DNA of 57,420 nucleotides, from NCBI GenBank assembly GCA_902634935.1, contig CACPMF010000009.1, forward strand, positions 1 through 57,420, written 5' to 3'. Under the pieces are notes generated by a model that was given only the letters and a program-made list of their open reading frames with translations, did not search any database and was not told the origin of the DNA. A program made the position numbers and the translations under genes. Source of the stretch: an uncultured Pelagibacteraceae bacterium (GTDB lineage Bacteria; Pseudomonadota; Alphaproteobacteria; Pelagibacterales; Pelagibacteraceae). Within the stretch, counting starts at the first letter, position 1. Every line of letters begins with the position of its first letter. Shown in pieces: positions 1 through 57,420 of the stretch.

Positions 1-366
1 TGGGCCATACTTTAATCTAACAACTTCTATTAAAGTTTTTCCTTTAGGGTATTTTTCCCTAAATTGTGTTCCAAGATATATTAAAATAAATAATGGAAAT
101 GCAGTTCCTAATGCATATCCAATAACAGCACCTATTCCACCCCAAGTGGCAGCTGATGCAGGTCCAAACAATATCCATGCACCTAGTGCTGATGCAACTA
201 AACTGGATGTTAATGAAAATGTCCCAACAGATCTATTTGCTAAAAGATAATTATTTAGTCCTTTAAATTTTTTAGAATAAACTATTCCAAGTATTACAAA
301 AATTATTGATATTCCAAGAACTAGTAAAATTGCATTTTGTTGGCTTAATAAAATTATATTATTCAT
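1..366 (-). CDS. thiV: Sodium:solute symporter, ThiV-type thiamin-precursor transporter (3' part cut by window edge)
   Basis: I translated this by hand; it is open from an ATG at 366 to the window edge, giving 122 N-terminal residues of a polytopic membrane protein. The first helix is followed by YSKKFKGLNNYLLANRSVG and then a small-residue-rich helix (VASALGAWILFGPASAATWG), the usual N-terminus of the SSS (sodium:solute symporter) family. The gene sits directly behind a TPP riboswitch, and SAR11 bacteria are known to carry a riboswitch-controlled SSS protein, ThiV, proposed to import the thiamin pyrimidine precursor HMP. Substrate assignment rests on that context. The C-terminal three quarters are not visible. 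Confidence 0.8.
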   Translation of the reverse strand, partial: MNNIILLSQQNAILLVLGISIIFVILGIVYSKKFKGLNNYLLANRSVGTFSLTSSLVASALGAWILFGPASAATWGGIGAVIGYALGTAFPLFILIYLGTQFREKYPKGKTLIEVVRLKYGP

Positions 367-370
367 TTTT

Positions 371-432
371 CTCCCTTTCTGAATTACCGGACAGGTTCAA
401 AGAGTATTTCTCAGTCCATTTGGACACCCCTA
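371..432 (-). promoter_or_regulatory. TPP (thiamin pyrophosphate) riboswitch upstream of the thiV-like symporter
   Basis: On the minus strand the leader contains the conserved THI-element blocks in order: GGGGTG (430-425), a short P3 hairpin GTCC-AAAT-GGAC (414-425), CTGAGA (409-414), CTTTGAACCTG (392-402), and CCGG (387-390) inside a CTG...CAG hairpin. GGGAG (371-375), the Shine-Dalgarno of the downstream ATG at 366, follows immediately. P3 is unusually short. The arrangement suggests that ligand binding hides the ribosome site, so high TPP would switch translation off; this is inferred from the family. A weak TTGTAA/TTATAA promoter candidate lies at about 456-480 on the same strand. Confidence 0.9.
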
Positions 433-469
433 AATTTATTTATATATATTTTATAATTTTATGGAAGAT

Positions 470-1216
470 TTAAATTACAAAGTCATAAAGCATTTTTGAA
501 CTACTAATAAAAATTAAAGCATAAATAATGTTATAAAATAAGTTTTCCTCAATAATTTTAAGAAATTTAAAACCAATATAAATTCCTAATATTGATAGTG
601 GGAATAACAAAATAGAATTAATTAGCGTTCCTGTATTCATCATAGATAGATGAATATATAATGGTAACTTAATTAAGTTTACAAATGTAAAAAAAATTAC
701 TCTCGTTCCAACATAAATTTCTTTTTTAAGTCTCAAAGGTAATAAATAAATACTTGTTGGTGTACCTCCAGCATGTACACAAAAAGATGTAAATCCTGCA
801 ACAATTGTACACATTGAGCCCTTAATATTATTTTTTTTATGAGGTTTAATTTTATTTTTTTTAAATATGAAGTAATGGCCTGCAAATATAAAACCCATTA
901 ATCCAATTAGAAATTTTAAAAGATCTTCAGAAAAATATGAAAATGTAAGTGAGCCAATAATAATTCCAATTGCAGCTGATGGGATAATTAATTTTAGGGT
1001 TTCAAGGTCATAATTTTTTCGAAATCTATAAACTGCTATAAAATCTGAAAATATTAAAATTGGTAACATAATTGCTAATGCTTCTGTTAATGACATTGAT
1101 AGTGTCATTAATGGAATTGAAATTAATGCTATAGAACCTCCCAATCCAGATTTTGCTATTCCGAATAGAATTATTGCTGGAATTACTGAAATTAAGAAAA
1201 TAAGATTTATTTCCAT
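470..1216 (-). CDS. TauE/SafE-family membrane exporter
   Basis: A 248-residue protein with about eight hydrophobic helices. The N-terminal FGIAKSGLGGSIALISIP resembles the glycine-rich first repeat of the TauE/SafE (former DUF81) family, and a second repeat begins near GFTSFCVHAGGTPTSIYLLP at about residues 140-160. Members export sulfite, sulfoacetate or other small anions, or have unknown substrates. With the taurine-type cluster at 7-18 kb, sulfite export is attractive, because sulfonate breakdown releases sulfite, but the two are separated by other genes. It lies 6 bp after the small acetyltransferase-like gene on the same strand, which suggests co-transcription. Confidence 0.8.
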   Translation of the reverse strand: MEINLIFLISVIPAIILFGIAKSGLGGSIALISIPLMTLSMSLTEALAIMLPILIFSDFIAVYRFRKNYDLETLKLIIPSAAIGIIIGSLTFSYFSEDLLKFLIGLMGFIFAGHYFIFKKNKIKPHKKNNIKGSMCTIVAGFTSFCVHAGGTPTSIYLLPLRLKKEIYVGTRVIFFTFVNLIKLPLYIHLSMMNTGTLINSILLFPLSILGIYIGFKFLKIIEENLFYNIIYALIFISSSKMLYDFVI

Positions 1217-1222
1217 TCAGTT

Positions 1223-1474
1223 TTACTGAAGCTGAAATAATTTTTTACCTAGTGGACTAATTGGTTCTTGAGGAATTGGTTTCTTACCAGTTTTTTTTTC
1301 GATAATTTTAATTAATTTTTTAGCTAAGCCTTTTCGTCTAAAAATAGGATTTACGAATATATATTCGATCTCTCCCATCTCATTATATCTTGCAAAACCA
1401 AGTGTTGTGTTAATATTTTTGAATGTAATTATACCTTCAGTTTCTACACACTCATAATTATTTAGATTGTCCAT
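1223..1474 (-). CDS. Minimal GNAT-like acetyltransferase domain protein
   Basis: An 83-residue protein. Residues about 36-63 (IEYIFVNPIFRRKGLAKKLI and following) match GNAT motif A: a beta strand, the RRKGLA acetyl-CoA pyrophosphate loop, and the following helix. The upstream strand GIITFKNINTTLGFARY fits the core sheet. At about half the usual GNAT length it lacks the C-terminal motif B region, so it is either one of the very short GNATs or a reduced remnant. Its substrate is unknown. It starts with ATG at 1474 and is followed after 6 bp by the TauE-like gene. Confidence 0.6.
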   Translation of the reverse strand: MDNLNNYECVETEGIITFKNINTTLGFARYNEMGEIEYIFVNPIFRRKGLAKKLIKIIEKKTGKKPIPQEPISPLGKKLFQLQ

Positions 1475-1476
1475 GA

Positions 1477-1734
1477 TCAGTCATATAATAATAATCCTAG
1501 AATAGACAAGGCAATAATTGAAATAGTTACTATTATATAATTAATTTTAAATTTGAATTTTTGATAAAAATAATCCTCAATTTTTTTCCAAAATATAACT
1601 ATGAGTAATAAAATAATTACGGGTAATACAATTTTAACCATTAAATAAGTTAGACTAATTAGTTTATTTTTTAAATTAATTAAATTGTCTTTAAGACAAA
1701 TTTCTTTGCATAAAATTTGCTTTCTGCTATGCAC
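1477..1734 (-). CDS. Small two-helix membrane protein of unknown function
   Basis: An open frame of 85 residues with two transmembrane helices (around KIVLPVIILLLIVIFWK and INYIIVTISIIALSILGLLL) separated by a basic, aromatic loop. I recognise no family. The longest frame starts with GTG at 1734, only 5 bp from the divergent GcvT-like ATG. An ATG at 1641 would leave a 54-residue, almost wholly membrane protein and a more normal divergent promoter gap. Neither start has a convincing ribosome site. It lies 2 bp before the GNAT-like gene on the same strand. Confidence 0.45.
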   Translation of the reverse strand: MHSRKQILCKEICLKDNLINLKNKLISLTYLMVKIVLPVIILLLIVIFWKKIEDYFYQKFKFKINYIIVTISIIALSILGLLLYD

Positions 1735-1739
1735 TCACA

Positions 1740-2879
1740 ATGACAGATAAAAACTTTGGTTTTGGCACACAAATTAGAAAATCTCCTTATTTCAATGCAA
1801 CAGTCAGATACGGAGCAAAAGGGTTTTCAGTTTATAACCATATGTATATTCCAAGAGATTTTGGAAGTCCTGAACAAAATTTTTGGAATTTAATAGAAAA
1901 TGCCATTTTATGTGATGTTGCAGTTGAAAGGCAGGTTGAGATAACTGGGCCAGATGCATACAAATTTATACAATTATTAACTCCAAGGGATTTATCTAAG
2001 CTTGCAGTGGGTCAATGCAAATATGTTTTAATAGTTAATAACGACGGTGGAATTTTAAATGACCCAGTTTTATTAAGACTTGATACAAATCATTTTTGGC
2101 TGTCACTTGCTGATAGTGATGTATTATTTTGGGCTCAGGGAGTTGCAATAAATTCTGGTTTGAATGTTAAAATTACAGAACCCGATGTTTCACCATTGCA
2201 ATTACAAGGTCCAAAATCAGGAGACATTATGGTTAAACTATTCGGTGAAAGTATTAAGGATTTAAAATACTATTGGCTTAAAGAGTACGAGTTAGATGGA
2301 ATTCCATTAATTGTTTCAAGAACTGGTTGGTCAAGTGAACTTGGATATGAAATATATTTAAGAGATGGATCAAAAGGTGATGACTTGTATGAAAAAATTA
2401 TGACTGCTGGAAAAAATTTTGGTATTCAGCCCGGTCATACTTCATCAATAAGAAGAATTGAAGGTGGGATGTTATCTTATCATGCAGATGCAGATATAAA
2501 TACTAATCCTTTTGAACTAGGTCTTGATAGGTTAGTCAACTTAGAAAGTGACATTAATTTCATTGGCAAAGATGCATTAAGAAAAATCAAAAACGATGGA
2601 ATAAAAAGAAAACAAGTTGGTATTGAATTAGATTGTGAGCCGTTGTCAGGTCCTAACACAACTTTTTGGACAATAATGAATAAAATTGAAAAAGTTGGGA
2701 AAGTTACCTCAGCTGTTTACTCACCAAGACTTAAAAAAAATATTGCTTTAGCAATGGTAGATATAAAATACACAGATTTAGGAACAAAATTACAAACTGA
2801 AATTGATGATAAAATAGTTAATTGCACTATTGTGGAAAAACCATTTTTTGATCCTAAAAAGAAGATTGCCTCAAGTTAA
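1740..2879 (+). CDS. GcvT/DmdA-family folate-dependent aminomethyltransferase-like protein
   Basis: A 379-residue protein with the GcvT fold. Its N-terminal half closely follows the DmdA branch: VYNHM (about 32-36), VERQVEITGPDA, LLTPRDLSKLAVGQC, and GGILNDPV. At the family position where DmdA has a GWSKQGGFE-type sequence, this protein reads RTGWSSELGYEIY, closer to general GcvT. It is therefore probably a DmdA-like paralogue that moves a one-carbon unit from an unidentified N- or S-methyl compound to tetrahydrofolate, rather than proven DMSP demethylase. It is not next to gcvH or gcvP and stands alone between divergent and convergent neighbours. Confidence 0.75.
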   Translation: MTDKNFGFGTQIRKSPYFNATVRYGAKGFSVYNHMYIPRDFGSPEQNFWNLIENAILCDVAVERQVEITGPDAYKFIQLLTPRDLSKLAVGQCKYVLIVNNDGGILNDPVLLRLDTNHFWLSLADSDVLFWAQGVAINSGLNVKITEPDVSPLQLQGPKSGDIMVKLFGESIKDLKYYWLKEYELDGIPLIVSRTGWSSELGYEIYLRDGSKGDDLYEKIMTAGKNFGIQPGHTSSIRRIEGGMLSYHADADINTNPFELGLDRLVNLESDINFIGKDALRKIKNDGIKRKQVGIELDCEPLSGPNTTFWTIMNKIEKVGKVTSAVYSPRLKKNIALAMVDIKYTDLGTKLQTEIDDKIVNCTIVEKPFFDPKKKIASS

Positions 2880-2881
2880 AA

Positions 2882-3049
2882 TTAGAAAATAAAATAAGTA
2901 ATCAATAATACGATTAATACAATTATGGACCAAATCGATAAATTGGTTAGAAATTGTTTTAATTTTGAATTAGTTTTTAGAAAAGCAGGCAAAACTAATA
3001 TTAATACAGCAATTAGAGATATCGCTGGAATTATTTGTTCTAAATTCAA
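2882..3049 (-). CDS. 55-residue two-helix membrane protein (TTG start), downstream of the ABC exporter
   Basis: I found this by translating the gap between the GcvT-like gene and the ABC permease. The frame TTG AAT TTA GAA... gives MNLEQIIPAISLIAVLILVL, then a PAFLKTNSKLKQFLTNL linker and a second helix (WSIIVLIVLLITYFIF), ending TAA at 2882. An in-frame stop just upstream limits the start to the TTG at 3049, 5 bp after the permease stop, so translational coupling is likely. The balanced helix-linker-helix pattern with basic residues in the loop looks like real coding. Family unknown; it may be an accessory subunit of the exporter. Confidence 0.6.
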   Translation of the reverse strand: MNLEQIIPAISLIAVLILVLPAFLKTNSKLKQFLTNLSIWSIIVLIVLLITYFIF

Positions 3050-3054
3050 ACTAC

Positions 3055-3822
3055 TTACTGTTTTATGTTATAACCTTTTTTTAACAATGTTGTTACAACA
3101 GTTATACAAGTTATTAAAAAAAGTAACATACAGCCAATACTTATCCATATGTTAAAATCTGAAACACCATAAAAAGAGTATCTCATTCCATTAATTAGAT
3201 ATACGACAGGATTAAAATATGTAACTGTTTGCCAAAAAGAAGGAAGCATATCTAAAGAGTATAAGCTACCACCTAAAAAAACCATTGGTGTAATTACTAA
3301 TGTTGGTACAATTGACATTTGTTCAAAATTAGAGCTCATCAATCCAATTAAAAAACCAAATAGCGCAAATGTAAAAGCTACAAGCACCAAAAGAAATATC
3401 ATAAGTAATGGATATTTGACTGTTACATCTACAAAAAACAAAGAGGTAACAAATATAACGACGCCAACAATTAATGTTTTAGTTGCTCCTGCCCCAACAA
3501 ATGCAAGTACCACTTCAAACGTAGAAATTGGAGCAGCTAAAATTTCATAAATAGTGCCATTAAATTTTGGAAAAAATATTCCAAAAGAAGTATTGCTTAT
3601 TGATTGTGTCAATAAAGTTAACATCAATAAACCTGGTACTATGTATGAACCATAACTTAGCCCATCAATACTCTCCACGTAATCACCAATAACAGATCCA
3701 AAAACAATAAAGTAAAGAGAGGTGGATAACACTGGTGAAAGTAAAGATTGTAGTAACGTTCTTCTAAACCTATCCATTTCATGAAGGTAAATTGCTCTTA
3801 AAGCATAAAAGTTAAATTTCAT
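3055..3822 (-). CDS. ABC-2 type transporter permease (YadH-like)
   Basis: A 255-residue protein with about six membrane helices in the ABC-2 arrangement. It has a cytoplasmic N-terminus (LHEMDRFRRTLLQSLLSPVLS), a central helical hairpin, and the conserved late segment MVFLGGSLYSLDMLPSFWQ...FNPVVYLINGMRYSFYG typical of YadH/NodJ-like exporters. Its start overlaps the ATPase gene by 11 bp, so the two are translationally coupled and form a half-transporter pair. The exported substrate cannot be read from sequence. The 55-residue ORF follows its stop. Confidence 0.9.
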   Translation of the reverse strand: MKFNFYALRAIYLHEMDRFRRTLLQSLLSPVLSTSLYFIVFGSVIGDYVESIDGLSYGSYIVPGLLMLTLLTQSISNTSFGIFFPKFNGTIYEILAAPISTFEVVLAFVGAGATKTLIVGVVIFVTSLFFVDVTVKYPLLMIFLLVLVAFTFALFGFLIGLMSSNFEQMSIVPTLVITPMVFLGGSLYSLDMLPSFWQTVTYFNPVVYLINGMRYSFYGVSDFNIWISIGCMLLFLITCITVVTTLLKKGYNIKQ

Positions 3823-4762
3823 TATTTTCCTTTACTAAAGTGACAAATATTTTTTCTAAAGAACTCTGTTCTGTTTTAAGGTCTCTCATTTTTAAACCAG
3901 CCTCTTTTATTTCTTGTAACAAATTTGTAATTCCAGTTCTCTCAGCTCTAACATTATAATTATAAATAAGCGACATTTGATCTTTTCCAATTACTAATTC
4001 ATATTTTGAAAGTTGGTCAGGAATTTGAGTTATTTTATCTTGTAATTCAATTAATAAAGTTTTTTGACCCATTCTTTTAAGTAAATCATTTTTATTTTCT
4101 ACAACAATTATTTCTCCTTGGTTAATTACAGCTACTCTATCTGCAATTGCCTCTGCCTCTTCAATGTAATGAGTTGTCAAAATTATTGTTACTCCTGTTT
4201 TTCTCAATATATCCACAACATTCCACATATCTTTTCTTAACTCTACATCTACTCCAGCTGTTGGTTCATCCAAAAAAAGTATTGAGGGTTCATGCGAAAG
4301 TGCTTTGGCAATTAAAACTCTTCTTTTCATTCCACCTGATAATTGTCTAAGTCCAAGATCTTTTTTATCCCATAAACTTAAATCTTTTAAAACTTTTTCT
4401 ATATGTTTCGGATTAGGAGATTTGCCATACAAGCCTCTCGAGTAAGATACGTTATTGAAAACCGTCTCAAAAGCTTCCAAGGTTAATTCTTGGGGTACTA
4501 ATCCAATTCTTGATCTAGTTTCGCGGTATTGATCAATAATATTATAATTGTCGACAGTAATATTGCCTGATGTGGGAGTTACAATTCCACAAATTACACT
4601 TATCAAAGTTGTTTTCCCAGCTCCATTAGGACCCAATAATGCTAAAATTTCTCCTTTTTTAACTGTTAGATTGATATTTTTTAAAGCGTTAAATCCATTG
4701 CTATAAACTTTAGATAAGTCATTAATTATAATTTGATTTTCTTCCATGGGGGTGGAGAACAT
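3812..4762 (-). CDS. ABC exporter ATPase (YadG-like)
   Basis: A 316-residue nucleotide-binding subunit: Walker A GPNGAGKT (about 44-51), Q-loop LVPQE, signature LSGGMKRR (141-148), Walker B ILFLDEP (161-167), and switch histidine in TTHYIEEAE. The last 100 residues form a C-terminal extension as in DrrA/CcmA/YadG-type exporters. It pairs with the overlapping ABC-2 permease. The first five residues (MFSTP) may not be translated: the second Met, ATG at 4747, aligns better with family N-termini, although neither start has a clear Shine-Dalgarno sequence. Confidence 0.9.
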   Translation of the reverse strand: MFSTPMEENQIIINDLSKVYSNGFNALKNINLTVKKGEILALLGPNGAGKTTLISVICGIVTPTSGNITVDNYNIIDQYRETRSRIGLVPQELTLEAFETVFNNVSYSRGLYGKSPNPKHIEKVLKDLSLWDKKDLGLRQLSGGMKRRVLIAKALSHEPSILFLDEPTAGVDVELRKDMWNVVDILRKTGVTIILTTHYIEEAEAIADRVAVINQGEIIVVENKNDLLKRMGQKTLLIELQDKITQIPDQLSKYELVIGKDQMSLIYNYNVRAERTGITNLLQEIKEAGLKMRDLKTEQSSLEKIFVTLVKENNEI

Positions 4763-4845
4763 ATAATTGTTAAAAAGATTATTACAAGAAATTATAAGAA
4801 CACGTCTTTTAACTAAAATGAAAATAATAGGGTTTTTTAACTAAT

Positions 4846-5289
4846 CTAATGACAAGCTTGATTGAATTTTTTAAGTCTCCAATAATTATAAGGCCATGGA
4901 GTTACAAAACCAACTGCCAACATAATTGGAACTACCCACCAGGTAAGTATTGCGCCACCTGTTAAGAAATAATCAGTTAAATTCATTGCAACTTCCATAC
5001 TGATCATAGATATAAAACTCATACCAATAGCTGTGTGAAAAGCTTTTTTGAAATCAAAATTTTGTTTCATCAGAATTATTGTCTCTAAGATAATACTGGT
5101 TATTAAACCATTTATGATTGCTAAAATCATAATGGCAAGGACGGGAAAAGGAATTTTGGTTAATTGAAAAAATAAAATTGTTCCAAAATCTCCTATAGAA
5201 CATCCAAGTAAACACCATGCAGTGTTTTTTGCACTTCTTTTCCAAGTATGTTTACATGACCAATTAAAATTTAAAGTTTCTGAACTCAT
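4846..5289 (-). CDS. DUF4396 integral membrane protein
   Basis: A 147-residue protein with four predicted membrane helices. It starts with a Cys/His-containing segment (NWSCKHTWKRSAKNTAWCLLGCSIGD) and contains the acidic/Met-rich helix MSFISMISMEVAMNLTDYFL, features of the DUF4396 family. That family often occurs near metal- or haem-handling proteins, but its role is not established. Its start overlaps the stop of the upstream cytochrome c gene by 4 bp, so the two are co-translated. An accessory role in metal or haem handling for these cytochromes is inference only. Confidence 0.75.
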   Translation of the reverse strand: MSSETLNFNWSCKHTWKRSAKNTAWCLLGCSIGDFGTILFFQLTKIPFPVLAIMILAIINGLITSIILETIILMKQNFDFKKAFHTAIGMSFISMISMEVAMNLTDYFLTGGAILTWWVVPIMLAVGFVTPWPYNYWRLKKFNQACH

Positions 5290-5720
5290 TTTTTACTAAT
5301 TTCCAACTGATGAAAATATATATCATCATTCCAATATGATTTAATATAAGAAAGAATATTATCAATCCCCTTATCCTCAATACTATCACCAAAACCCATC
5401 ATTTTACCTTCATAATTTTTTATCAGTTTTGCAAATCCATACTTTATAATTTTATGCAACAACTCATCAGAATGATGCCACGTATGTCCTGTTCCATTTA
5501 AGGGTGGCGCTTTTCTATGTCCGTCTTCATCAAATCCTTTCCAGTTCTTTGCACCAGCTAAATTTACTTGATGACAAGACGCACAATATTGATTGTATAA
5601 TAATTTTCCTGCTTCAATTTTTAATGGATCATCTTTGGTTATAGGATAATGGGAATGCGAATAAGCAGACTTAATGAAACAAAAAGATAAAAGTATTATT
5701 AAAAAAAAATTTTTTAACAT
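5286..5720 (-). CDS. Periplasmic monohaem c-type cytochrome
   Basis: A 144-residue protein with an N-terminal signal peptide (residues 1-21, cleavage near AYS-HSH). It has one haem attachment motif, C46-A-S-C49-H50, and a downstream Met-rich segment GKMMGFGD that can supply the axial methionine. The LKIEAGKLLYNQYCASCH opening and the KAPPLNGTGH segment are typical of class I cytochrome c domains. It lies between a C-terminal-haem cytochrome and the DUF4396 protein on the same strand, in an apparent operon, and probably carries electrons in the periplasm. Its partner is unknown. Confidence 0.88.
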   Translation of the reverse strand: MLKNFFLIILLSFCFIKSAYSHSHYPITKDDPLKIEAGKLLYNQYCASCHQVNLAGAKNWKGFDEDGHRKAPPLNGTGHTWHHSDELLHKIIKYGFAKLIKNYEGKMMGFGDSIEDKGIDNILSYIKSYWNDDIYFHQLEISKK

Positions 5721-5727
5721 TTAAATC

Positions 5728-6177
5728 TTAATGTGGTTTTCTATATCTGCTATGACAAGCATTGCAATTTGCCCACATTAATTTTTTGTAAGTTGCCTGA
5801 ATATCATCTACTTCTTCCATAACTTTAGCTAATTGTAACATGTCATCTGCTGCTTTTTGCATTAAAGCGTTAAATGCATCCTTTTCTTCCCAAATAATTG
5901 GTAAAGCCTCAGTACCATAGCCTTCTTTAGAATTTTCTGGAAAATAGTTTAACAAGTTTTCATAATTTTTACTCATTTCAAGAATGTAAGGTTCTGATTC
6001 CTCGAATTCAAAATCCTTAAGTAGAATATTTACTCTTTTTGCTAATTTCGCATTATTGCTAAAAATTGCTTTTCTACCTTTAATTATATCCTCTATACTT
6101 TCTTCTGAATGGGCAATAAAATTGGTATTTAAAAAAGAAGCAGCGACAAAAATAAATAATAAAAATTTATTTTTCAT
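5728..6177 (-). CDS. Cytochrome c'-like protein (class II, C-terminal haem)
   Basis: A 149-residue secreted protein: signal peptide 1-24 (ending FIAHS), a largely helical body, and the haem motif C138-N-A-C141-H142 almost at the C-terminus, followed by SRYRKPH. This placement is diagnostic of class II cytochromes (c' or c556 type), which form four-helix bundles and act in electron transfer or gas binding. The MMQKAADDMLQLAKVMEEVD-like helix supports the bundle. It begins 11 bp from the divergent cytochrome b561 gene, a pairing common for class II cytochromes. Confidence 0.85.
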   Translation of the reverse strand: MKNKFLLFIFVAASFLNTNFIAHSEESIEDIIKGRKAIFSNNAKLAKRVNILLKDFEFEESEPYILEMSKNYENLLNYFPENSKEGYGTEALPIIWEEKDAFNALMQKAADDMLQLAKVMEEVDDIQATYKKLMWANCNACHSRYRKPH

Positions 6178-6188
6178 AAGTATGAATT

Positions 6189-6716
6189 ATGAGAGAGGTG
6201 AACATAATACAAAAATATAATATTTTAACTAAATTTTTCCACTGGCTAAGTGTCATAGGTCTAGTAGTTCAAATACCACTTGGTTTTTATTTAGTTAGAC
6301 AAGAATTTTCTGATTTTAGAATAACAATTGAGGAAATTCACGTATTAATTGGAATAACAATTTTTTATATTACTTTATTAAGACTATTGGTGAGACTTTT
6401 TATAAATTCTCCAGAAAACCCAATTGAAGCATTTCCAGGTCAAATGATAATTGCAAAACTAAACCATTTTCTATTATATTTAACACTTCTGACAGTCACT
6501 TCTTCTGGGATATTAAAAAAACTGTTTAATGGTGAAAAATTAAATTTTGGGATTACTGAGATCAAATTAAAATCGAATTTTGATTATGCTGATTTAAGTT
6601 ATGATGTGCATATATACTCAAATTATACTCTGATTGCTCTAATATCTTTGCATATTTTAGCGGCATTGTTACATACCTTTGTTTTTAAAGATAATGTTAT
6701 CAAAAGAATAACATGA
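6189..6716 (+). CDS. Cytochrome b561-family membrane protein
   Basis: A 175-residue protein with four membrane helices and histidines placed as haem b ligands: H18 in KFFHWLSV, H51 in EEIHVLIG, and two in the last helix (ISLHILAALLHTF). This matches bacterial cytochrome b561 (CybB-like), which passes electrons from the quinone pool to periplasmic acceptors. The neighbouring divergent cytochromes c are plausible acceptors. Its stop overlaps the next gene by 4 bp. A GTG at 6198 is an alternative start that would slightly widen the very tight 11-bp divergent gap. Confidence 0.85.
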   Translation: MREVNIIQKYNILTKFFHWLSVIGLVVQIPLGFYLVRQEFSDFRITIEEIHVLIGITIFYITLLRLLVRLFINSPENPIEAFPGQMIIAKLNHFLLYLTLLTVTSSGILKKLFNGEKLNFGITEIKLKSNFDYADLSYDVHIYSNYTLIALISLHILAALLHTFVFKDNVIKRIT

Positions 6717-7096
6717 TTAGGTTAAAAAATTTAATATTTGTAGTTTGTTTTACTTTTTTCTCATTTTCAAGTTTTAGTTTTGAAAAATCATCTGGTTTTT
6801 CTTTAGATGAATTTTATAAACAAAACAATGAAGGAAAAACAATTGTAATTAATTCTTGGAACGAATGGTGTTCAGTTTGTGCAACTCAAACTTCTATATT
6901 TGAACAAGCAAAAAAAGATTTTCCAGATTTTGAGTTCTTTTTTTATGAACATGATAAAAATAAAAATATAAGTGAAAAGCTAAATATAAAGTTTTGGACG
7001 ACTATAGCGATTTATAAAGATGGGAAAGAAATTGCTAGAGAAATTGGTTTGGACAAAAAAGAGGATATTTACGACTTACTCAAAAAAGGTATTTAA
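6713..7096 (+). CDS. Periplasmic thioredoxin-like protein
   Basis: A 127-residue protein with a signal peptide (1-23, cleavage near SFS) and a thioredoxin fold carrying the redox pair W52-C53-S-V-C56. The usual CGPC is CSVC here. FWTTIAIYKDGKEIAREIG supplies the cis-Pro-equivalent region as T-T rather than the canonical T-P, which may alter substrate release. It overlaps the b561 gene by 4 bp and is probably co-translated, which points to electron delivery or thiol maintenance for the c-type cytochromes. It is shorter than TlpA or ResA. Confidence 0.8.
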   Translation: MIRLKNLIFVVCFTFFSFSSFSFEKSSGFSLDEFYKQNNEGKTIVINSWNEWCSVCATQTSIFEQAKKDFPDFEFFFYEHDKNKNISEKLNIKFWTTIAIYKDGKEIAREIGLDKKEDIYDLLKKGI

Positions 7097-8208
7097 TTTA
7101 AGATTTCAGAAGCATTAGCGTATTGGTGACCAAAAACATCTGCTACAGCTTTATAAGTAACGCTACCTTTGTGAACATTTAATCCGGCTAAAAAATTCAA
7201 ATCCTCTTTTAAAGCTTTTTGATAGCCATCTTTTGCTAGTTTGCTTAAAAAAGGTAAAGTGGCATTGTTTAATGCTATAGTTGAAGTTCTAGGAACCCCT
7301 CCTGGCATGTTTGCTACGCAATAATGAACTACATCATCAACTATATAAGTTGGTTCTGCGTGTGTTGTCGGTTTGCTGGTTTCAACACATCCGCCTTGAT
7401 CAATTGCAACATCAACTATTACAGATCCTCTTTTCATTTTCTTAAGCATATTTTTTGAAACTAATTTTGGTGCTTCAGCGCCTGGAATTAAAACTCCTCC
7501 AACTAATAAATCACATTCTGAAATCAATTTTTCTATGTCTGTTTCATCACTTAATTGAGGAATGATTTTATCTCCAAACATTTCAGTTAATTGTTTTAGT
7601 CTCTCAGCTGATTTATCCACAATATGAACTTTTGCTCTCATACCAGTTGCAATAATTGCAGCATTTTCTCCAACAACGCCTCCACCTAAAATAACTACAT
7701 TACCAGGTTCTCCACCAGGAGCTCCACCAAGCAATATCCCTCTTCCTTTTTGATTTTTCTCCAAGCAATGTGCTCCAGCTTGAACAGACATTCTGCCTGC
7801 GACTGCACTCATTGGTGCAAGCAATGGAAGTCTACCATTATTATCTGTTACTGTTTCATAAGCTATGCAAACTGATTTTGAATCTATTAATCCTTGAGTT
7901 AATTCTTTTGCAGCAGCTAAATGCAAATAAGTAAAAACTATTTGATTTTCTTTAATCATTTTTACCTCTTTTGCTAAAGGCTCTTTGACTTTAACAATTA
8001 TTTCAGCGTCATTAAAAATATCCTCTGCCTTATCAATAATTTTAGCTCCAGCTGATTTATATTGATCATTGTCAAAACCAGCTTCAAAACCACCATTATT
8101 CTCAATTAAAACCTCATGACCATTTGAGGTTAAAGTTCTTACACTTTCGGGAGTTAATCCTATACGATTTTCTTGCGGTTTAATTTCCTTAGGAACACCG
8201 ATTTTCAT
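7093..8208 (-). CDS. ald: Alanine dehydrogenase
   Basis: A 371-residue protein with the full Ald/PNT pattern: MKIGVPKEIKPQENRIGLTP at the start, FTYLHLAAAKEL with the catalytic region, SAVAGRMSVQAGAHCL, the NAD-binding loop VVILGGGVVGENAA (about 172-185), and AIDQGGC. It catalyses L-alanine + NAD+ to pyruvate + ammonium + NADH in the cytosol. It lies 9 bp downstream of the omega-amino-acid:pyruvate transaminase on the same strand. There it would recycle the alanine made by transamination back to pyruvate, the standard arrangement in bacterial taurine catabolism. Confidence 0.96.
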   Translation of the reverse strand: MKIGVPKEIKPQENRIGLTPESVRTLTSNGHEVLIENNGGFEAGFDNDQYKSAGAKIIDKAEDIFNDAEIIVKVKEPLAKEVKMIKENQIVFTYLHLAAAKELTQGLIDSKSVCIAYETVTDNNGRLPLLAPMSAVAGRMSVQAGAHCLEKNQKGRGILLGGAPGGEPGNVVILGGGVVGENAAIIATGMRAKVHIVDKSAERLKQLTEMFGDKIIPQLSDETDIEKLISECDLLVGGVLIPGAEAPKLVSKNMLKKMKRGSVIVDVAIDQGGCVETSKPTTHAEPTYIVDDVVHYCVANMPGGVPRTSTIALNNATLPFLSKLAKDGYQKALKEDLNFLAGLNVHKGSVTYKAVADVFGHQYANASEILN

Positions 8209-8217
8209 AAATTGGAA

Positions 8218-9561
8218 TTAATTTTTTTTGCTTTTTGCGTAGTTTGAAATTCCAGTTCTTAGTTTTTCAATAATTTCATCTATATGTTTTTTTTCACAAA
8301 TAAACATAGGAGCAATAATTAAACAGTCTCCTGTTGCTTTAAAATTTACTCCTGCTTCATAACAATGTTTAAAACATGTAAATCCAGCGGCTCCAGGCTT
8401 TTTATGCATTTTCATGTCTATACCGCCCATCATTCCATAACCTCTAATATTATCTACTGCTTCTAAATCTTTAAGAGACATTAAACCTTCTTGGAAATAG
8501 GGACTCATTTCTTTTGCTCTATTAAATATATCTTCTTTCTCAAATATATCTTGAACTGCTAAACCTGCTGCAACGGAGATTGGTATTCCTGAGTATGTGT
8601 ATCCATGGAATAATTCTATTGTTCCTTTGGGTGCGCCATCCATTATTGAATCGTAAATCTCCTCTTTACATGCCACTGCACCCAATGGCGATATACCGTT
8701 AGTAGTTGCTTTTGCCATTGTGATTATATCTGGTGTTACACCGTACTCTTGAGATGCAAACGGTGAGCCTGTTCTTCCCCACCCTGTTATTACCTCATCA
8801 AAAATTAAAATTATGCCGTGCTTATCGCAAATCTCTCTTAGTCTTTGTAAGTATCCTTTTGGTGGAACTAAAGTTCCAGTTGATCCTGCAATTGGTTCTA
8901 CAATACATGCTGCAATATTTTCTCCTCCAAAGTTTGTACAAATTCTTTCTAAATCATCTGCTAATTCTGCTCCTGTTTCTGGCTGACCTGAAATAAATTT
9001 ATGTTCTGGTAAATGTGTATGCCTCATATGAACAACACCTGGCATTAATACACTTGCAAATGTTTTAACATTATTGATCATGCCACCAACAGATGTCGCT
9101 CCAATATTCATTCCGTGGTAACCTCTTTCTCTACCGACAAATCTAAAACGATTACCTTCTCCTCTAGATTTATGGTAAGCTATTGCAATTTTAATTGCCG
9201 TTTCAACTGCAGTTGATCCACAAATCGTATAAAAAATTCTATTTAAATTTCCTGGGGTATGTTTTGCAATTCTTGTTGCAAGTTCAAATGAACCTCCAAA
9301 ACCTTGTTGGAATGGTTGAGCATAATCAACAGTTTTTAATTGTTTGGTTATTGCATCAATAATTTCTTGTCTCCCATGACCTAAAGGATTGCAAAATAAT
9401 CCAGAGCTTGCATCAATTTGAGTTTTTCCATGATGATTTTTTAAATAAACTCCTTTTGCTTCAACTATTAATCTTGGATTTTCTTTAAAATCTTTATTGG
9501 ATGTAAATGGCATCCAATGTTCATTTAAAGAATTTGGAATATTTGGTTTCTCTGAACTCAT
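8218..9561 (-). CDS. Class III omega-amino acid:pyruvate aminotransferase (taurine or beta-alanine)
   Basis: A 447-residue class III PLP transaminase. Its N-terminus (LNEHWMPFTSNKDFKENPR) and ELADDLERI, PPKGYLQRLREICDKHGI and FDEVITGWGRTG segments follow the omega-amino acid:pyruvate transaminase group. D255 (FDEVITG) and K284 (TMAKATTNG) are the expected PLP-contacting Asp and Schiff-base Lys. It would convert taurine to sulfoacetaldehyde or beta-alanine to malonate semialdehyde, giving alanine. It is divergent from tauA and upstream of ald, which favours taurine, but by sequence type beta-alanine is equally possible. I leave the symbol empty for that reason. Confidence 0.88.
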   Translation of the reverse strand: MSSEKPNIPNSLNEHWMPFTSNKDFKENPRLIVEAKGVYLKNHHGKTQIDASSGLFCNPLGHGRQEIIDAITKQLKTVDYAQPFQQGFGGSFELATRIAKHTPGNLNRIFYTICGSTAVETAIKIAIAYHKSRGEGNRFRFVGRERGYHGMNIGATSVGGMINNVKTFASVLMPGVVHMRHTHLPEHKFISGQPETGAELADDLERICTNFGGENIAACIVEPIAGSTGTLVPPKGYLQRLREICDKHGIILIFDEVITGWGRTGSPFASQEYGVTPDIITMAKATTNGISPLGAVACKEEIYDSIMDGAPKGTIELFHGYTYSGIPISVAAGLAVQDIFEKEDIFNRAKEMSPYFQEGLMSLKDLEAVDNIRGYGMMGGIDMKMHKKPGAAGFTCFKHCYEAGVNFKATGDCLIIAPMFICEKKHIDEIIEKLRTGISNYAKSKKN

Positions 9562-9592
9562 AAATTTTTTAAAAAAGTAAGTTTTTATTCTC

Positions 9593-9654
9593 TTAGACTA
9601 ATTCATTTTGATTAGACAGAAAATAAATATACCATACAACTCAAAGTTGTCTAA
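9593..9654. promoter_or_regulatory. Candidate operator region between the transaminase and tauA
   Basis: The 192-bp divergent gap carries TTAGAC at 9593-9598 and again at 9612-9617 (19 bp apart), plus an inverted copy GTCTAA at 9649-9654. It also has a perfect 6-3-6 inverted repeat ACAACT-CAA-AGTTGT at 9636-9650. This density of a mixed six-mer in AT-rich DNA is unlikely by chance. The position is about 50 bp upstream of the tauA -10 box and close to the transaminase start, suiting a shared regulator such as a TauR (MocR-type) protein. No regulator gene lies in the window, so this is inference. Confidence 0.35.
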
Positions 9655-9701
9655 GTTTTTAATGTCACCCCTTATGCATAATTCATTATTTACATCAATC
9701 T

Positions 9702-9745
9702 TATAATGAACTTAAATACGCGCCGTAAATTAAATTTAATTACAG
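9702..9745 (+). promoter_or_regulatory. tauA promoter -10 box and ribosome binding site
   Basis: A perfect TATAAT lies at 9702-9707, but there is no recognisable -35 hexamer 16-18 bp upstream, as expected for an activator-dependent promoter. AGGAG at about 9744-9748, followed by AAATA, precedes the ATG at 9754. The predicted leader is about 40 nt. Confidence 0.4.
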
Positions 9746-9753
9746 GAGAAATA

Positions 9754-10695
9754 ATGAAAAAAATAATTAGTTTTATTTTAGGAAGTATATTTGCTCTAAA
9801 CCTTGCAATTACTGCCGCTAATTCGGCAGCGAATGTAGTTAGAGTTGCATACTTTTTAGAATGGCCAAGTCCTAATTTAGAAGACATGCAGAAAAAGAAT
9901 TTTGCAAAAGCTCTTGGAGTGCCAGTTAAGTGGACAAACTTCACTAACGGTGGTGCAATGACTGATGCAATGTTAGCTGGAGATATTGATATTTCTTATT
10001 CACAAGGATTAGTCCCTTTCATCAATGCTGTAAAATCAAAAGCTCCAATTAAGCTTGTTGATATTGCAATGGAGTATGGAATGGGTGGAACTACGTGTGT
10101 AACATCGAACGCTTCAGGTATTACAAAAGCAAATGCAACAGAACTAGAGGGTAAAAAAGTTGCTGTTCCACTTGGAACAATGGCTGAATATGTTTTTGAT
10201 GAAAGTATGAAAGTTGTTGGAGCTGACAGAGGTAAAATGGATATCATTCAAATGGACCCAGAAGAAGGTGCTGCTGCTTTAGTAAGTGGTGATGTTGTAA
10301 TGGCATGTTTATTTGGTGGTAACTCAATTAAGGCTGCAACTGCAGTTGGATCAAGACTTTTAACTGTTCAAGAAGCAAGAGATGCTGGTATTTTAGGAAT
10401 AGATATCACATCAGTGACAGATAAGTTTATGAAAGAGAACCCTGGAATGTTAAGAACATTCATCGAAGTAACTCATGAAGCTAATGACAGATATAGAGCT
10501 GGTAAAAGCGATATGAATTCTATGTCAAAAGCATCTGAGATGAAAGTTGCAGACATGAAAGAAACTTTAGATGGTTTCAAGTTTTTAACTCCAGAAGAAA
10601 CTAAACAATCTATGGAAAGTGGTAATCTTGATGCCTTCTTAAAAGGTATGGGAACACCAGACGGAGCAGTAGATACAAGTTTCTTACCTCTATAA
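9754..10695 (+). CDS. tauA: Taurine-type ABC transporter substrate-binding protein
   Basis: I chose the ATG at 9754, which has AGGAG just upstream and begins a clean signal peptide (MKKIISFILGSIFALNLAITAANSA), over the in-frame ATG at 9706. The 313-residue product has a SsuA/TauA/NMT1-like fold: WPSPNLEDMQKKNFAKALG, WTNFTNGGAMTDAMLAGDID, GMGGTTCV, ELEGKKVAVPLGTMAEYV, and FGGNS. This closely resembles the TauA proteins of marine Rhodobacterales. It captures its ligand in the periplasm for TauBC. A strong hairpin follows before tauB, which would favour high tauA transcript relative to tauBC. Taurine is the best ligand call from family and context. Confidence 0.88.
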   Translation: MKKIISFILGSIFALNLAITAANSAANVVRVAYFLEWPSPNLEDMQKKNFAKALGVPVKWTNFTNGGAMTDAMLAGDIDISYSQGLVPFINAVKSKAPIKLVDIAMEYGMGGTTCVTSNASGITKANATELEGKKVAVPLGTMAEYVFDESMKVVGADRGKMDIIQMDPEEGAAALVSGDVVMACLFGGNSIKAATAVGSRLLTVQEARDAGILGIDITSVTDKFMKENPGMLRTFIEVTHEANDRYRAGKSDMNSMSKASEMKVADMKETLDGFKFLTPEETKQSMESGNLDAFLKGMGTPDGAVDTSFLPL

Positions 10696-10716
10696 TTTTG
10701 TAGGGTAAAAAATTTA

Positions 10717-10751
10717 ATAGGCACCAATTTTTAATTGGTGCCTATTTTTTT
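10717..10751 (+). terminator. Intrinsic terminator/attenuator between tauA and tauB
   Basis: A perfect 12-bp inverted repeat, ATAGGCACCAAT (10717-10728) with ATTGGTGCCTAT (10734-10745), has a 5-nt loop and runs into a T tract to about 10751. It is the best intrinsic terminator I saw in the window. It sits 22 nt after the tauA stop and 29 nt before tauB, so partial termination would give excess binding protein over membrane components. Confidence 0.88.
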
Positions 10752-10779
10752 GGTAAAAATTCTAATATAAAGTCATTGA

Positions 10780-11577
10780 ATGAGTGATCTAGTTTCTGAA
10801 AATCTAAACATGATTTTTAAAACCCCCAAAGGGGAAACTGTTCATGCATTAAAGGATGTAAGTTTTACTCTTAAAAAAGGAGAACTTCTTACTGTTTTAG
10901 GCCCATCAGGTTGTGGAAAAACAACTTTATTAAATATTACTGCTGGATTTTTAAGACCAACCTCAGGAAAAATAACTTTAAATAATAATGAAATAGATGG
11001 ACCTGGTGTTGAAAGGGGTATGGTATTTCAACAAGGTGCATTGTTCGAATGGTTAACAGTTGCAGAGAATGTGAACTTTGGATTGAGGATGAAAAAAGAG
11101 GATCCAAAAATTACTGCAGAAAAAGTTGATGAATGGCTTGATATAGTCGGTCTAAAAGGATTTGGAAATACTCCTACCTATCAGCTATCAGGTGGAATGC
11201 AGCAAAGAGTTGCCTTAGCAAGATGTTTAATAAATGATCCCGATTTAATTTTAATGGACGAACCATTAGGCGCTTTAGATGCATTAACTCGAGAAAAGAT
11301 GCAATCTTTAGTTTTAAAGATTTGGAAGGAAACGGGAAAAACAATCATATTAATTACTCACTCAGTTGAAGAAGCCTTGTTACTTGGTGAAAGACTTTAT
11401 GTAATGGCACCAAGACCAGGAAGAATACACAAGGAGTACAATCTTCCTTTTGCAGAGATGGGTTTAAAAGAAGACTTAAGGGAAATTAAAAAAAATAAAG
11501 ATTTTTCATCTAAAAGAGAGGAAATTCTATCTATGATTTGGGATATGGAAGAAGAAATTATGGGGAAAGATAATTAA
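10780..11577 (+). CDS. tauB: Taurine-type ABC transporter ATPase
   Basis: A 265-residue nucleotide-binding subunit: Walker A GPSGCGKTT (41-49), Q-loop VFQQ, signature LSGGMQQR (136-143), Walker B LILMDEPLGALD (156-167), and ITHSVEEALLLGERLYVMAPRPGR, which is typical of the TauB/SsuB/nitrate group. It follows tauA after the hairpin, and its stop abuts the tauC start (TAA then ATG). It powers import through TauC. Confidence 0.92.
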   Translation: MSDLVSENLNMIFKTPKGETVHALKDVSFTLKKGELLTVLGPSGCGKTTLLNITAGFLRPTSGKITLNNNEIDGPGVERGMVFQQGALFEWLTVAENVNFGLRMKKEDPKITAEKVDEWLDIVGLKGFGNTPTYQLSGGMQQRVALARCLINDPDLILMDEPLGALDALTREKMQSLVLKIWKETGKTIILITHSVEEALLLGERLYVMAPRPGRIHKEYNLPFAEMGLKEDLREIKKNKDFSSKREEILSMIWDMEEEIMGKDN

Positions 11578-13503
11578 ATGTTAACCCAGTTTGCAACAAT
11601 AATAATATTTGTAGCGATAATTGGATGTATTCTTTATGGAAGAAGATTAATAAAGACTGAAAAAGTTGATGCAGTTTTTGGAAACCCTGAAAGAGCAAAG
11701 GGTGGCACGCATTGGATTGTTGTAGGTAGTAGCGCAATCTTATTAGTTTGGTTGTATTATTCTTGGGATATAGCAAAAGGGTTTTACCCAAAATCTGCAA
11801 ATGAGTTATGCCAAGTGGCAAAAATCAATGAGTCATTGATGGGTTTAAAATATCAATTTCCTATTGAAGAAAGAGAGTTCAAAAGTACTTCAATTATTAA
11901 AATCGAAAATAAAAATCTTAAAAATATAGCTAATGAAATTCAAAATTCAAATGATCTAAATGATCAGCAAAAAAAGATATTAATTGGTTTTGTTGATGAA
12001 ACAATCCAGCTCATTCCTTTACTTACAAATAATAATTTAATGGAAATGGATACAAAAATTAAGATTAAAGAAATGACTGAGGAAATTAAAATTTTGAGCT
12101 CAAATTTTAAAAAAAAAGATTATCCATTTGAAACTGAGGCAGAAAAAAATGAAAGACTTAAAGCTGTCACGGAACAAGGTGGATGGGGTATTACTACTGT
12201 AAAAACTGGAACTGGCTCTATAGAAAATACACTTGAAGTTCCATTAGTTCCAGGGACAAATAGAGGTTTAAAATTTCATGCTGCTGCAGCAAAACTTAAA
12301 GTGATTAGTGACAAATTTTTTAAGTTAAGAAATCATAACTCATATTTTAAAAATTCAATTAAAGAATTAAAAAATGAAATCAAAGCGTACAGGAAAAGTT
12401 TGGATGATAGTGAGGAAATAGCATCAACATATGCAAAAAATATTGTAAAAATAGCGAGAAGAATAGAATTTGCTAGCATCTATCCTCCAACAGCTCTTAA
12501 TGAGATGAAAGATGCAATAATTGAATTTGATAATCTTCAAAAATCTGAACAAGGTGGATTAAGATTAATTGACATACTTTTATTTCCTGCAGGAACAATA
12601 GTTGCGAGTGGTCCAAGTTGCTCTGAACAAGGTTCAGGTAGATGGCTACCTAAACCATCTGATACCTTTAACAAATTTATTCTTATGTCTAAACCAAGTG
12701 TTGGATATAAAAATATTCCATTGCTTTGGATTGAAATGGTTGATGTCAGTTCTATGATTGGTTTTATCCTACCAGATTGGATTGCAGATGTTTTACCTGG
12801 AGAGTATCCAGTTCACACTAAAGATGGAATTGTAAAGGAAAATTTTAAAAGCAAAGTATTAAAACTAGTAACAGGTGATTTTAAATTATTTAAAGTTCCT
12901 GTTCCGTATGGACATATTTGGGACTCTTTTTTAAGAGTATTTTTAGGATTAGTTTTTGGAATTATAATAGGAGTGCCTTTAGGTTTGTTTATGGGGTTAA
13001 ACAGATTTGCTAAAGGATTTTTTGATCCCTTAATTGAATTATACAGACCTGTACCGCCTTTAGCATGGGCACCTTTGATAATTTCAGTCTTAGGAATTGA
13101 TAATACTGGTAAAGTTTTTCTGTTATTTATGGTTTCATTATCAATAATGATAATATCAGCAAGAGCAGGGGCATCAGGTACTCAGTTATCAAAAATTCAC
13201 GCAGCACACTCTTTAGGTGCCTCTAAAAAACAAATTTTAAGACATGTTATTTTCCCTAATTCTCTTCCTGAAATATTAACAGGTATAAGAGTTGCTGTTG
13301 GAATGTGTTGGGGTACTTTAGTGGCAGCAGAGTTTTTAGCTGGCACAACTGGTATTGGTTTTGTTGAAAACGTTGCTAAAAAGTACTTTCAGTATGAGGT
13401 AATTTGGATCACAATATTTATAATGGGAATGTTGGGTCTTTTGTTTGATATTACTCTTAGAAAAATTATCGATAAAACTATACCTTGGAGAGGTAAAGGC
13501 TAA
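11578..13503 (+). CDS. tauC: Taurine-type ABC transporter permease with very large N-terminal extension
   Basis: A 641-residue protein. The last ~200 residues are a standard BPD-type permease: SFLRVFLGLVFGIIIGVPLG, YRPVPPLAWAPL, and the EAA-loop-like segment AAHSLGASKKQILRHVIFPNSLPEILTG. This domain alone would be about the size of classical TauC. In front lie ~430 extra residues with two helices (about 4-22 and 45-63), a long charged helical or coiled-coil part (about 90-310), and a conserved-looking GPSCSEQGSGRWLPKPSDTF segment before the permease. The central part should be periplasmic and could contact TauA. Similar long TauC proteins seem to occur in marine alphaproteobacteria; the function of the extension is unknown. 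Confidence 0.88.
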   Translation: MLTQFATIIIFVAIIGCILYGRRLIKTEKVDAVFGNPERAKGGTHWIVVGSSAILLVWLYYSWDIAKGFYPKSANELCQVAKINESLMGLKYQFPIEEREFKSTSIIKIENKNLKNIANEIQNSNDLNDQQKKILIGFVDETIQLIPLLTNNNLMEMDTKIKIKEMTEEIKILSSNFKKKDYPFETEAEKNERLKAVTEQGGWGITTVKTGTGSIENTLEVPLVPGTNRGLKFHAAAAKLKVISDKFFKLRNHNSYFKNSIKELKNEIKAYRKSLDDSEEIASTYAKNIVKIARRIEFASIYPPTALNEMKDAIIEFDNLQKSEQGGLRLIDILLFPAGTIVASGPSCSEQGSGRWLPKPSDTFNKFILMSKPSVGYKNIPLLWIEMVDVSSMIGFILPDWIADVLPGEYPVHTKDGIVKENFKSKVLKLVTGDFKLFKVPVPYGHIWDSFLRVFLGLVFGIIIGVPLGLFMGLNRFAKGFFDPLIELYRPVPPLAWAPLIISVLGIDNTGKVFLLFMVSLSIMIISARAGASGTQLSKIHAAHSLGASKKQILRHVIFPNSLPEILTGIRVAVGMCWGTLVAAEFLAGTTGIGFVENVAKKYFQYEVIWITIFIMGMLGLLFDITLRKIIDKTIPWRGKG

Positions 13504-13521
13504 TTTCAACTCATAAACTTA

Positions 13522-13746
13522 ATGAATAAAAACAAAATATTAGAGTGGACAGGCGTTATAACTGCTATTATTTATTCACTACTAGTTGCCTTAAACATTG
13601 GGGCTGAATTTCTTGGTTTTGCATTATTATTAATCTCTGCAATTTTAATCGGTTTATGGGCATATTTAGGAAAACATAGAGGGATTTTATTACTTCAAAT
13701 TTTTTATGCCACAGCAGGTATAATTGGAATGTTTAGGTGGTTTTAA
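13522..13746 (+). CDS. Small three-helix membrane protein in the tau operon
   Basis: A 74-residue hydrophobic protein with helices around WTGVITAIIYSLLVALNIGAE, FALLLISAILIGLWAYLG and LLLQIFYATAGIIGMFRWF. The motif pattern (E-W-x-G, polar N in helix 1, K-H-R-G loop) recalls small PnuC/SemiSWEET-like membrane proteins, but I cannot assign a family. It lies 18 bp after tauC, and its TAA overlaps the next ATG (TAATG), so it is co-expressed with the transporter and the dehydrogenase. Confidence 0.7.
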   Translation: MNKNKILEWTGVITAIIYSLLVALNIGAEFLGFALLLISAILIGLWAYLGKHRGILLLQIFYATAGIIGMFRWF

Positions 13747-14750
13747 TGAAAAAAGAAAGGTTAGAAAAATTACTAACTAAAATATTTCTTAAACATAAAT
13801 TAAGCAAAGCACATGCAAAGATTTGTTCAGATGCATTAGTTAATGCAGAATTGGTTGGTGCCACTGGTCATGGTGTCTCTAGATTAAAAATGTATTGCGA
13901 CAGAATAAATAAAAAATTAATTAATCCAAAGCCGAAATTTAAATTTAAAAAAATATCTCAATCCATAACGCAAATTGATTCCGATGACAGTATTGGTTTT
14001 GTAGCTGCTGATATTGGAATTAAAAAAGCAATTGAGAGCGCCGAGAAAACAGGATTAGGTTTAGTTGGTATTAAAAGAAGTGGTCATTATGGGTTATCAG
14101 GATACTACGCAGAACAAGCAGTTAAAAAAAATTTATTAACATTAATTTTTACTAATGCTCCCCCCGCTATAGCTCCACATGGTGCATTAAAAACTTTGTT
14201 TGGAACAAATCCAATTTGTTTTGGAACACCTACCTCTTCAAAAGTTCCTTTTATTCTAGATACTTCTGTATCAATGATAAATAGAGGTAAAATAAGAGTT
14301 GCAGCAAAAACTGGATCTAAAATACCAGAAGGTGTTGCATTAGATAAATATGGAAGGCCAACCACAGATGCAACTAAAGCTCTAAAAGGTGTGCAATTGC
14401 CTATTGCTGGATTTAGAGGATCAGGTTTAGCATGGATGGTTGATATCTTAAGTGGAGTTTTCACTGGAGGAAATCATGGAGGAAAAGTTAAAGATCCATT
14501 TGATGATTTTTCAGGTCCTCAAAACATTGGTCATTTATTTATTGTTATGAAGTCAAATTTATTTGTTAAAAATTTTAACTCAAGAATTAAAGAAAATATA
14601 AGAAGAGTGAAAAAACTCCCAAAACTAAAAAATATAAAAGAAATTATGTATCCAGGACAAAATAAGTTTAACAGATATAAAAAAAATTTTAATAAAGAGA
14701 TTAAAATTACAGACGATATTAAAAAAGATATTGAGAAACTCTTGAATTAA
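13746..14750 (+). CDS. Malate/L-lactate dehydrogenase-family (Ldh_2) oxidoreductase, ComC/SlcC-type candidate
   Basis: A 334-residue protein read from the ATG at 13746, which overlaps the previous stop and has AGGTGG upstream. Family motifs: ELVGATGHGVSRL (about 37-49), GLGLVGIKRSGHYGLSGYYAEQA, NAPPAIAPHGA, LFGTNPI, PEGVALDKYGRPTTDATKAL, and GFRGSGLAWMVDIL. The family oxidises 2-hydroxyacids with NAD(P)+; members include malate, ureidoglycolate, delta-piperideine-carboxylate and (R)-sulfolactate dehydrogenases (ComC/SlcC). Co-expression with TauABC and the nearby HpsN-type gene makes sulfolactate/sulfopyruvate the favoured substrate pair. That is context, not sequence proof. Confidence 0.75.
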   Translation: MKKERLEKLLTKIFLKHKLSKAHAKICSDALVNAELVGATGHGVSRLKMYCDRINKKLINPKPKFKFKKISQSITQIDSDDSIGFVAADIGIKKAIESAEKTGLGLVGIKRSGHYGLSGYYAEQAVKKNLLTLIFTNAPPAIAPHGALKTLFGTNPICFGTPTSSKVPFILDTSVSMINRGKIRVAAKTGSKIPEGVALDKYGRPTTDATKALKGVQLPIAGFRGSGLAWMVDILSGVFTGGNHGGKVKDPFDDFSGPQNIGHLFIVMKSNLFVKNFNSRIKENIRRVKKLPKLKNIKEIMYPGQNKFNRYKKNFNKEIKITDDIKKDIEKLLN

Positions 14751-15025
14751 GTTGCTACAAAAAATAAAACTGCAACAACGCTTATAAATAAACCAGTCAA
14801 AACCCTAGTTTCTATTTTTTTATTTTTTTCTTGAATTTTAAGTCTGTTATTCAGTTTATTTATACAAATCTTATGTTTGTTTGTTTTATTGTTACTTAAC
14901 TCAACTTTATTTTGTTCAGCGCTTAATGTTTTTGGATCAGATACGTTAACAACGGATCCATTGGGGTCAAATTTGGAATTGATTAAAATTTTTGGATTTA
15001 ATTTTGTTAAAGTCTCAATACTCAT
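14747..15025 (-). CDS. Small tail-anchored protein of unknown function
   Basis: A 92-residue protein read from the ATG at 15025. It has a polar N-terminal part (SIETLTKLNPKILINSKFDP), a Lys/Asn-rich middle that may be helical, and a single C-terminal membrane helix (VLTGLFISVVAVLFFVAT) with no further residues, so it is a tail-anchored protein. I do not recognise the family. A longer frame with TTG at 15073 exists, but a near-perfect promoter overlaps that extension, so I prefer the ATG. It ends convergently with, and 4 bp inside, the Ldh-type gene. Confidence 0.5.
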   Translation of the reverse strand: MSIETLTKLNPKILINSKFDPNGSVVNVSDPKTLSAEQNKVELSNNKTNKHKICINKLNNRLKIQEKNKKIETRVLTGLFISVVAVLFFVAT

Positions 15026-15043
15026 CTTATTTTTTATAATTTG

Positions 15044-15073
15044 ATTATAGTCTAAAAGTTTAAAGATACTCAA
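15044..15073 (-). promoter_or_regulatory. Sigma70-type promoter for the small tail-anchored protein
   Basis: On the minus strand, TTGAGT (15073-15068), an 18-bp spacer and TATAAT (15049-15044) stand about 18 nt before the ATG at 15025. Transcription would start near 15037, leaving a leader of about 12 nt. This places the translation start downstream of the TTG at 15073. Confidence 0.5.
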
Positions 15074-15145
15074 TCTTTGATATCACCAAATTAGGTTTTT
15101 TTAATGCAACCTGTTCATTTTGGGTCGCGATCTTTTATTTTAGCT

Positions 15146-15994
15146 CTAATTTATCTTTTTTAAGAGAAGCACAAATATTATAGATGTGACAAACATGATC
15201 AAAGCATATGAGGCAGTTGGTATCAAATAAATTGTTTCATCGAATATTTGAGTAGATACAAATACTGCTAAAGTTCCATTTTGAAGTCCACATTCTAGCG
15301 AAATACATTTTCTTTGTTCAATGCCACTTGCAAAAATTTTAGCAATATAAAATCCTATAACCATCATTGTTACATTTAATATCAGAGTTATTATGCCAGC
15401 TCTTGATATATAAATAATTATATTGTCCCATTCCTCTAACCAAATAGATATAAAAACTATAATAAAAAGAGTTAAGGAGATTTTTTCAATTAAAGCTGTT
15501 CTTTCAATTATAAAATTTTGTGCAAAATTTCTTATTAACATTCCAATTAGTACAGGTAATGTTACTACCAAAAACATTTTGATTGATATCCCACTCATTG
15601 AAATTTCCTTAGATAGGTAATTTATATCAAGTAGCTCAGCAGATTTAATTACGATAAATGGAACAGTTAAAATACTAAGTAAACTTATTATTGCTGTCAA
15701 TGAAACAGAAAGAGCGACATCTCCATTTGCAAATTTTGTAAGAATATTAGATGTAACACCTCCTGGTGCAGCAGCGATTATCATTACTCCTAGAGCTAAT
15801 GCTGGTTGAACATTTAAAATTTTTATTAAAACAAAAGCAATTATAGGAAGTAATATTACTTGGCAAATCAATCCAACTAAAAAATCTTTTGGTCGTTTAA
15901 CTACTCTTGTAAAATCACTCGTTGTAAGACCTAAGCCCAATGTTAACATAATCAATGCCAGAGCAATTGGAGCAATTTTTGTTACAACTTCCAT
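15146..15994 (-). CDS. BASS-family sodium:organic anion symporter
   Basis: A 282-residue protein with about nine helices. GLGLTTSDF near the start, IAAAPGGVTSNILTKFANGDVALS (about 92-115) and ISLECGLQNGTLAVFV (about 232-247) correspond to the bile acid:sodium symporter fold, including the discontinuous helices. Bacterial relatives move organic anions such as pantoate, 2-keto acids or sulfonated compounds with sodium. It is divergent from the Pta-type gene across 64 bp. In this neighbourhood a carboxylate or sulfonate substrate is plausible but undetermined. Confidence 0.85.
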   Translation of the reverse strand: MEVVTKIAPIALALIMLTLGLGLTTSDFTRVVKRPKDFLVGLICQVILLPIIAFVLIKILNVQPALALGVMIIAAAPGGVTSNILTKFANGDVALSVSLTAIISLLSILTVPFIVIKSAELLDINYLSKEISMSGISIKMFLVVTLPVLIGMLIRNFAQNFIIERTALIEKISLTLFIIVFISIWLEEWDNIIIYISRAGIITLILNVTMMVIGFYIAKIFASGIEQRKCISLECGLQNGTLAVFVSTQIFDETIYLIPTASYALIMFVTSIIFVLLLKKIN

Positions 15995-16058
15995 ATTTCT
16001 GACATTATCAAAAAATAAATGATATGTTAGTTTTTTTAATTTTGATATAAGATTTTAG

Positions 16059-16970
16059 ATGCTTTCAGATAAATCAACAGTATGTCCAAATAATCTCTTA
16101 GACCTTGCTCATCAAAAAAAAGGTATTAAGGTTGCGATAACAAATGCTGGAATGACACTACCGATGATTTCAGCAATGGATGCGGTAAAAGAAAAACTGA
16201 TTATACCAGTTTTAATTGGTAACGAATCTGAAATTAAAAAAACTGCAGATGACATCAAATTTGATATATCTGAATATGAAATAATAGACGAACCAGTAGA
16301 AAATAATACTGCCAGGATTGCAGCGAAACTTGCCTCAGAAGATAAAATTAAAATAATTGTTAAAGGACATATTCATACAGATGTTTTGATGAAAGAGGTT
16401 TTAAAGCGAGAACATGGTTTATTAGGCAAAAAAAGGCTTAGTCATATATGGCACATGACATTAGAAAAAGATGATAAGCCACTTATAATTACAGATGGAG
16501 CATTAAATGTTAATCCAAATGTTAAAACTAAAATGCACATTTTAAGAAATGTAATAGATTTTTGTCATCGTATAAATATTCCAAAACCAAAAATATCAAT
16601 TTTATCAGCAACTGAAGAAGTATTGGATAGTATGCAAAGTTCTCTTGATGCAAAGGAGATTACAAATTTAGCAGCAAAAGAGGGTTTTAATGCTGACATT
16701 TTTGGTCCTTTGGCTTTTGATAATAGTATATCTAAAAAATCCGCAGGTATTAAAGGTATAAAAAATATTGTTGCTGGAGATGCAGATGTTTTGCTAGTAC
16801 CTAATGTTGAGACTGGAAATGCACTTGTAAAAATGATGATTTATTTTATGGGAGCCTGTGCAGCAGGTGTGGTAGTTGGAGGTAAAGTTCCAGTAGTAAT
16901 TACAAGTAGATCAGACGATGCAACAGCTAGATTAGCCTCAATAGCTGCTGCGGTAGTTGCGTTAGATTAA
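16059..16970 (+). CDS. Phosphate acetyl/butyryltransferase-family protein
   Basis: A 303-residue single-domain PTA_PTB protein: IAAKLASEDKIKIIVKGHIHTD, LSHIWHM, ITDGALNVNP, a PKISILSATEEVLDSMQSS segment, GPLAFDNSIS, ADVLLVPNVETGNALVKMM, and VVGGKVPVVITSRSDDATARL near the end. It resembles the C-terminal half of MaoC-Pta fusion proteins rather than long E. coli Pta. The reaction is acyl-phosphate + CoA to acyl-CoA + phosphate. In taurine/sulfoacetaldehyde catabolism a Pta converts the acetyl phosphate from Xsc to acetyl-CoA; that role fits the neighbourhood, but no Xsc is in the window and no ackA is adjacent. Confidence 0.85.
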   Translation: MLSDKSTVCPNNLLDLAHQKKGIKVAITNAGMTLPMISAMDAVKEKLIIPVLIGNESEIKKTADDIKFDISEYEIIDEPVENNTARIAAKLASEDKIKIIVKGHIHTDVLMKEVLKREHGLLGKKRLSHIWHMTLEKDDKPLIITDGALNVNPNVKTKMHILRNVIDFCHRINIPKPKISILSATEEVLDSMQSSLDAKEITNLAAKEGFNADIFGPLAFDNSISKKSAGIKGIKNIVAGDADVLLVPNVETGNALVKMMIYFMGACAAGVVVGGKVPVVITSRSDDATARLASIAAAVVALD

Positions 16971-17052
16971 ATTATCAAGAGTATTAATAAAAAATATCTT
17001 TGTTGAAATGAGTATTTTAATACATTAAATAACCTCAGCAAAATACGCATCA

Positions 17053-18339
17053 ATGACAATTAAATACCTTAAAAAATCTCCTAAAACATCTTCAACTGAT
17101 GATAATAAAACGAGGGATATTGTTCAAAATTTACTTAATGATCTAGAGAAATCTAAAGAGGAAGGTTGTAAAGAATTAACAAAAAAATTTGACAAGTATG
17201 AGGGTGAAATAATTGTATCCAAAGATAAAATTGAGGAAATAAAAAAAAATTTAAATCAAAAAACAAAGGATGATATTCAATTTTCTTATGAAAGAGTGAG
17301 AAAATTTGCTGAGGCTCAACTTAAAAACTATGGAAATGATTTTGAGGTTGAATTATCTGATGGTTTATATGCTGGTCAAAAATTAGTTCCTGTTAATACT
17401 GCGGGTTGTTATATTCCAGGTGGAAGATATGCTCATATAGCTTCGGCGGTTATGAGCGTAACAACTGCAAAAGTTGCTGGAGTAAAAAATGTAATTGCTT
17501 GTAGTCCACCAAAAGCTCAAGTGGGCGCCCACCCCACTATCATATATACTGCTGATTTGTGTGGTGCAGATGTTATTTTAAATTTAGGTGGAGTTCCTGC
17601 AATCGCTGCAATGACATATGGTTTATTTGGTAATGCTCCAGCAGATATCTTAGTTGGTCCAGGTAATCAGTTTGTAGCTGAAGCAAAAAGAATTTTATTT
17701 GGAAGGGTTGGAATAGATTTATTTGCTGGTCCCACGGAAATTGGAATTATTGCAGATGAAACTGCTGATCCTGAGATAGTTGCAGTAGACTTAGTTGGAC
17801 AAGCTGAACATGGTTATAACTCTCCTTGTTGGTTATACACTACAAGTAATGAGCTTGCTGAAAAAGTGATGAAAAGAGTCCCTGAATTAATTTCAGAGTT
17901 ACCTGAATTGCCAAGAACTAGTGCGGAGGCTGCATGGAGAGATTTTGGTGAAGTAATTCTTTGCGATACTGACGATGAAATGGTTAAGATAAGTGATGAA
18001 TATGCTCCAGAGCATCTTGAGGTTCAAACAAAAAATTTAAAATGGTTCCATGACAGACTAACGAATTATGGATCTCTATTTGTTGGTGAAGAAACAACAG
18101 TAGCTTACGGAGACAAATGTTCTGGAACAAATCATATTTTACCAACTAAAGGAGCAGGTAAATATACAGGGGGATTATTCGTTGGAAAATTTATAAAAAC
18201 ACTAAGCTTCCAAAGAATGACAAAAGACTCAACAAAACTTGTGGGTGCTGCTGCGGCAAGAATTTCTAGATATGAAGGTATGGAAGCTCATGCACGAACC
18301 GGCGATGTAAGATTAAGAAAATACGGATTTTCTAATTAA
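17053..18339 (+). CDS. Histidinol dehydrogenase homologue, sulfopropanediol 3-dehydrogenase (HpsN)-type candidate
   Basis: A 428-residue HisD-fold protein. The zinc and catalytic elements are kept: GQAEHG, YAPEHLEV with the Glu-His pair, GDKCSGTNHILPT, and a late His in EAHARTGD. The segments that bind histidinol in true HisD differ: TKGAGKYTGGLFVGKFIKTLSFQR replaces the usual ...YSSLGLADFQK-like region. It also sits outside any his operon. HpsN oxidises (R)-2,3-dihydroxypropane-1-sulfonate to sulfolactate and is a HisD homologue, and the sulfonate-type neighbourhood supports this. A biosynthetic role cannot be fully excluded without checking for a second hisD. Confidence 0.75.
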   Translation: MTIKYLKKSPKTSSTDDNKTRDIVQNLLNDLEKSKEEGCKELTKKFDKYEGEIIVSKDKIEEIKKNLNQKTKDDIQFSYERVRKFAEAQLKNYGNDFEVELSDGLYAGQKLVPVNTAGCYIPGGRYAHIASAVMSVTTAKVAGVKNVIACSPPKAQVGAHPTIIYTADLCGADVILNLGGVPAIAAMTYGLFGNAPADILVGPGNQFVAEAKRILFGRVGIDLFAGPTEIGIIADETADPEIVAVDLVGQAEHGYNSPCWLYTTSNELAEKVMKRVPELISELPELPRTSAEAAWRDFGEVILCDTDDEMVKISDEYAPEHLEVQTKNLKWFHDRLTNYGSLFVGEETTVAYGDKCSGTNHILPTKGAGKYTGGLFVGKFIKTLSFQRMTKDSTKLVGAAAARISRYEGMEAHARTGDVRLRKYGFSN

Positions 18340-18949
18340 AAAATTTTAAAATTTCAAAAATCACATAAATTGAAATTAAGCTCATTATTAATGAAATAAT
18401 CCATTTTATTATAACCCAAGCCCTTACGTTATTAAGATATTTTGAAAAATAATTTGCTAAATATCCCAATAGGTAGAAAAATAAAAAAGAAGCAATAGAA
18501 CCTCCAATACCAAAATAAATTTTATAATTAATTGGGAAGTTTTTTGAAAAATTACCAAGAAAAAAAACTGTATCAGAATAAACATGCGGATTTAAATAAG
18601 TAAAAGCGAGTGTTTTTAATATAATTTTTTTTCTCTCATCATGTTTCTCACCTTTATCTATTTCTATGTTTTTAAATTTTTCAGAAATTTTTGTGTAAAT
18701 GAAATAAATTAAAAAAATTAATAATAAAATATTGAAAATTAGTTCAGTTATTTCATTAAAATATGTTCCAAGATACTGAAAAAGAAAAATTCCTAAAAAA
18801 ATCAAAATTGTATCTGATATTGAACAAATAAAACATATTAAAAAAATATGTTGTTTCTTAATGCCCTGCTCTATTACAAAGATATTTTGTGGTCCTATTG
18901 CTAATATTAAACTTAAACTGGTTATAAAACCTAAAATTAAAAAACTCAT
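18332..18949 (-). CDS. LysE/RhtB-family amino-acid exporter
   Basis: A 205-residue protein with about six helices. The N-terminus (LILAIGPQNIFVIEQGIKKQ) carries the LysE-family GPQN-type motif, and TLAFTYLNPHVYSDTVFFLG matches the conserved second part with its NPH/NP segment. The family exports basic and other amino acids such as Arg and Lys (ArgO). It overlaps the convergent HpsN-type gene by 8 bp, and its start overlaps the MFS gene stop by 4 bp, so the two transporters are co-translated. Confidence 0.88.
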   Translation of the reverse strand: MSFLILGFITSLSLILAIGPQNIFVIEQGIKKQHIFLICFICSISDTILIFLGIFLFQYLGTYFNEITELIFNILLLIFLIYFIYTKISEKFKNIEIDKGEKHDERKKIILKTLAFTYLNPHVYSDTVFFLGNFSKNFPINYKIYFGIGGSIASFLFFYLLGYLANYFSKYLNNVRAWVIIKWIISLIMSLISIYVIFEILKFFN

Positions 18950-20109
18950 CTTTTTTTATCTGCATTTACTATCGATAAAATAATGAGAATTAAAAAAGGA
19001 ATACAAAATAAGTTAACTGTTTTCCAGCTTGCAATAGAAATAAGTATACCGGCTAACAAACTTGCTAAAGCCATGGAAGAGAAAACTAATAAATCATTAA
19101 ATCCTTGAGCTTTAAATTTTTCTTCAGGTTTATAAGTTGTGACTAATAAGCTTGTGCCAGATATAAATAAAAAGTTCCATCCTATACCTAAAAAAATCAG
19201 ACTTATAAAATAGTTTAAAAAAGATGGTTGAAAAAAAGATAATAAAATTGTGAAAAAATAGAATAAGACACCTAAATACATCATATTACTATAACCAAAC
19301 TTTTTGATTAAATTTCCAGTAACTAGCGAAGGTAAAAACATTGCCAAAACATGAAATTGAAGAACTATTCCTGTTTTTTCTAAACTTAACTGATGCACAA
19401 TATGCATACTTATTGGAGTTGCTGTCATTAAAAAAGACATTACTGCATATGCAAATGCAGCAGAGGTAATTGCTTGTAAAAATTTTGGATCTGAAAAAAA
19501 TTCTGAATAATTTCTTGAGTTATTTTCCTTATTTGAAACAAAAGAAATTTCTCTAATATCCTTAAAAAAGAATAATAAAAATGAAGGTATTAATGTTAAA
19601 ACTGCTAAAGTTAAATATGAACCTACATATAAATAATCACTTACAAAATTTTTAGTATAATTTGCCAAACCAATTCCAAGAAAAGCAGCAACTATTCCAG
19701 CTAACAATAATGATGAAATAGCTTTAGGCGCTTTTTCCTTTTCTACACTTTCTGCTGCAGCAAAACGGTATTGATGAGTAAATGCCATTGTGGCCCCTAA
19801 AATAAATTTAGCAAAACAAAAAATAAAAAAACTTTCTATAATTATTGCATAAGCGCCTATCAAACAAGAAATTGAACCAGCTACAGAAGCAAAAATAAAT
19901 CCAAGCCTTCGTCCAATAATGCTCATTATCTTAGCAGCAAAGATTGTAGCTGCTGCTGTTCCAACAACATAAATTGATGGAGGAAGTGTAGAAAGTGTTT
20001 TTATAGAACTTAAGTCTGATCCAATAATACCACTTATAAAAACTGTAACTGTAGCGGCTGTAAAACCAAATACTTGGCTTAAAATAAGTATGAAAAGATT
20101 TCTATTCAT
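18946..20109 (-). CDS. Major facilitator superfamily transporter
   Basis: A 387-residue protein with 12 predicted helices and MFS signatures: the loop 2-3 region AAKIMSIIGRRLGFIFA, a central basic/acidic cytoplasmic loop (FFKDIREISFVSNKENNSRN), and the second-half equivalent NLIKKFGYSNMMYLG. Of the sub-groups I know, it is closest to YbjJ/drug-efflux-like MFS proteins, but the substrate is unknown. It is translationally coupled to lysE-like 18332-18949. Two exporters in tandem suggest overflow export of a shared class of amino-acid-like compounds. Confidence 0.8.
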   Translation of the reverse strand: MNRNLFILILSQVFGFTAATVTVFISGIIGSDLSSIKTLSTLPPSIYVVGTAAATIFAAKIMSIIGRRLGFIFASVAGSISCLIGAYAIIIESFFIFCFAKFILGATMAFTHQYRFAAAESVEKEKAPKAISSLLLAGIVAAFLGIGLANYTKNFVSDYLYVGSYLTLAVLTLIPSFLLFFFKDIREISFVSNKENNSRNYSEFFSDPKFLQAITSAAFAYAVMSFLMTATPISMHIVHQLSLEKTGIVLQFHVLAMFLPSLVTGNLIKKFGYSNMMYLGVLFYFFTILLSFFQPSFLNYFISLIFLGIGWNFLFISGTSLLVTTYKPEEKFKAQGFNDLLVFSSMALASLLAGILISIASWKTVNLFCIPFLILIILSIVNADKKR

Positions 20110-20185
20110 CTATAGTGTTATTACTTGCATAAATTAAATTAAAATATAGTTCTACTAATTAATATATATAGATAAATTAGCTTTT

Positions 20186-20884
20186 ATGATTGGTATTCTT
20201 GGAGGAATGGGAACGCAGGCAGGTTTAGATTTTTGCAGCAAGCTTGCAAAATTATATAGAGGAAAACTGGATCAACAGTACCCTATGTTTATTCTTTACA
20301 ACAAGTCTAATACACCAAAAAGACCTGAGAACTTGAAAAAATATTACAATGTGCTCAATGAGTTGATTAAGGGTTGTAAACTGCTATCCAAAAATAAATG
20401 TAAATTTATTGTTATGCCTTGTAACACTGCACATTATTGGCATCAAGATATTCAAAAAAAAATTAAAATTCCCTTATTAAGCATGCCCAGGGAAGTTTTT
20501 AATTATACAAAAAAAACTTGTAAAAAAAATACGAAAATAGGAATCCTTTGTACTGAAGCAACATTGAAAACAAAAGTTTACCATCAATATTTTGATAAAA
20601 AATATGATTTTATAAGTCCAACTAAAAATTTACAAACAAGCTCTGTAAACAAATCTATTAAATATGTAAAAATGGGAAAAGTGAAAGAGGCAGAGAAAGC
20701 ATTAAGACCAGCTGTTAATCAACTAATAAAAAAAAAATGTAAAAAAATTATATTAGGTTGTACAGAACTTCCTATAGCTTTATTTGCATATAAATCTTTT
20801 AAGAAAGCAAAAGATTCTAAGTTGTTTATTGATCCAAATCTTTTATTGGCCCAAGTATGTATGAGAAAATACAAAAATAACTAA
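20186..20884 (+). CDS. Aspartate/glutamate racemase-family protein
   Basis: A 232-residue protein with the two catalytic cysteines of the Asp/Glu racemase fold: MPCNTAHYW (about 77-85) and ILGCTELPIALF (about 191-202). It begins with IGILGGMGTQAGLDFCSKL, typical of the YgeA/aspartate racemase branch. It probably interconverts L- and D-aspartate or a similar acidic amino acid in the cytosol. It is lysine-rich at its C-terminus. It stands alone, divergent from the MFS gene and convergent with the methyltransferase gene (4-bp overlap). Confidence 0.85.
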   Translation: MIGILGGMGTQAGLDFCSKLAKLYRGKLDQQYPMFILYNKSNTPKRPENLKKYYNVLNELIKGCKLLSKNKCKFIVMPCNTAHYWHQDIQKKIKIPLLSMPREVFNYTKKTCKKNTKIGILCTEATLKTKVYHQYFDKKYDFISPTKNLQTSSVNKSIKYVKMGKVKEAEKALRPAVNQLIKKKCKKIILGCTELPIALFAYKSFKKAKDSKLFIDPNLLLAQVCMRKYKNN

Positions 20885-21534
20885 ATTTTTTTATTACAAA
20901 CTAAATATAACTTTCTAGGAAACTTTCCCTCATCAAATTTTTCAATAAACAAATTTTCAAAACCATCTAAAAGACTATTTATTTTATCCTTAGAAAAAAA
21001 ATGTATAATAAATCCATCTATTTCGTATAAATCTTCTCCTCTATGAACACCTTTTTTAAAATCTCCATCTTCAGTGTTTCTAACGGTATAAATATTTAAG
21101 CCTCCAGGTTTAAGTATTCTTTTTACTTCATTGTTTAAATTTATTAACTCTAAATTTGTTAATGCCATACAATATAGCATATGAGAATAACAAGCTTCTA
21201 TTGTATTATCTTTAAATGGTAATTTCTTTCTAACATCGAACTTTATTGTACGAATTGAAGAATTCAAATTTTGTTCGTTTATTTTTTTATCGATAATTGA
21301 TATGCCTTTTTTACTATAATCAAGTGCAGTAATTTTAATTGAATTTTTAGCAAAAAAAATTGTGTCTCTTCCTAATCCTGCTCCTAGCTCGACAATATTT
21401 GATAAATTTTTTTCTTTTAAAACGGAAAGAGTTTTTTCTGCTGAGTAACTTTGATCTAAACCAAACATCTCAGGCTTAATTGAGAAATTAGTCTCCCAAT
21501 GCTGAGATTGTTGGTTTAATATATTCTTATCCAA
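20881..21534 (-). CDS. Class I SAM-dependent methyltransferase
   Basis: A 217-residue protein with Rossmann methyltransferase motifs: VELGAGLGRDTIFFA (motif I, about 48-62), ALDYSKKGI (acidic end of strand 2), FDVRKKLPF, and VKRILKPGGLNIYTVRN (post-motif III). The overall pattern is TehB/UbiE-like. It has the N-terminal QQSQHWETNFSIKPEMFG found in small-molecule methyltransferases. The substrate is unknown. It lies 1 bp downstream of the peroxiredoxin stop on the same strand, which suggests a shared transcript. Confidence 0.8.
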   Translation of the reverse strand: MDKNILNQQSQHWETNFSIKPEMFGLDQSYSAEKTLSVLKEKNLSNIVELGAGLGRDTIFFAKNSIKITALDYSKKGISIIDKKINEQNLNSSIRTIKFDVRKKLPFKDNTIEACYSHMLYCMALTNLELINLNNEVKRILKPGGLNIYTVRNTEDGDFKKGVHRGEDLYEIDGFIIHFFSKDKINSLLDGFENLFIEKFDEGKFPRKLYLVCNKKI

Positions 21535-21535
21535 A

Positions 21536-22195
21536 TTATTTAGAAGGATCTGGAACCTTTCTTAAATATGGTTTTACCGTCTCCCATCCATTTGGATATA
21601 TTTTTTTCGCTTCCTCATCTTTAACAGCCGGTAAAATAACTACATCTTCACCTTTTTTCCAATTAGCAGGAGTAGCTACTTTATGTTTTGCTGTTAGTTG
21701 CATTGAGTCTATTGCTCTCAATATTTCCAAAAAGTTTCGCCCTGTTGCCATTGGGTAAGTAAGATATAAACCAATTCTTTTATCAGGTCTTATTACAAAA
21801 ATAGTTCTAACTGTCTCGTTATCAACAGCAGTTCTACCCATTGATGTTGTTCCTGCATCACCTTCCAACATATTAAATAATTTAGCAACTTTAAGATCTT
21901 CGTCTGCAATTATTGGATAGTTTGGTTTTGAACCTGACACATCTTTTATGTCTTCTAACCATTTGTTATGGTCATCAACTCCGTCTACACTAAGACCTAT
22001 TACTTTCACGTTTCTTTTGTCGAACTCATCTTTCATTAAACCTAGAGCTCCTAGTTCAGTAGTACAAACTGGCGTAAAATCTTTTGGATGTGAAAATAAT
22101 ACACCCCAGCTGTCACCTAACCACTCGTGAAAAGAGATGTCTCCCTCTGTAGTTTTAGCCTGAAAATCAGGACACATACTGTTTATTTTTAACAT
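21536..22195 (-). CDS. 1-Cys peroxiredoxin (Prx6 family)
   Basis: A 219-residue thioredoxin-fold peroxidase. The peroxidatic site is FTPVCTTELG with C44, the general motif PxxxTxxC, and R-containing TSMGRTAVDNETVRTIFVIRPD. The long C-terminal arm (ANWKKGEDVVILPAVKDEEAKKIYPNGW) is characteristic of Prx6-type 1-Cys enzymes. It reduces hydroperoxides in the cytosol with a thiol partner. A strong AAGGAG precedes the ATG, which suggests high expression. It is divergent from cysE across 111 bp; redox or sulfur control of both is possible but no operator is evident. Confidence 0.93.
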   Translation of the reverse strand: MLKINSMCPDFQAKTTEGDISFHEWLGDSWGVLFSHPKDFTPVCTTELGALGLMKDEFDKRNVKVIGLSVDGVDDHNKWLEDIKDVSGSKPNYPIIADEDLKVAKLFNMLEGDAGTTSMGRTAVDNETVRTIFVIRPDKRIGLYLTYPMATGRNFLEILRAIDSMQLTAKHKVATPANWKKGEDVVILPAVKDEEAKKIYPNGWETVKPYLRKVPDPSK

Positions 22196-22306
22196 TGTTT
22201 CTCTCCTTATTATAAAATTATTATATGTAAAATTGTTTTATGAAGCAAACTTTTAAGAGATTGATCAACTTTAAATTCAATTTTTAATAACTATATAGAA
22301 ATACTT

Positions 22307-22888
22307 ATGAGTGAGTTTTTACAATCAATTATTGATCGAGATCCAGCAGCGAAATCCAAATTAAGTTTAATATTGACTTATCCAGGTGTTAAAGCAGTAT
22401 TTTTTCATAGATTGGCTCATTTTTTTTCAGTAGCTAAATTTGATTTAATTGCGAGAATTATTTCCCAGTTTTCAAGATTCCTAACCGGTATTGAAATTCA
22501 TCCTGGCGCAAAGATTGGTAAAAATTTATTTATAGATCATGGGATGGGAGTTGTAATAGGTGAAACATCTGAAATTGGTGATAATGTCACAATATATCAT
22601 ATGGTTACTTTAGGAGGTATATCTCCAAGTATTAATTCTAATAATCAAAGAAATATAAAAAGGCATCCTACCTTAATGGATAATGTAGTCGTTGGATCTG
22701 GTGCACAAATATTAGGTCCTGTAGTAGTTGGAAAAAATTCAAAAATTGGAGCAAATGCTGTTGTAACAAAAAATGTTGAGGAGAATGCTGTGATGATAGG
22801 AATACCAGCAAAGAATGTTGGAACTGCTACAGAAGAATTTAAACCTTATGCTGTAGAAAATGACAATTCAGAAAAAAATAATGATTAA
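22307..22888 (+). CDS. cysE: Serine O-acetyltransferase
   Basis: A 193-residue short-form SAT. It has an N-terminal helical part ([29 protein letters not shown]) and a left-handed beta-helix of hexapeptide repeats: [25 protein letters not shown] with the catalytic His, then TLGGIS and [26 protein letters not shown]. It makes O-acetylserine from serine and acetyl-CoA for cysteine synthesis. The C-terminus ends in acidic/Asn residues rather than the Ile that anchors CysK in the classical cysteine-synthase complex, so stable complex formation is doubtful. Its end overlaps cysK. Confidence 0.94.
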
Positions 22889-23882
22889 TATCAAAGATAA
22901 TTTTTTACAGTCAATTGGTAATACCGCTTTAATAAAATTAAAAGCAGCCTCAGAGATAACTGGATGTAATATTTATGGAAAAGCAGAATATTTAAACCCA
23001 GGAGGATCTGTAAAAGACAGAGCGGCTTTGGCACTTATAAAAGATGCTGAAGAAAAAAAATTAATTTCAAAAGGTGGAATGATTGTTGAAGGAACAGCAG
23101 GTAATACTGGTATAGGTTTATGTCTTCTAGGAAATTCTTTAGGTTATAAAACAACAATTGTAATGAACGATAATCAAACACAAGAAAAAAAAGATACTTT
23201 AATAAACATCGGTGCAGATTTAAGGTTAGTACCACCAAAGCCTTACAGTGATGATGGCAATTATGTAAAAGTTGCAGGTAGACTTGCAGAAGAATTAAAA
23301 AACTCAAATAATTATGGAGTAGTCTGGGCAAACCAATTTGACAATACTGCAAATGCTAGAGGTCATTATGAAACAACTGGACCTGAAATATGGGATCAAA
23401 CAGAAGGTAAGGTAGATGGATTTGTTTGTGCATCAGGCACAGGTGGAACGATTGGAGGGATAAGTAGTTATTTAAAAGAAAAAAACAAAGATATAAAAAT
23501 ATATTTATCTGATCCAGCAGGTTCTGCCTTGTACAATTACATTGAAAATGGTGAATTAAAATCCGAGGGTAACTCAATAACTGAAGGTATTGGGTCCAGT
23601 AGAGTAACAGCAAATTTTGCTGAAGCAAAAATAGATGGAGCATTTTCAATTGATGACCACGAGTCTTTACCTTTGCTTTATAACTTAATAAAAGAAGAGG
23701 GATTAAGCTTAGGCACTAGTTGTGGTGTAAATATTGCTGGAGCAATTAGACTTGGGAAATTAATTGGTCCAGGAAAAACTATTGTAACAATTCTCTGCGA
23801 CAAATCTGATAAATACAACTCAAAGATGTTTAATAAAAAATTTTTACAGGAAAAAGGTCTACCTACTCCTAGTTGGATCTAA
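22881..23882 (+). CDS. cysK: Cysteine synthase A (O-acetylserine sulfhydrylase)
   Basis: I chose the ATG at 22881, overlapping the cysE stop by 8 bp; the frame is open back to 22860. The 333-residue product has [10 protein letters not shown], the PLP lysine in GGSVKDRAA, the phosphate-cup [10 protein letters not shown], and [11 protein letters not shown], with a Trp-Ile C-terminus (GLPTPSWI) usual in alphaproteobacterial CysK. It makes cysteine from O-acetylserine and sulfide. Together with cysE it forms a compact cysteine operon; no sulfate or sulfite reduction gene is present in the window. Confidence 0.94.
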
Positions 23883-23884
23883 AA

Positions 23885-23905
23885 ATCACATACCAGTATT
23901 GTGAT
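23885..23905 (+). repeat. Inverted repeat upstream of the small-protein cluster
   Basis: ATCACA (23885-23890) and TGTGAT (23900-23905) form an exact 6-bp inverted repeat with a 9-nt spacer, just after the cysK stop and 53 bp before the first small-protein gene. There is no T tract after it, so an intrinsic terminator is unlikely. It could be a weak operator or a transcript-end structure. The rest of the gap carries only a good ribosome site (TAGGAGGA). Confidence 0.3.
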
Positions 23906-23958
23906 ATAAAGTTTACAATTTTTCTTTAAAATTAATTAAACTTTTTAGGAGGATTATA

Positions 23959-24243
23959 ATGAAAGACTATTTAGCAACGCATATATTTAAGTCTGAGGAG
24001 ATGAAAAAAAAATTTCATGAAGTTGTAAGTTCAACATCCCCTGAGGATTTAAAAAAAGGAGTAACCGGAGAAAAAGCTGTATGTCATATGACAATGATGG
24101 GCGCTGGCGACTCGATGAAAGTATTTTGTAAGTGGCAAGCTGAAAGTCCACAAGCAATTATTGATCAACTTGGAGATATGAATAATTTTTTTGACACAGT
24201 CTCTGAAGAATGTTCACAAACAATGAATTTTGCAGAAATGTAA
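23959..24243 (+). CDS. Conserved-looking 94-residue protein of unknown function
   Basis: A small cytosolic protein with a strong Shine-Dalgarno (TAGGAGG). Sequence features are an N-terminal helix (HIFKSEEMKKKFHEVV), KAVCHMTMMGAGDSMKVFCKW, and an acidic helix ending FDTVSEECSQTMNFAEM. Its three cysteines and beta-alpha-beta pattern could fit a ferredoxin-like or dimeric alpha-beta barrel fold, but I cannot name a family. It is the first of nine co-directional small genes and is 10 bp before the next. Confidence 0.7.
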   Translation: MKDYLATHIFKSEEMKKKFHEVVSSTSPEDLKKGVTGEKAVCHMTMMGAGDSMKVFCKWQAESPQAIIDQLGDMNNFFDTVSEECSQTMNFAEM

Positions 24244-24253
24244 GGAGAAAACT

Positions 24254-24730
24254 ATGAAAAAAATAATAATATTAATTTTTTTTACACTATTTAGCTCTAA
24301 CTTATTAGCTGAGACAGGAAAGTTTAATGCTAGCGGGATGGGCTCATGGGAAGTAAATGTTATGGATGCTGGTAATGGCAATATGAGTATAACATATGAC
24401 GGTAATGCTGGACTTACTGACAAAGAAGATGGAAGTATATTTGATAAATCTACTATGCATTGCATCGGAGGACTTACTTTGACTGCAGGTAAGTTTGATG
24501 ATGAAACTGGAATGTGTACATTTTATCTGAGTGATGGGGAAAAAGTATTCATAAATTATAAAGGTAAAGGAACTGGAGGAGTTGGAGGTTCTGGAGATTT
24601 CATTATTATTGGTGGAACTGGAAAATATGAAAACATTTCAGGTACTGGATTTTCAAGTAGACAAAATCTTAAAGGCAAAGCGGGAATGGCTCACTCAATG
24701 AATCAGATGAGTGGTGAATATACTTTTTAA
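24254..24730 (+). CDS. Secreted 158-residue beta-barrel protein (allene-oxide-cyclase-like pattern)
   Basis: I read this from the ATG at 24254, which has AAGGAG upstream and starts a signal peptide (MKKIIILIFFTLFSSNLLA, residues 1-19). The mature part is Gly-rich beta: FNASGMGSWEVNVMDAGNGN, MHCIGGLTLTAGKF, and GDFIIIGGTGKYENISGTGF. The GGTGKYxxxxGTG motif is that of allene-oxide-cyclase/dirigent-like barrels. Two cysteines (MHC and GMC) could form a disulfide. Probably periplasmic, with a ligand-binding or structural role; function unknown. Confidence 0.7.
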   Translation: MKKIIILIFFTLFSSNLLAETGKFNASGMGSWEVNVMDAGNGNMSITYDGNAGLTDKEDGSIFDKSTMHCIGGLTLTAGKFDDETGMCTFYLSDGEKVFINYKGKGTGGVGGSGDFIIIGGTGKYENISGTGFSSRQNLKGKAGMAHSMNQMSGEYTF

Positions 24731-24759
24731 TTTTAAATTAATACTGAAAGGATAATAAA

Positions 24760-25143
24760 ATGGACGCAAAAGAAAGAACAAAGATGGGTTATGATCTTTT
24801 TAATAAAGGTGACATGGAAACTTTTTTTAAGGAAATGGTTGATGAAAACACAACTTGGACATTTCCAGGAAAAGAAGGTGTACACCCTTTATCAGGAGTT
24901 CACAAAGGACCTCAAGCGATGATGGCTGCAATGGGTAAAATACCAGCACTGTGGTCTAATTTTCATCTAACTCCTATTGATATGATAGGTGAAGGGAACA
25001 AAGTATTTGTTAGAGCTAAGGCAACCGCAGATGGCATGGATACTATGTTTGGTCATTATTTTGAAATTGGTGAAAATGGAAAAATGCTAACTATGATGAC
25101 GTTTGATGATACGCTTTCAATGTTTAATGCAATGAAAAAATAG
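24760..25143 (+). CDS. SnoaL/NTF2-like protein (127 residues)
   Basis: The protein begins with MGYDLFNKGDMETFFKEMVDENTTWTFPG, followed by SGVHKGPQAMMAAMGKIPAL and VFVRAKATADGMDTMFGHYFEI: the helix-helix-strand pattern of SnoaL-like cone folds. The family includes polyketide cyclases, isomerases and many ligand-binding proteins. It is unusually Met-rich in the last third (GKMLTMMTFDDTLSMFNAMKK). GAAAGGA precedes the ATG. It belongs to the same transcription unit as its neighbours; substrate unknown. Confidence 0.75.
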   Translation: MDAKERTKMGYDLFNKGDMETFFKEMVDENTTWTFPGKEGVHPLSGVHKGPQAMMAAMGKIPALWSNFHLTPIDMIGEGNKVFVRAKATADGMDTMFGHYFEIGENGKMLTMMTFDDTLSMFNAMKK

Positions 25144-25165
25144 AAATTTTAACAAAGGTAATAAA

Positions 25166-25456
25166 ATGGAAAAAGAAATGTTAGTACATTTAAAAATTAA
25201 AGAAGGTAAATTAGAGACTTTCATGGGATGGATGAAATCTGATGAAGGTATGGGTGTTAGAAAAAGTGTTGCCTATCCAGAAAAAACTGTTGGTGCTATG
25301 ATACCAGATAAAAGTGGAATGCTATTTAAAGTTTCTGTTCATAATGAAGAAGGAATGAAAGATTTTGTAACTGGAAAAAATCCTACAGCAAAAGCTATCT
25401 ATGCAGAATGTGTAGAGAATGCTCAGTTGTATGATTTATCTAAAGTCAATCTTTAA
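25166..25456 (+). CDS. Dimeric alpha-beta barrel-like small protein (96 residues)
   Basis: The pattern MLVHLKIKEGKLETFMGWMKS, GMLFKVSVHNEEGMKDFVTG and NPTAKAIYAECVENAQLYDL fits the dimeric ferredoxin-like (ABM / EthD / antibiotic-biosynthesis-monooxygenase-like) fold. I cannot place it in a named family with certainty. AAAGGT lies 8 bp before the ATG. It is in the middle of the small-gene run, 22 bp after the SnoaL-like gene. Confidence 0.65.
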   Translation: MEKEMLVHLKIKEGKLETFMGWMKSDEGMGVRKSVAYPEKTVGAMIPDKSGMLFKVSVHNEEGMKDFVTGKNPTAKAIYAECVENAQLYDLSKVNL

Positions 25457-25505
25457 AAGAAAAAAACATTGAAATTGTTAATTCATCATATTGAAATTTC
25501 AAATA

Positions 25506-25793
25506 ATGACTGGTTACGTAATTTTTAATATTAAAATTACAAACCCTAAGAATTACAAAGAATATATTGAAAAAGTAAAACCAATCGCAGAGAAATTTGG
25601 AGCAGAATATATTGTAAGAGGTGGAGAATTTGAGTTAATAGAGGGTAATTGGGAACACCCAAGAACTATTGTGATAAAGTTTCCTAGTTATGAGAAAGCT
25701 CAGGAATGGTATAACTCAGAGGAATACAAACCAATAAAGAAAATCCGTTTAGATAATGCAATATCAAATGGAATAATAATAAAAGGAGAATAA
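25506..25793 (+). CDS. DUF1330-family protein
   Basis: A 95-residue protein read from the ATG at 25506; the open frame begins with a TTG 15 bp upstream. MTGYVIFNIKITNPKNYKEYIEKVKPIAEKFGAEYIVRGG and a central IEGNWEHPRTIVIKFPSYEKAQEWYNSEEYKPIKKIR are the hallmark of DUF1330, a dimeric alpha-beta barrel family of unknown enzymology. It lacks an obvious Shine-Dalgarno. It is followed after 2 bp by the NTF2-like gene, whose ribosome site (AAAGGAG) lies inside this gene's end. Confidence 0.88.
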   Translation: MTGYVIFNIKITNPKNYKEYIEKVKPIAEKFGAEYIVRGGEFELIEGNWEHPRTIVIKFPSYEKAQEWYNSEEYKPIKKIRLDNAISNGIIIKGE

Positions 25794-25795
25794 AA

Positions 25796-26116
25796 ATGTC
25801 AATTTTAGCTAAATACAATAAAGCCATGGAGAGTAAAGATGAAGCAGCATTAAGAGATATAATTCATGACGATTATACGTTTACGATGCATAAATCAGGA
25901 AATGTTTTAAAAAAAGACGATGTAGTAAAATGGGCAATGAGTGGAGATATCAATAGAGATAAAGTTAGAGTTATTTATGAAAATGATGAAATTGGTGTTG
26001 AACATGCATTTGTTACATTTAATGATGGAAATAAAGAAGCAGTAATGGCTGTTTTTAAATTTAAGGATGGCAAAGTGTTTGCACTTGAAACTGGTGCAAC
26101 CCCGATGAACAAATAA
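25796..26116 (+). CDS. Second SnoaL/NTF2-like protein (106 residues)
   Basis: ILAKYNKAMESKDEAALRDIIHDDYTFTMHKSGN is the usual N-terminal helix pair of SnoaL-like proteins, and VEHAFVTFNDGNKEAVMAVFKFKDGKVFALETG the curved sheet. It is shorter than the first NTF2-like protein of the cluster (24760-25143) and only distantly similar, so recent tandem duplication is unlikely. An AAAAGGAG ribosome site is well placed. Its ligand is unknown. Confidence 0.78.
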   Translation: MSILAKYNKAMESKDEAALRDIIHDDYTFTMHKSGNVLKKDDVVKWAMSGDINRDKVRVIYENDEIGVEHAFVTFNDGNKEAVMAVFKFKDGKVFALETGATPMNK

Positions 26117-26142
26117 AATATTTAAAATTAAAAGTTTAAATT

Positions 26143-26364
26143 TTGTTTTCAAAAAAATACTCAAACCTATTATTTATAGTTTTAATGGGATGTGGGATGA
26201 GTTTCATGATGACTCTCCTAATAACCTATATTAATACTGGCTTTGACAAAGATTATTTTAAAAGATTTATAACTGCATGGTCTGTGAGTTTTCCAGTGGC
26301 AATGATAGCAACCTCAATTGTTGCTCCTGTAGTAAAAAAAATTGTAGATAAAATCACAAAATAA
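26143..26364 (+). CDS. DUF2798-family two-helix membrane protein
   Basis: A 73-residue protein whose two helices (SNLLFIVLMGCGMSFMMTLLITYI and FITAWSVSFPVAMIATSIVAPVVKKIV) and the NTGFDKDYFKRF linker match the DUF2798 pattern. The only available start is TTG at 26143 (MFSKKYSN...), with no in-frame ATG before the first helix and a weak ribosome site. It sits in the small-gene run 26 bp after the NTF2-like gene. Function unknown. Confidence 0.75.
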   Translation: MFSKKYSNLLFIVLMGCGMSFMMTLLITYINTGFDKDYFKRFITAWSVSFPVAMIATSIVAPVVKKIVDKITK

Positions 26365-26380
26365 TAGGTTAATATAAGTA

Positions 26381-26977
26381 ATGAAAAAGGTTGATTTTTA
26401 TTTTTCAATAGGAAGTACTTATACTTATTTAACAGTTACTAGGATATTAGATGTTGAAAAGAAATTAAATGTAAAATTTAATTGGGTTCCATTTAGTGTG
26501 AGAGCAATAATGAAGGAAATGAACAACATACCTTTTCCAAAAGATAAACAAAATAAAGTTGATTATATGTGGAGAGATATAGAGAGAAGAGCTAAAGGTT
26601 ATGGTTTTTTTGCAAAAACTCCTGTGCCTTACCCATTAAGTGAATTTGATTTAGCAAATAAACTTGCAATATTAGGATTAAAGGAAGACTGGGGAGTAGA
26701 TTTTGTAAGATTAACTTACAAGAGATGGTTCCAAGATGGAAAAGAACCAGCTACAGAGCCAAATATTTCTGAGATATGTAATGAGCTTAGTTTGGATAAA
26801 GAAAAAATTGTAAATAATGCAAATTCTCAAGAAATAGAAAATAAATACTTAGAAAACACTGAAAGTGCAAGATCACATAAAATATTTGGCAGTCCTTCTT
26901 TTGTTGTGGGTAATGAAATATTTTGGGGAGATGACAGAATGGAAGATGCAATAAATTGGTCAAAAAATAATGAGTAA
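26381..26977 (+). CDS. DsbA-fold 2-hydroxychromene-2-carboxylate isomerase-type protein
   Basis: A 198-residue protein: VDFYFSIGSTYTYLTVTR has the active-site Ser of the HCCA isomerase/GST-kappa group in place of CxxC. Then come FNWVPFSVRAIMKEM, PYPLSEFDLANKLAILG, and the C-terminal SARSHKIFGSPSFVVGNEIFWGDDRM with the conserved G-S/V-P-S/T-F segment. Family members use glutathione as cofactor for isomerisation. The true substrate is unknown, as naphthalene-type pathways are not expected here. It overlaps the SMR-like gene by 8 bp and follows DUF2798 by 16 bp. Confidence 0.88.
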   Translation: MKKVDFYFSIGSTYTYLTVTRILDVEKKLNVKFNWVPFSVRAIMKEMNNIPFPKDKQNKVDYMWRDIERRAKGYGFFAKTPVPYPLSEFDLANKLAILGLKEDWGVDFVRLTYKRWFQDGKEPATEPNISEICNELSLDKEKIVNNANSQEIENKYLENTESARSHKIFGSPSFVVGNEIFWGDDRMEDAINWSKNNE

Positions 26978-27305
26978 TTTAAATGCATATGTATATTTAA
27001 TTGTTGCTGTAATTTTAGGAACAGCGTCCAATGCTTTTGCAAAAAGCGCTCAAGGTTTTACTCTATTAATTCCAAGTATATTAACTGCAATTACAATTGT
27101 TGGCTGTATGTTTACACTTTCACTTGTAATGAAATCAATTTCTGTTGGAGTTACTTACGCATCATTTGCAGGATTGTGCATTATAGCTACAAGCGTAGTT
27201 GGAGTTTTAAAATTTAATCAAATTCCTAATTTTACAACCATCCTTGGTTTATTTTTAATAATTACAGGTGTTTTAATTGTAAATCTCTTAGGTAACACAA
27301 AATAG
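26970..27305 (+). CDS. Small multidrug resistance (SMR)-family membrane protein lacking the usual TM1 glutamate
   Basis: A 111-residue protein with four helices. AKSAQGFTLLIPSI, SVGVTYASFAGLCIIATSVVGVLKFNQ and GLFLIITGVLIVNLLG align well with EmrE/SugE proteins. Aligning K-x-x-x-GFT by eye puts a Gly where SMR transporters have the essential membrane glutamate (E14 of EmrE): AVILGTASNAFAK versus AILAEVIGTTLMK. It may act only as a hetero-oligomer subunit, or transport by another mechanism such as lipid flipping. It is coupled to the isomerase gene by an 8-bp overlap. Confidence 0.8.
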   Translation: MSNLNAYVYLIVAVILGTASNAFAKSAQGFTLLIPSILTAITIVGCMFTLSLVMKSISVGVTYASFAGLCIIATSVVGVLKFNQIPNFTTILGLFLIITGVLIVNLLGNTK

Positions 27306-27866
27306 TTACCATGAAGAATTGGGTTGATTTAGAAATTCAATTTCCTCTGCTGTAGATCTTCTTCCTAACATTTTATTTCTGTGAGGATATCTATGAAATC
27401 TTTTAATTACCGCTGTATGATCTTTCCAAAATTTTTTTATTTCTAAAAAATTTGGATGATTTGATAGATAATTTGTTAATAACTTATACGCTCTATCGTG
27501 ATCAATAATTTCTTCACTATGAATATATGGAAGTAACATAAAAAATCTTTGATATTCGTCCATTTGATCAAGATATCCATTATAAACAGCATCATTTACA
27601 ATTAATCTTGCTTTAAAATCGTATTCAAAAGACTTTTTATCATTTCGATAAAGGTTTCTCGAAAACTGATCCAATAAAATAATTAACGCTAAACAAGTTA
27701 AAGGCTCATCTTGCCAGTCATCATATTCATTCGAAATTGCCTTCCTGTAATCTTCTTCAAATTTATCTCTAATTAACTGATCAAATTTTTCATCTTTTTT
27801 AAATCTTTTTTCAACTATAAGATCATCAAACCAGAAATCTAGAATTGCTTGAGCTCTATCATTCAT
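27306..27866 (-). CDS. DUF924-family protein
   Basis: A 186-residue helical protein with the DUF924 (YPO0702-like) pattern: AQAILDFWFDDL, LTCLALIILLDQFSRNLYRND, YQRFFMLLPYIHSEEIIDHDRA, and FWKDHTAVIKRFHRYPHRNKMLGRRST. It belongs to the TPR-like fold and its biochemical role is unknown. It overlaps the AhpD-like gene start by 8 bp on the same strand, an association suggesting a functional pair, and ends 1 bp from the SMR-like gene. Confidence 0.93.
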   Translation of the reverse strand: MNDRAQAILDFWFDDLIVEKRFKKDEKFDQLIRDKFEEDYRKAISNEYDDWQDEPLTCLALIILLDQFSRNLYRNDKKSFEYDFKARLIVNDAVYNGYLDQMDEYQRFFMLLPYIHSEEIIDHDRAYKLLTNYLSNHPNFLEIKKFWKDHTAVIKRFHRYPHRNKMLGRRSTAEEIEFLNQPNSSW

Positions 27867-28251
27867 AAATTTCGTCTACTTTAACTTGATATGACTCAAC
27901 CAATTTATTTGTTTCATTTGCCATTCCAACTACTGCGATAAGTTCAGCGAGCATATCTTTTGATGCTCCTTTCTTAATTGCAGCAGAACTGTGGGATTTT
28001 ATGCAATACTCACAGCTATTTGTAATTGAAACAGCAATATAAATTAATTCTTTTGTCATCTCATCTAGAGCACCTTTTTTCATTACTTGCTGCAATGAAT
28101 TCCAAGTTCTCTCTAAAGTTTCTGGCTCATTAGCTAACATTTTCCAAAAATTGTTTACAAATTTGATATTTCTTTTTTCTTTAATGTCCTCAAATATTTC
28201 TTTTACTCTTCCTTTAGCTTCACTTTCCTCTATCATGTTAAATATTGCCAT
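27859..28251 (-). CDS. Carboxymuconolactone decarboxylase/AhpD-family protein
   Basis: A 130-residue protein. ELIYIAVSITNSCEYCIKSHSSA (about 66-88) carries the CxxC...H active site of AhpD-like alkylhydroperoxidases, and KKGASKDMLAELIAVVGMANETNKLV follows as in YciW/AhpD homologues. It probably works as a thiol-dependent peroxidase or redox adaptor in the cytosol. A purine-rich AAGGAGG stands before the ATG. It is translated together with the DUF924 protein. Confidence 0.92.
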   Translation of the reverse strand: MAIFNMIEESEAKGRVKEIFEDIKEKRNIKFVNNFWKMLANEPETLERTWNSLQQVMKKGALDEMTKELIYIAVSITNSCEYCIKSHSSAAIKKGASKDMLAELIAVVGMANETNKLVESYQVKVDEIYE

Positions 28252-28312
28252 ATTACCTCCTTGATTATGCTTAAAAAACTAACTCAATAAAATGTTAAAA
28301 AAAAGGAAATTC

Positions 28313-29035
28313 TCAGATTAATTTCTTAAAATTGTTATAAAGAATTGTTGAATATTTATTCATTAAGGACATATTCATTTTGGCATCAATATCAAATTTC
28401 TCAAGTGCACCTTTTCCTAACTGACTTTCAAGAGCAGATTTATATTCGGGCACACACCCCCAATCACTTACTGTAGTATCTTTGATTTCAATATGAAATT
28501 GAATTCCGTATGCGTGTTCATGAAATTTAAAAATTTGATATTTTGTTTCAGGTGATGAAGCTATTAGAGTAACAGATTGTATGTTTTCTAAATCTTGAAC
28601 TTCAAAGGAATGCCACTGTAGTGATTTAATTTTATCGGGAAATTTACTAAATAACTGATCTTTTTTTTTATTTTCTAAAAAATCAATATCTAAAATGCCA
28701 ATTTCAGGTTTTAATGATTTTACAACTTTTCCTCCAATGACTTCACCAAGAAGTTGGCAACCTAAACAAAAACCTAAATAAGGTTTTTTTAAATCAATAA
28801 CAAATTCTTTAATTTTTTTTTTTTCTTCAATAAGCCAAGGGTATTCGTTTTCCATCCATGTATCCATGGGACCTCCCATACAAAACATTGCATCAAATTG
28901 ATCAAGATTTTTTGGAATTTTATCGCCTTCATCTAATTCTATTGTAGTTAAATTTACTCCATCGCTTGTCATAAGATCTTTAATATATCCTGGGTCTTCT
29001 ATTTTAATGTGTTGAAGAACAATTATATTTTTCAT
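28313..29035 (-). CDS. Class I glutamine amidotransferase-like protein
   Basis: A 240-residue GATase1 domain: DAMFCMGGPMDTWMENEYPWL, the nucleophile elbow YLGFCLGCQLLGEVIGG with its Cys, and the catalytic His-x-Glu as GIQFHIEI near residue 180. It resembles the GuaA-related YfeJ/peptidase C26-like free-standing amidotransferases. These hydrolyse glutamine or gamma-glutamyl bonds; the partner synthase is unknown. It overlaps the inositol-phosphatase-type gene by 4 bp, so co-translation is likely. Confidence 0.88.
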   Translation of the reverse strand: MKNIIVLQHIKIEDPGYIKDLMTSDGVNLTTIELDEGDKIPKNLDQFDAMFCMGGPMDTWMENEYPWLIEEKKKIKEFVIDLKKPYLGFCLGCQLLGEVIGGKVVKSLKPEIGILDIDFLENKKKDQLFSKFPDKIKSLQWHSFEVQDLENIQSVTLIASSPETKYQIFKFHEHAYGIQFHIEIKDTTVSDWGCVPEYKSALESQLGKGALEKFDIDAKMNMSLMNKYSTILYNNFKKLI

Positions 29036-29829
29036 GTTGCTGGCTTGAGCAATTTTAATATTTTTTTATGATTTAATTTATTGCTTGTAGCTAAAATATT
29101 ACCTGCAAGTCTGCCATTCTCATTTTTCCATGTAGTAAGCATTCCTCCTGCAGCATTTATAATGGGTATGATTGCGTGTACGTCCCAGATTTTATTTGCA
29201 CATTGAACTATAACATCTAATCTTCCTTCTGCTAATTGTACGTAAGTTAATGCATCAAAACATGGAAAATTAACGATCTTAATAAATTTTTGAATTTTTT
29301 TTTGTTTATTAAAAGATAAGTAACCATGGAATGCCGCTGCAATCTTTGCATTTTTTAAAGACACTTTTGAATTAACATTTAATTTAATTTTTTTTCCATT
29401 TTTAAATAAATATGAGTTTTTTTCGTCTTTATTTAAATAATACTTTTTTAGTTTAGGAAAATTTGCAAGTCCCACCATGGGAGTTCCTTTATAATTTAAT
29501 GATATTAAATTGCTCCAAGTTGGATTGCCGGCTATGAAAGATCTTGTTCCATCAATTGGATCAATTACCCAAGAAAAATCACTTTTTGTTTTCTTGAACC
29601 CATACTCCTCCCCCATGATTTGGTGATCTGGAAATCGATCTAAAATTTTCTTTCTAATGAATCGCTCAAAAGCTTTATCAGAGGATGTTACTGGATCATA
29701 GCCTCTTCCTTTTAATTTATTACTTATTTTAAAAGGTTTATTTAATTTTGAATAATAGTATTTTGTAAGTTGTTTTGCTAAAAGATTAAGAAAATTAAAG
29801 TAAATTTTATAATTAAAGTTTTTGTTCAT
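29032..29829 (-). CDS. Inositol monophosphatase-family phosphatase, histidinol-phosphatase-type (HisN-like)
   Basis: A 265-residue protein of the IMPase fold: PVTSSDKAFERFIRKKI, HQIMGEEYG, the metal-binding motif WVIDPIDGTRSFIAGNPTW (about 88-106), and the second motif region NKIWDVHAIIPIINAAGGML. The ARSF/IAGNP wording follows the HisN branch (histidinol-phosphate phosphatase) more than SuhB. It would dephosphorylate histidinol phosphate or a sugar/inositol phosphate using Mg2+. It overlaps the amidotransferase gene. Note that no his-operon gene accompanies it. Confidence 0.85.
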   Translation of the reverse strand: MNKNFNYKIYFNFLNLLAKQLTKYYYSKLNKPFKISNKLKGRGYDPVTSSDKAFERFIRKKILDRFPDHQIMGEEYGFKKTKSDFSWVIDPIDGTRSFIAGNPTWSNLISLNYKGTPMVGLANFPKLKKYYLNKDEKNSYLFKNGKKIKLNVNSKVSLKNAKIAAAFHGYLSFNKQKKIQKFIKIVNFPCFDALTYVQLAEGRLDVIVQCANKIWDVHAIIPIINAAGGMLTTWKNENGRLAGNILATSNKLNHKKILKLLKPAT

Positions 29830-29916
29830 TGCATCACGTATTAATAAAATATTTAAATCAATACAAACGAATTTATCTTGAAAAAAAAGAGTTTTTGAAG
29901 GAAAGTTTGAAAAGTT

Positions 29917-31023
29917 ATGAAATTCGAAGTAAGTTCAAACAAAATATTTTCATTCAGTGGATCAAATAAGGAAGAAATTCACCCTTTTTGGTTAAGAGAA
30001 CGTGTCAGTGAGAAAGAGTATCTAGATGAGGGTACTCAGCAACGATTGTTTGATCCATCCTTAATGAAGCAATCTGTTGAAATTGTAAATGCGGAAATAA
30101 ATGGAGATTTTTTAAAAGTAAAATTTAATGATGGTGTAGACTCTCGATTTGAAATTAAAAAATTGTCCGATGAACTTAGTTTAAATTCACACAAAACAAT
30201 AGATATCGAAAAAGTAAAATGGAAATCTGATTTCAAAAATATAAAAAGTTTTAAATTTTCAGATAAATTTACTGATAGTAATGAAATGTTAAATTTTCTT
30301 ATAAATTTTTATAAATATGGCTTTGTTGTTATTCAAGATGTACCAACAAATGACAATTTTCTTGTAAAATTTGGAAATATGATAGGCAGTGTTAAAAGAA
30401 CTAATTTTGGCGAACATTTTAATGTAAGATCAAAACCTAATCCAAATGATTTAGCTTATACAGCGCTAAAATTATCTCCTCATACAGATAACCCGTATAG
30501 AAATCCTTTTCCTCCATGTATACAAATTCTTCATTGTATAGAAAATGAGGTTAAAGGAGGTTATTCAACTTTAGTTGATGGATTTACAGTTACGGAAGAT
30601 TTAAAAAAGTTAAATCAAGATTATTATAATATTTTAACAAGTACTAAAGTTAGATTTAAATTTTCGGATAAAGATACAATTTTAGAAAGCTGGGCTGAAT
30701 TAATAAATTTGGATGAAAAAGGGAATTTTCAAAATGTAAGATTTAGTCCAAGATTAGATTATGTGCCTCAAATGAAAAAAGAAAAACTTGAAATTTATTA
30801 TAATGCTAGAAAATATTTGTCAGATTTATATAATTCTGATGAGTATAGAATTGAATTTAGATTAATGCCTGGAGATTTAATGATGATGGATAATCATAGA
30901 TTACTTCATGGAAGAACATCTTATAATCCAAATGAGGGTAATAGGTTTTTACAAGGATGTTATTTAGACTTTGATAGCACAGAAGGTAAATTGTTGCATT
31001 TGAGAAGGAAATTTAATCTTTAA
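29917..31023 (+). CDS. Gamma-butyrobetaine dioxygenase-type 2-oxoglutarate/Fe(II) oxygenase
   Basis: A 368-residue protein. The N-terminal ~90 residues form a DUF971-like domain (HPFWLRERV...RLFDPS) seen in gamma-butyrobetaine and trimethyllysine hydroxylases. The catalytic TauD/TfdA domain follows, with the Fe-binding H-x-D in LSPHTDNPYRNPFPP, the late His in MMDNHRLLHGRTSY, and the 2OG-binding Arg nearby. It is not a taurine dioxygenase: the N-terminal domain and the HTDNPYR sequence separate it. The likely substrate is a quaternary amine such as gamma-butyrobetaine, used in osmolyte or carnitine metabolism. It is convergent with the azoreductase gene. Confidence 0.87.
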   Translation: MKFEVSSNKIFSFSGSNKEEIHPFWLRERVSEKEYLDEGTQQRLFDPSLMKQSVEIVNAEINGDFLKVKFNDGVDSRFEIKKLSDELSLNSHKTIDIEKVKWKSDFKNIKSFKFSDKFTDSNEMLNFLINFYKYGFVVIQDVPTNDNFLVKFGNMIGSVKRTNFGEHFNVRSKPNPNDLAYTALKLSPHTDNPYRNPFPPCIQILHCIENEVKGGYSTLVDGFTVTEDLKKLNQDYYNILTSTKVRFKFSDKDTILESWAELINLDEKGNFQNVRFSPRLDYVPQMKKEKLEIYYNARKYLSDLYNSDEYRIEFRLMPGDLMMMDNHRLLHGRTSYNPNEGNRFLQGCYLDFDSTEGKLLHLRRKFNL

Positions 31024-31603
31024 ATAATTCTTCTATTTTGTTTTCAGCCCGCTTGATGGATTTTTCATAATCCAATGCCATTTGATCAGCAGCTATGATT
31101 TTAATATTTTTAATACCAAAAAAATTCAACATATGAATTAACCAAGGTGTTAAATAATCCTCATCACCTTGTATTTTAGTTCCGCCAGAGGTGATTACTA
31201 AATATACTTGTTTATCCTCAAGTAAACCAATTCTGTCTCCGTCTTTGGAATATTTAAAAGTAAGTTTAACTCTTGCAGCAAGATCAGCCCAAGCTTTTAA
31301 CGTTGCAGGAGGACCAAAATTATATATTGGCACAGATATGATGATTATATCACTCTCTTTTAATTCTATAACTAATTTATCAGAAAGTTCGAACATTTTT
31401 TTATGATGTTCTGTTTGCTGTTCAACTGGGATTTTCATCCCTGACTCTGTTAGACCTGAAATAAAAAGCATCTCATTGTCTAAATCTCTATAGATTAATT
31501 GATCATCTTTTTTTTTAATTTTTTTTAGTAATTTTTGAGCCAATGTTCTTGATGTTGAGCCTTCTTTTCTAGCGCTACAATCAATCTGATAAATTTTTCT
31601 CAT
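31013..31603 (-). CDS. FMN-dependent NADH-azoreductase-type quinone reductase
   Basis: A 196-residue flavodoxin-like protein: QIDCSARKEGSTSRTLAQKLL phosphate-binding start, DIIIISVPIYNFGPPATLKAWADLAARVKLTFKY in the middle, VYLVITSGGT and LTPWLIHMLNFFGIKNI late. This is the AzoR/AcpD pattern. It reduces quinones or azo compounds by two electrons with NAD(P)H and FMN, protecting against redox cycling. It shares an 11-bp convergent overlap with the dioxygenase gene and is 3 bp downstream of ccdA on the same strand. Confidence 0.9.
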   Translation of the reverse strand: MRKIYQIDCSARKEGSTSRTLAQKLLKKIKKKDDQLIYRDLDNEMLFISGLTESGMKIPVEQQTEHHKKMFELSDKLVIELKESDIIIISVPIYNFGPPATLKAWADLAARVKLTFKYSKDGDRIGLLEDKQVYLVITSGGTKIQGDEDYLTPWLIHMLNFFGIKNIKIIAADQMALDYEKSIKRAENKIEELFKD

Positions 31604-31606
31604 TAA

Positions 31607-32314
31607 TTATCCAAAATTTCCAAGTACAGGGATATACTCTAAAAGATAAAAACCTAGTGCCTGCAATTGGTTTGTTATCATCAATATTCCTGTAATAAGC
31701 AAAAGTCCACCACCAATTTTGGAAATAAGTTGCATCTTATTTTTTAAGTTTTTTGAAAAAATCATAAATCTTTGAATAAGATATCCAGATAAAACGAAAG
31801 GTATTGCTAAACCAAGTGAATAAAAAAATAATAACAATACTCCTTTGTTGATACTGTCTTCAATTGCAGCTAAAGCCAAGATAGACCCAAGTATTGGACC
31901 TATACATGGTGTCCATCCAAAACCAAAAGCCATACCAATTAAAATAGATCCAAAATTACTTGGTGTAATATTTGAATGCACTCTTTTTTCATAATTTAAA
32001 AATTTAATATTAATTAATCCAATTATCTGAAGAGAGAAAATAATAATAAATACTCCTGCAATAATTCTTAATTCATAAGAGTAGTCTAAAACTAATGATC
32101 CCAGAAATGAAGCAGTTGCTCCAAAACTGATAAATACAATTGAGAAACCTAATGAGAATAGAATTATTGGAAAAATGTTTGTTTTCTTACTTTCCAAAAG
32201 TTCATTTAAAGAGCTACCAGAAATATAGGATACATAACCTGGTATCAAAGGTAACACACATGGCGACAAAAAACTGATTAAACCTGCGCTTAATGCAATA
32301 AAAAGTTCTAACAT
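31607..32314 (-). CDS. ccdA: Cytochrome c biogenesis / thiol-disulfide membrane transporter CcdA
   Basis: A 235-residue protein with six helices and the paired redox cysteines of CcdA/DsbD-beta: C18 in ISFLSPCVLPLIPGYVSYI and the second in AFGFGWTPCIGPILGSILA (about 135-153). It moves reducing equivalents from cytoplasmic thioredoxin to periplasmic thiols, needed for haem attachment to CxxCH cytochromes such as those at 5.3-6.2 kb. Its start shares one base with the ppc stop, so it is translationally coupled to ppc. Confidence 0.92.
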   Translation of the reverse strand: MLELFIALSAGLISFLSPCVLPLIPGYVSYISGSSLNELLESKKTNIFPIILFSLGFSIVFISFGATASFLGSLVLDYSYELRIIAGVFIIIFSLQIIGLINIKFLNYEKRVHSNITPSNFGSILIGMAFGFGWTPCIGPILGSILALAAIEDSINKGVLLLFFYSLGLAIPFVLSGYLIQRFMIFSKNLKNKMQLISKIGGGLLLITGILMITNQLQALGFYLLEYIPVLGNFG

Positions 32315-34998
32315 TATCCAGTATTTTTCATTGCTGCAGAAATACCGGCTATCGAAGTTAATAATGCATCATTTAAATTCTTTTTATTCTCTTTGCCTTT
32401 GGTTATTTTCAGCTTCGATATAACAATTGGCTGAATAACATTAAGTACTTCTGTGTAAATATTTCTTGTAACTATAATATTCCTAAATTGTTTTCTTACA
32501 TTAATTATTTCTTTAGGAGTTATTTTTTTATTTAATTTTTTTATTGTTTCAAATTGGTATCTTAATTTTTTACCTATCCTTATAAGTTTATGATCTGCTA
32601 AGTATTTTTCATAAACTTTTGATATTTCTGGATCAACTTTTGAAATGACCATATCTAGGATATCTAACATCGAATTAAAAAATGGCCAATTTCTCTCCAT
32701 GTCTAGAAGAGTACTTTTAAATTTTTTAATTGAGGAATATCTTAATGCCTCTGCGCTACCTAACCACGCTGGTAACATAAGTCTAATTTGAGTCCACGCA
32801 AATACCCAAGGTATTGCTCTTAGGCTTTTTATGTTGTCTACATTTTTTCTCTTAGACGGTCTTGATCCAATTAAGAGTTTACCTAAAGACACATGTGGTG
32901 TCACTGTTTTAAAATACCTAATAAAGTCAGAATTTTGATTAATATTTTTTCTATATGAACTTTTTGAAATATCTGACATTTTTTCAATTAAATTTCTCCA
33001 ATTCTTTTTTGGTGCAGGTGGAGGATTAAGAGTTGCCTCTGTAACAGCCCCTATATAACTACATAAGTTATATTTAGCTAATGGCTCATAACCGTATTTT
33101 TGCTGTATAACTTCTCCTTGATCAGTAATTCTTATTTTTCCATTAACCGAGTATGGAGGTTGAGACCTAAGTGTAGCTTGTATTGGACCACCTCCTCGAC
33201 CAGGTGAGCCACCTCTTCCATGAAAAAAAGTTACATCAATTTTAAATTTTTTTGCAAGTTTAACTATTTCTTCCTGTGCTTTATATTGATGCCAACTTGC
33301 ACATATTTTACCAGCGTCTTTACTAGAATCCGAGTAACCAATCATCACTTCTTGCTTATTATTTATCATTTTTCTGTACCACTTTTCCTGAAAAAGTGAA
33401 TTCATAATAGCTTTTGAGTTTATTAGATCATCTAAAGTTTCAAATAATGGAACAACTCTTAATTTATTTCTGATTTGTGCTTCTTTTTGTAAAAATGAAA
33501 CAGTTACTATATCAGAAATAGACGAGGTCATTGAAATCACATATGCGCCCAAGCATTCATTTGGTTGTTTAGAGATTGTTTTGAAAGTTGACCAAACTTC
33601 CTTATTTTCTTTATTTTTAAATTCAAAATTAGTTAATAAGTTTCTCTTGCTTTTAATTTGATTTGCTAAAAATTTAATCTTTTTCCTTTCGCTCCAATTA
33701 TAATAGTTTTGTTGATATTTTCTTTTTATATATTCTGCAATCAATTGAGAGTGTCTAGATGACTCTTGTCTTATATCTAATCTAGCAAGATTTATTCCAA
33801 AACATTTAGCTCTTCTCATTAAATCTAATAATTCACCACTTGCTAAATTTTCATTTTGGTTTTCTTCCAAAGATTTTCTAACAACTCTTAGTGGTTTTAA
33901 AATTTCTTCTCGTGAATTTAGCAACATTTGTTCATTCAATGGTTTGTTGTAAACTAAATGTTGTTCTATGGATCTATGAGTAATTCTCATTTTATCTCTG
34001 AGTGGACGTAAATAAACTCTATAGGGTTCAAATGATTCACCTGTTTTTTTTTTAATTTCTTTTGAGCATTTTCCCATTGAATAAGATCTAATTAATTTTG
34101 TTAAAGATTTTTCGTACAATTTTGCTGCCTCCCATCGAGATAATAAAATTACTTCTTTAGTCACATCTGCAGTTACATTTGGATTACCATCTCTATCTCC
34201 ACCCATCCAGGATCCAAATTCAATTGGATTAAAATTTTTTGGAAGACCCTTACCCATATTTTTTACAAAAATGCTGTTTAATCTCCTGTATACCTTAGGA
34301 ATAGTTTCCCACAAACTATCTTCGATTATAGCAAGCCCCCATCTTGCTTCATCAAATGGAGAAGGTTTTGTTCTCTTCAAGTCATCTGTGTTCCATATAA
34401 TTGTAATTTCATCATATAATTTTCTATCTATAATTTTTTGTTTTGATGGGAAACTTTTCATCAATTCTCTTTGTTCTAAAAGCTCTGTAATATTATGATA
34501 TTTTTGAATGAGTGTTCGTCTTTTTACTTCCGTAGGATGTGCTGTTAATACAATACCAATATTTAAATTTTTTGCAGTATTGTAAATTTTATTAGATGAA
34601 ATTTTTCTATCCTTAAAAAGTTCCTCAAAGATTTCCTCTATAAAAATATTTTTGTTTGCTTTAGCTTTATTGTTCTCGAATTCATCTAAAGTTCTTGAAG
34701 CATCAATAGACTCTGCAAGATTTATAAAATTCATAAAATGAGAAAATGCTCTTGTAAGTTTATAAGTATTACTTGGACTAATTTGACTTAATGTTTTGGA
34801 AATTTTTTTGTATGAGTCTTTTTGTTTAATATTAGCTCTATTTGCTTTTGAAAGTTTTCTAATTTTTTCAACAAGATTAAAAAATGTTTGACCCTCTTGT
34901 TTTTTGATAACATTTCCAAGTATATTTCCAAGAAGTCTTACATCATCTCTGAGTGATATAGTTGGAATTCTCTCATAATATAAATCTCTTTTAATCAT
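32314..34998 (-). CDS. ppc: Phosphoenolpyruvate carboxylase
   Basis: An 894-residue protein with all PEPC landmarks: LTAHPTEVKRRTLIQKYH with catalytic His, WMGGDRDGNPNVT, MIGYSDSSKDAG, FHGRGGSPGRGGGP, QGEVIQQKYG, IPWVFAWTQIRLMLPAWLG, and the invariant C-terminal AAMKNTG. The reaction is PEP + HCO3- to oxaloacetate + Pi, the anaplerotic supply to the TCA cycle. It is followed without gap by ccdA. No allosteric-site conclusion can be drawn by eye. Confidence 0.97.
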   Translation of the reverse strand: MIKRDLYYERIPTISLRDDVRLLGNILGNVIKKQEGQTFFNLVEKIRKLSKANRANIKQKDSYKKISKTLSQISPSNTYKLTRAFSHFMNFINLAESIDASRTLDEFENNKAKANKNIFIEEIFEELFKDRKISSNKIYNTAKNLNIGIVLTAHPTEVKRRTLIQKYHNITELLEQRELMKSFPSKQKIIDRKLYDEITIIWNTDDLKRTKPSPFDEARWGLAIIEDSLWETIPKVYRRLNSIFVKNMGKGLPKNFNPIEFGSWMGGDRDGNPNVTADVTKEVILLSRWEAAKLYEKSLTKLIRSYSMGKCSKEIKKKTGESFEPYRVYLRPLRDKMRITHRSIEQHLVYNKPLNEQMLLNSREEILKPLRVVRKSLEENQNENLASGELLDLMRRAKCFGINLARLDIRQESSRHSQLIAEYIKRKYQQNYYNWSERKKIKFLANQIKSKRNLLTNFEFKNKENKEVWSTFKTISKQPNECLGAYVISMTSSISDIVTVSFLQKEAQIRNKLRVVPLFETLDDLINSKAIMNSLFQEKWYRKMINNKQEVMIGYSDSSKDAGKICASWHQYKAQEEIVKLAKKFKIDVTFFHGRGGSPGRGGGPIQATLRSQPPYSVNGKIRITDQGEVIQQKYGYEPLAKYNLCSYIGAVTEATLNPPPAPKKNWRNLIEKMSDISKSSYRKNINQNSDFIRYFKTVTPHVSLGKLLIGSRPSKRKNVDNIKSLRAIPWVFAWTQIRLMLPAWLGSAEALRYSSIKKFKSTLLDMERNWPFFNSMLDILDMVISKVDPEISKVYEKYLADHKLIRIGKKLRYQFETIKKLNKKITPKEIINVRKQFRNIIVTRNIYTEVLNVIQPIVISKLKITKGKENKKNLNDALLTSIAGISAAMKNTG

Positions 34999-35017
34999 AA
35001 ATATTTATTGTTTTGTG

Positions 35018-35860
35018 CTATATTAATACAACTTTGGAGTTTTGTTCTCCTAAATTATCTATTGATAACCTAAGTTTGTCGTTAGGTTTTAAAAATTTTT
35101 GTGGCTTCATTCCCATACCTACTCCTGGAGGGGTTCCAGTGGTTATTATATCACCTGGGTGCAAAGACATAAATTTACTTAAATAAGAAACAATTACATC
35201 CACATTAAAAATCATAGTATTGGTATTGCCAGTCTGCATTCTGACACCATTTAAGTCTAATGACATGTTTAAATTACTAGCGTCCGAAATTTCATCTTTA
35301 GTTACTAAATATGGACCAATTGGACCGAAAGTGTCATGTGATTTACCTTTAACCCATTGACCTTTTTTTTCAATTTGCCATTCTCTTTCACTCACATCAT
35401 TTACCAAACAATATCCTAAAATATGATCTTGGGACTGTTTTTCAGATATATGTTTAGCATGTTTTCCAATAACAACTCCTAATTCAACTTCCCAATCAAG
35501 TTTTTTTGAGTCTTTAGTAATTTCTATATCGTCGTTTGGACCGTTTATACAACTTGTTGCCTTCATAAATACTATAGGTTCAGATGGAGATTTTGATCCT
35601 GTTTCAGCAGCATGATCAGAAAAATTTAGTCCTATGGCAATAAATTTTCCTGGGTTTGTAATACAAGAACCAATTCTTTCGCTTGAGGAAAATTCTGGTA
35701 ATGAAGATAAGTCTATACTTTGTAGTTTTGAAATTGTCTCAAAATTTAAATAATCAGGATTGAAATCTTTAACGCATGAACTAATATCTATTATTTTACC
35801 ATCTTTGCTTAAGATAGCTGGTTTTTCGTAATTCTTTTTTCCAATTCTTAATAGTTTCAT
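35018..35860 (-). CDS. Fumarylacetoacetate hydrolase (FAH)-family protein
   Basis: A 280-residue protein: N-terminal cap to about residue 68, then the FAH domain FIAIGLNFSDHAAETG, PIVFMKATSCINGPND, the metal ligands LDWEVELGVVIGKHAKH, GYCLVNDVSERE, and SLHPGDIITTGTPPGVGMG. Such enzymes hydrolyse or decarboxylate 3-keto and acylpyruvate-type compounds; candidates include ureidoglycolate lyase-like or 2-keto-3-deoxy acid activities. It is 15 bp downstream of the HIBADH-type gene on the same strand, suggesting successive steps of one degradative route. Confidence 0.93.
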   Translation of the reverse strand: MKLLRIGKKNYEKPAILSKDGKIIDISSCVKDFNPDYLNFETISKLQSIDLSSLPEFSSSERIGSCITNPGKFIAIGLNFSDHAAETGSKSPSEPIVFMKATSCINGPNDDIEITKDSKKLDWEVELGVVIGKHAKHISEKQSQDHILGYCLVNDVSEREWQIEKKGQWVKGKSHDTFGPIGPYLVTKDEISDASNLNMSLDLNGVRMQTGNTNTMIFNVDVIVSYLSKFMSLHPGDIITTGTPPGVGMGMKPQKFLKPNDKLRLSIDNLGEQNSKVVLI

Positions 35861-35875
35861 TTTCCTCGTAAATAT

Positions 35876-36736
35876 TTATAAATAATTTTTTATTTCTTTG
35901 TACAAGTAGCTGTGATCTAAATTATCATATCCTTTTTTCGATAATTTTTTATACAAATTTCTAATAATCATTGAGAGAGGAAGGTTTATCTTATTCATTT
36001 TAGCTGTATTTAAAATATTCTCCATGTCCTTTAATTGTGATGCAACTTTACCTCTGGCTTTAAAATCCCCTTTTATCATTCGTAATCCATGAGTTTGTAA
36101 TATTTTACTATCAGCCCATCCTCCTTTTAAAGCCTTTAAAACATTAATCGGTCTAAGGCCTAATTTTTTAGACAATATTATAGCTTCTGATACTGCGCCA
36201 ATAGTAATTCCTACAATAATTTGATTTGCGAGTTTTGCTGCCTGACCAGAGGATGGTTTTCCTACATAATTTGGAATTCCTAAGATTTTTAGAACTTTTA
36301 AATTTTTTTCATATATTTTTTTTTCTCCTCCAACCATAATAGCAAGGCTAGCACTTTCAGCTCCTTTCGTTCCTCCAGATACTGGGGCATCTAAAAAGTA
36401 AACTCCCCTTTTTTTTAATTTTTTATAATTATCTAATGCAGTACTTGGTTTAGTTGAACTCATATCTATTACTGTTGTTTTTTTACAAACATTATTTAAG
36501 AATATTTTGCTTCTAATTATTTCGTTTACAGCTTTGTCATCTGTAAGCATTGTAATTATGATCTCCTTATCTTTTACTAATTCTTCAATTTTATAAGATA
36601 AATAAGCACCATATTTTTTAAGTTTTTTAGCTTTGCTTATAGTTCTATTGAATATACTTATTTGGTGTTTTGATTTTAACAAATTTTTAATCATGGGGGT
36701 TCCCATTAAACCTGTGCCTATAAAACCTATTTTCAT
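35876..36736 (-). CDS. 3-Hydroxyisobutyrate dehydrogenase-family (beta-hydroxyacid) dehydrogenase
   Basis: A 286-residue protein: NAD(P)-binding IGFIGTGLMGTPMIKNLLK, substrate-binding FLDAPVSGGTKGAESASLAIMVGG, the catalytic Lys in SGQAAKLANQIIVG, and C-terminal GRVASQLKDME-type DKD-like region (ARGKVASQLKDMENIL). Family members oxidise 3-hydroxyisobutyrate, tartronate semialdehyde or other beta-hydroxyacids. It is in tandem with the FAH gene and divergent from the aldehyde dehydrogenase. The exact substrate is not readable. The 172-bp gap upstream shows no clear promoter. Confidence 0.92.
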   Translation of the reverse strand: MKIGFIGTGLMGTPMIKNLLKSKHQISIFNRTISKAKKLKKYGAYLSYKIEELVKDKEIIITMLTDDKAVNEIIRSKIFLNNVCKKTTVIDMSSTKPSTALDNYKKLKKRGVYFLDAPVSGGTKGAESASLAIMVGGEKKIYEKNLKVLKILGIPNYVGKPSSGQAAKLANQIIVGITIGAVSEAIILSKKLGLRPINVLKALKGGWADSKILQTHGLRMIKGDFKARGKVASQLKDMENILNTAKMNKINLPLSMIIRNLYKKLSKKGYDNLDHSYLYKEIKNYL

Positions 36737-36908
36737 TTAATGGTGCTTATTACTGATTATTATTAATTTATTTAATTTAGTGTTCATTTTTATTTACCCG
36801 CAAATCAAAATAAAACATATTATGTTGAAATAGAAATAAAAATATTAGTTATTAGGTTTTATTAATGCTAAATGTCAGTAAAATTATTTAAAATAATAAA
36901 TTTAAATT

Positions 36909-38351
36909 ATGTATGAAAAGTTTGGACAATTTATAGATGGTAAATGGCAAAAGTCTCAAAATAATGAGACCTACGAAGTAATAAATCCTGCAACAGAGGA
37001 AATTTTAGGTCATGCATCTAAAGCCTGCCGTGAAGACGTTAAAAAGGCATTACTTTCATCTGAAAGTGGATTTAAAAAATGGAGAAATACTACACCCTGG
37101 GAAAGGTCTAAAGTTTTAAGAAAAATTGCTGATAAAATTAGAGAAAAAAAAGATGTTTTAGCTAAATGGATGACCTTAGAGGTTGGAAAGCCTTTGGCAG
37201 AGGGAGTTGCTGAGGCAGGGGGAGCAGCTGATATTTTTGAATGGAATTCAGATGAAACCAAAAGAATATACGGTCAAACTGTGGAGAGTAGATTTAAAGA
37301 CACTCGAATTCACATTTATTATCAGCCAATTGGGGTTGTTGCTGCACTATCGCCATGGAATTTTCCTTTAGTTTTGTCTGCCAGAAAAATTTCAACAGCT
37401 TTGGCTGCTGGTTGTTCTGTAATAATAAAGCCTGATGTTATAACTCCAGGTACAGTTATGGAGTTAGTAGATATATGTAGAGAAAGCGGCGTGCCTGCTG
37501 GTGTTGTAAATTTATTATCTGGTGATCCGCCAAGTATCGCCTCACAATTAATCTCCTCTGATATAATTAAAAAAATATCTTTAACTGGGTCATCCAGAGT
37601 TGGAAAATTAATTTTAAAACAAGCATCAGATAAAGTTCAAAGAGTAACTATGGAATTAAGTGGACATTCTCCATTTATTGTTTTTGATGATGCTGATATT
37701 AAAAAAGCTACAGACATCGCTGTAGCTGCTAAATTTAGAAATAATGGTCAAGTTTGCATATCTCCAAGTAGGTTTTATATCCAGGAAAGCAAAAAAAACG
37801 AATTTATTAATTTATTCATTGAAAAAACAAAAAAATTAAAAATAGGTGATGGTATGAGTTCATCAGTTCAATTGGGACCTCTAACAACCAAAAAAAGATT
37901 AAATGAAGTTGAGGAATTAGTTGAAATAACAAAAAAAGAAGGAGCAAAAGTTTTATTGGGAGGTAAAAGGCCATCGGGATTTAATAAAGGATTTTTTTAT
38001 GAGCCAACCGTGTTTGATAATGTAGAAGATGATTTTACAATAATGAAGAAAGAGCCTTTTGGACCATTAGTTCCAATACTTTCATTTAAATCTTTTGATG
38101 AGGTAATAGATAGAGCTAATAATCATGAGCTTGGCTTATCAAGTTATGTGTGCACGTCTTCTATGGAAAAAGCTCATATAGCTTCGGAACGTCTAGAAAC
38201 AGGAACTGTTGGAGTTAATACAGCTTTAATAGCAATCGCCGAAGCTCCATTTGGTGGAATTAAACAAAGCGGTTATGGACGAGAAGGTGGATCAATGGCA
38301 ATTAAAGATTACTTAAATGTGAAATATACTCATCTAGGTATAAAAGGTTAA
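36909..38351 (+). CDS. NAD(P)-dependent aldehyde dehydrogenase (succinate-semialdehyde-type)
   Basis: A 480-residue ALDH: PWNFPLVLSARKISTALAAGCSV, TGSSRVGKLI, the general-base Glu in TMELSGHSPFIVF, the nucleophile Cys in NNGQVCISPSRF (about residue 282), and KKEPFGPLVPI. It resembles the GabD/lactaldehyde dehydrogenase group, but the ELSGHS and QVCISPSRF variants (rather than ELGGN and QVCVCANR) make the precise substrate uncertain. It is divergent from the HIBADH/FAH pair and may supply or use an aldehyde in the same route. Confidence 0.9.
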   Translation: MYEKFGQFIDGKWQKSQNNETYEVINPATEEILGHASKACREDVKKALLSSESGFKKWRNTTPWERSKVLRKIADKIREKKDVLAKWMTLEVGKPLAEGVAEAGGAADIFEWNSDETKRIYGQTVESRFKDTRIHIYYQPIGVVAALSPWNFPLVLSARKISTALAAGCSVIIKPDVITPGTVMELVDICRESGVPAGVVNLLSGDPPSIASQLISSDIIKKISLTGSSRVGKLILKQASDKVQRVTMELSGHSPFIVFDDADIKKATDIAVAAKFRNNGQVCISPSRFYIQESKKNEFINLFIEKTKKLKIGDGMSSSVQLGPLTTKKRLNEVEELVEITKKEGAKVLLGGKRPSGFNKGFFYEPTVFDNVEDDFTIMKKEPFGPLVPILSFKSFDEVIDRANNHELGLSSYVCTSSMEKAHIASERLETGTVGVNTALIAIAEAPFGGIKQSGYGREGGSMAIKDYLNVKYTHLGIKG

Positions 38352-38409
38352 ATAAAAAAATATCCTCTACAATTGTTCTAAATCTTTTTTTGAGATAAGT
38401 TTTTTATAA

Positions 38410-39264
38410 ATGACAAAGATTTTTCCTTTGATATTTATTGTTTTGTGGTCATCTGCTTTTATCACAACAAAACCGATTGTTGATCATAGTGAGCCTTTTT
38501 CAGCATTAGCTTTTAGATTTTTTTTTGTATCTCTAGGTTTTTTAATTTTTTCAATGTATAAAAATTTTAGTCTAAAAGTTTCTAAATCAAATTTAATTCA
38601 ATCATTGGTTAGTGGAGTTTTGTTTCATGGAATTTATCTTGGAGGAGTTTTTTATTCAGTTTCTGTTGGAATGCCGACTGGTATAGCTGCATTAATTGTA
38701 ACATTACAACCTATTCTAACAAACATATTGGCAGGTCCAATTCTTAAAGAGAATGTTTCCTACCATCAGTGGATTGGAATATTGCTTGGATTTTTAGGTG
38801 CTGTATTAGTTTTGGGTTTTGACATAGGAAAAAATATTCCCTTTGACGGAGTGATAGCAACAATAATTTCTCTTGTATCAATTACATCTGCCACAATTTG
38901 GCAAAAAAAAATTTCAAATAATTTACCGCTAGAAACAAGTAATACCTACCAAGCTCTTGGAGGATGCTTATTTCATATCTTAATAATAGTTTTTATTACA
39001 AAATTTCATATTAATTTTTCTTTCACTTTCATAGCTGCAATGAGTCATCAAGTTTTGCTAGTCTCATTTGGTGCTTTTACAATTCTAATGTTCTTGATAA
39101 GAGAAAATTCAGCAAGTAAAACAACCTCTTTTTTCTTTTTAATACCATCTGTATCTGCTTTGATGGCTTGGTTATTTTTAAACGAAAATTTATACTTTAT
39201 TGATATAATTGGTTTTTTAATTGCATCAATTGGTGTTTATATTGCCACAAGACCAGAAAAATAA
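38410..39264 (+). CDS. EamA-family (DMT) transporter
   Basis: A 284-residue protein with ten predicted helices in two EamA repeats: FPLIFIVLWSSAFITTKPIV, LITLQ-type VTLQPILTNILAGP and LGFLGAVLVLGFD in the first; SPSASALMAWLF-like IPSVSALMAWLFLNE and GFLIASIGVYIATRP in the second. The family exports amino acids and related metabolites; substrate unknown. It is 58 bp after the aldehyde dehydrogenase gene and 4 bp before the homocysteine methyltransferase-type gene on the same strand, so it could share a transcript with either. Confidence 0.9.
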   Translation: MTKIFPLIFIVLWSSAFITTKPIVDHSEPFSALAFRFFFVSLGFLIFSMYKNFSLKVSKSNLIQSLVSGVLFHGIYLGGVFYSVSVGMPTGIAALIVTLQPILTNILAGPILKENVSYHQWIGILLGFLGAVLVLGFDIGKNIPFDGVIATIISLVSITSATIWQKKISNNLPLETSNTYQALGGCLFHILIIVFITKFHINFSFTFIAAMSHQVLLVSFGAFTILMFLIRENSASKTTSFFFLIPSVSALMAWLFLNENLYFIDIIGFLIASIGVYIATRPEK

Positions 39265-39268
39265 TTTT

Positions 39269-40183
39269 ATGGATAACAAATTTTTTGAAAAAATTAGAAT
39301 TTTTGATGGAGGAATGGGTCAAGAACTTTTGAGTAAAGGTTTGATATCAAAAGGTACGCTATGGTCTGCAAGTGCATTAATTGAGAAAGAATTTCATAAG
39401 TTAGTAACTGATGCACATATTTCCTACATAAATGCAGGCGCAGATATAATTGTAACAAATAACTTTTCTGCAAGAAAAATTAGATTTATTCAAAACAAAG
39501 TTTTAGGTAAATTCCAATATGCCAACGAACAAGCAGGTATTTTAGCAAATAAAGCAAGAGAGATTTCTAAACAAAATATATTGATAGCTGGTTCATTGCC
39601 ATCTCAAAGCGATACCTATGTTGAAGATGCAAGAAGTTCATCAGAAATTCAATCTGATTTTGAGGAGCAGGCTAAAATAATAAGTCCCTATGTTGATTTT
39701 TTTTATCTTGATGTTGTAAGCAGTGGTAGAGAAATCGAAATTGCCTCAAATATTGTTGAAAAACTTGGAAAAAAGGTGGTTGTAGGCATACATTTAAAAA
39801 AGAATTGCAAATTACCTTCAGGTGAAAGTGTTCAAAATATAATTGAAAAATTTCAATGTAACAGTTGGATAGGTCTAGTTTTTGCTTGTGTATCTCCAGA
39901 AATAGTTGAGAAAACATCTGATTTTTTTTCTGATTTAAAACTTCCTTTCGGATTTAAGGTAAATTTATGGGGCATTGAAGAACCAACTCCAGTGCAAACT
40001 TTTAATTCAGCAAAACATAATGAAATAGGAACAAATCCTAACATTGCACTTGGTTCTAGAAATTTAAGTGCAAAAGAGTTTTATAAATTTACAAAAAGAA
40101 TGGTTGAAAAAGGTGCAAGAATTTTAGGAGGCTGTTGTGAAACTAAACCAGAGCATATAAAAGAAATTTCAACTCTTAAATAA
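39269..40183 (+). CDS. Homocysteine S-methyltransferase-family protein
   Basis: I read this from the ATG at 39269, just after the EamA stop; the open frame extends back to 39221 inside EamA. The 304-residue product has the BHMT/MmuM barrel: IFDGGMGQELLSKG, AGADIIVTNNFSA, LPSQSDTY, and zinc-binding cysteines in FACVSPE and the C-terminal GGCCETKPEHI. It would transfer methyl groups from S-methylmethionine, betaine or a similar donor to homocysteine, making methionine. Flanking EamA transporters on both sides suggest linked amino-acid efflux. Confidence 0.88.
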   Translation: MDNKFFEKIRIFDGGMGQELLSKGLISKGTLWSASALIEKEFHKLVTDAHISYINAGADIIVTNNFSARKIRFIQNKVLGKFQYANEQAGILANKAREISKQNILIAGSLPSQSDTYVEDARSSSEIQSDFEEQAKIISPYVDFFYLDVVSSGREIEIASNIVEKLGKKVVVGIHLKKNCKLPSGESVQNIIEKFQCNSWIGLVFACVSPEIVEKTSDFFSDLKLPFGFKVNLWGIEEPTPVQTFNSAKHNEIGTNPNIALGSRNLSAKEFYKFTKRMVEKGARILGGCCETKPEHIKEISTLK

Positions 40184-41063
40184 CCTTTTTACCACCCGCT
40201 CGTCTTACAAAGTAAATACCAATTACAACGGCTATAAGTGATATTAATACTTTTACAGTAATTAATTCTTTTAGAAATATATAACTAAGTATAGTTCCAA
40301 ATATAGGAATTAAATAAGATACTTGTGACTGAAAGATTAAACCATTATCTACTAAAATTTTAAATCTTAACAACCAAGCTATTCCTGTAGATACCAATCC
40401 AAGATATATCACAGAAATAGTTGACTGAATTGATGGATTATATGTCCAAGGTTTTTCAATATAAAAAGACAGAGGTATTAAAATTATAACTGCCCAAATT
40501 AATATGGAGCCAGTAACATTCTCGTTTTTTTTTTCTTTTATTTTTAAAGTAAGTACACCACCAATTACATAACAAGTAGATCCAACTAGAATTAGTATTG
40601 CGGAAATAAAATTACTTTCATTAATTAATAAGTTATCCGAAAATAAGTATACTATTCCTGCAAAGCCAATTAAAATTCCAATGGTTTTTGTAAAGTTAAA
40701 TTTTTCATTTTTTGTATAAAAATGCCCCAAAATTGTCGAGGATAAGGGGGTTGTAGACATTAAAATTGCAGCTAAATTACTTTGAACAGATTTTACACCA
40801 TAAGAAATTAGGAAAAAAGGAACAACTAAGTTTATAAAACCAATTATTGCAAACCAATACCAATCTTTTGAAAATGCCTCTACTTTAATTTTTTTATAAA
40901 AACATAAAATTAAAACAGGAATAGCTCCAAAAAATACTCTTAATAAAGCAATGGTTACAGGTCCAAATGAATATGTAGCTATCTTTATATTAAAGAAAGC
41001 TGATGCCCAAATTAAAGCTAGAAGAGTTAATAAAATATAATCAATTAAATTTGGTTGTCTCAT
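40176..41063 (-). CDS. EamA-family (DMT) transporter
   Basis: A 295-residue, ten-helix protein: LLALIWASAFFNIKIATYSFGP start, LAAILMSTTPLSSTILGHFYT at the end of the first repeat, and a second repeat with YLGLVSTGIAWLLRFKIL and VSYLIPIFGTILSYIFLKE. A basic C-terminal tail (RRAGGKKVI) faces the cytoplasm. It is sequence-divergent from the EamA gene at 38.4 kb. It overlaps the YbaK-type gene by 4 bp (co-translated) and the homocysteine methyltransferase gene convergently by 8 bp. Substrate unknown. Confidence 0.9.
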   Translation of the reverse strand: MRQPNLIDYILLTLLALIWASAFFNIKIATYSFGPVTIALLRVFFGAIPVLILCFYKKIKVEAFSKDWYWFAIIGFINLVVPFFLISYGVKSVQSNLAAILMSTTPLSSTILGHFYTKNEKFNFTKTIGILIGFAGIVYLFSDNLLINESNFISAILILVGSTCYVIGGVLTLKIKEKKNENVTGSILIWAVIILIPLSFYIEKPWTYNPSIQSTISVIYLGLVSTGIAWLLRFKILVDNGLIFQSQVSYLIPIFGTILSYIFLKELITVKVLISLIAVVIGIYFVRRAGGKKVI

Positions 41064-41539
41064 TCTATTAAATTTTCAATTTCTCCATTAGTAAGTTTAA
41101 CTAAATTATTAAAACTAATCTCAAATACGCAATTTGGATGACCTGCTGCTGCAAAAATTTTTTCAAATCTTTCTAAAGTTATATCAATATAAATTTGCAA
41201 ATCTGTAAGATGTCCAACTGGTGAAACACCTCCTATTGTATACCCGGTATGTTGTTTTACCTCATCAGGAGATGCCATTTTTATATCCTTTAAATTGGTG
41301 ATTTTTTTTAATTTATTTAAAGAGCATTTTTTATCACCTGCTATTAAGCATAAAATGAAGTTTTTCTCTGTTTTAAAAAGAAGACTTTTTACAATTGCAC
41401 CAATTTCACAGTTAAGTGAATTTGCAGCATCAATTGCAGTTCTAGCTGAAGTTTTTAATTCAACAATATCAAGAGAACTATCAAAATCTTTGAGAGCTTT
41501 TTTAACTCTTGTAACTGGTTCTTTATTTAAAATATTCAT
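41060..41539 (-). CDS. YbaK/ProX-type aminoacyl-tRNA deacylase
   Basis: A 159-residue YbaK/EbsC domain: TAIDAANSLNCEIGAIVKSLLF, FILCLIAGDKKCSLNKLKK, KMASPDEVKQHTGYTIGGVSPVGH, and FAAAGHPNCVFEISFNNLVKLT. The catalytic Lys and the GGVSPVGH loop are kept. Such free-standing proteins hydrolyse mischarged tRNAs, e.g. Cys- or Ala-tRNAPro. The EamA overlap suggests shared expression without obvious functional link. It is divergent from glnA across 141 bp. Confidence 0.92.
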   Translation of the reverse strand: MNILNKEPVTRVKKALKDFDSSLDIVELKTSARTAIDAANSLNCEIGAIVKSLLFKTEKNFILCLIAGDKKCSLNKLKKITNLKDIKMASPDEVKQHTGYTIGGVSPVGHLTDLQIYIDITLERFEKIFAAAGHPNCVFEISFNNLVKLTNGEIENLIE

Positions 41540-41562
41540 TTCAATCTATAGTTGATTAAAAC

Positions 41563-41676
41563 TATAATACTTTGCACATATATATGTAAAAAATGCATAC
41601 GTGTTATCTATTTTATATGCATTATTTATCATTTTTTTAATGTTAATCACCCCAGATTACAAAATTAATAGGAGTT
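41563..41676 (+). promoter_or_regulatory. glnA leader: candidate -10 box and ribosome binding site
   Basis: TATAAT is at 41563-41568, with no good -35 at the expected distance, followed by a leader of roughly 105 nt containing two ATGCAT-type six-mers. AGGAG (about 41671-41675) precedes the ATG at 41681. I see no glutamine-riboswitch core in the leader. A nitrogen regulator could bind near the -10 box, but no convincing site is visible. Confidence 0.3.
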
Positions 41677-41680
41677 AATT

Positions 41681-43087
41681 ATGAGCGCTAGTGATGTACT
41701 TAAGATGATCAAAGACAAAGAAGCTGAATTTGTAGATCTTAGATTTACAGACCCGAGAGGAAAACTTCAACACTTAACAATAGACTCTACTGTAGTAGAT
41801 GAAGACATGTTAAATCAAGGTGTCTTTTTTGATGGTTCATCAATAGCTGGTTGGAAAGCAATTAACGAGTCTGACATGATACTTAAGCCAGATTTATCAA
41901 GAATGTTTATGGACCCTTTTACTTCTCATAATACATTAGTTTTATTCTGTGATATTTTAGATGCTGTAAAGAAAAACCCTTATGAACGTGATCCAAGGGG
42001 TACGGCTAAAAGAGCAGAGGAATATTTAAAATCCTCGGGAATTGGCGATAAAGCTTTTTTCGGACCAGAACCAGAATTTTTTGTTTTTGATGATGTAAGA
42101 ATTAAAAACGATATGAATGAAACTAGTTTTGCTATTGATAGCACAGAAGGTCCTTATAATTCTGGCAAAAGATATGAAAATGGAAATATGGGACATAGAC
42201 CTGGTATAAAAGGTGGATATTTTCCAGTTCCACCAGTTGATAGTGCTCAAGATATGAGAGGCGAATATTTAAAAGGATTAAAAGATGTTGGTATTAAAGT
42301 TGAAAAACACCACCATGAAGTTGCTCCAAGTCAACACGAGCTAGGTATGTATTTTGGTACATTAGTAAACCAAGCGGATAATGTTCAATTATATAAATAT
42401 GTTGTTCAAATGGTTACACACTCATTTGGAAAAACAGCTACGTTTATGCCAAAGCCCGTAGCAGGAGATAATGGTTCAGGTATGCATATACATCAGTCAG
42501 TTTGGAAAGGTGATACTCCTGTTTTTTCCGGTGATGCATATTCAGGATTATCTGAAACAGCATTGTTTTATATTGGAGGAATTTTAAAACATGCTAAAGC
42601 AATTAATGCATTTGCTAACTCTACAACAAACAGTTACAAAAGATTAATTCCTGGTTTCGAAGCACCAGTATTATTAGCATATTCAGCACGAAACAGGTCT
42701 GCATCTTGTAGAATACCAATTACTTTGAGCAAAAAAGGTGCAAGATGTGAAATTAGATTTCCAGATGCTGCTGGAAACCCTTACTTAACTTTTGCGGCAA
42801 TGTTAATGGCGGGTTTAGATGGTATTAAAAATAAAATTCATCCTGGGGACTCTTTTGATAAAGATTTGTACGAATTACCTGAAGAAGAAGTAAAAAGTAT
42901 TCCAACGGTTTGTGGGTCTTTAAGAGAGGCAATGGAAGCATTAGACAAAGATAGAGAGTTTTTAACTCAAGGTGGCGTATTTAGTGACGATCAAATAGAC
43001 GCTTATATTGCACTTAAATTTGAGGAAATTCATAAGTTTGAGCATGCACCTCACCCAGTTGAGTTTGAGATGTATTATAGCAGTTAA
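41681..43087 (+). CDS. glnA: Glutamine synthetase type I
   Basis: A 468-residue [68 protein letters not shown], and the glutamate-binding NRSASCRIP. Tyr397 in [11 protein letters not shown] is in the position of the adenylylated tyrosine of E. coli GlnA, so control by GlnE-type modification is possible. It makes glutamine from glutamate, ammonium and ATP. It would assimilate the ammonium released by alanine dehydrogenase elsewhere in the window. Confidence 0.98.
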
Positions 43088-43094
43088 TAATTAA

Positions 43095-43313
43095 CTACTG
43101 TTTGGTTGATGCAATTGAATCTTTGTTAATACCTTTTTTAACAACGTAATCTTGAGTACCGTTTGCTCCAGTCTCAACTTCTTTACGTAAAACTTTAAAG
43201 AAAGATCTTTCCTTCAAGTTATCCTTAAGGTCTTTAACAAGATTTTTAAACTCAAATTTATTCATATCTTGCTTATACAATAGATATGTGTTTTGTGCAA
43301 CTCTGGTATGCAC
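43095..43313 (-). CDS. Small lysine-rich protein of unknown function at the end of the suf operon
   Basis: A 72-residue product if read from the GTG at 43313, 10 bp after the sufA stop. The frame stays open into sufA (up to 43430), so the start is uncertain; ATG at 43265 would give 56 residues. The sequence HTRVAQNTYLLYKQDMNKF, then NLVKDLKDNLKERSFFKVLRKEVETG, looks helical and basic. I recognise no family. It is the last gene of the suf run and ends 8 bp from the convergent glnA. Confidence 0.5.
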   Translation of the reverse strand: MHTRVAQNTYLLYKQDMNKFEFKNLVKDLKDNLKERSFFKVLRKEVETGANGTQDYVVKKGINKDSIASTKQ

Positions 43314-43323
43314 TAAACTAATA

Positions 43324-43659
43324 CTAGATTTTGAAAGACTCACCGCATCCACAACGCTCTGTTTCATTGGGATTATTGAACACAAACGAGGAGGAAAATT
43401 GATCTTTTTTATAATCCATTTCTGTACCAAGTAGATAAATTACCGCCGCAGAATCTATAAAAACTTTAACCCCTTTATCTTCAATTAATTCATCATTAGG
43501 ATTAATTTCTTTTGTGTATTCCATAATATAAGACATCCCTGCGCATCCGCCTGATTTAACTCCAACTCTTACACCGAGAGAATTCTGCTGATCTTTAGAC
43601 ATTATTTCTTTTATTCTTGCTGCTGCATTATCGCTTAGAGTTATTATTTGTTTTGTCAT
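43324..43659 (-). CDS. sufA: A-type iron-sulfur carrier protein (SufA/IscA family)
   Basis: A 111-residue HesB/IscA domain with the three family cysteines: C36 region in KSGGCAGMSYIME and the C-terminal CGCGESFKI pair. It delivers Fe-S clusters from the SufBCD scaffold to apoproteins. It is the sixth functional SUF gene, overlapping sufT by 4 bp. Confidence 0.95.
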   Translation of the reverse strand: MTKQIITLSDNAAARIKEIMSKDQQNSLGVRVGVKSGGCAGMSYIMEYTKEINPNDELIEDKGVKVFIDSAAVIYLLGTEMDYKKDQFSSSFVFNNPNETERCGCGESFKI

Positions 43660-43952
43660 AAATTTAGCTCTAATTTTGCTGCCTCTGACATCATTGATTT
43701 ATCCCAAGGAGGATCCCAAACCAAATCAAGATCAACTTTATTAACTTCTTTAAGTTCCATTATACTATCCTTAACTTCTTTAGGCAAACTTTCTGCAACT
43801 GGACAGTTAGGTGTTGTAAGCGTCATCTTAACTTGGACGTCTTTATCTTTAATTTTAATATCATAAATCAAACCAAGTTCATAAATATTTACCGGAATTT
43901 CAGGATCATATATTTTTTTTATTTCTGTAATTACTTTTTCTTTTAAATCCAT
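43656..43952 (-). CDS. sufT: MIP18/DUF59-family Fe-S assembly protein (SufT-like)
   Basis: A 98-residue DUF59 protein: YDPEIPVNIYELGLIYDIKI, KMTLTTPNCPVAESLPKEV with the conserved Cys, and VDLDLVWDPPWDKSMMSEAAK near the end. SufT proteins help mature Fe-S proteins under high demand. It sits between sufU and sufA, overlapping sufA by 4 bp and 2 bp after sufU, as in other alphaproteobacterial SUF operons. Confidence 0.92.
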   Translation of the reverse strand: MDLKEKVITEIKKIYDPEIPVNIYELGLIYDIKIKDKDVQVKMTLTTPNCPVAESLPKEVKDSIMELKEVNKVDLDLVWDPPWDKSMMSEAAKLELNL

Positions 43953-43954
43953 TT

Positions 43955-44419
43955 TTAGCTTTCAGTATTTACTATATTTTGAAAATCATCTATTGCTGAT
44001 GTTAGAGTATGCCAAGAAAGAGTAGCGCATTTTACTCGCATTGGGTACTGTTTTACACCTGATAGACACATTAATTTAGTTTTTTCATCTTCATTTAAGA
44101 TTTTATTTTGAAGTTCCTCTTTTTCTTTAATCATATCTAAAAAATCGTTTACAATTTCTTTTACCTCAGCTTCCTCTTTTCCTTTAACTAAATCAGTCAT
44201 TATAGAGGCTGATGCCATTGATATAGCGCACCCATGTCCTTCAAATGAAATATCCTCAACTTTTTTATTTTCGTTTAATTTTAAATAGACATGAACGTTA
44301 TCTCCACATAAAGGATTATGTCCTTTGGCGTCTTTATTAAAATTTTCAGTTTTTCTTAAATTTCTAGGATTTTTACCATGATCCAAAATAATTTCTTGAT
44401 ATAATTCTTTTAAGTCCAT
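43955..44419 (-). CDS. sufU: Iron-sulfur / sulfur-transfer protein SufU
   Basis: A 154-residue U-type protein: ELYQEIILDHGKNPRNLRK, PLCGDNVHVYL, EGHGCAISMASASIMTDL, and the third Cys in CATLSWHTL. The ~20-residue insertion between the second and third cysteines marks SufU rather than IscU. SufU is usually a zinc-dependent sulfurtransferase that accepts persulfide from SufS, consistent with the absence of sufE here. It shares one base with sufS. Confidence 0.93.
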   Translation of the reverse strand: MDLKELYQEIILDHGKNPRNLRKTENFNKDAKGHNPLCGDNVHVYLKLNENKKVEDISFEGHGCAISMASASIMTDLVKGKEEAEVKEIVNDFLDMIKEKEELQNKILNEDEKTKLMCLSGVKQYPMRVKCATLSWHTLTSAIDDFQNIVNTES

Positions 44420-45636
44420 TATATGTTAAATATTTTTTTACAATTTTCAATTGATTGGCTTAATTGATCAATATCATCTTTTGTATTATATATTCCAAAT
44501 GATGCTCTTGCAGTAGCTGGGAGTTTAAGTTTTTCATGTAATATCTGGCAGCAATGATGTCCTGCTCTGATTGCTACTCCATCTTCATCAAGAATAGTTG
44601 CAATATCATGTGGGTGAACACCTTCAATGGTAAAAGAAATCACTCCACCTTTATTTTTTGGATTACCTACAATTTTTATTGAATTATTTTTCCCCAAAAT
44701 ATCTAATCCATAATTCAATAACTCTTTCTCGTGCTTTTCTATATTTTCAATACCAACTTTTTCCATAAATTTTATAGATTCGTTAAATGCAATTACTTGG
44801 GCTGTTGCCATTGTACCTGCCTCATATTTATTTGGTAGTTCACCATAAGAAATTCCAGTTTTTTTAACTTCATTTATCATTCCTCCACCACCTTGGTATG
44901 GAGGTAGATCGTCTAACCATTTCTTTTTTGCGTATAAAACCCCAATTCCTGTTGGCCCATACATTTTATGTCCTGATATAGCATAAAAATCACAATCTAA
45001 TTCCTGCATATCTAATTTTAAATGTGGTGCTCCTTGGCAACCATCCACTAAAACAGGAATATTTTTTGAGTGCGCAAGTTCTACAATTTCCTTAATCGGT
45101 AATATTGCTCCAGTTACATTTGATAAATGAGTGACGCTTATAATTTTTGTTTTACTAGTTATTTTGTTTTTTATTGCTTCAATAGTTATCTCACCTGCTT
45201 CATTAATCTCAGCAAATTCAATTTTAATTTTTTTTGAATTTCTTAGGAAATGCCAAGGAACATAATTAGAATGATGTTCAAGTTCTGTTAATAAAACTTC
45301 ATCACCTTCTTCTAGATACTTTTGCCCAAAGGTATTTGCTACCAAATTAATTGCTTCTGTAGCACCTTTGGTAAATACAATTTCATTCTTATCTTTGGCA
45401 TTAATATATCTTTGAACTGATGTTCTTGTATTTTCATAAAGATTTGTTGCAGCAACAGCTAAATAATGAACACTTCTACCTACATTAGAAAACTCTTTAG
45501 AATAAAAATCATATATTCTATCAATTACTACTCTAGGTTTTTGTGAGGAGTTTGCGCTGTCTAAATATACAAGATCATTATTTTGAACTTTGTTGTCAAA
45601 TATTGGAAATTCTTTTTTAATGTTATCTATATCCAT
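44419..45636 (-). CDS. sufS: Cysteine desulfurase SufS
   Basis: A 405-residue class V PLP enzyme: YLDSANSSQKP, TKGATEAINLVA, HHSNYVPWH, PLP-Lys in DFYAISGHKMYGPTGIGVLY, and the sulfur-accepting Cys in AIRAGHHCCQILHEKL. It takes sulfur from cysteine, forming alanine and an enzyme persulfide, for transfer to SufU and SufB. It abuts sufD and sufU with one-base overlaps. Confidence 0.97.
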   Translation of the reverse strand: MDIDNIKKEFPIFDNKVQNNDLVYLDSANSSQKPRVVIDRIYDFYSKEFSNVGRSVHYLAVAATNLYENTRTSVQRYINAKDKNEIVFTKGATEAINLVANTFGQKYLEEGDEVLLTELEHHSNYVPWHFLRNSKKIKIEFAEINEAGEITIEAIKNKITSKTKIISVTHLSNVTGAILPIKEIVELAHSKNIPVLVDGCQGAPHLKLDMQELDCDFYAISGHKMYGPTGIGVLYAKKKWLDDLPPYQGGGGMINEVKKTGISYGELPNKYEAGTMATAQVIAFNESIKFMEKVGIENIEKHEKELLNYGLDILGKNNSIKIVGNPKNKGGVISFTIEGVHPHDIATILDEDGVAIRAGHHCCQILHEKLKLPATARASFGIYNTKDDIDQLSQSIENCKKIFNI

Positions 45637-46856
45637 TAATTTATCGCCTCCTTTAGATATTTCTGTATTTTGATGTTTGTAATTTTTTCAATTACATCAT
45701 TAATGAAACCATCTATAAGTAACTTTTTTGCCTGATCGTAATTTAAACCTCTAGACATTAGGTAGAATATGGAGTTTTCATCCAAATTGCCTGAAGTAGA
45801 ACCATGAGAACATTTTACATCATCTGCGTAAATTTCTAATTCTGGTTTACCATTAAATTCTGTATTTTCGTTTAAAAGTAAGGCTTTACTTAATTGATAT
45901 CCGTCTGTTTTTTGAGCTTGATCGTTAACAAAAATTTTACCTTGATAAACTCCAGTAGACTTATCGTTTAAAACACTTTTTATTAATTGATAACTTTTTG
46001 TATTTTCGGCCAAATGGTTAATATTTGTTTTAATTTCATGATGATTGTTCTTGTCTAAATTTATAATCCCATTAATAAAAGCAGAGCTATATTTTTCTTT
46101 TAAATTGCTGTTTATTTCATATTTTGAAAATTTAGATCCAGATGAATAAATAAAGTTTTCTGAATTACTGTTTTCATAAATATCAATATTAGTGAAGCTG
46201 TATCTTAGATTTTGATTTTTATTTAAATCAAAAATATAATTTTTAAGGTTTGAATTTTTATTTATAACAATATTAAAGTTATGATTATTAAAACCACTAA
46301 CTGATTTATCTTCGAATAAATTCAAAGTTGATAAAGATGAATTTTTATGAAGTGTTAATTCAAATCTTGTATTTATTAAATTTGTATCGCTATCTAAATC
46401 ACATATGTGGTAAATAACTAAAGGTTTTTCTACAATTTTACCCTCTAAAACATTTAATTTAATTAATTTACTCGCAAAAGCCTTGTTCAAATTATTTAAA
46501 GGTTCATTCAAACTTTCACTAAAAATCAAGTTTTCATTTTTTATCTCTATTTTATTTTTATCTATATCTAAAATATCTTCTGATAGGAACTCTCCATTTA
46601 AAATAACAATTTTTGAATGTTCAAAATGTTTTGTAAATTTTAAATTGTAACTTTTATTTTCAATGGTATTAAAGCCAAATTTAAGCTCCTTTATGTTTTT
46701 ATTTATAATAGATTTTAAATCTGAAAACTTCCAATCTTCCAATTTTTTTGAGGGAAACCCACTTTCTACAAATTTATAAAAATGCTCTTTACGCTCTTTA
46801 GTGTTTCCTAAAGTTTCATAAGTTAAACTTTCAAATTCTAAATTTTCTTTTAACAT
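45636..46856 (-). CDS. sufD: Fe-S cluster assembly protein SufD
   Basis: A 406-residue protein of the SufB/SufD family: FPSKKLEDWKFSDLKSI at the N-terminus, a divergent Asn/Lys-rich central beta-helix, and the well-conserved C-terminus LEIYADDVKCSHGSTSGNLDENSIFYLMSRGL with KCSHG. It forms the SufBC2D scaffold with SufB and SufC. The low-complexity middle reflects AT-driven drift in this lineage. Confidence 0.95.
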   Translation of the reverse strand: MLKENLEFESLTYETLGNTKERKEHFYKFVESGFPSKKLEDWKFSDLKSIINKNIKELKFGFNTIENKSYNLKFTKHFEHSKIVILNGEFLSEDILDIDKNKIEIKNENLIFSESLNEPLNNLNKAFASKLIKLNVLEGKIVEKPLVIYHICDLDSDTNLINTRFELTLHKNSSLSTLNLFEDKSVSGFNNHNFNIVINKNSNLKNYIFDLNKNQNLRYSFTNIDIYENSNSENFIYSSGSKFSKYEINSNLKEKYSSAFINGIINLDKNNHHEIKTNINHLAENTKSYQLIKSVLNDKSTGVYQGKIFVNDQAQKTDGYQLSKALLLNENTEFNGKPELEIYADDVKCSHGSTSGNLDENSIFYLMSRGLNYDQAKKLLIDGFINDVIEKITNIKIQKYLKEAIN

Positions 46857-47588
46857 TTATAAACTCTCATAACCTTGTTTTTCTAATTCTATTGCTAATT
46901 CAAAATTTCCAGTTTTTATTATTTTTCCGTCTTTCAAAACATGAACGAAATCTGGCTTTATATAATTAAGTAATCTTTGATAATGCGTTATTATTAAAAA
47001 AGAATTATTTGTATTTCTTAATGAGTTTACTCCATCGGAAACTATTTTAAGTGCATCAATATCTAAACCAGAGTCTGTTTCATCTAATATTGATAATTTT
47101 GGATTTAAGATAGACATTTGAAGAATTTCATTTTTTTTCTTTTCTCCTCCTGAAAATCCTACATTTAGCTGTCGTGACAAAATATTTTGATCAAATTTTA
47201 ATTGTGCAGATTTTTCTTTCACAAGCTTAAGAAATTCAATTGCATCTAATTCTTTTTCACCTTTTGCTTTTTTCACAGCATTTAATGAAGTTTTTAAAAA
47301 GTTGTTAGTGTTTACACCTGGAATTTCTAGAGGATACTGGAATGCTAAAAATATTCCTTTATGGGCCCTCTCTTCAATTTCAAGATTGAGTAAGTTGGAA
47401 TTTTCAAATTTTACATCCCCTTTGATTTCATAACCTTTTTTTCCAGATAAAATATTTGATAAAGTACTTTTTCCTGATCCATTTGGACCCATTATTGCAT
47501 GAACTTCTCCAGGATTTATTTTTAAGCTAAGTCCTTTTAGAATTTCTTTGTTATCAATACCTGCTTCTAAATTGTTTATTTCCAACAT
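46857..47588 (-). CDS. sufC: Fe-S cluster assembly ATPase SufC
   Basis: A 243-residue ABC ATPase: Walker A GPNGSGKST (about 34-42), the SufC-typical FLAFQYPLEIPGVNTNNFL, signature FSGGEKKKNEILQM, Walker B LSILDETDSGLDIDAL, and ITHYQRLL. It powers scaffold rearrangement in SufBC2D. It lies between sufB and sufD with no gap. Confidence 0.97.
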   Translation of the reverse strand: MLEINNLEAGIDNKEILKGLSLKINPGEVHAIMGPNGSGKSTLSNILSGKKGYEIKGDVKFENSNLLNLEIEERAHKGIFLAFQYPLEIPGVNTNNFLKTSLNAVKKAKGEKELDAIEFLKLVKEKSAQLKFDQNILSRQLNVGFSGGEKKKNEILQMSILNPKLSILDETDSGLDIDALKIVSDGVNSLRNTNNSFLIITHYQRLLNYIKPDFVHVLKDGKIIKTGNFELAIELEKQGYESL

Positions 47589-49024
47589 TATCCAACACTT
47601 CCTTCCAAACTAATTCCAACTAATTTTTGCGCTTCAACAGCAAATTCCATTGGTAATTGTTGAAGAACTTCTTTACAAAAACCGTTAACTATTAGCCCTA
47701 CTGCTTCCTCTGAATTTAAACCTCTTTGTTGACAATAATATAATTGTTCTTCACTGATTTTTGATGTTGTTGCCTCATGTTCTATATTTGAGTCTGAATT
47801 TCTATTTTTAATGTAAGGAACAGTGTGTGCACCACATTTATTACCCATTAACAGTGAGTCACACTGTGTAAAGTTTCTAGCATTTTTAGCTTTTGGAAAA
47901 ATATCTACAAGACCTCTATAAGTATTATCAGCGTATCCAGCTGAAATACCTTTGGATATTATTTTACTTTTAGTATTTTTGCCAATATGAATCATTTTAG
48001 TACCAGTATCTGCTTTTTGATGGTTATTTGTAATTGCAATTGAGTAAAATTCTCCAACAGAGTTGTCTCCTTGCAAAATACAACTAGGATATTTCCAAGT
48101 AATTGCTGAACCAGTTTCTACTTGCGTCCAAGATATTTTAGAATTTACACCTTTGCATAATCCTCTTTTAGTTACAAAATTATAAATCCCACCCTTGCCA
48201 TCTTTATCTCCTGGGTACCAATTTTGGACAGTTGAATATTTTATTTCTGCATCATCTAATGCAACAAGTTCAACATTTGCTGCATGTAATTGGTTTTCAT
48301 CTCTCATAGGAGCAGTACATCCTTCCAGATAGCTAACATAACTTCCTTTGTCCGCGATGATTAAAGTTCTTTCAAACTGACCTGTCTCGGATGCATTAAT
48401 TCTAAAATATGTTGATAATTCCATAGGACATCTTACACCCTCTGGAATGTAAACAAATGAACCATCAGTAAACACTGCAGAATTTAAAGTTGCAAAATAA
48501 TGATCAGTAACTGGTATAACTGAACCAAGATACTTTTTTACTAATTCTGGATGTTTTTGAATAGCCTCAGACATTGAACAAAATATTATTCCTTTTTCAG
48601 TCAGCTTATCTTTAAATGTTGTTGCAACTGAAACAGAGTCAAAAACAGCATCTACTGCTATTCCATTTAATCTCTTTTGTTCTTGAAGTGGTATACCAAG
48701 TTTTTGATAAGTTTCTAAAAGCTTCGGATCTAATTCATCTAAACTTTTTGGTTTATCAGAGGCACTTTTGGGAGCTGAATAATAATATAAGTCTTGGTAA
48801 TCTATTTTTGGATATTTCGGTTTTTGCCAATTTGGTTCTTTTAAGTTTTTTAATCTTTCAAATGCTTTTAATCTCCAATCTAGCATCCAGTCTGGTTCTT
48901 TTTTTATTTTAGATATAAATTTTATTACTTCCTCATTTAGACCTTTTGGTGCTCTGATATTTTCTATATCAGTTGTAAATCCATATTTATATTCTTTTAA
49001 ATCTTCTATTTGTTTATCTCTCAT
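47588..49024 (-). CDS. sufB: Fe-S cluster assembly scaffold SufB
   Basis: A 478-residue protein: [86 protein letters not shown], and [21 protein letters not shown]. It carries the cluster-assembly cysteines of the SufBC2D scaffold. It is the first structural gene after the regulator. Confidence 0.97.
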
Positions 49025-49447
49025 TTATAATCTATTTGTTGATTGATTTAGTAAATCTCTAAGACTTTTTTTTTCAAAAAAATTATTTATATAATCCTCT
49101 AATTCATCCCAAAGATCATGGGTGATGCATTTTGCTGTTTTGCCGTTGCACCCTTTTTTTGAATGTTTTTCACACCCTATAGTTTTTACTTTTTCATCTA
49201 CTGCAAAAAAGATATCTGAGATTTTAATATTAGAAGCTTCTTTTGATAGAATGTATCCACCCTTAATACCACGAACACTATTTACAATATTATTTTTTTT
49301 TAACTTTAAAAATAATTGTTCGAGATAAACTAAAGATATTCCTTGTCTCAAAGAAATATCTCTTAAAGAAACTGGCTCATTAGGATCAAACTTAGCCAGA
49401 TCTGCAAGCGCCATAACTGCGTATCTTCCTTTACTTGATAATTTCAT
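49025..49447 (-). CDS. iscR: Rrf2-family iron-sulfur regulator, IscR-type
   Basis: A 140-residue Rrf2 protein: SSKGRYAVMALADLA, winged helix with ISLRQGISLVYLEQLFLKLKKNNIVNSVRGIKGGY, and cysteines C92, C100 and C107 followed by ITHDLW with H110, the [2Fe-2S] ligand set of IscR. Spacings are 7 and 6 residues rather than the 5 and 5 of E. coli IscR, so the cluster site may differ in stability. It begins the SUF operon. A near-consensus IscR type-1 operator lies over its own promoter, so negative autoregulation by Fe-S status is the likely control. Confidence 0.9.
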   Translation of the reverse strand: MKLSSKGRYAVMALADLAKFDPNEPVSLRDISLRQGISLVYLEQLFLKLKKNNIVNSVRGIKGGYILSKEASNIKISDIFFAVDEKVKTIGCEKHSKKGCNGKTAKCITHDLWDELEDYINNFFEKKSLRDLLNQSTNRL

Positions 49448-49468
49448 ATTATTATTATTTTATGCGGG

Positions 49469-49497
49469 TTATATATATACCCGACTAAAATAGTCAA
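49469..49497 (-). promoter_or_regulatory. Promoter of the iscR-suf operon
   Basis: On the minus strand, TTGACT (49497-49492), a 17-bp spacer, and ATATAA (49474-49469; TATATA one base upstream also possible) form a good sigma70-type promoter about 25 bp before the iscR ATG at 49447. It coincides with the IscR-type operator and with a CGGGT-N9-ACCCG inverted repeat (49465-49483). Confidence 0.75.
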
Positions 49498-49501
49498 GTT
49501 T
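49477..49501. promoter_or_regulatory. IscR type-1 operator overlapping the suf promoter
   Basis: The plus strand reads ATACCCGACTAAAATAGTC (49477-49495) and then AAGTTT. It contains the near-palindrome GACTA-AAA-TAGTC and fits the E. coli type-1 consensus (ATA-S-Y-Y-GACT-R-www-Y-AGTC-RR-S-T) at almost every position. It covers the -35 box, so binding of [2Fe-2S]-IscR would block transcription when Fe-S clusters are plentiful. Confidence 0.8.
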
Positions 49502-49578
49502 CACGAAAATTTTAAAACTTGCATTTTGTCGCTCAATTTTGATAGAAAAATAAAATTTTTTTTTGAGATTAATTATCA

Positions 49579-50244
49579 ATGACAACTACAGATAACAAAA
49601 TTGTTGAAATATTTATTCCTGGGCCAGCAGGAAGGCTAGAAGCAAAATATTATAAAAGTAAAAAAAATACATCTCCAATTGCATTAGTTTTGCACCCCCA
49701 CCCTCAATATGGTGGAACTATGAATAATAAAGTTGTTGTTGATACTTTTCAAACTTTTATGGATAACGACTTTTCAGTCTGTAGAGTAAACTTTAGAGGA
49801 GTTGGTAAAAGTGATGGAGAATTTGATAATGGTCAGGGTGAGTTAGCAGATGCTGCCGCTGCACTTGATTGGTTGGAGAGAGAAAACTTTGACAATTCAC
49901 AATGTTGGATTTCAGGATTTTCCTTTGGATCATTAATTGCAATGCAATTACTTATGAGAAGACCAGAAATAAATAGATTTGTTGCAATTTCACCCCAACC
50001 AAATGTTTATGATTTTTCATTTTTATCACCATGTCCTACATCAGGAATAATGATTTATGGTAAAAAAGATGAATTGGTTCCTGTTGAACATATTAACGAT
50101 TTAAACAAAAGACTAAGTGCTCAAAAAGGAATCAAAGTAGAATTTGATTCTATTACAGAAGCAAATCATTTCTTCTCAAAAGCTGATATTTCTCTTATCA
50201 AATCTTTAAATAAATATATTAAAAAAGAAACAGCTCTATATTAA
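49579..50244 (+). CDS. Alpha/beta hydrolase
   Basis: A 221-residue protein: ALVLHPHPQYGGTMNNKVV (oxyanion region with HPHP), RVNFRGVGKSDGEFDNGQGELADAAAALDW, the nucleophile elbow WISGFSFGSLIAMQLL with Ser, then Asp in YGKKDELVP and His in ANHFFSKAD as the triad. This is the YpfH/DUF-type dienelactone-hydrolase-like group widespread in alphaproteobacteria, with unknown substrate. It is divergent from the iscR-suf operon across 131 bp that hold the suf promoter. Confidence 0.9.
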   Translation: MTTTDNKIVEIFIPGPAGRLEAKYYKSKKNTSPIALVLHPHPQYGGTMNNKVVVDTFQTFMDNDFSVCRVNFRGVGKSDGEFDNGQGELADAAAALDWLERENFDNSQCWISGFSFGSLIAMQLLMRRPEINRFVAISPQPNVYDFSFLSPCPTSGIMIYGKKDELVPVEHINDLNKRLSAQKGIKVEFDSITEANHFFSKADISLIKSLNKYIKKETALY

Positions 50245-51338
50245 TAATTTTTAAAAGTCTCTCCACCTGAAATTGGTTTAATTACTTTTGTTGTAGAAGG
50301 AAAAGATATATTTTTTTTAAGATAGGATCTTATTGCTAAATAAGCAAATGCTTGGGACTCAATAAAATCTCCATCGTAATTAAATTTATCGATTTCAAAA
50401 ATGTTTTTTTTTAATAAATTTGTCAAATTTTGAATTAATGTTTTATTTTTTCTGCCACCTCCACACAAAATTATATTAGAACAATTTTCAAAATTTTCGT
50501 TTAAATAATTTGAAATAATCAAGGCTGTAAAATAATTAAGAGTTGCAACAGCATCCTCGAAAATTAATCCTTTAATAAAATTAAAATCAAACTCATTTCT
50601 ATCGTAGGAATGTCTATCTTTTGAGCTGTAAATATCGTGTTCGATAAATTGGTTTATTATATCCATATTGATTTGACCTGTCGAAGCAATCTCACCATTT
50701 TTATCAAAATCTATATTTTTTGTTTTTTTTAGGTATTCATCTAATAAAACATTTCCTGGTCCTATATCCCTAGCAACTATTTCTTCTTTATTACAATAAG
50801 TAAAATTTGAAATTCCTCCTATATTTAAAAAAATACATGATTCATTAGGAAAAATTTTTTTTGAAAGTAAAGAGTGGTATACTGGCGCTAAAGGTGCACC
50901 CTCTCCATTATTTGCAATATCATTTTTTCTGAAATTAAAAATGACTTTTTTTTGAATTAATTGAGATAATAAATTTGGGTTACCCATCTGGATTGAATAT
51001 TTTTTTTTAGGTTTATGAATAATTGTTTGTCCATGAAAACCAACTAAATCTACTTCAATAGTCTTCTTGGATATTATTTTTTTTGATATTTCAGAATGAA
51101 GAAGAGTGATTTCTTTCTCAAGATTTTTATATTCAGTAATACTTTTTTCTATATCCTCTATTGAATTTATATTTTTAATATAATCTCTTAGTTTTTGTCT
51201 AAACACTGCTTTATATTGATAAAAACGGTTTGCTTTTATCTCTAGATGTGATTTTCCATCTGAATTAATTATACTTGCATCAATCCCATCTAGAGAAGTT
51301 CCGCTCATTAAACCTAAAGAAGTAATACTATTGTCCAT
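50241..51338 (-). CDS. anmK: Anhydro-N-acetylmuramic acid kinase
   Basis: A 365-residue protein: LMSGTSLDGIDASI (about 9-22), VDLVGFHGQTIIHKP, NNGEGAPLAPVYH, FLNIGGISNFT, RDIGPGNVLLDEY, ILCGGGRKNKTL, and ESQAFAYLAIRSY. It phosphorylates and opens 1,6-anhydro-MurNAc in peptidoglycan recycling to give MurNAc-6-phosphate. It is divergent from tyrS across 48 bp. It fits with the class A PBP gene at the end of the window as part of cell-wall turnover. Confidence 0.95.
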   Translation of the reverse strand: MDNSITSLGLMSGTSLDGIDASIINSDGKSHLEIKANRFYQYKAVFRQKLRDYIKNINSIEDIEKSITEYKNLEKEITLLHSEISKKIISKKTIEVDLVGFHGQTIIHKPKKKYSIQMGNPNLLSQLIQKKVIFNFRKNDIANNGEGAPLAPVYHSLLSKKIFPNESCIFLNIGGISNFTYCNKEEIVARDIGPGNVLLDEYLKKTKNIDFDKNGEIASTGQINMDIINQFIEHDIYSSKDRHSYDRNEFDFNFIKGLIFEDAVATLNYFTALIISNYLNENFENCSNIILCGGGRKNKTLIQNLTNLLKKNIFEIDKFNYDGDFIESQAFAYLAIRSYLKKNISFPSTTKVIKPISGGETFKNY

Positions 51339-51386
51339 TATTGATTATTATTTTTAAATAAATATGTATATTGAAAATACAAAATT

Positions 51387-52610
51387 ATGAATGATTTTAT
51401 AAGAGAATTTAAAGACAGAGGCTTTTTCTATCAATGTACAGATGAAGTGGAACTTTCTAATGTACTGAATAAAAAAAGTATCAAAGGGTATATAGGATTT
51501 GACTGTACCGCTCAAAGTCTACATGTGGGGAGTTTGTTACAAATCATGTGTTTGAGGCAGTTACAAAAACATGGGCACCAGCCAATAGTTTTGCTAGGTG
51601 GAGGAACTACTAGGATAGGAGACCCATCAGGAAAAGATAAAACGAGAAAAATATTGGATGAAAATGAGATTGAGAAAAATATTAAAAGTATTGAGCTTGT
51701 TTTAAAAAAATATCTTAAAACTGACAATAAAAAGACGTCTCCTATATTTTTAAATAACTATTCTTGGTTAAAAGAATTAAACTATATTTCTTTTTTAAGA
51801 GATATAGGAAAACATTTTACAATTAATAAAATGTTGAGTTTTGATAGTGTAAAGCTTCGTTTAGACAGAGAACAATCTCTAAGTTATATGGAATTTAATT
51901 ACATGATACTTCAAGCATATGACTTTCTTGAATTGAATAAAAAACAAAATTGTGTTCTTCAAATTGGAGGATCAGATCAATGGGGTAACATTGTAAATGG
52001 TGTTGATTTAATTAAAAGATATCTATCAAAAGAAGTTTTTGGATTAACAACTCCTCTTATAACCTTGGCTTCGGGAGCAAAAATGGGTAAAACAGAAAGT
52101 GGTGCAGTATGGTTAGATAAAAACCTACTATCTACCTATGACTATTGGCAATTTTGGAGAAATACAGATGATAGGGACGTTACCAAGTTTCTCAAAATGT
52201 TTACAGATTTATCTTTGGAAAAAATAGAAGAAATTAAAAATGAAAATATTAATGATTTGAAAATTTTATTAGCTAATGAAACTACAAAAATGTTACATGG
52301 AGAGATCGAAACCAAAAAAGTTGCAGAATTAGCAAAATCTACTTTTAAAGAAAATTCAACTGGCGAACATTTACCTAGCGTTAAAATTGGAAGTAACTTA
52401 ATAGGAAAGAATATTATTAGTTTGATAGAAAATATAAATAATGACTTATCAAAAAGTGAAATAAGAAGATTGATTAAAAACAATGGAATTAAAATTGATA
52501 ATCAGAAAATTGAAGATGAAAAATTATTAATAAGTAAAAAATTGTTTGAAAGTAAAGGTTTTATTAAACTTTCAGTAGGAAAAAAAAGGCATTTCAAAAT
52601 TATTATTTAA
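51387..52610 (+). CDS. tyrS: Tyrosyl-tRNA synthetase
   Basis: A 407-residue class I synthetase of the bacterial TyrS type: YIGFDCTAQSLHVGSLLQIM with the HIGH-equivalent HVGS, GGGTTRIGDPSGKDKTR, LQIGGSDQWGNIVNG (tyrosine pocket), and the KMSKS-equivalent AKMGKTESG (about 232-240). A C-terminal S4-like domain (SKSEIRRLIKNNGIKIDNQ) follows. It charges tRNA-Tyr. It is convergent with the AsmA-like gene (4-bp overlap). Confidence 0.97.
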   Translation: MNDFIREFKDRGFFYQCTDEVELSNVLNKKSIKGYIGFDCTAQSLHVGSLLQIMCLRQLQKHGHQPIVLLGGGTTRIGDPSGKDKTRKILDENEIEKNIKSIELVLKKYLKTDNKKTSPIFLNNYSWLKELNYISFLRDIGKHFTINKMLSFDSVKLRLDREQSLSYMEFNYMILQAYDFLELNKKQNCVLQIGGSDQWGNIVNGVDLIKRYLSKEVFGLTTPLITLASGAKMGKTESGAVWLDKNLLSTYDYWQFWRNTDDRDVTKFLKMFTDLSLEKIEEIKNENINDLKILLANETTKMLHGEIETKKVAELAKSTFKENSTGEHLPSVKIGSNLIGKNIISLIENINNDLSKSEIRRLIKNNGIKIDNQKIEDEKLLISKKLFESKGFIKLSVGKKRHFKIII

Positions 52611-55186
52611 TTTTTTTTTAACTTTTCTAAAGTTCTAGTTATAAATCTTGGTGTTAAAGTTTTAATTGGATTTACAGAAGTTTTAAGATCATTTGGTGGG
52701 CCTTTGATTTTAAAACTTACACCAAAAACACCTTCCCCAACCTTTTTCCCTACCAAAATATCTCCTAATAAAGGAATTTTTGATATTGTTTTATTTATTG
52801 TGGTAGCTGGCACTAGAGTACCTCTAAGACTTGTTAGTTTATTTTTTTCAATATAACCCTCCATTAAAATAGAAATTGCTGGTCCTATAGCATACATTTC
52901 ATTTATGTTAGTAAGTGACTGTTTTGATTGATAATTCATTTCAAATTCATTAAATCTAATACCCTCCCCTGTAAGAAGATCTGCAATACCTTGAAGAGAT
53001 GCAAGTGTAAGTAACCTTGCAAGAGCAGGTAGATCTTGTACTTTAAAATCATATATTTTTAGATTTGCTTTTGTTAAATTATTTTTTTTTATTGACCCAA
53101 AAGAAAGCTTACCTCCAGTAAAACCTTTAATAAACTTGTAGTTTTTTATAAATGGCTCAGGCTCTTCAACAAATAAATTAGTAACTTTTTCACCTTTAGA
53201 GTTAGTTTTTATTGATAGTAAAAAATCATTTTTATTGTTAATTTTTGAGCTAATATCTGCAGAAATAATCCCCCTTTTTTTTAATGAAATTTCTCCAACT
53301 AAATTGGTCAGTTTGCTACTTTTATCAACAAATAAATTGTTAAATTGGATTAATATTTTTGAGTTCAAATTTTCAAATTTTTCAAAAATGTTATCATTAT
53401 TTTCACTTTTTAAATAATTTGAAATAAGTAATTGGGCGTCAAACTCACTGCCTGATAATTTATATTGATTATTATTTTTTTTTTGAAATTTTAAATTATT
53501 TAATTTTTGATTTAAATTTTCATAATTCAAAATTACAGTATCAATATTTTTAATTTTATATTTATTTGATAATATTAAATTACCTACCTGTATAGTATTA
53601 GAATTTTCTTTATATTTAATTTCGTTAAATTTTAAATCATTTTTATATCGACCTTTTAGGATTAAATTAGAATTAATATTTTTATTTTTTCTATAATCAA
53701 GCGACTTCAAATTTATTAAGAGATCGTTTAACTTGATATTAGCATCAAAATCTAAAATCTCAGAATTTTGGTTTAAATTAATTTTAAAACTATCAAATAA
53801 AGTATTGTCTAATGAATACGACCCTTTTAATTTAATATCTTTAATTTTTTTATTTAAATTTATTTCAAGTAAATTATCTTTTAAAAATATTTTATTTTTA
53901 TACTCAGGTAAAAACCTATTTAAATTTCTGCCATTATTAGAGATCTCTAATTTATTAATTTTTAAATTTGAATTTAATTTATACTTCTCAATTTTTTTTT
54001 TTTTATTTAATTCAAATTCAATTGAGTTATTTGAGTCAAATTGTAAATCCTGATCAGGTATTAATTTGCTGTCGATATTTAGTATTTCTTTAATTTGATT
54101 AGAGTTTATTTTATTTCCTGTGTTAGAAAAATTTCCCTTAATTAATATATTTTCATTTTTTTTTTTTGAAATTAAAAATTTAGCATCTCCAAAGTTTGGT
54201 TGTTTCTTTTCATTGTTTAGAAAATAAAATTTTGAATCAACGTTAATATTTACTATGTGATTTTTATAATCAATTTTTAATTCACCATTATTTATATTGA
54301 TAGGTAGATTTAAATTTTTCCTAAATTTTATATCATCAAAATCTATTTTTGATTTTATTTCTAATTTATCAATTTTTTTTTTATTAATTAAACTGAATGA
54401 AAACTTATTATTTGATGAAAGGCTTACTTTTGAATGTTCAATAAAATCAAAATTATATCCTAAATTTTTTTGTAATTTTTTTACGTCAAAATTCTGTTTT
54501 TTATTTGAAATGTCTCCATTGATTATAAAACTATTATCAATTTTTTTTGCTGATATAGTTTCTGAATTAAAATCAATATTTTCATAAATAAATTGCAAAT
54601 CATTTATAACGTGTTGTTTTTGATCTGATGTAAAATTAAAAGAAATTTTCTCTAATTCACCTTTATTAAAAAGGTTTATTTGTGCATTTTTTACCTTTCC
54701 TAAAACACTATAATCAAATTTTTTGCTATTATTTCGAAAGTCAATAAAAATTGAGGCTTTAATCTTACCTTTTTTAATTCGATTTAAAATAAATTCTCTT
54801 GAAAAGTCAAAATTATACTCTGAAATAAAACTTTTTAAATTTGATATTTCATTTTCCCTTAGTGAAATTTCTAAACTCTGAACTGATTTACTACTTAACA
54901 AACTTGATATACTCAATTTTGAGATTATTTTATCTAAAAAAAGATATTCTTCCCCGATTTGTAATTTAACGTTTGAAGTCTCAAGCTTTATTATCTGTTC
55001 TTTGATATCTAATTTTATAAATACATTATTAATTTCAGAGGATAGTTTTGGGTTTATTTGACTTATTTTTGAATAAATTAATTCGTTAAATTTATCTGTT
55101 TTAAGACCAAAAAAGTTTAAATAAACAATAGATGCTGATAATAAAAAGATTACAGTAATAAGTATTATAGATAAATATTTACGCAT
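52607..55186 (-). CDS. AsmA-like protein of the YhdP/TIGR02099-type envelope family
   Basis: An 859-residue protein: one N-terminal signal anchor (YLSIILITVIFLLSASIVYLN), then a long repetitive beta-strand body rich in Asn and Lys, and a conserved C-terminal segment (FEMNYQSKQSLTNINEMYAIGPAISILMEGYI, then LRGTLVPATTINK, LVGKKVGEGVFGVSFKIKGPPNDLKTSVNPI). The C-terminal wording matches AsmA-like (DUF3971/AsmA_2) proteins now thought to bridge inner and outer membranes for phospholipid movement. Its start overlaps the prfB stop by 8 bp, so it is translated after RF2. Confidence 0.82.
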   Translation of the reverse strand: MRKYLSIILITVIFLLSASIVYLNFFGLKTDKFNELIYSKISQINPKLSSEINNVFIKLDIKEQIIKLETSNVKLQIGEEYLFLDKIISKLSISSLLSSKSVQSLEISLRENEISNLKSFISEYNFDFSREFILNRIKKGKIKASIFIDFRNNSKKFDYSVLGKVKNAQINLFNKGELEKISFNFTSDQKQHVINDLQFIYENIDFNSETISAKKIDNSFIINGDISNKKQNFDVKKLQKNLGYNFDFIEHSKVSLSSNNKFSFSLINKKKIDKLEIKSKIDFDDIKFRKNLNLPININNGELKIDYKNHIVNINVDSKFYFLNNEKKQPNFGDAKFLISKKKNENILIKGNFSNTGNKINSNQIKEILNIDSKLIPDQDLQFDSNNSIEFELNKKKKIEKYKLNSNLKINKLEISNNGRNLNRFLPEYKNKIFLKDNLLEINLNKKIKDIKLKGSYSLDNTLFDSFKINLNQNSEILDFDANIKLNDLLINLKSLDYRKNKNINSNLILKGRYKNDLKFNEIKYKENSNTIQVGNLILSNKYKIKNIDTVILNYENLNQKLNNLKFQKKNNNQYKLSGSEFDAQLLISNYLKSENNDNIFEKFENLNSKILIQFNNLFVDKSSKLTNLVGEISLKKRGIISADISSKINNKNDFLLSIKTNSKGEKVTNLFVEEPEPFIKNYKFIKGFTGGKLSFGSIKKNNLTKANLKIYDFKVQDLPALARLLTLASLQGIADLLTGEGIRFNEFEMNYQSKQSLTNINEMYAIGPAISILMEGYIEKNKLTSLRGTLVPATTINKTISKIPLLGDILVGKKVGEGVFGVSFKIKGPPNDLKTSVNPIKTLTPRFITRTLEKLKKN

Positions 55187-56277
55187 TTATTTTATATAAC
55201 GAACTCTCAAGAAAATTATCAATTTCGCCATCAAGCACCTTTTCAGGATTAGAGCTTTCAAAATTAGTTCTATTATCTTTAACCATTTGATATGGATGCA
55301 ATACATAAGATCTAATTTGATGTCCCCATCCAATATCCGATTTTGAATTTTCTATATTTTCGTTTTGTTTTTCTCTTTTTTGAAATTCATGTTCATAAAG
55401 TCTGGCTCTAAGCATATTCATGCATGTATCTTTATTTTTATGTTGTGATCTCTCATTCTGACATTGTACAACTATTTTAGTTGGGATATGCGTAATTCTT
55501 ACTGCACTATCTGTTGTATTTACATGCTGTCCACCAGCACCACTTGACCTAAAAGTATCTATTCTTAAATCTTTTTCAATAATCTCAATGTCTATTTTAT
55601 CATCTACGACTGGATAAATCCAAACACTTGCGAAACTCGTGTGTCTTCGTGCTCCTGAGTCGAATGGAGAAATTCTAACTAATCGATGAATACCTGACTC
55701 TGATTTAAGATAACCATAAATATAATCTCCTGATATTTTTATTGTAGACGATTTAATTCCTGCTTCATCTCCTCTGTGCTCACTTATAAGTTCGACAGAA
55801 TATCCTTTGTTTGATGCCCATTTCATATACATCCTTCTTAACATTTCTGCCCAATCTTGACTTTCTGTTCCACCTGCACCAGCATGAAACTCCAAATAAC
55901 TATCAAGATTATCACTATCGTTAGATAAAAAACATTTTATTTCTAATTTTTTCACTCCAGATTTCAAAGTTTGCAATTTATCAAAACTTTCATCTTGTAA
56001 AGATTTGTCATTTTCAGATACTGCGAGATCTAAAATTTCTAATATGTCTTTAAACTCATTTTCAAAATTACCAAACGATCCAATTAAAAGCTCTAAATTT
56101 TTTTTTTCTTTTAAAATTTTTTCTGATGATTTTCTATCTTGCCAGAAATTTTGGCTCTCAATTTTTTTATTTAATTCTTTAAGTTTCGAATTGAGTCTAT
56201 TTTTTTCAAAGAAACTCCTTAATTCTTAATATTATTTTGTTAGTTTCTTTTATCAAATTGCTTGTTTCTAATTCCAT
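55179..56277 (-). CDS. prfB: Peptide chain release factor 2, expressed by programmed +1 frameshift
   Basis: Zero frame starts at the ATG at 56277 (MELETSNLIKETNKIILRIK...) and ends in-frame with UGA as codon 24. Reading resumes in the +1 frame from 56207 and continues to 55179, giving join(56277..56209, 56207..55179) and 365 residues. The +1 part holds the SPF anticodon-mimic in LVRISPFDSGARRHTSF and the GGQ loop SGAGGQHVNTTDSAVR. RF2 terminates at UGA and UAA. A frame-by-frame reading starts it at TTG in 55976 and loses about 100 N-terminal residues. The AsmA-like gene overlaps its end. Confidence 0.95.
56206..56220 (-). promoter_or_regulatory. prfB programmed +1 frameshift site
   Basis: AAGGAG (56220-56215), three nucleotides (TTT), then CTT (56211-56209) and TGA (56208-56206). 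The internal Shine-Dalgarno at 3-nt spacing and the CUU-UGA slippery pair match the E. coli prfB autoregulatory site (AGGGGG-UAU-CUU-UGA). Low RF2 lets the ribosome slip from CUU to UUU and complete the protein, so expression is self-adjusting. Confidence 0.95.
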
Positions 56278-56278
56278 T

Positions 56279-57420
56279 TTAATAAAACTTTAAAATATTC
56301 GTTTTTGATATATTTACAATATTATCAATATCAATTTTATTGTTATTTGCAATTTTTTCCTCTTTAAAAGACTCTATTATAGTACCTTTAGAATTACTTT
56401 TAGCTTTTTTACCAGTAGACACATCTACTACCATCATTTTAATTCCCTTTGCTACTTTGAAAGGTCTTGCCTGATGATTATTGACTGAGTTTTTAATAAA
56501 TTCTTTAAATATAGGTAAGGCAGTTTTTGATCCAGTTTCAAATTTTCCTAAAGTCCTTGGAGTATCAAAACCTACATAAACTCCAATTACTAAATTTGAG
56601 GTAAAACCAATAAACCAAGCATCAGTATTCTTATTAGTGGTTCCCGTTTTACCTGCTAATTGTAAATTAAGATCTTTTAATTTTTTTCCTGTTCCTCTTT
56701 GAACAACTCCTTCTAAAATAGAAGTCATTTGATAAGCTGTTTGAGGTGAAAAAATTTGTTTATAATTATTTTTTATTTGAGGAAGATTTTCGCTAGTATA
56801 TGAAATCAAGTCGCAATCTTTACAAAATCTTAACTGATTTCTAAATATTGTTTTTCCTCCACTATCTTGAATTCTATCTATAAATATTGGTTCAACTAAC
56901 TTCCCACCATTAACAAAAGACGAATAAGCACTTGTCATCTTAAGTAAAGTAGTTTCTGCTGAGCCTAATGAAATTGACATCAGTTCCTCAGGTCTTTCGT
57001 AAATTTTTAGTTTTTTTGAAAAATTTATGATTTTATTTAATCCAATTTCTTGAGCAATTCTTACAGTCATTAAATTTCTTGATTTTTCAACACCTGTTCT
57101 TAAGGTTGAAGGACCATAAAACTTTTTTCCATAGTTTTCAGGTTTCCACATTTTTAAATCACTTCCCTGTTCGAGAACAATCGGAGCATCAAGAATTAAT
57201 GTTGATGGTGTAAAATTATTTTCTAAAGCTAGTGCGTATATAAATGGCTTAAATGCTGATCCAGGTTGCCTTCTAGCTTGTGTTACTCTGTTATATTCAC
57301 TTTTTTTGAAACTAAATCCTCCAGACATTGCCAAAACCCTTCCTGTAAAAGGATCCATCACGACTATCCCACCATTAACAGCAGGTAATTGTTTTAATTC
57401 ATAGTTATCCTGATTTATTT
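56279..57420 (-). CDS. mrcA: Class A penicillin-binding protein 1A, C-terminal transpeptidase part (5' end off the window)
   Basis: I extended the frame to the window edge (…QLPAVNGGIVVMDPFTG), so this is a 5'-truncated gene; 380 residues are visible. The transpeptidase motifs are S-x-x-K in QPGSAFKPF, S-x-N in GVEKSRNLM and K-T-G in AGKTGTTNKNTD. Later GQARPFKVAKGIK-type tail and a Lys/Asn-rich end (KIDIDNIVNISKTNILKFY) are present. It cross-links peptidoglycan in the periplasm. Its TAA at 56279 is 1 bp from the prfB ATG, so the genes are probably co-transcribed. The glycosyltransferase half lies outside. Confidence 0.93.
   Translation of the reverse strand, partial: INQDNYELKQLPAVNGGIVVMDPFTGRVLAMSGGFSFKKSEYNRVTQARRQPGSAFKPFIYALALENNFTPSTLILDAPIVLEQGSDLKMWKPENYGKKFYGPSTLRTGVEKSRNLMTVRIAQEIGLNKIINFSKKLKIYERPEELMSISLGSAETTLLKMTSAYSSFVNGGKLVEPIFIDRIQDSGGKTIFRNQLRFCKDCDLISYTSENLPQIKNNYKQIFSPQTAYQMTSILEGVVQRGTGKKLKDLNLQLAGKTGTTNKNTDAWFIGFTSNLVIGVYVGFDTPRTLGKFETGSKTALPIFKEFIKNSVNNHQARPFKVAKGIKMMVVDVSTGKKAKSNSKGTIIESFKEEKIANNNKIDIDNIVNISKTNILKFY

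Follow-up and report, generated by a model that had tools for sequence, protein, structure and literature searches.

A conserved putative IscR operator at the iscR-suf promoter and a Fur-like box at the divergent hydrolase gene in Pelagibacteraceae

The iscR-suf locus and its IscR protein

We analysed a 57,420-nucleotide stretch of DNA (the window) that belongs to an assembly of 1.06 Mb, 79% complete. On its minus strand iscR is followed by sufB, sufC and sufD, in that order, and a hydrolase gene lies upstream in divergent orientation (Table 1). The iscR promoter reads AAACTTGACTATTTTAGTCGGGTATATATATAACCCGCATAAAATAATAATAATATG on the minus strand, and a predicted type-1 IscR operator, ATACCCGACTAAAATAGTCAAGTTT when read on the plus strand from 49477 to 49501, overlies its -35 hexamer and spacer. 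The promoter escaped a generic sigma-70 scan, which requires a T at the end of the -10 hexamer that the candidate, TATATA, does not have; the -10 given here was assigned from column conservation across 84 promoters and not from the scan.

Table 1. Genes and predicted regulatory features of the iscR-suf region, in window coordinates
Feature	Position	Strand	Evidence
iscR, 140 aa, Rrf2 family	49025..49447	-	Pfam Rrf2 121 bits; TIGR02010 166 bits (cut-off 207.55); E. coli IscR structures E 6.6e-32
sufB	47588..49024	-	NF008773 / TIGR01980 above cut-off
sufC	46857..47588	-	TIGR01978 above cut-off
sufD	45636..46856	-	TIGR01981 above cut-off
Type-1 IscR operator (predicted) AAACTTGACTATTTTAGTCGGGTAT	49477..49501	-	24/25 positions of the E. 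coli consensus; 84/84 genus promoters with <=4 mismatches; best site in 10/10 genomes
-35 hexamer TTGACT, within the left half of the operator	49492..49497	-	TTGACY in 84/84 genus promoters
Probable -10 hexamer TATATA (genus: TATAWA), spacer 16 bp	49470..49475	-	Column conservation, 84 promoters
CCC of possible C-rich discriminator, 3' of the -10	49466..49468	-	C per column: 57, 65 and 58 of 84 promoters
CGGGT-N9-ACCCG palindrome, judged a chance overlap	49465..49483		Perfect in 3/84 promoters
Fur-like box, core TGAGATTAATTATCA (49564-49578) ending at the hydrolase start codon	49560..49584	+	Model R2 26.1 bits, the site itself being in the training set
Divergent alpha/beta hydrolase, 221 aa	49579..50244	+	Pfam Abhydrolase_1 46 bits; class-wide iscR neighbour

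The window IscR has its nearest named relatives in Pelagibacteraceae (SAR11), and its best solved relatives are the E. coli IscR structures. It missed the TIGR02010 cut-off for IscR, which was reached by none of the 289 class genomes searched and by one of 14 control genomes, and this cut-off is therefore unfit for Alphaproteobacteria. The cysteine pattern given in the preliminary description, C92-x7-C100-x6-C107-x2-H110, is correct as read, and the Cys3-His ligand positions (C92, C100, C107 and H110) are kept in all 84 IscR proteins of the genus. The wide spacing had been presented as an oddity, but Cx7Cx6CxxH turned out to be the alphaproteobacterial norm, found at 84/84 loci of the genus, 30/30 of other genera of the family, 6/6 of another family and 48 of 70 loci from the class, the last being a non-random sample of the 30 best-scoring and 40 hand-chosen lower-ranking loci. 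Residues R34, Q35, S38, L42, E43, Q44 and R59 are the same in 84/84 genus proteins as in the E. coli IscR sequence used here, which agrees with the alignment to 4hf0.

Conservation and uniqueness of the operator

We scored the operator against the 25-bp type-1 IscR consensus of E. coli, and the two agree at 24 positions. The genus set consisted of 84 iscR promoters from 84 genomes, our own included, of which 24 came from a first collection and 60 were picked among the matches listed of an IscR search. Mismatches to the consensus numbered 0, 1, 2, 3 and 4 in 4, 33, 41, 5 and 1 of these promoters (two or fewer in 78), the strict core GACY-N4-YRGTC is present in 78, and all carry TTGACY. Operator columns have 1.5-2.7 bits where fixed, versus 0.05-0.5 bits in most upstream flanking columns. 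The preliminary description had noted a near-perfect E. coli-like IscR site over the -35 box and proposed a comparison of other SAR11 genomes as a check; that comparison found the operator kept in 84/84 promoters of the same genus.

Within the window the operator is the only match to the consensus with three or fewer mismatches (it has one; shuffled sequences gave a mean of 0.01, with a match in 1 of 100 shuffles), and its core, GACTNNNNYAGTC, occurs exactly only at the iscR promoter in the 1.06-Mb, 79% complete assembly. A sequence model built from 32 distinct operators (R1) and run on 10 genomes placed its top site at the iscR promoter in every one of them (E 3e-7 to 2e-5). Besides the other strand of that site, the next matches in the 10 genomes had E-values of 0.045 or worse and covered the model in part; the search concerns type-1 sites and scored 150 of the 1136-1669 first-look candidates per genome. 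With a single strong type-1 site in the genus, as judged from these 10 genomes, IscR would be a dedicated autoregulator there. A wider regulon of strong type-1 sites was considered and rejected: the extended pattern with up to three mismatches occurred 7 times in the own genome versus 18 times for a reversed-pattern control, and the core with one mismatch 108 versus 203 times. We regard the operator as a genuine and highly conserved example of an established kind of regulatory element. Operators of Rrf2 proteins resemble one another, and a different Rrf2 protein from the IscR encoded beside the site might be its ligand. We find this scarcely plausible, given that the own assembly (79% complete) yielded a single Rrf2 protein, that each genome searched gave one IscR-like match, and that the contact-helix residues of the window IscR agree with those of E. 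coli IscR.

Adjoining the operator is an exact CGGGT-N9-ACCCG palindrome, which the preliminary description had read as a second operator across the spacer and the -10, possibly for another iron regulator. The promoter comparison did not bear this out. The arms are perfect in 3 of the 84 genus promoters, namely the window, L087 and a close relative (the sister genome, L053). Counted over four bases, matching arms numbered 4 at N9, where shuffled partners averaged 2.2 (11% of shuffles attain 4), and 9 at N8, where they averaged 8.0 (41% attain 9), so that the arms are no more complementary than with shuffled partners. About 2.8 inverted pairs of 5-bp arms at spacings of 3-12 are expected by chance in 131 bp of this composition, taken as an average, G/C-rich arms being rarer than that, and the pattern with up to two mismatches occurs twice in the window, as it does in 33 of 100 shuffles. 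Moreover, the left arm is already accounted for as the outer half (RGGT) of the type-1 site, and the right arm falls on the C-rich stretch 3' of the -10. Conservation of that stretch could be cited in favour of a genuine second operator, whether bound by a further IscR dimer or by a different iron regulator, as could the exact palindrome in three genomes; poorly conserved arms that do not co-vary make such an operator very improbable in our judgement. A hairpin or terminator was also rejected, since a scan found none and the arms flank the -10. The palindrome looks like a coincidental pairing of the outer half of the operator with a conserved C-rich discriminator.

The C-rich stretch itself (49466-49468) lies between the -10 and the probable iscR transcription start and is conserved in an AT-rich genus, with CCC present within the 7-base stretch 3' of the -10 in 51/84 promoters. 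It may be a GC-rich discriminator; in E. coli, a C-rich discriminator would suggest stringent control.

Outside the genus the picture changes. The preliminary description had held that the DNA site looks unchanged, and this stands for the own genus but fails for its sisters: in other genera of the family IscR is kept at 30/30 loci and the strict type-1 core at 0/30, so the operator rule is not family-wide. TTGACY is present in 11 of these 30 promoters (0/19 in genus g8), and 27 of 30 share a right half-site, STRGGAWT (L113-L142), suggesting that the sister genera have drifted to another half-site. The DNA-binding domain of IscR differs as well, with N36 in 26/30 versus G36 in 77/84 of the own genus, and T, S or N at residue 29 in 27/30 versus R29 in 84/84. 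In the class sample, a type-1-like site with six or fewer mismatches was found in 36 of 70 iscR upstream regions versus 0 of 350 shuffles, and in another family of the order (f2) five of six loci carry the IscR-like operator TTGACTAAATTAGTAGGTTAT at a distance of 759-760 bases from the iscR start, on its upstream side and with a further gene in between (L027-L031).

A natural deletion was found in one complete, single-contig genome from another genus of the family (G125). No IscR match was found in this whole genome, and the hydrolase is directly divergent from sufB across a gap of 96 bases (L389, read in the suf direction, 1381-1476). In this gap the closest approach to the type-1 consensus differs from it at 10 positions, and the closest to the Fur consensus agrees with it at 10 of 19 positions, both at the level of shuffles. 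Thus iscR and the operator were lost together, in this single case. Among the 17 IscR-less genomes tried, G125 alone is informative: 15 also have no sufB, so that the region is probably absent from those assemblies and co-loss cannot be judged in them, and G210 has a partial sufB.

The divergent hydrolase and its Fur-like box

The hydrolase gene is divergent from and upstream of iscR at 84/84 loci of the genus, 30/30 of other genera, 6/6 of another family and 56 of the 70 class loci; 13 of the 14 class loci without it had just 500 bases of flank. At its start lies a box within four mismatches of TGAGAATAATTATCA in 83/84 genus and 27/30 other-genus loci, a count that stands without a shuffle baseline. 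Using the 19-mer Fur consensus, we found mean scores in the hydrolase-start region of 14.4 in the genus and 15.1 in the other genera versus 11.1 in shuffles. The box of the window itself agrees at 13 of 19 positions, a score that 143 of 1680 shuffles reach. The preliminary description, with its second iron-regulator site, was half right by chance: a conserved Fur-like site is present in this intergenic region at 49560-49584, next to the hydrolase gene and not at the palindrome, so that a second iron-regulator site probably does exist, about 80 bp from the palindrome. In three genomes (G016, G032 and G035; L022, L024 and L025) the Fur-like box and a T-run appear to be tandemly duplicated before the hydrolase.

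We then built a model from 32 variants of the box (R2) and ran it on 10 genomes. Among the matches listed it recovered the hydrolase box, part of its training set, in eight genomes (not in G012 and G127). Outside the training set it found a site immediately before sfuC in 10/10 genomes with E-values of 0.0017 to 0.75, the weaker of which are not significant alone and draw their significance from the position upstream of sfuC. This gene encodes a periplasmic Fe3+-binding protein that is FutA-like (2pt1, E 1.7e-85). When R2 was run on 20 genomes, a match lay upstream of sfuC in all 20, as did 49 of the 51 sites among the matches listed. Tandem GATAAT-type boxes were seen upstream of sfuC in 20/20 genomes (L289-L308). 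Matches inside the sdhD coding sequence (L281 and L283) were taken as chance. The Fur-like box was rejected as a class-wide feature, the 56 class hydrolase loci outside the family scoring no better than shuffles. FUR-family genes number three in each of four complete genomes and one, a weak match, in the own assembly.

In published work on iron limitation sfuC was 16-fold up (PMC2864753). A survey of SAR11 Fur boxes describes a 7-1-7 type (PMC4771312), and an inverted repeat of the TGATAAT-N-ATTATCA type before Fe3+ ABC transporter genes is common to that survey and to our results. According to the survey passages on these boxes, every one of them stands ahead of Fe3+ transporter components or FTR1, and the hydrolase/iscR box is not listed there. 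P. ubique HTCC1062 was itself reported to have no classical Fur box (PMC3090418). This report would favour a different reading of 49560-49584, in which it is no operator but serves the promoter or the translation start of the hydrolase gene, and in the window the box does adjoin the start codon, preceded by a T-run and by a plausible -35 of the TTGTC type. However, the distance from box to start codon differs between species, Fur 19-mer scores exceed those of shuffles in the genus and in the other genera, class loci outside the family have the hydrolase but not the box, and R2 finds its matches directly upstream of sfuC in 10/10 and 20/20 genomes. We consider such an element rather unlikely. 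The hydrolase is probably controlled separately, by a Fur-type regulator acting from the box at the gene start.

From this we suggest, with even confidence for and against, a two-sensor iron switch in Pelagibacteraceae, in which IscR would repress the suf operon and a Fur-type regulator would repress the class-wide hydrolase. The hydrolase-iscR partnership is conserved across Alphaproteobacteria, but the Fur-like box would be a family invention. If this is true, the hydrolase is an unrecognised SAR11 iron-stress enzyme that adds one more gene to a very small Fur regulon.

Proposed regulation and known systems

The joint explanation that best fits the sequence data, and one in which we have high confidence, is that 49477-49501 serves as the operator for repression of iscR-sufBCD by IscR, that the palindrome is due to chance and that the hydrolase is controlled separately, probably by Fur. 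The sequences themselves, their conservation, the uniqueness of the operator and one co-loss are what the data show; from them we infer binding, its dependence on the cluster, the direction of regulation and which regulator acts at the second site. When Fe-S clusters are ample, [2Fe-2S]-IscR would bind 49477-49501, cover the -35 and spacer and exclude RNA polymerase. Upon iron or Fe-S shortage, apo-IscR would release the operator and the operon would rise about twofold. The hydrolase would be controlled apart from suf through the box at its start, probably by Fur.

This arrangement resembles the E. coli iscR promoter, at which Giel et al. 2006 are said to have described type-1 IscR sites: in both, a 25-bp near-palindrome, ATASYYGACTRWWWYAGTCRRSTAT, lies over the -35, and the first gene of an Fe-S operon is autoregulated (proposed here for SAR11). 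The SAR11 promoter differs in having a single site, whereas that of E. coli has two in tandem, and the SAR11 operon is iscR-sufBCD with no further strong type-1 site in the 10 genomes, unlike E. coli.

The transcripts reported for P. ubique under iron limitation fit autorepression of iscR-suf by IscR. The suf operon mRNA was 1.8-2.4-fold up (PMC2864753 Table 1), although the protein was not, and SAR11_0738, annotated as 'sufA, transcriptional regulator', was 1.76-fold up (P = 0.062; PMC2864753). We equate SAR11_0738 with iscR since it is the first gene of the operon; the word IscR is absent from the suf passages of that paper.

Closer parallels are found within the class. In Caulobacter crescentus, IscR binds over the iscR -35 and represses in iron, as proposed here for SAR11, and its ligands (Cys95-Cys105-Cys112-His115) are widely spaced as well; the isc-suf operon is described as not under Fur, which we list as common with SAR11 (PMC11475020). 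However, the reported Caulobacter regulon comprises 302 genes versus one strong type-1 site in SAR11, and in an iscR mutant most suf genes hardly changed (PMC11475020). Rhodobacter sphaeroides shares IscR autorepression of isc-suf (proposed here for SAR11), an IscR-box like GACTATTTCTGTCGG and a hydrolase gene in divergent orientation, RSP_0444, which has a promoter to itself, P5 (PMC4618611, PMC6956336). RSP_0444 is a putative hydrolase and a positional homologue, and P5, which responds to OxyR, increases transcription of iscR (PMC6956336). The R. sphaeroides IscR is a single-Cys protein, unlike the Cys3-His IscR of SAR11, and the passages on P5 describe it as unchanged in the other mutants tested and report no Fur-like box (PMC4618611, PMC6956336). 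Our literature search found no paper on an IscR regulon in Pelagibacter, the SAR11 predictions of Rodionov et al. 2006 lying outside its scope, and a text search found none naming IscR, hydrolase, alphaproteobacteria and divergent orientation together. Beyond the operator itself, the analysis adds a regulon with a single strong site, one joint loss of iscR and operator and two new points, namely the change of half-site in sister genera and the Fur-like box in front of the divergent hydrolase gene.

SAR11 bacteria are very abundant, often iron-limited and hard to modify genetically, and the published passages on suf induction in iron limitation name no regulator for it. A single-site IscR autoregulator would give this induction a simple mechanism. 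The divergent hydrolase, which lies beside iscR class-wide and has a Fur-like box only in the family, is a concrete candidate for an iron-stress function. Finally, the drift of the half-site between genera, together with the changes involving R29 and G36 in the DNA-binding domain of IscR, provides a natural experiment on the specificity of Rrf2 proteins.
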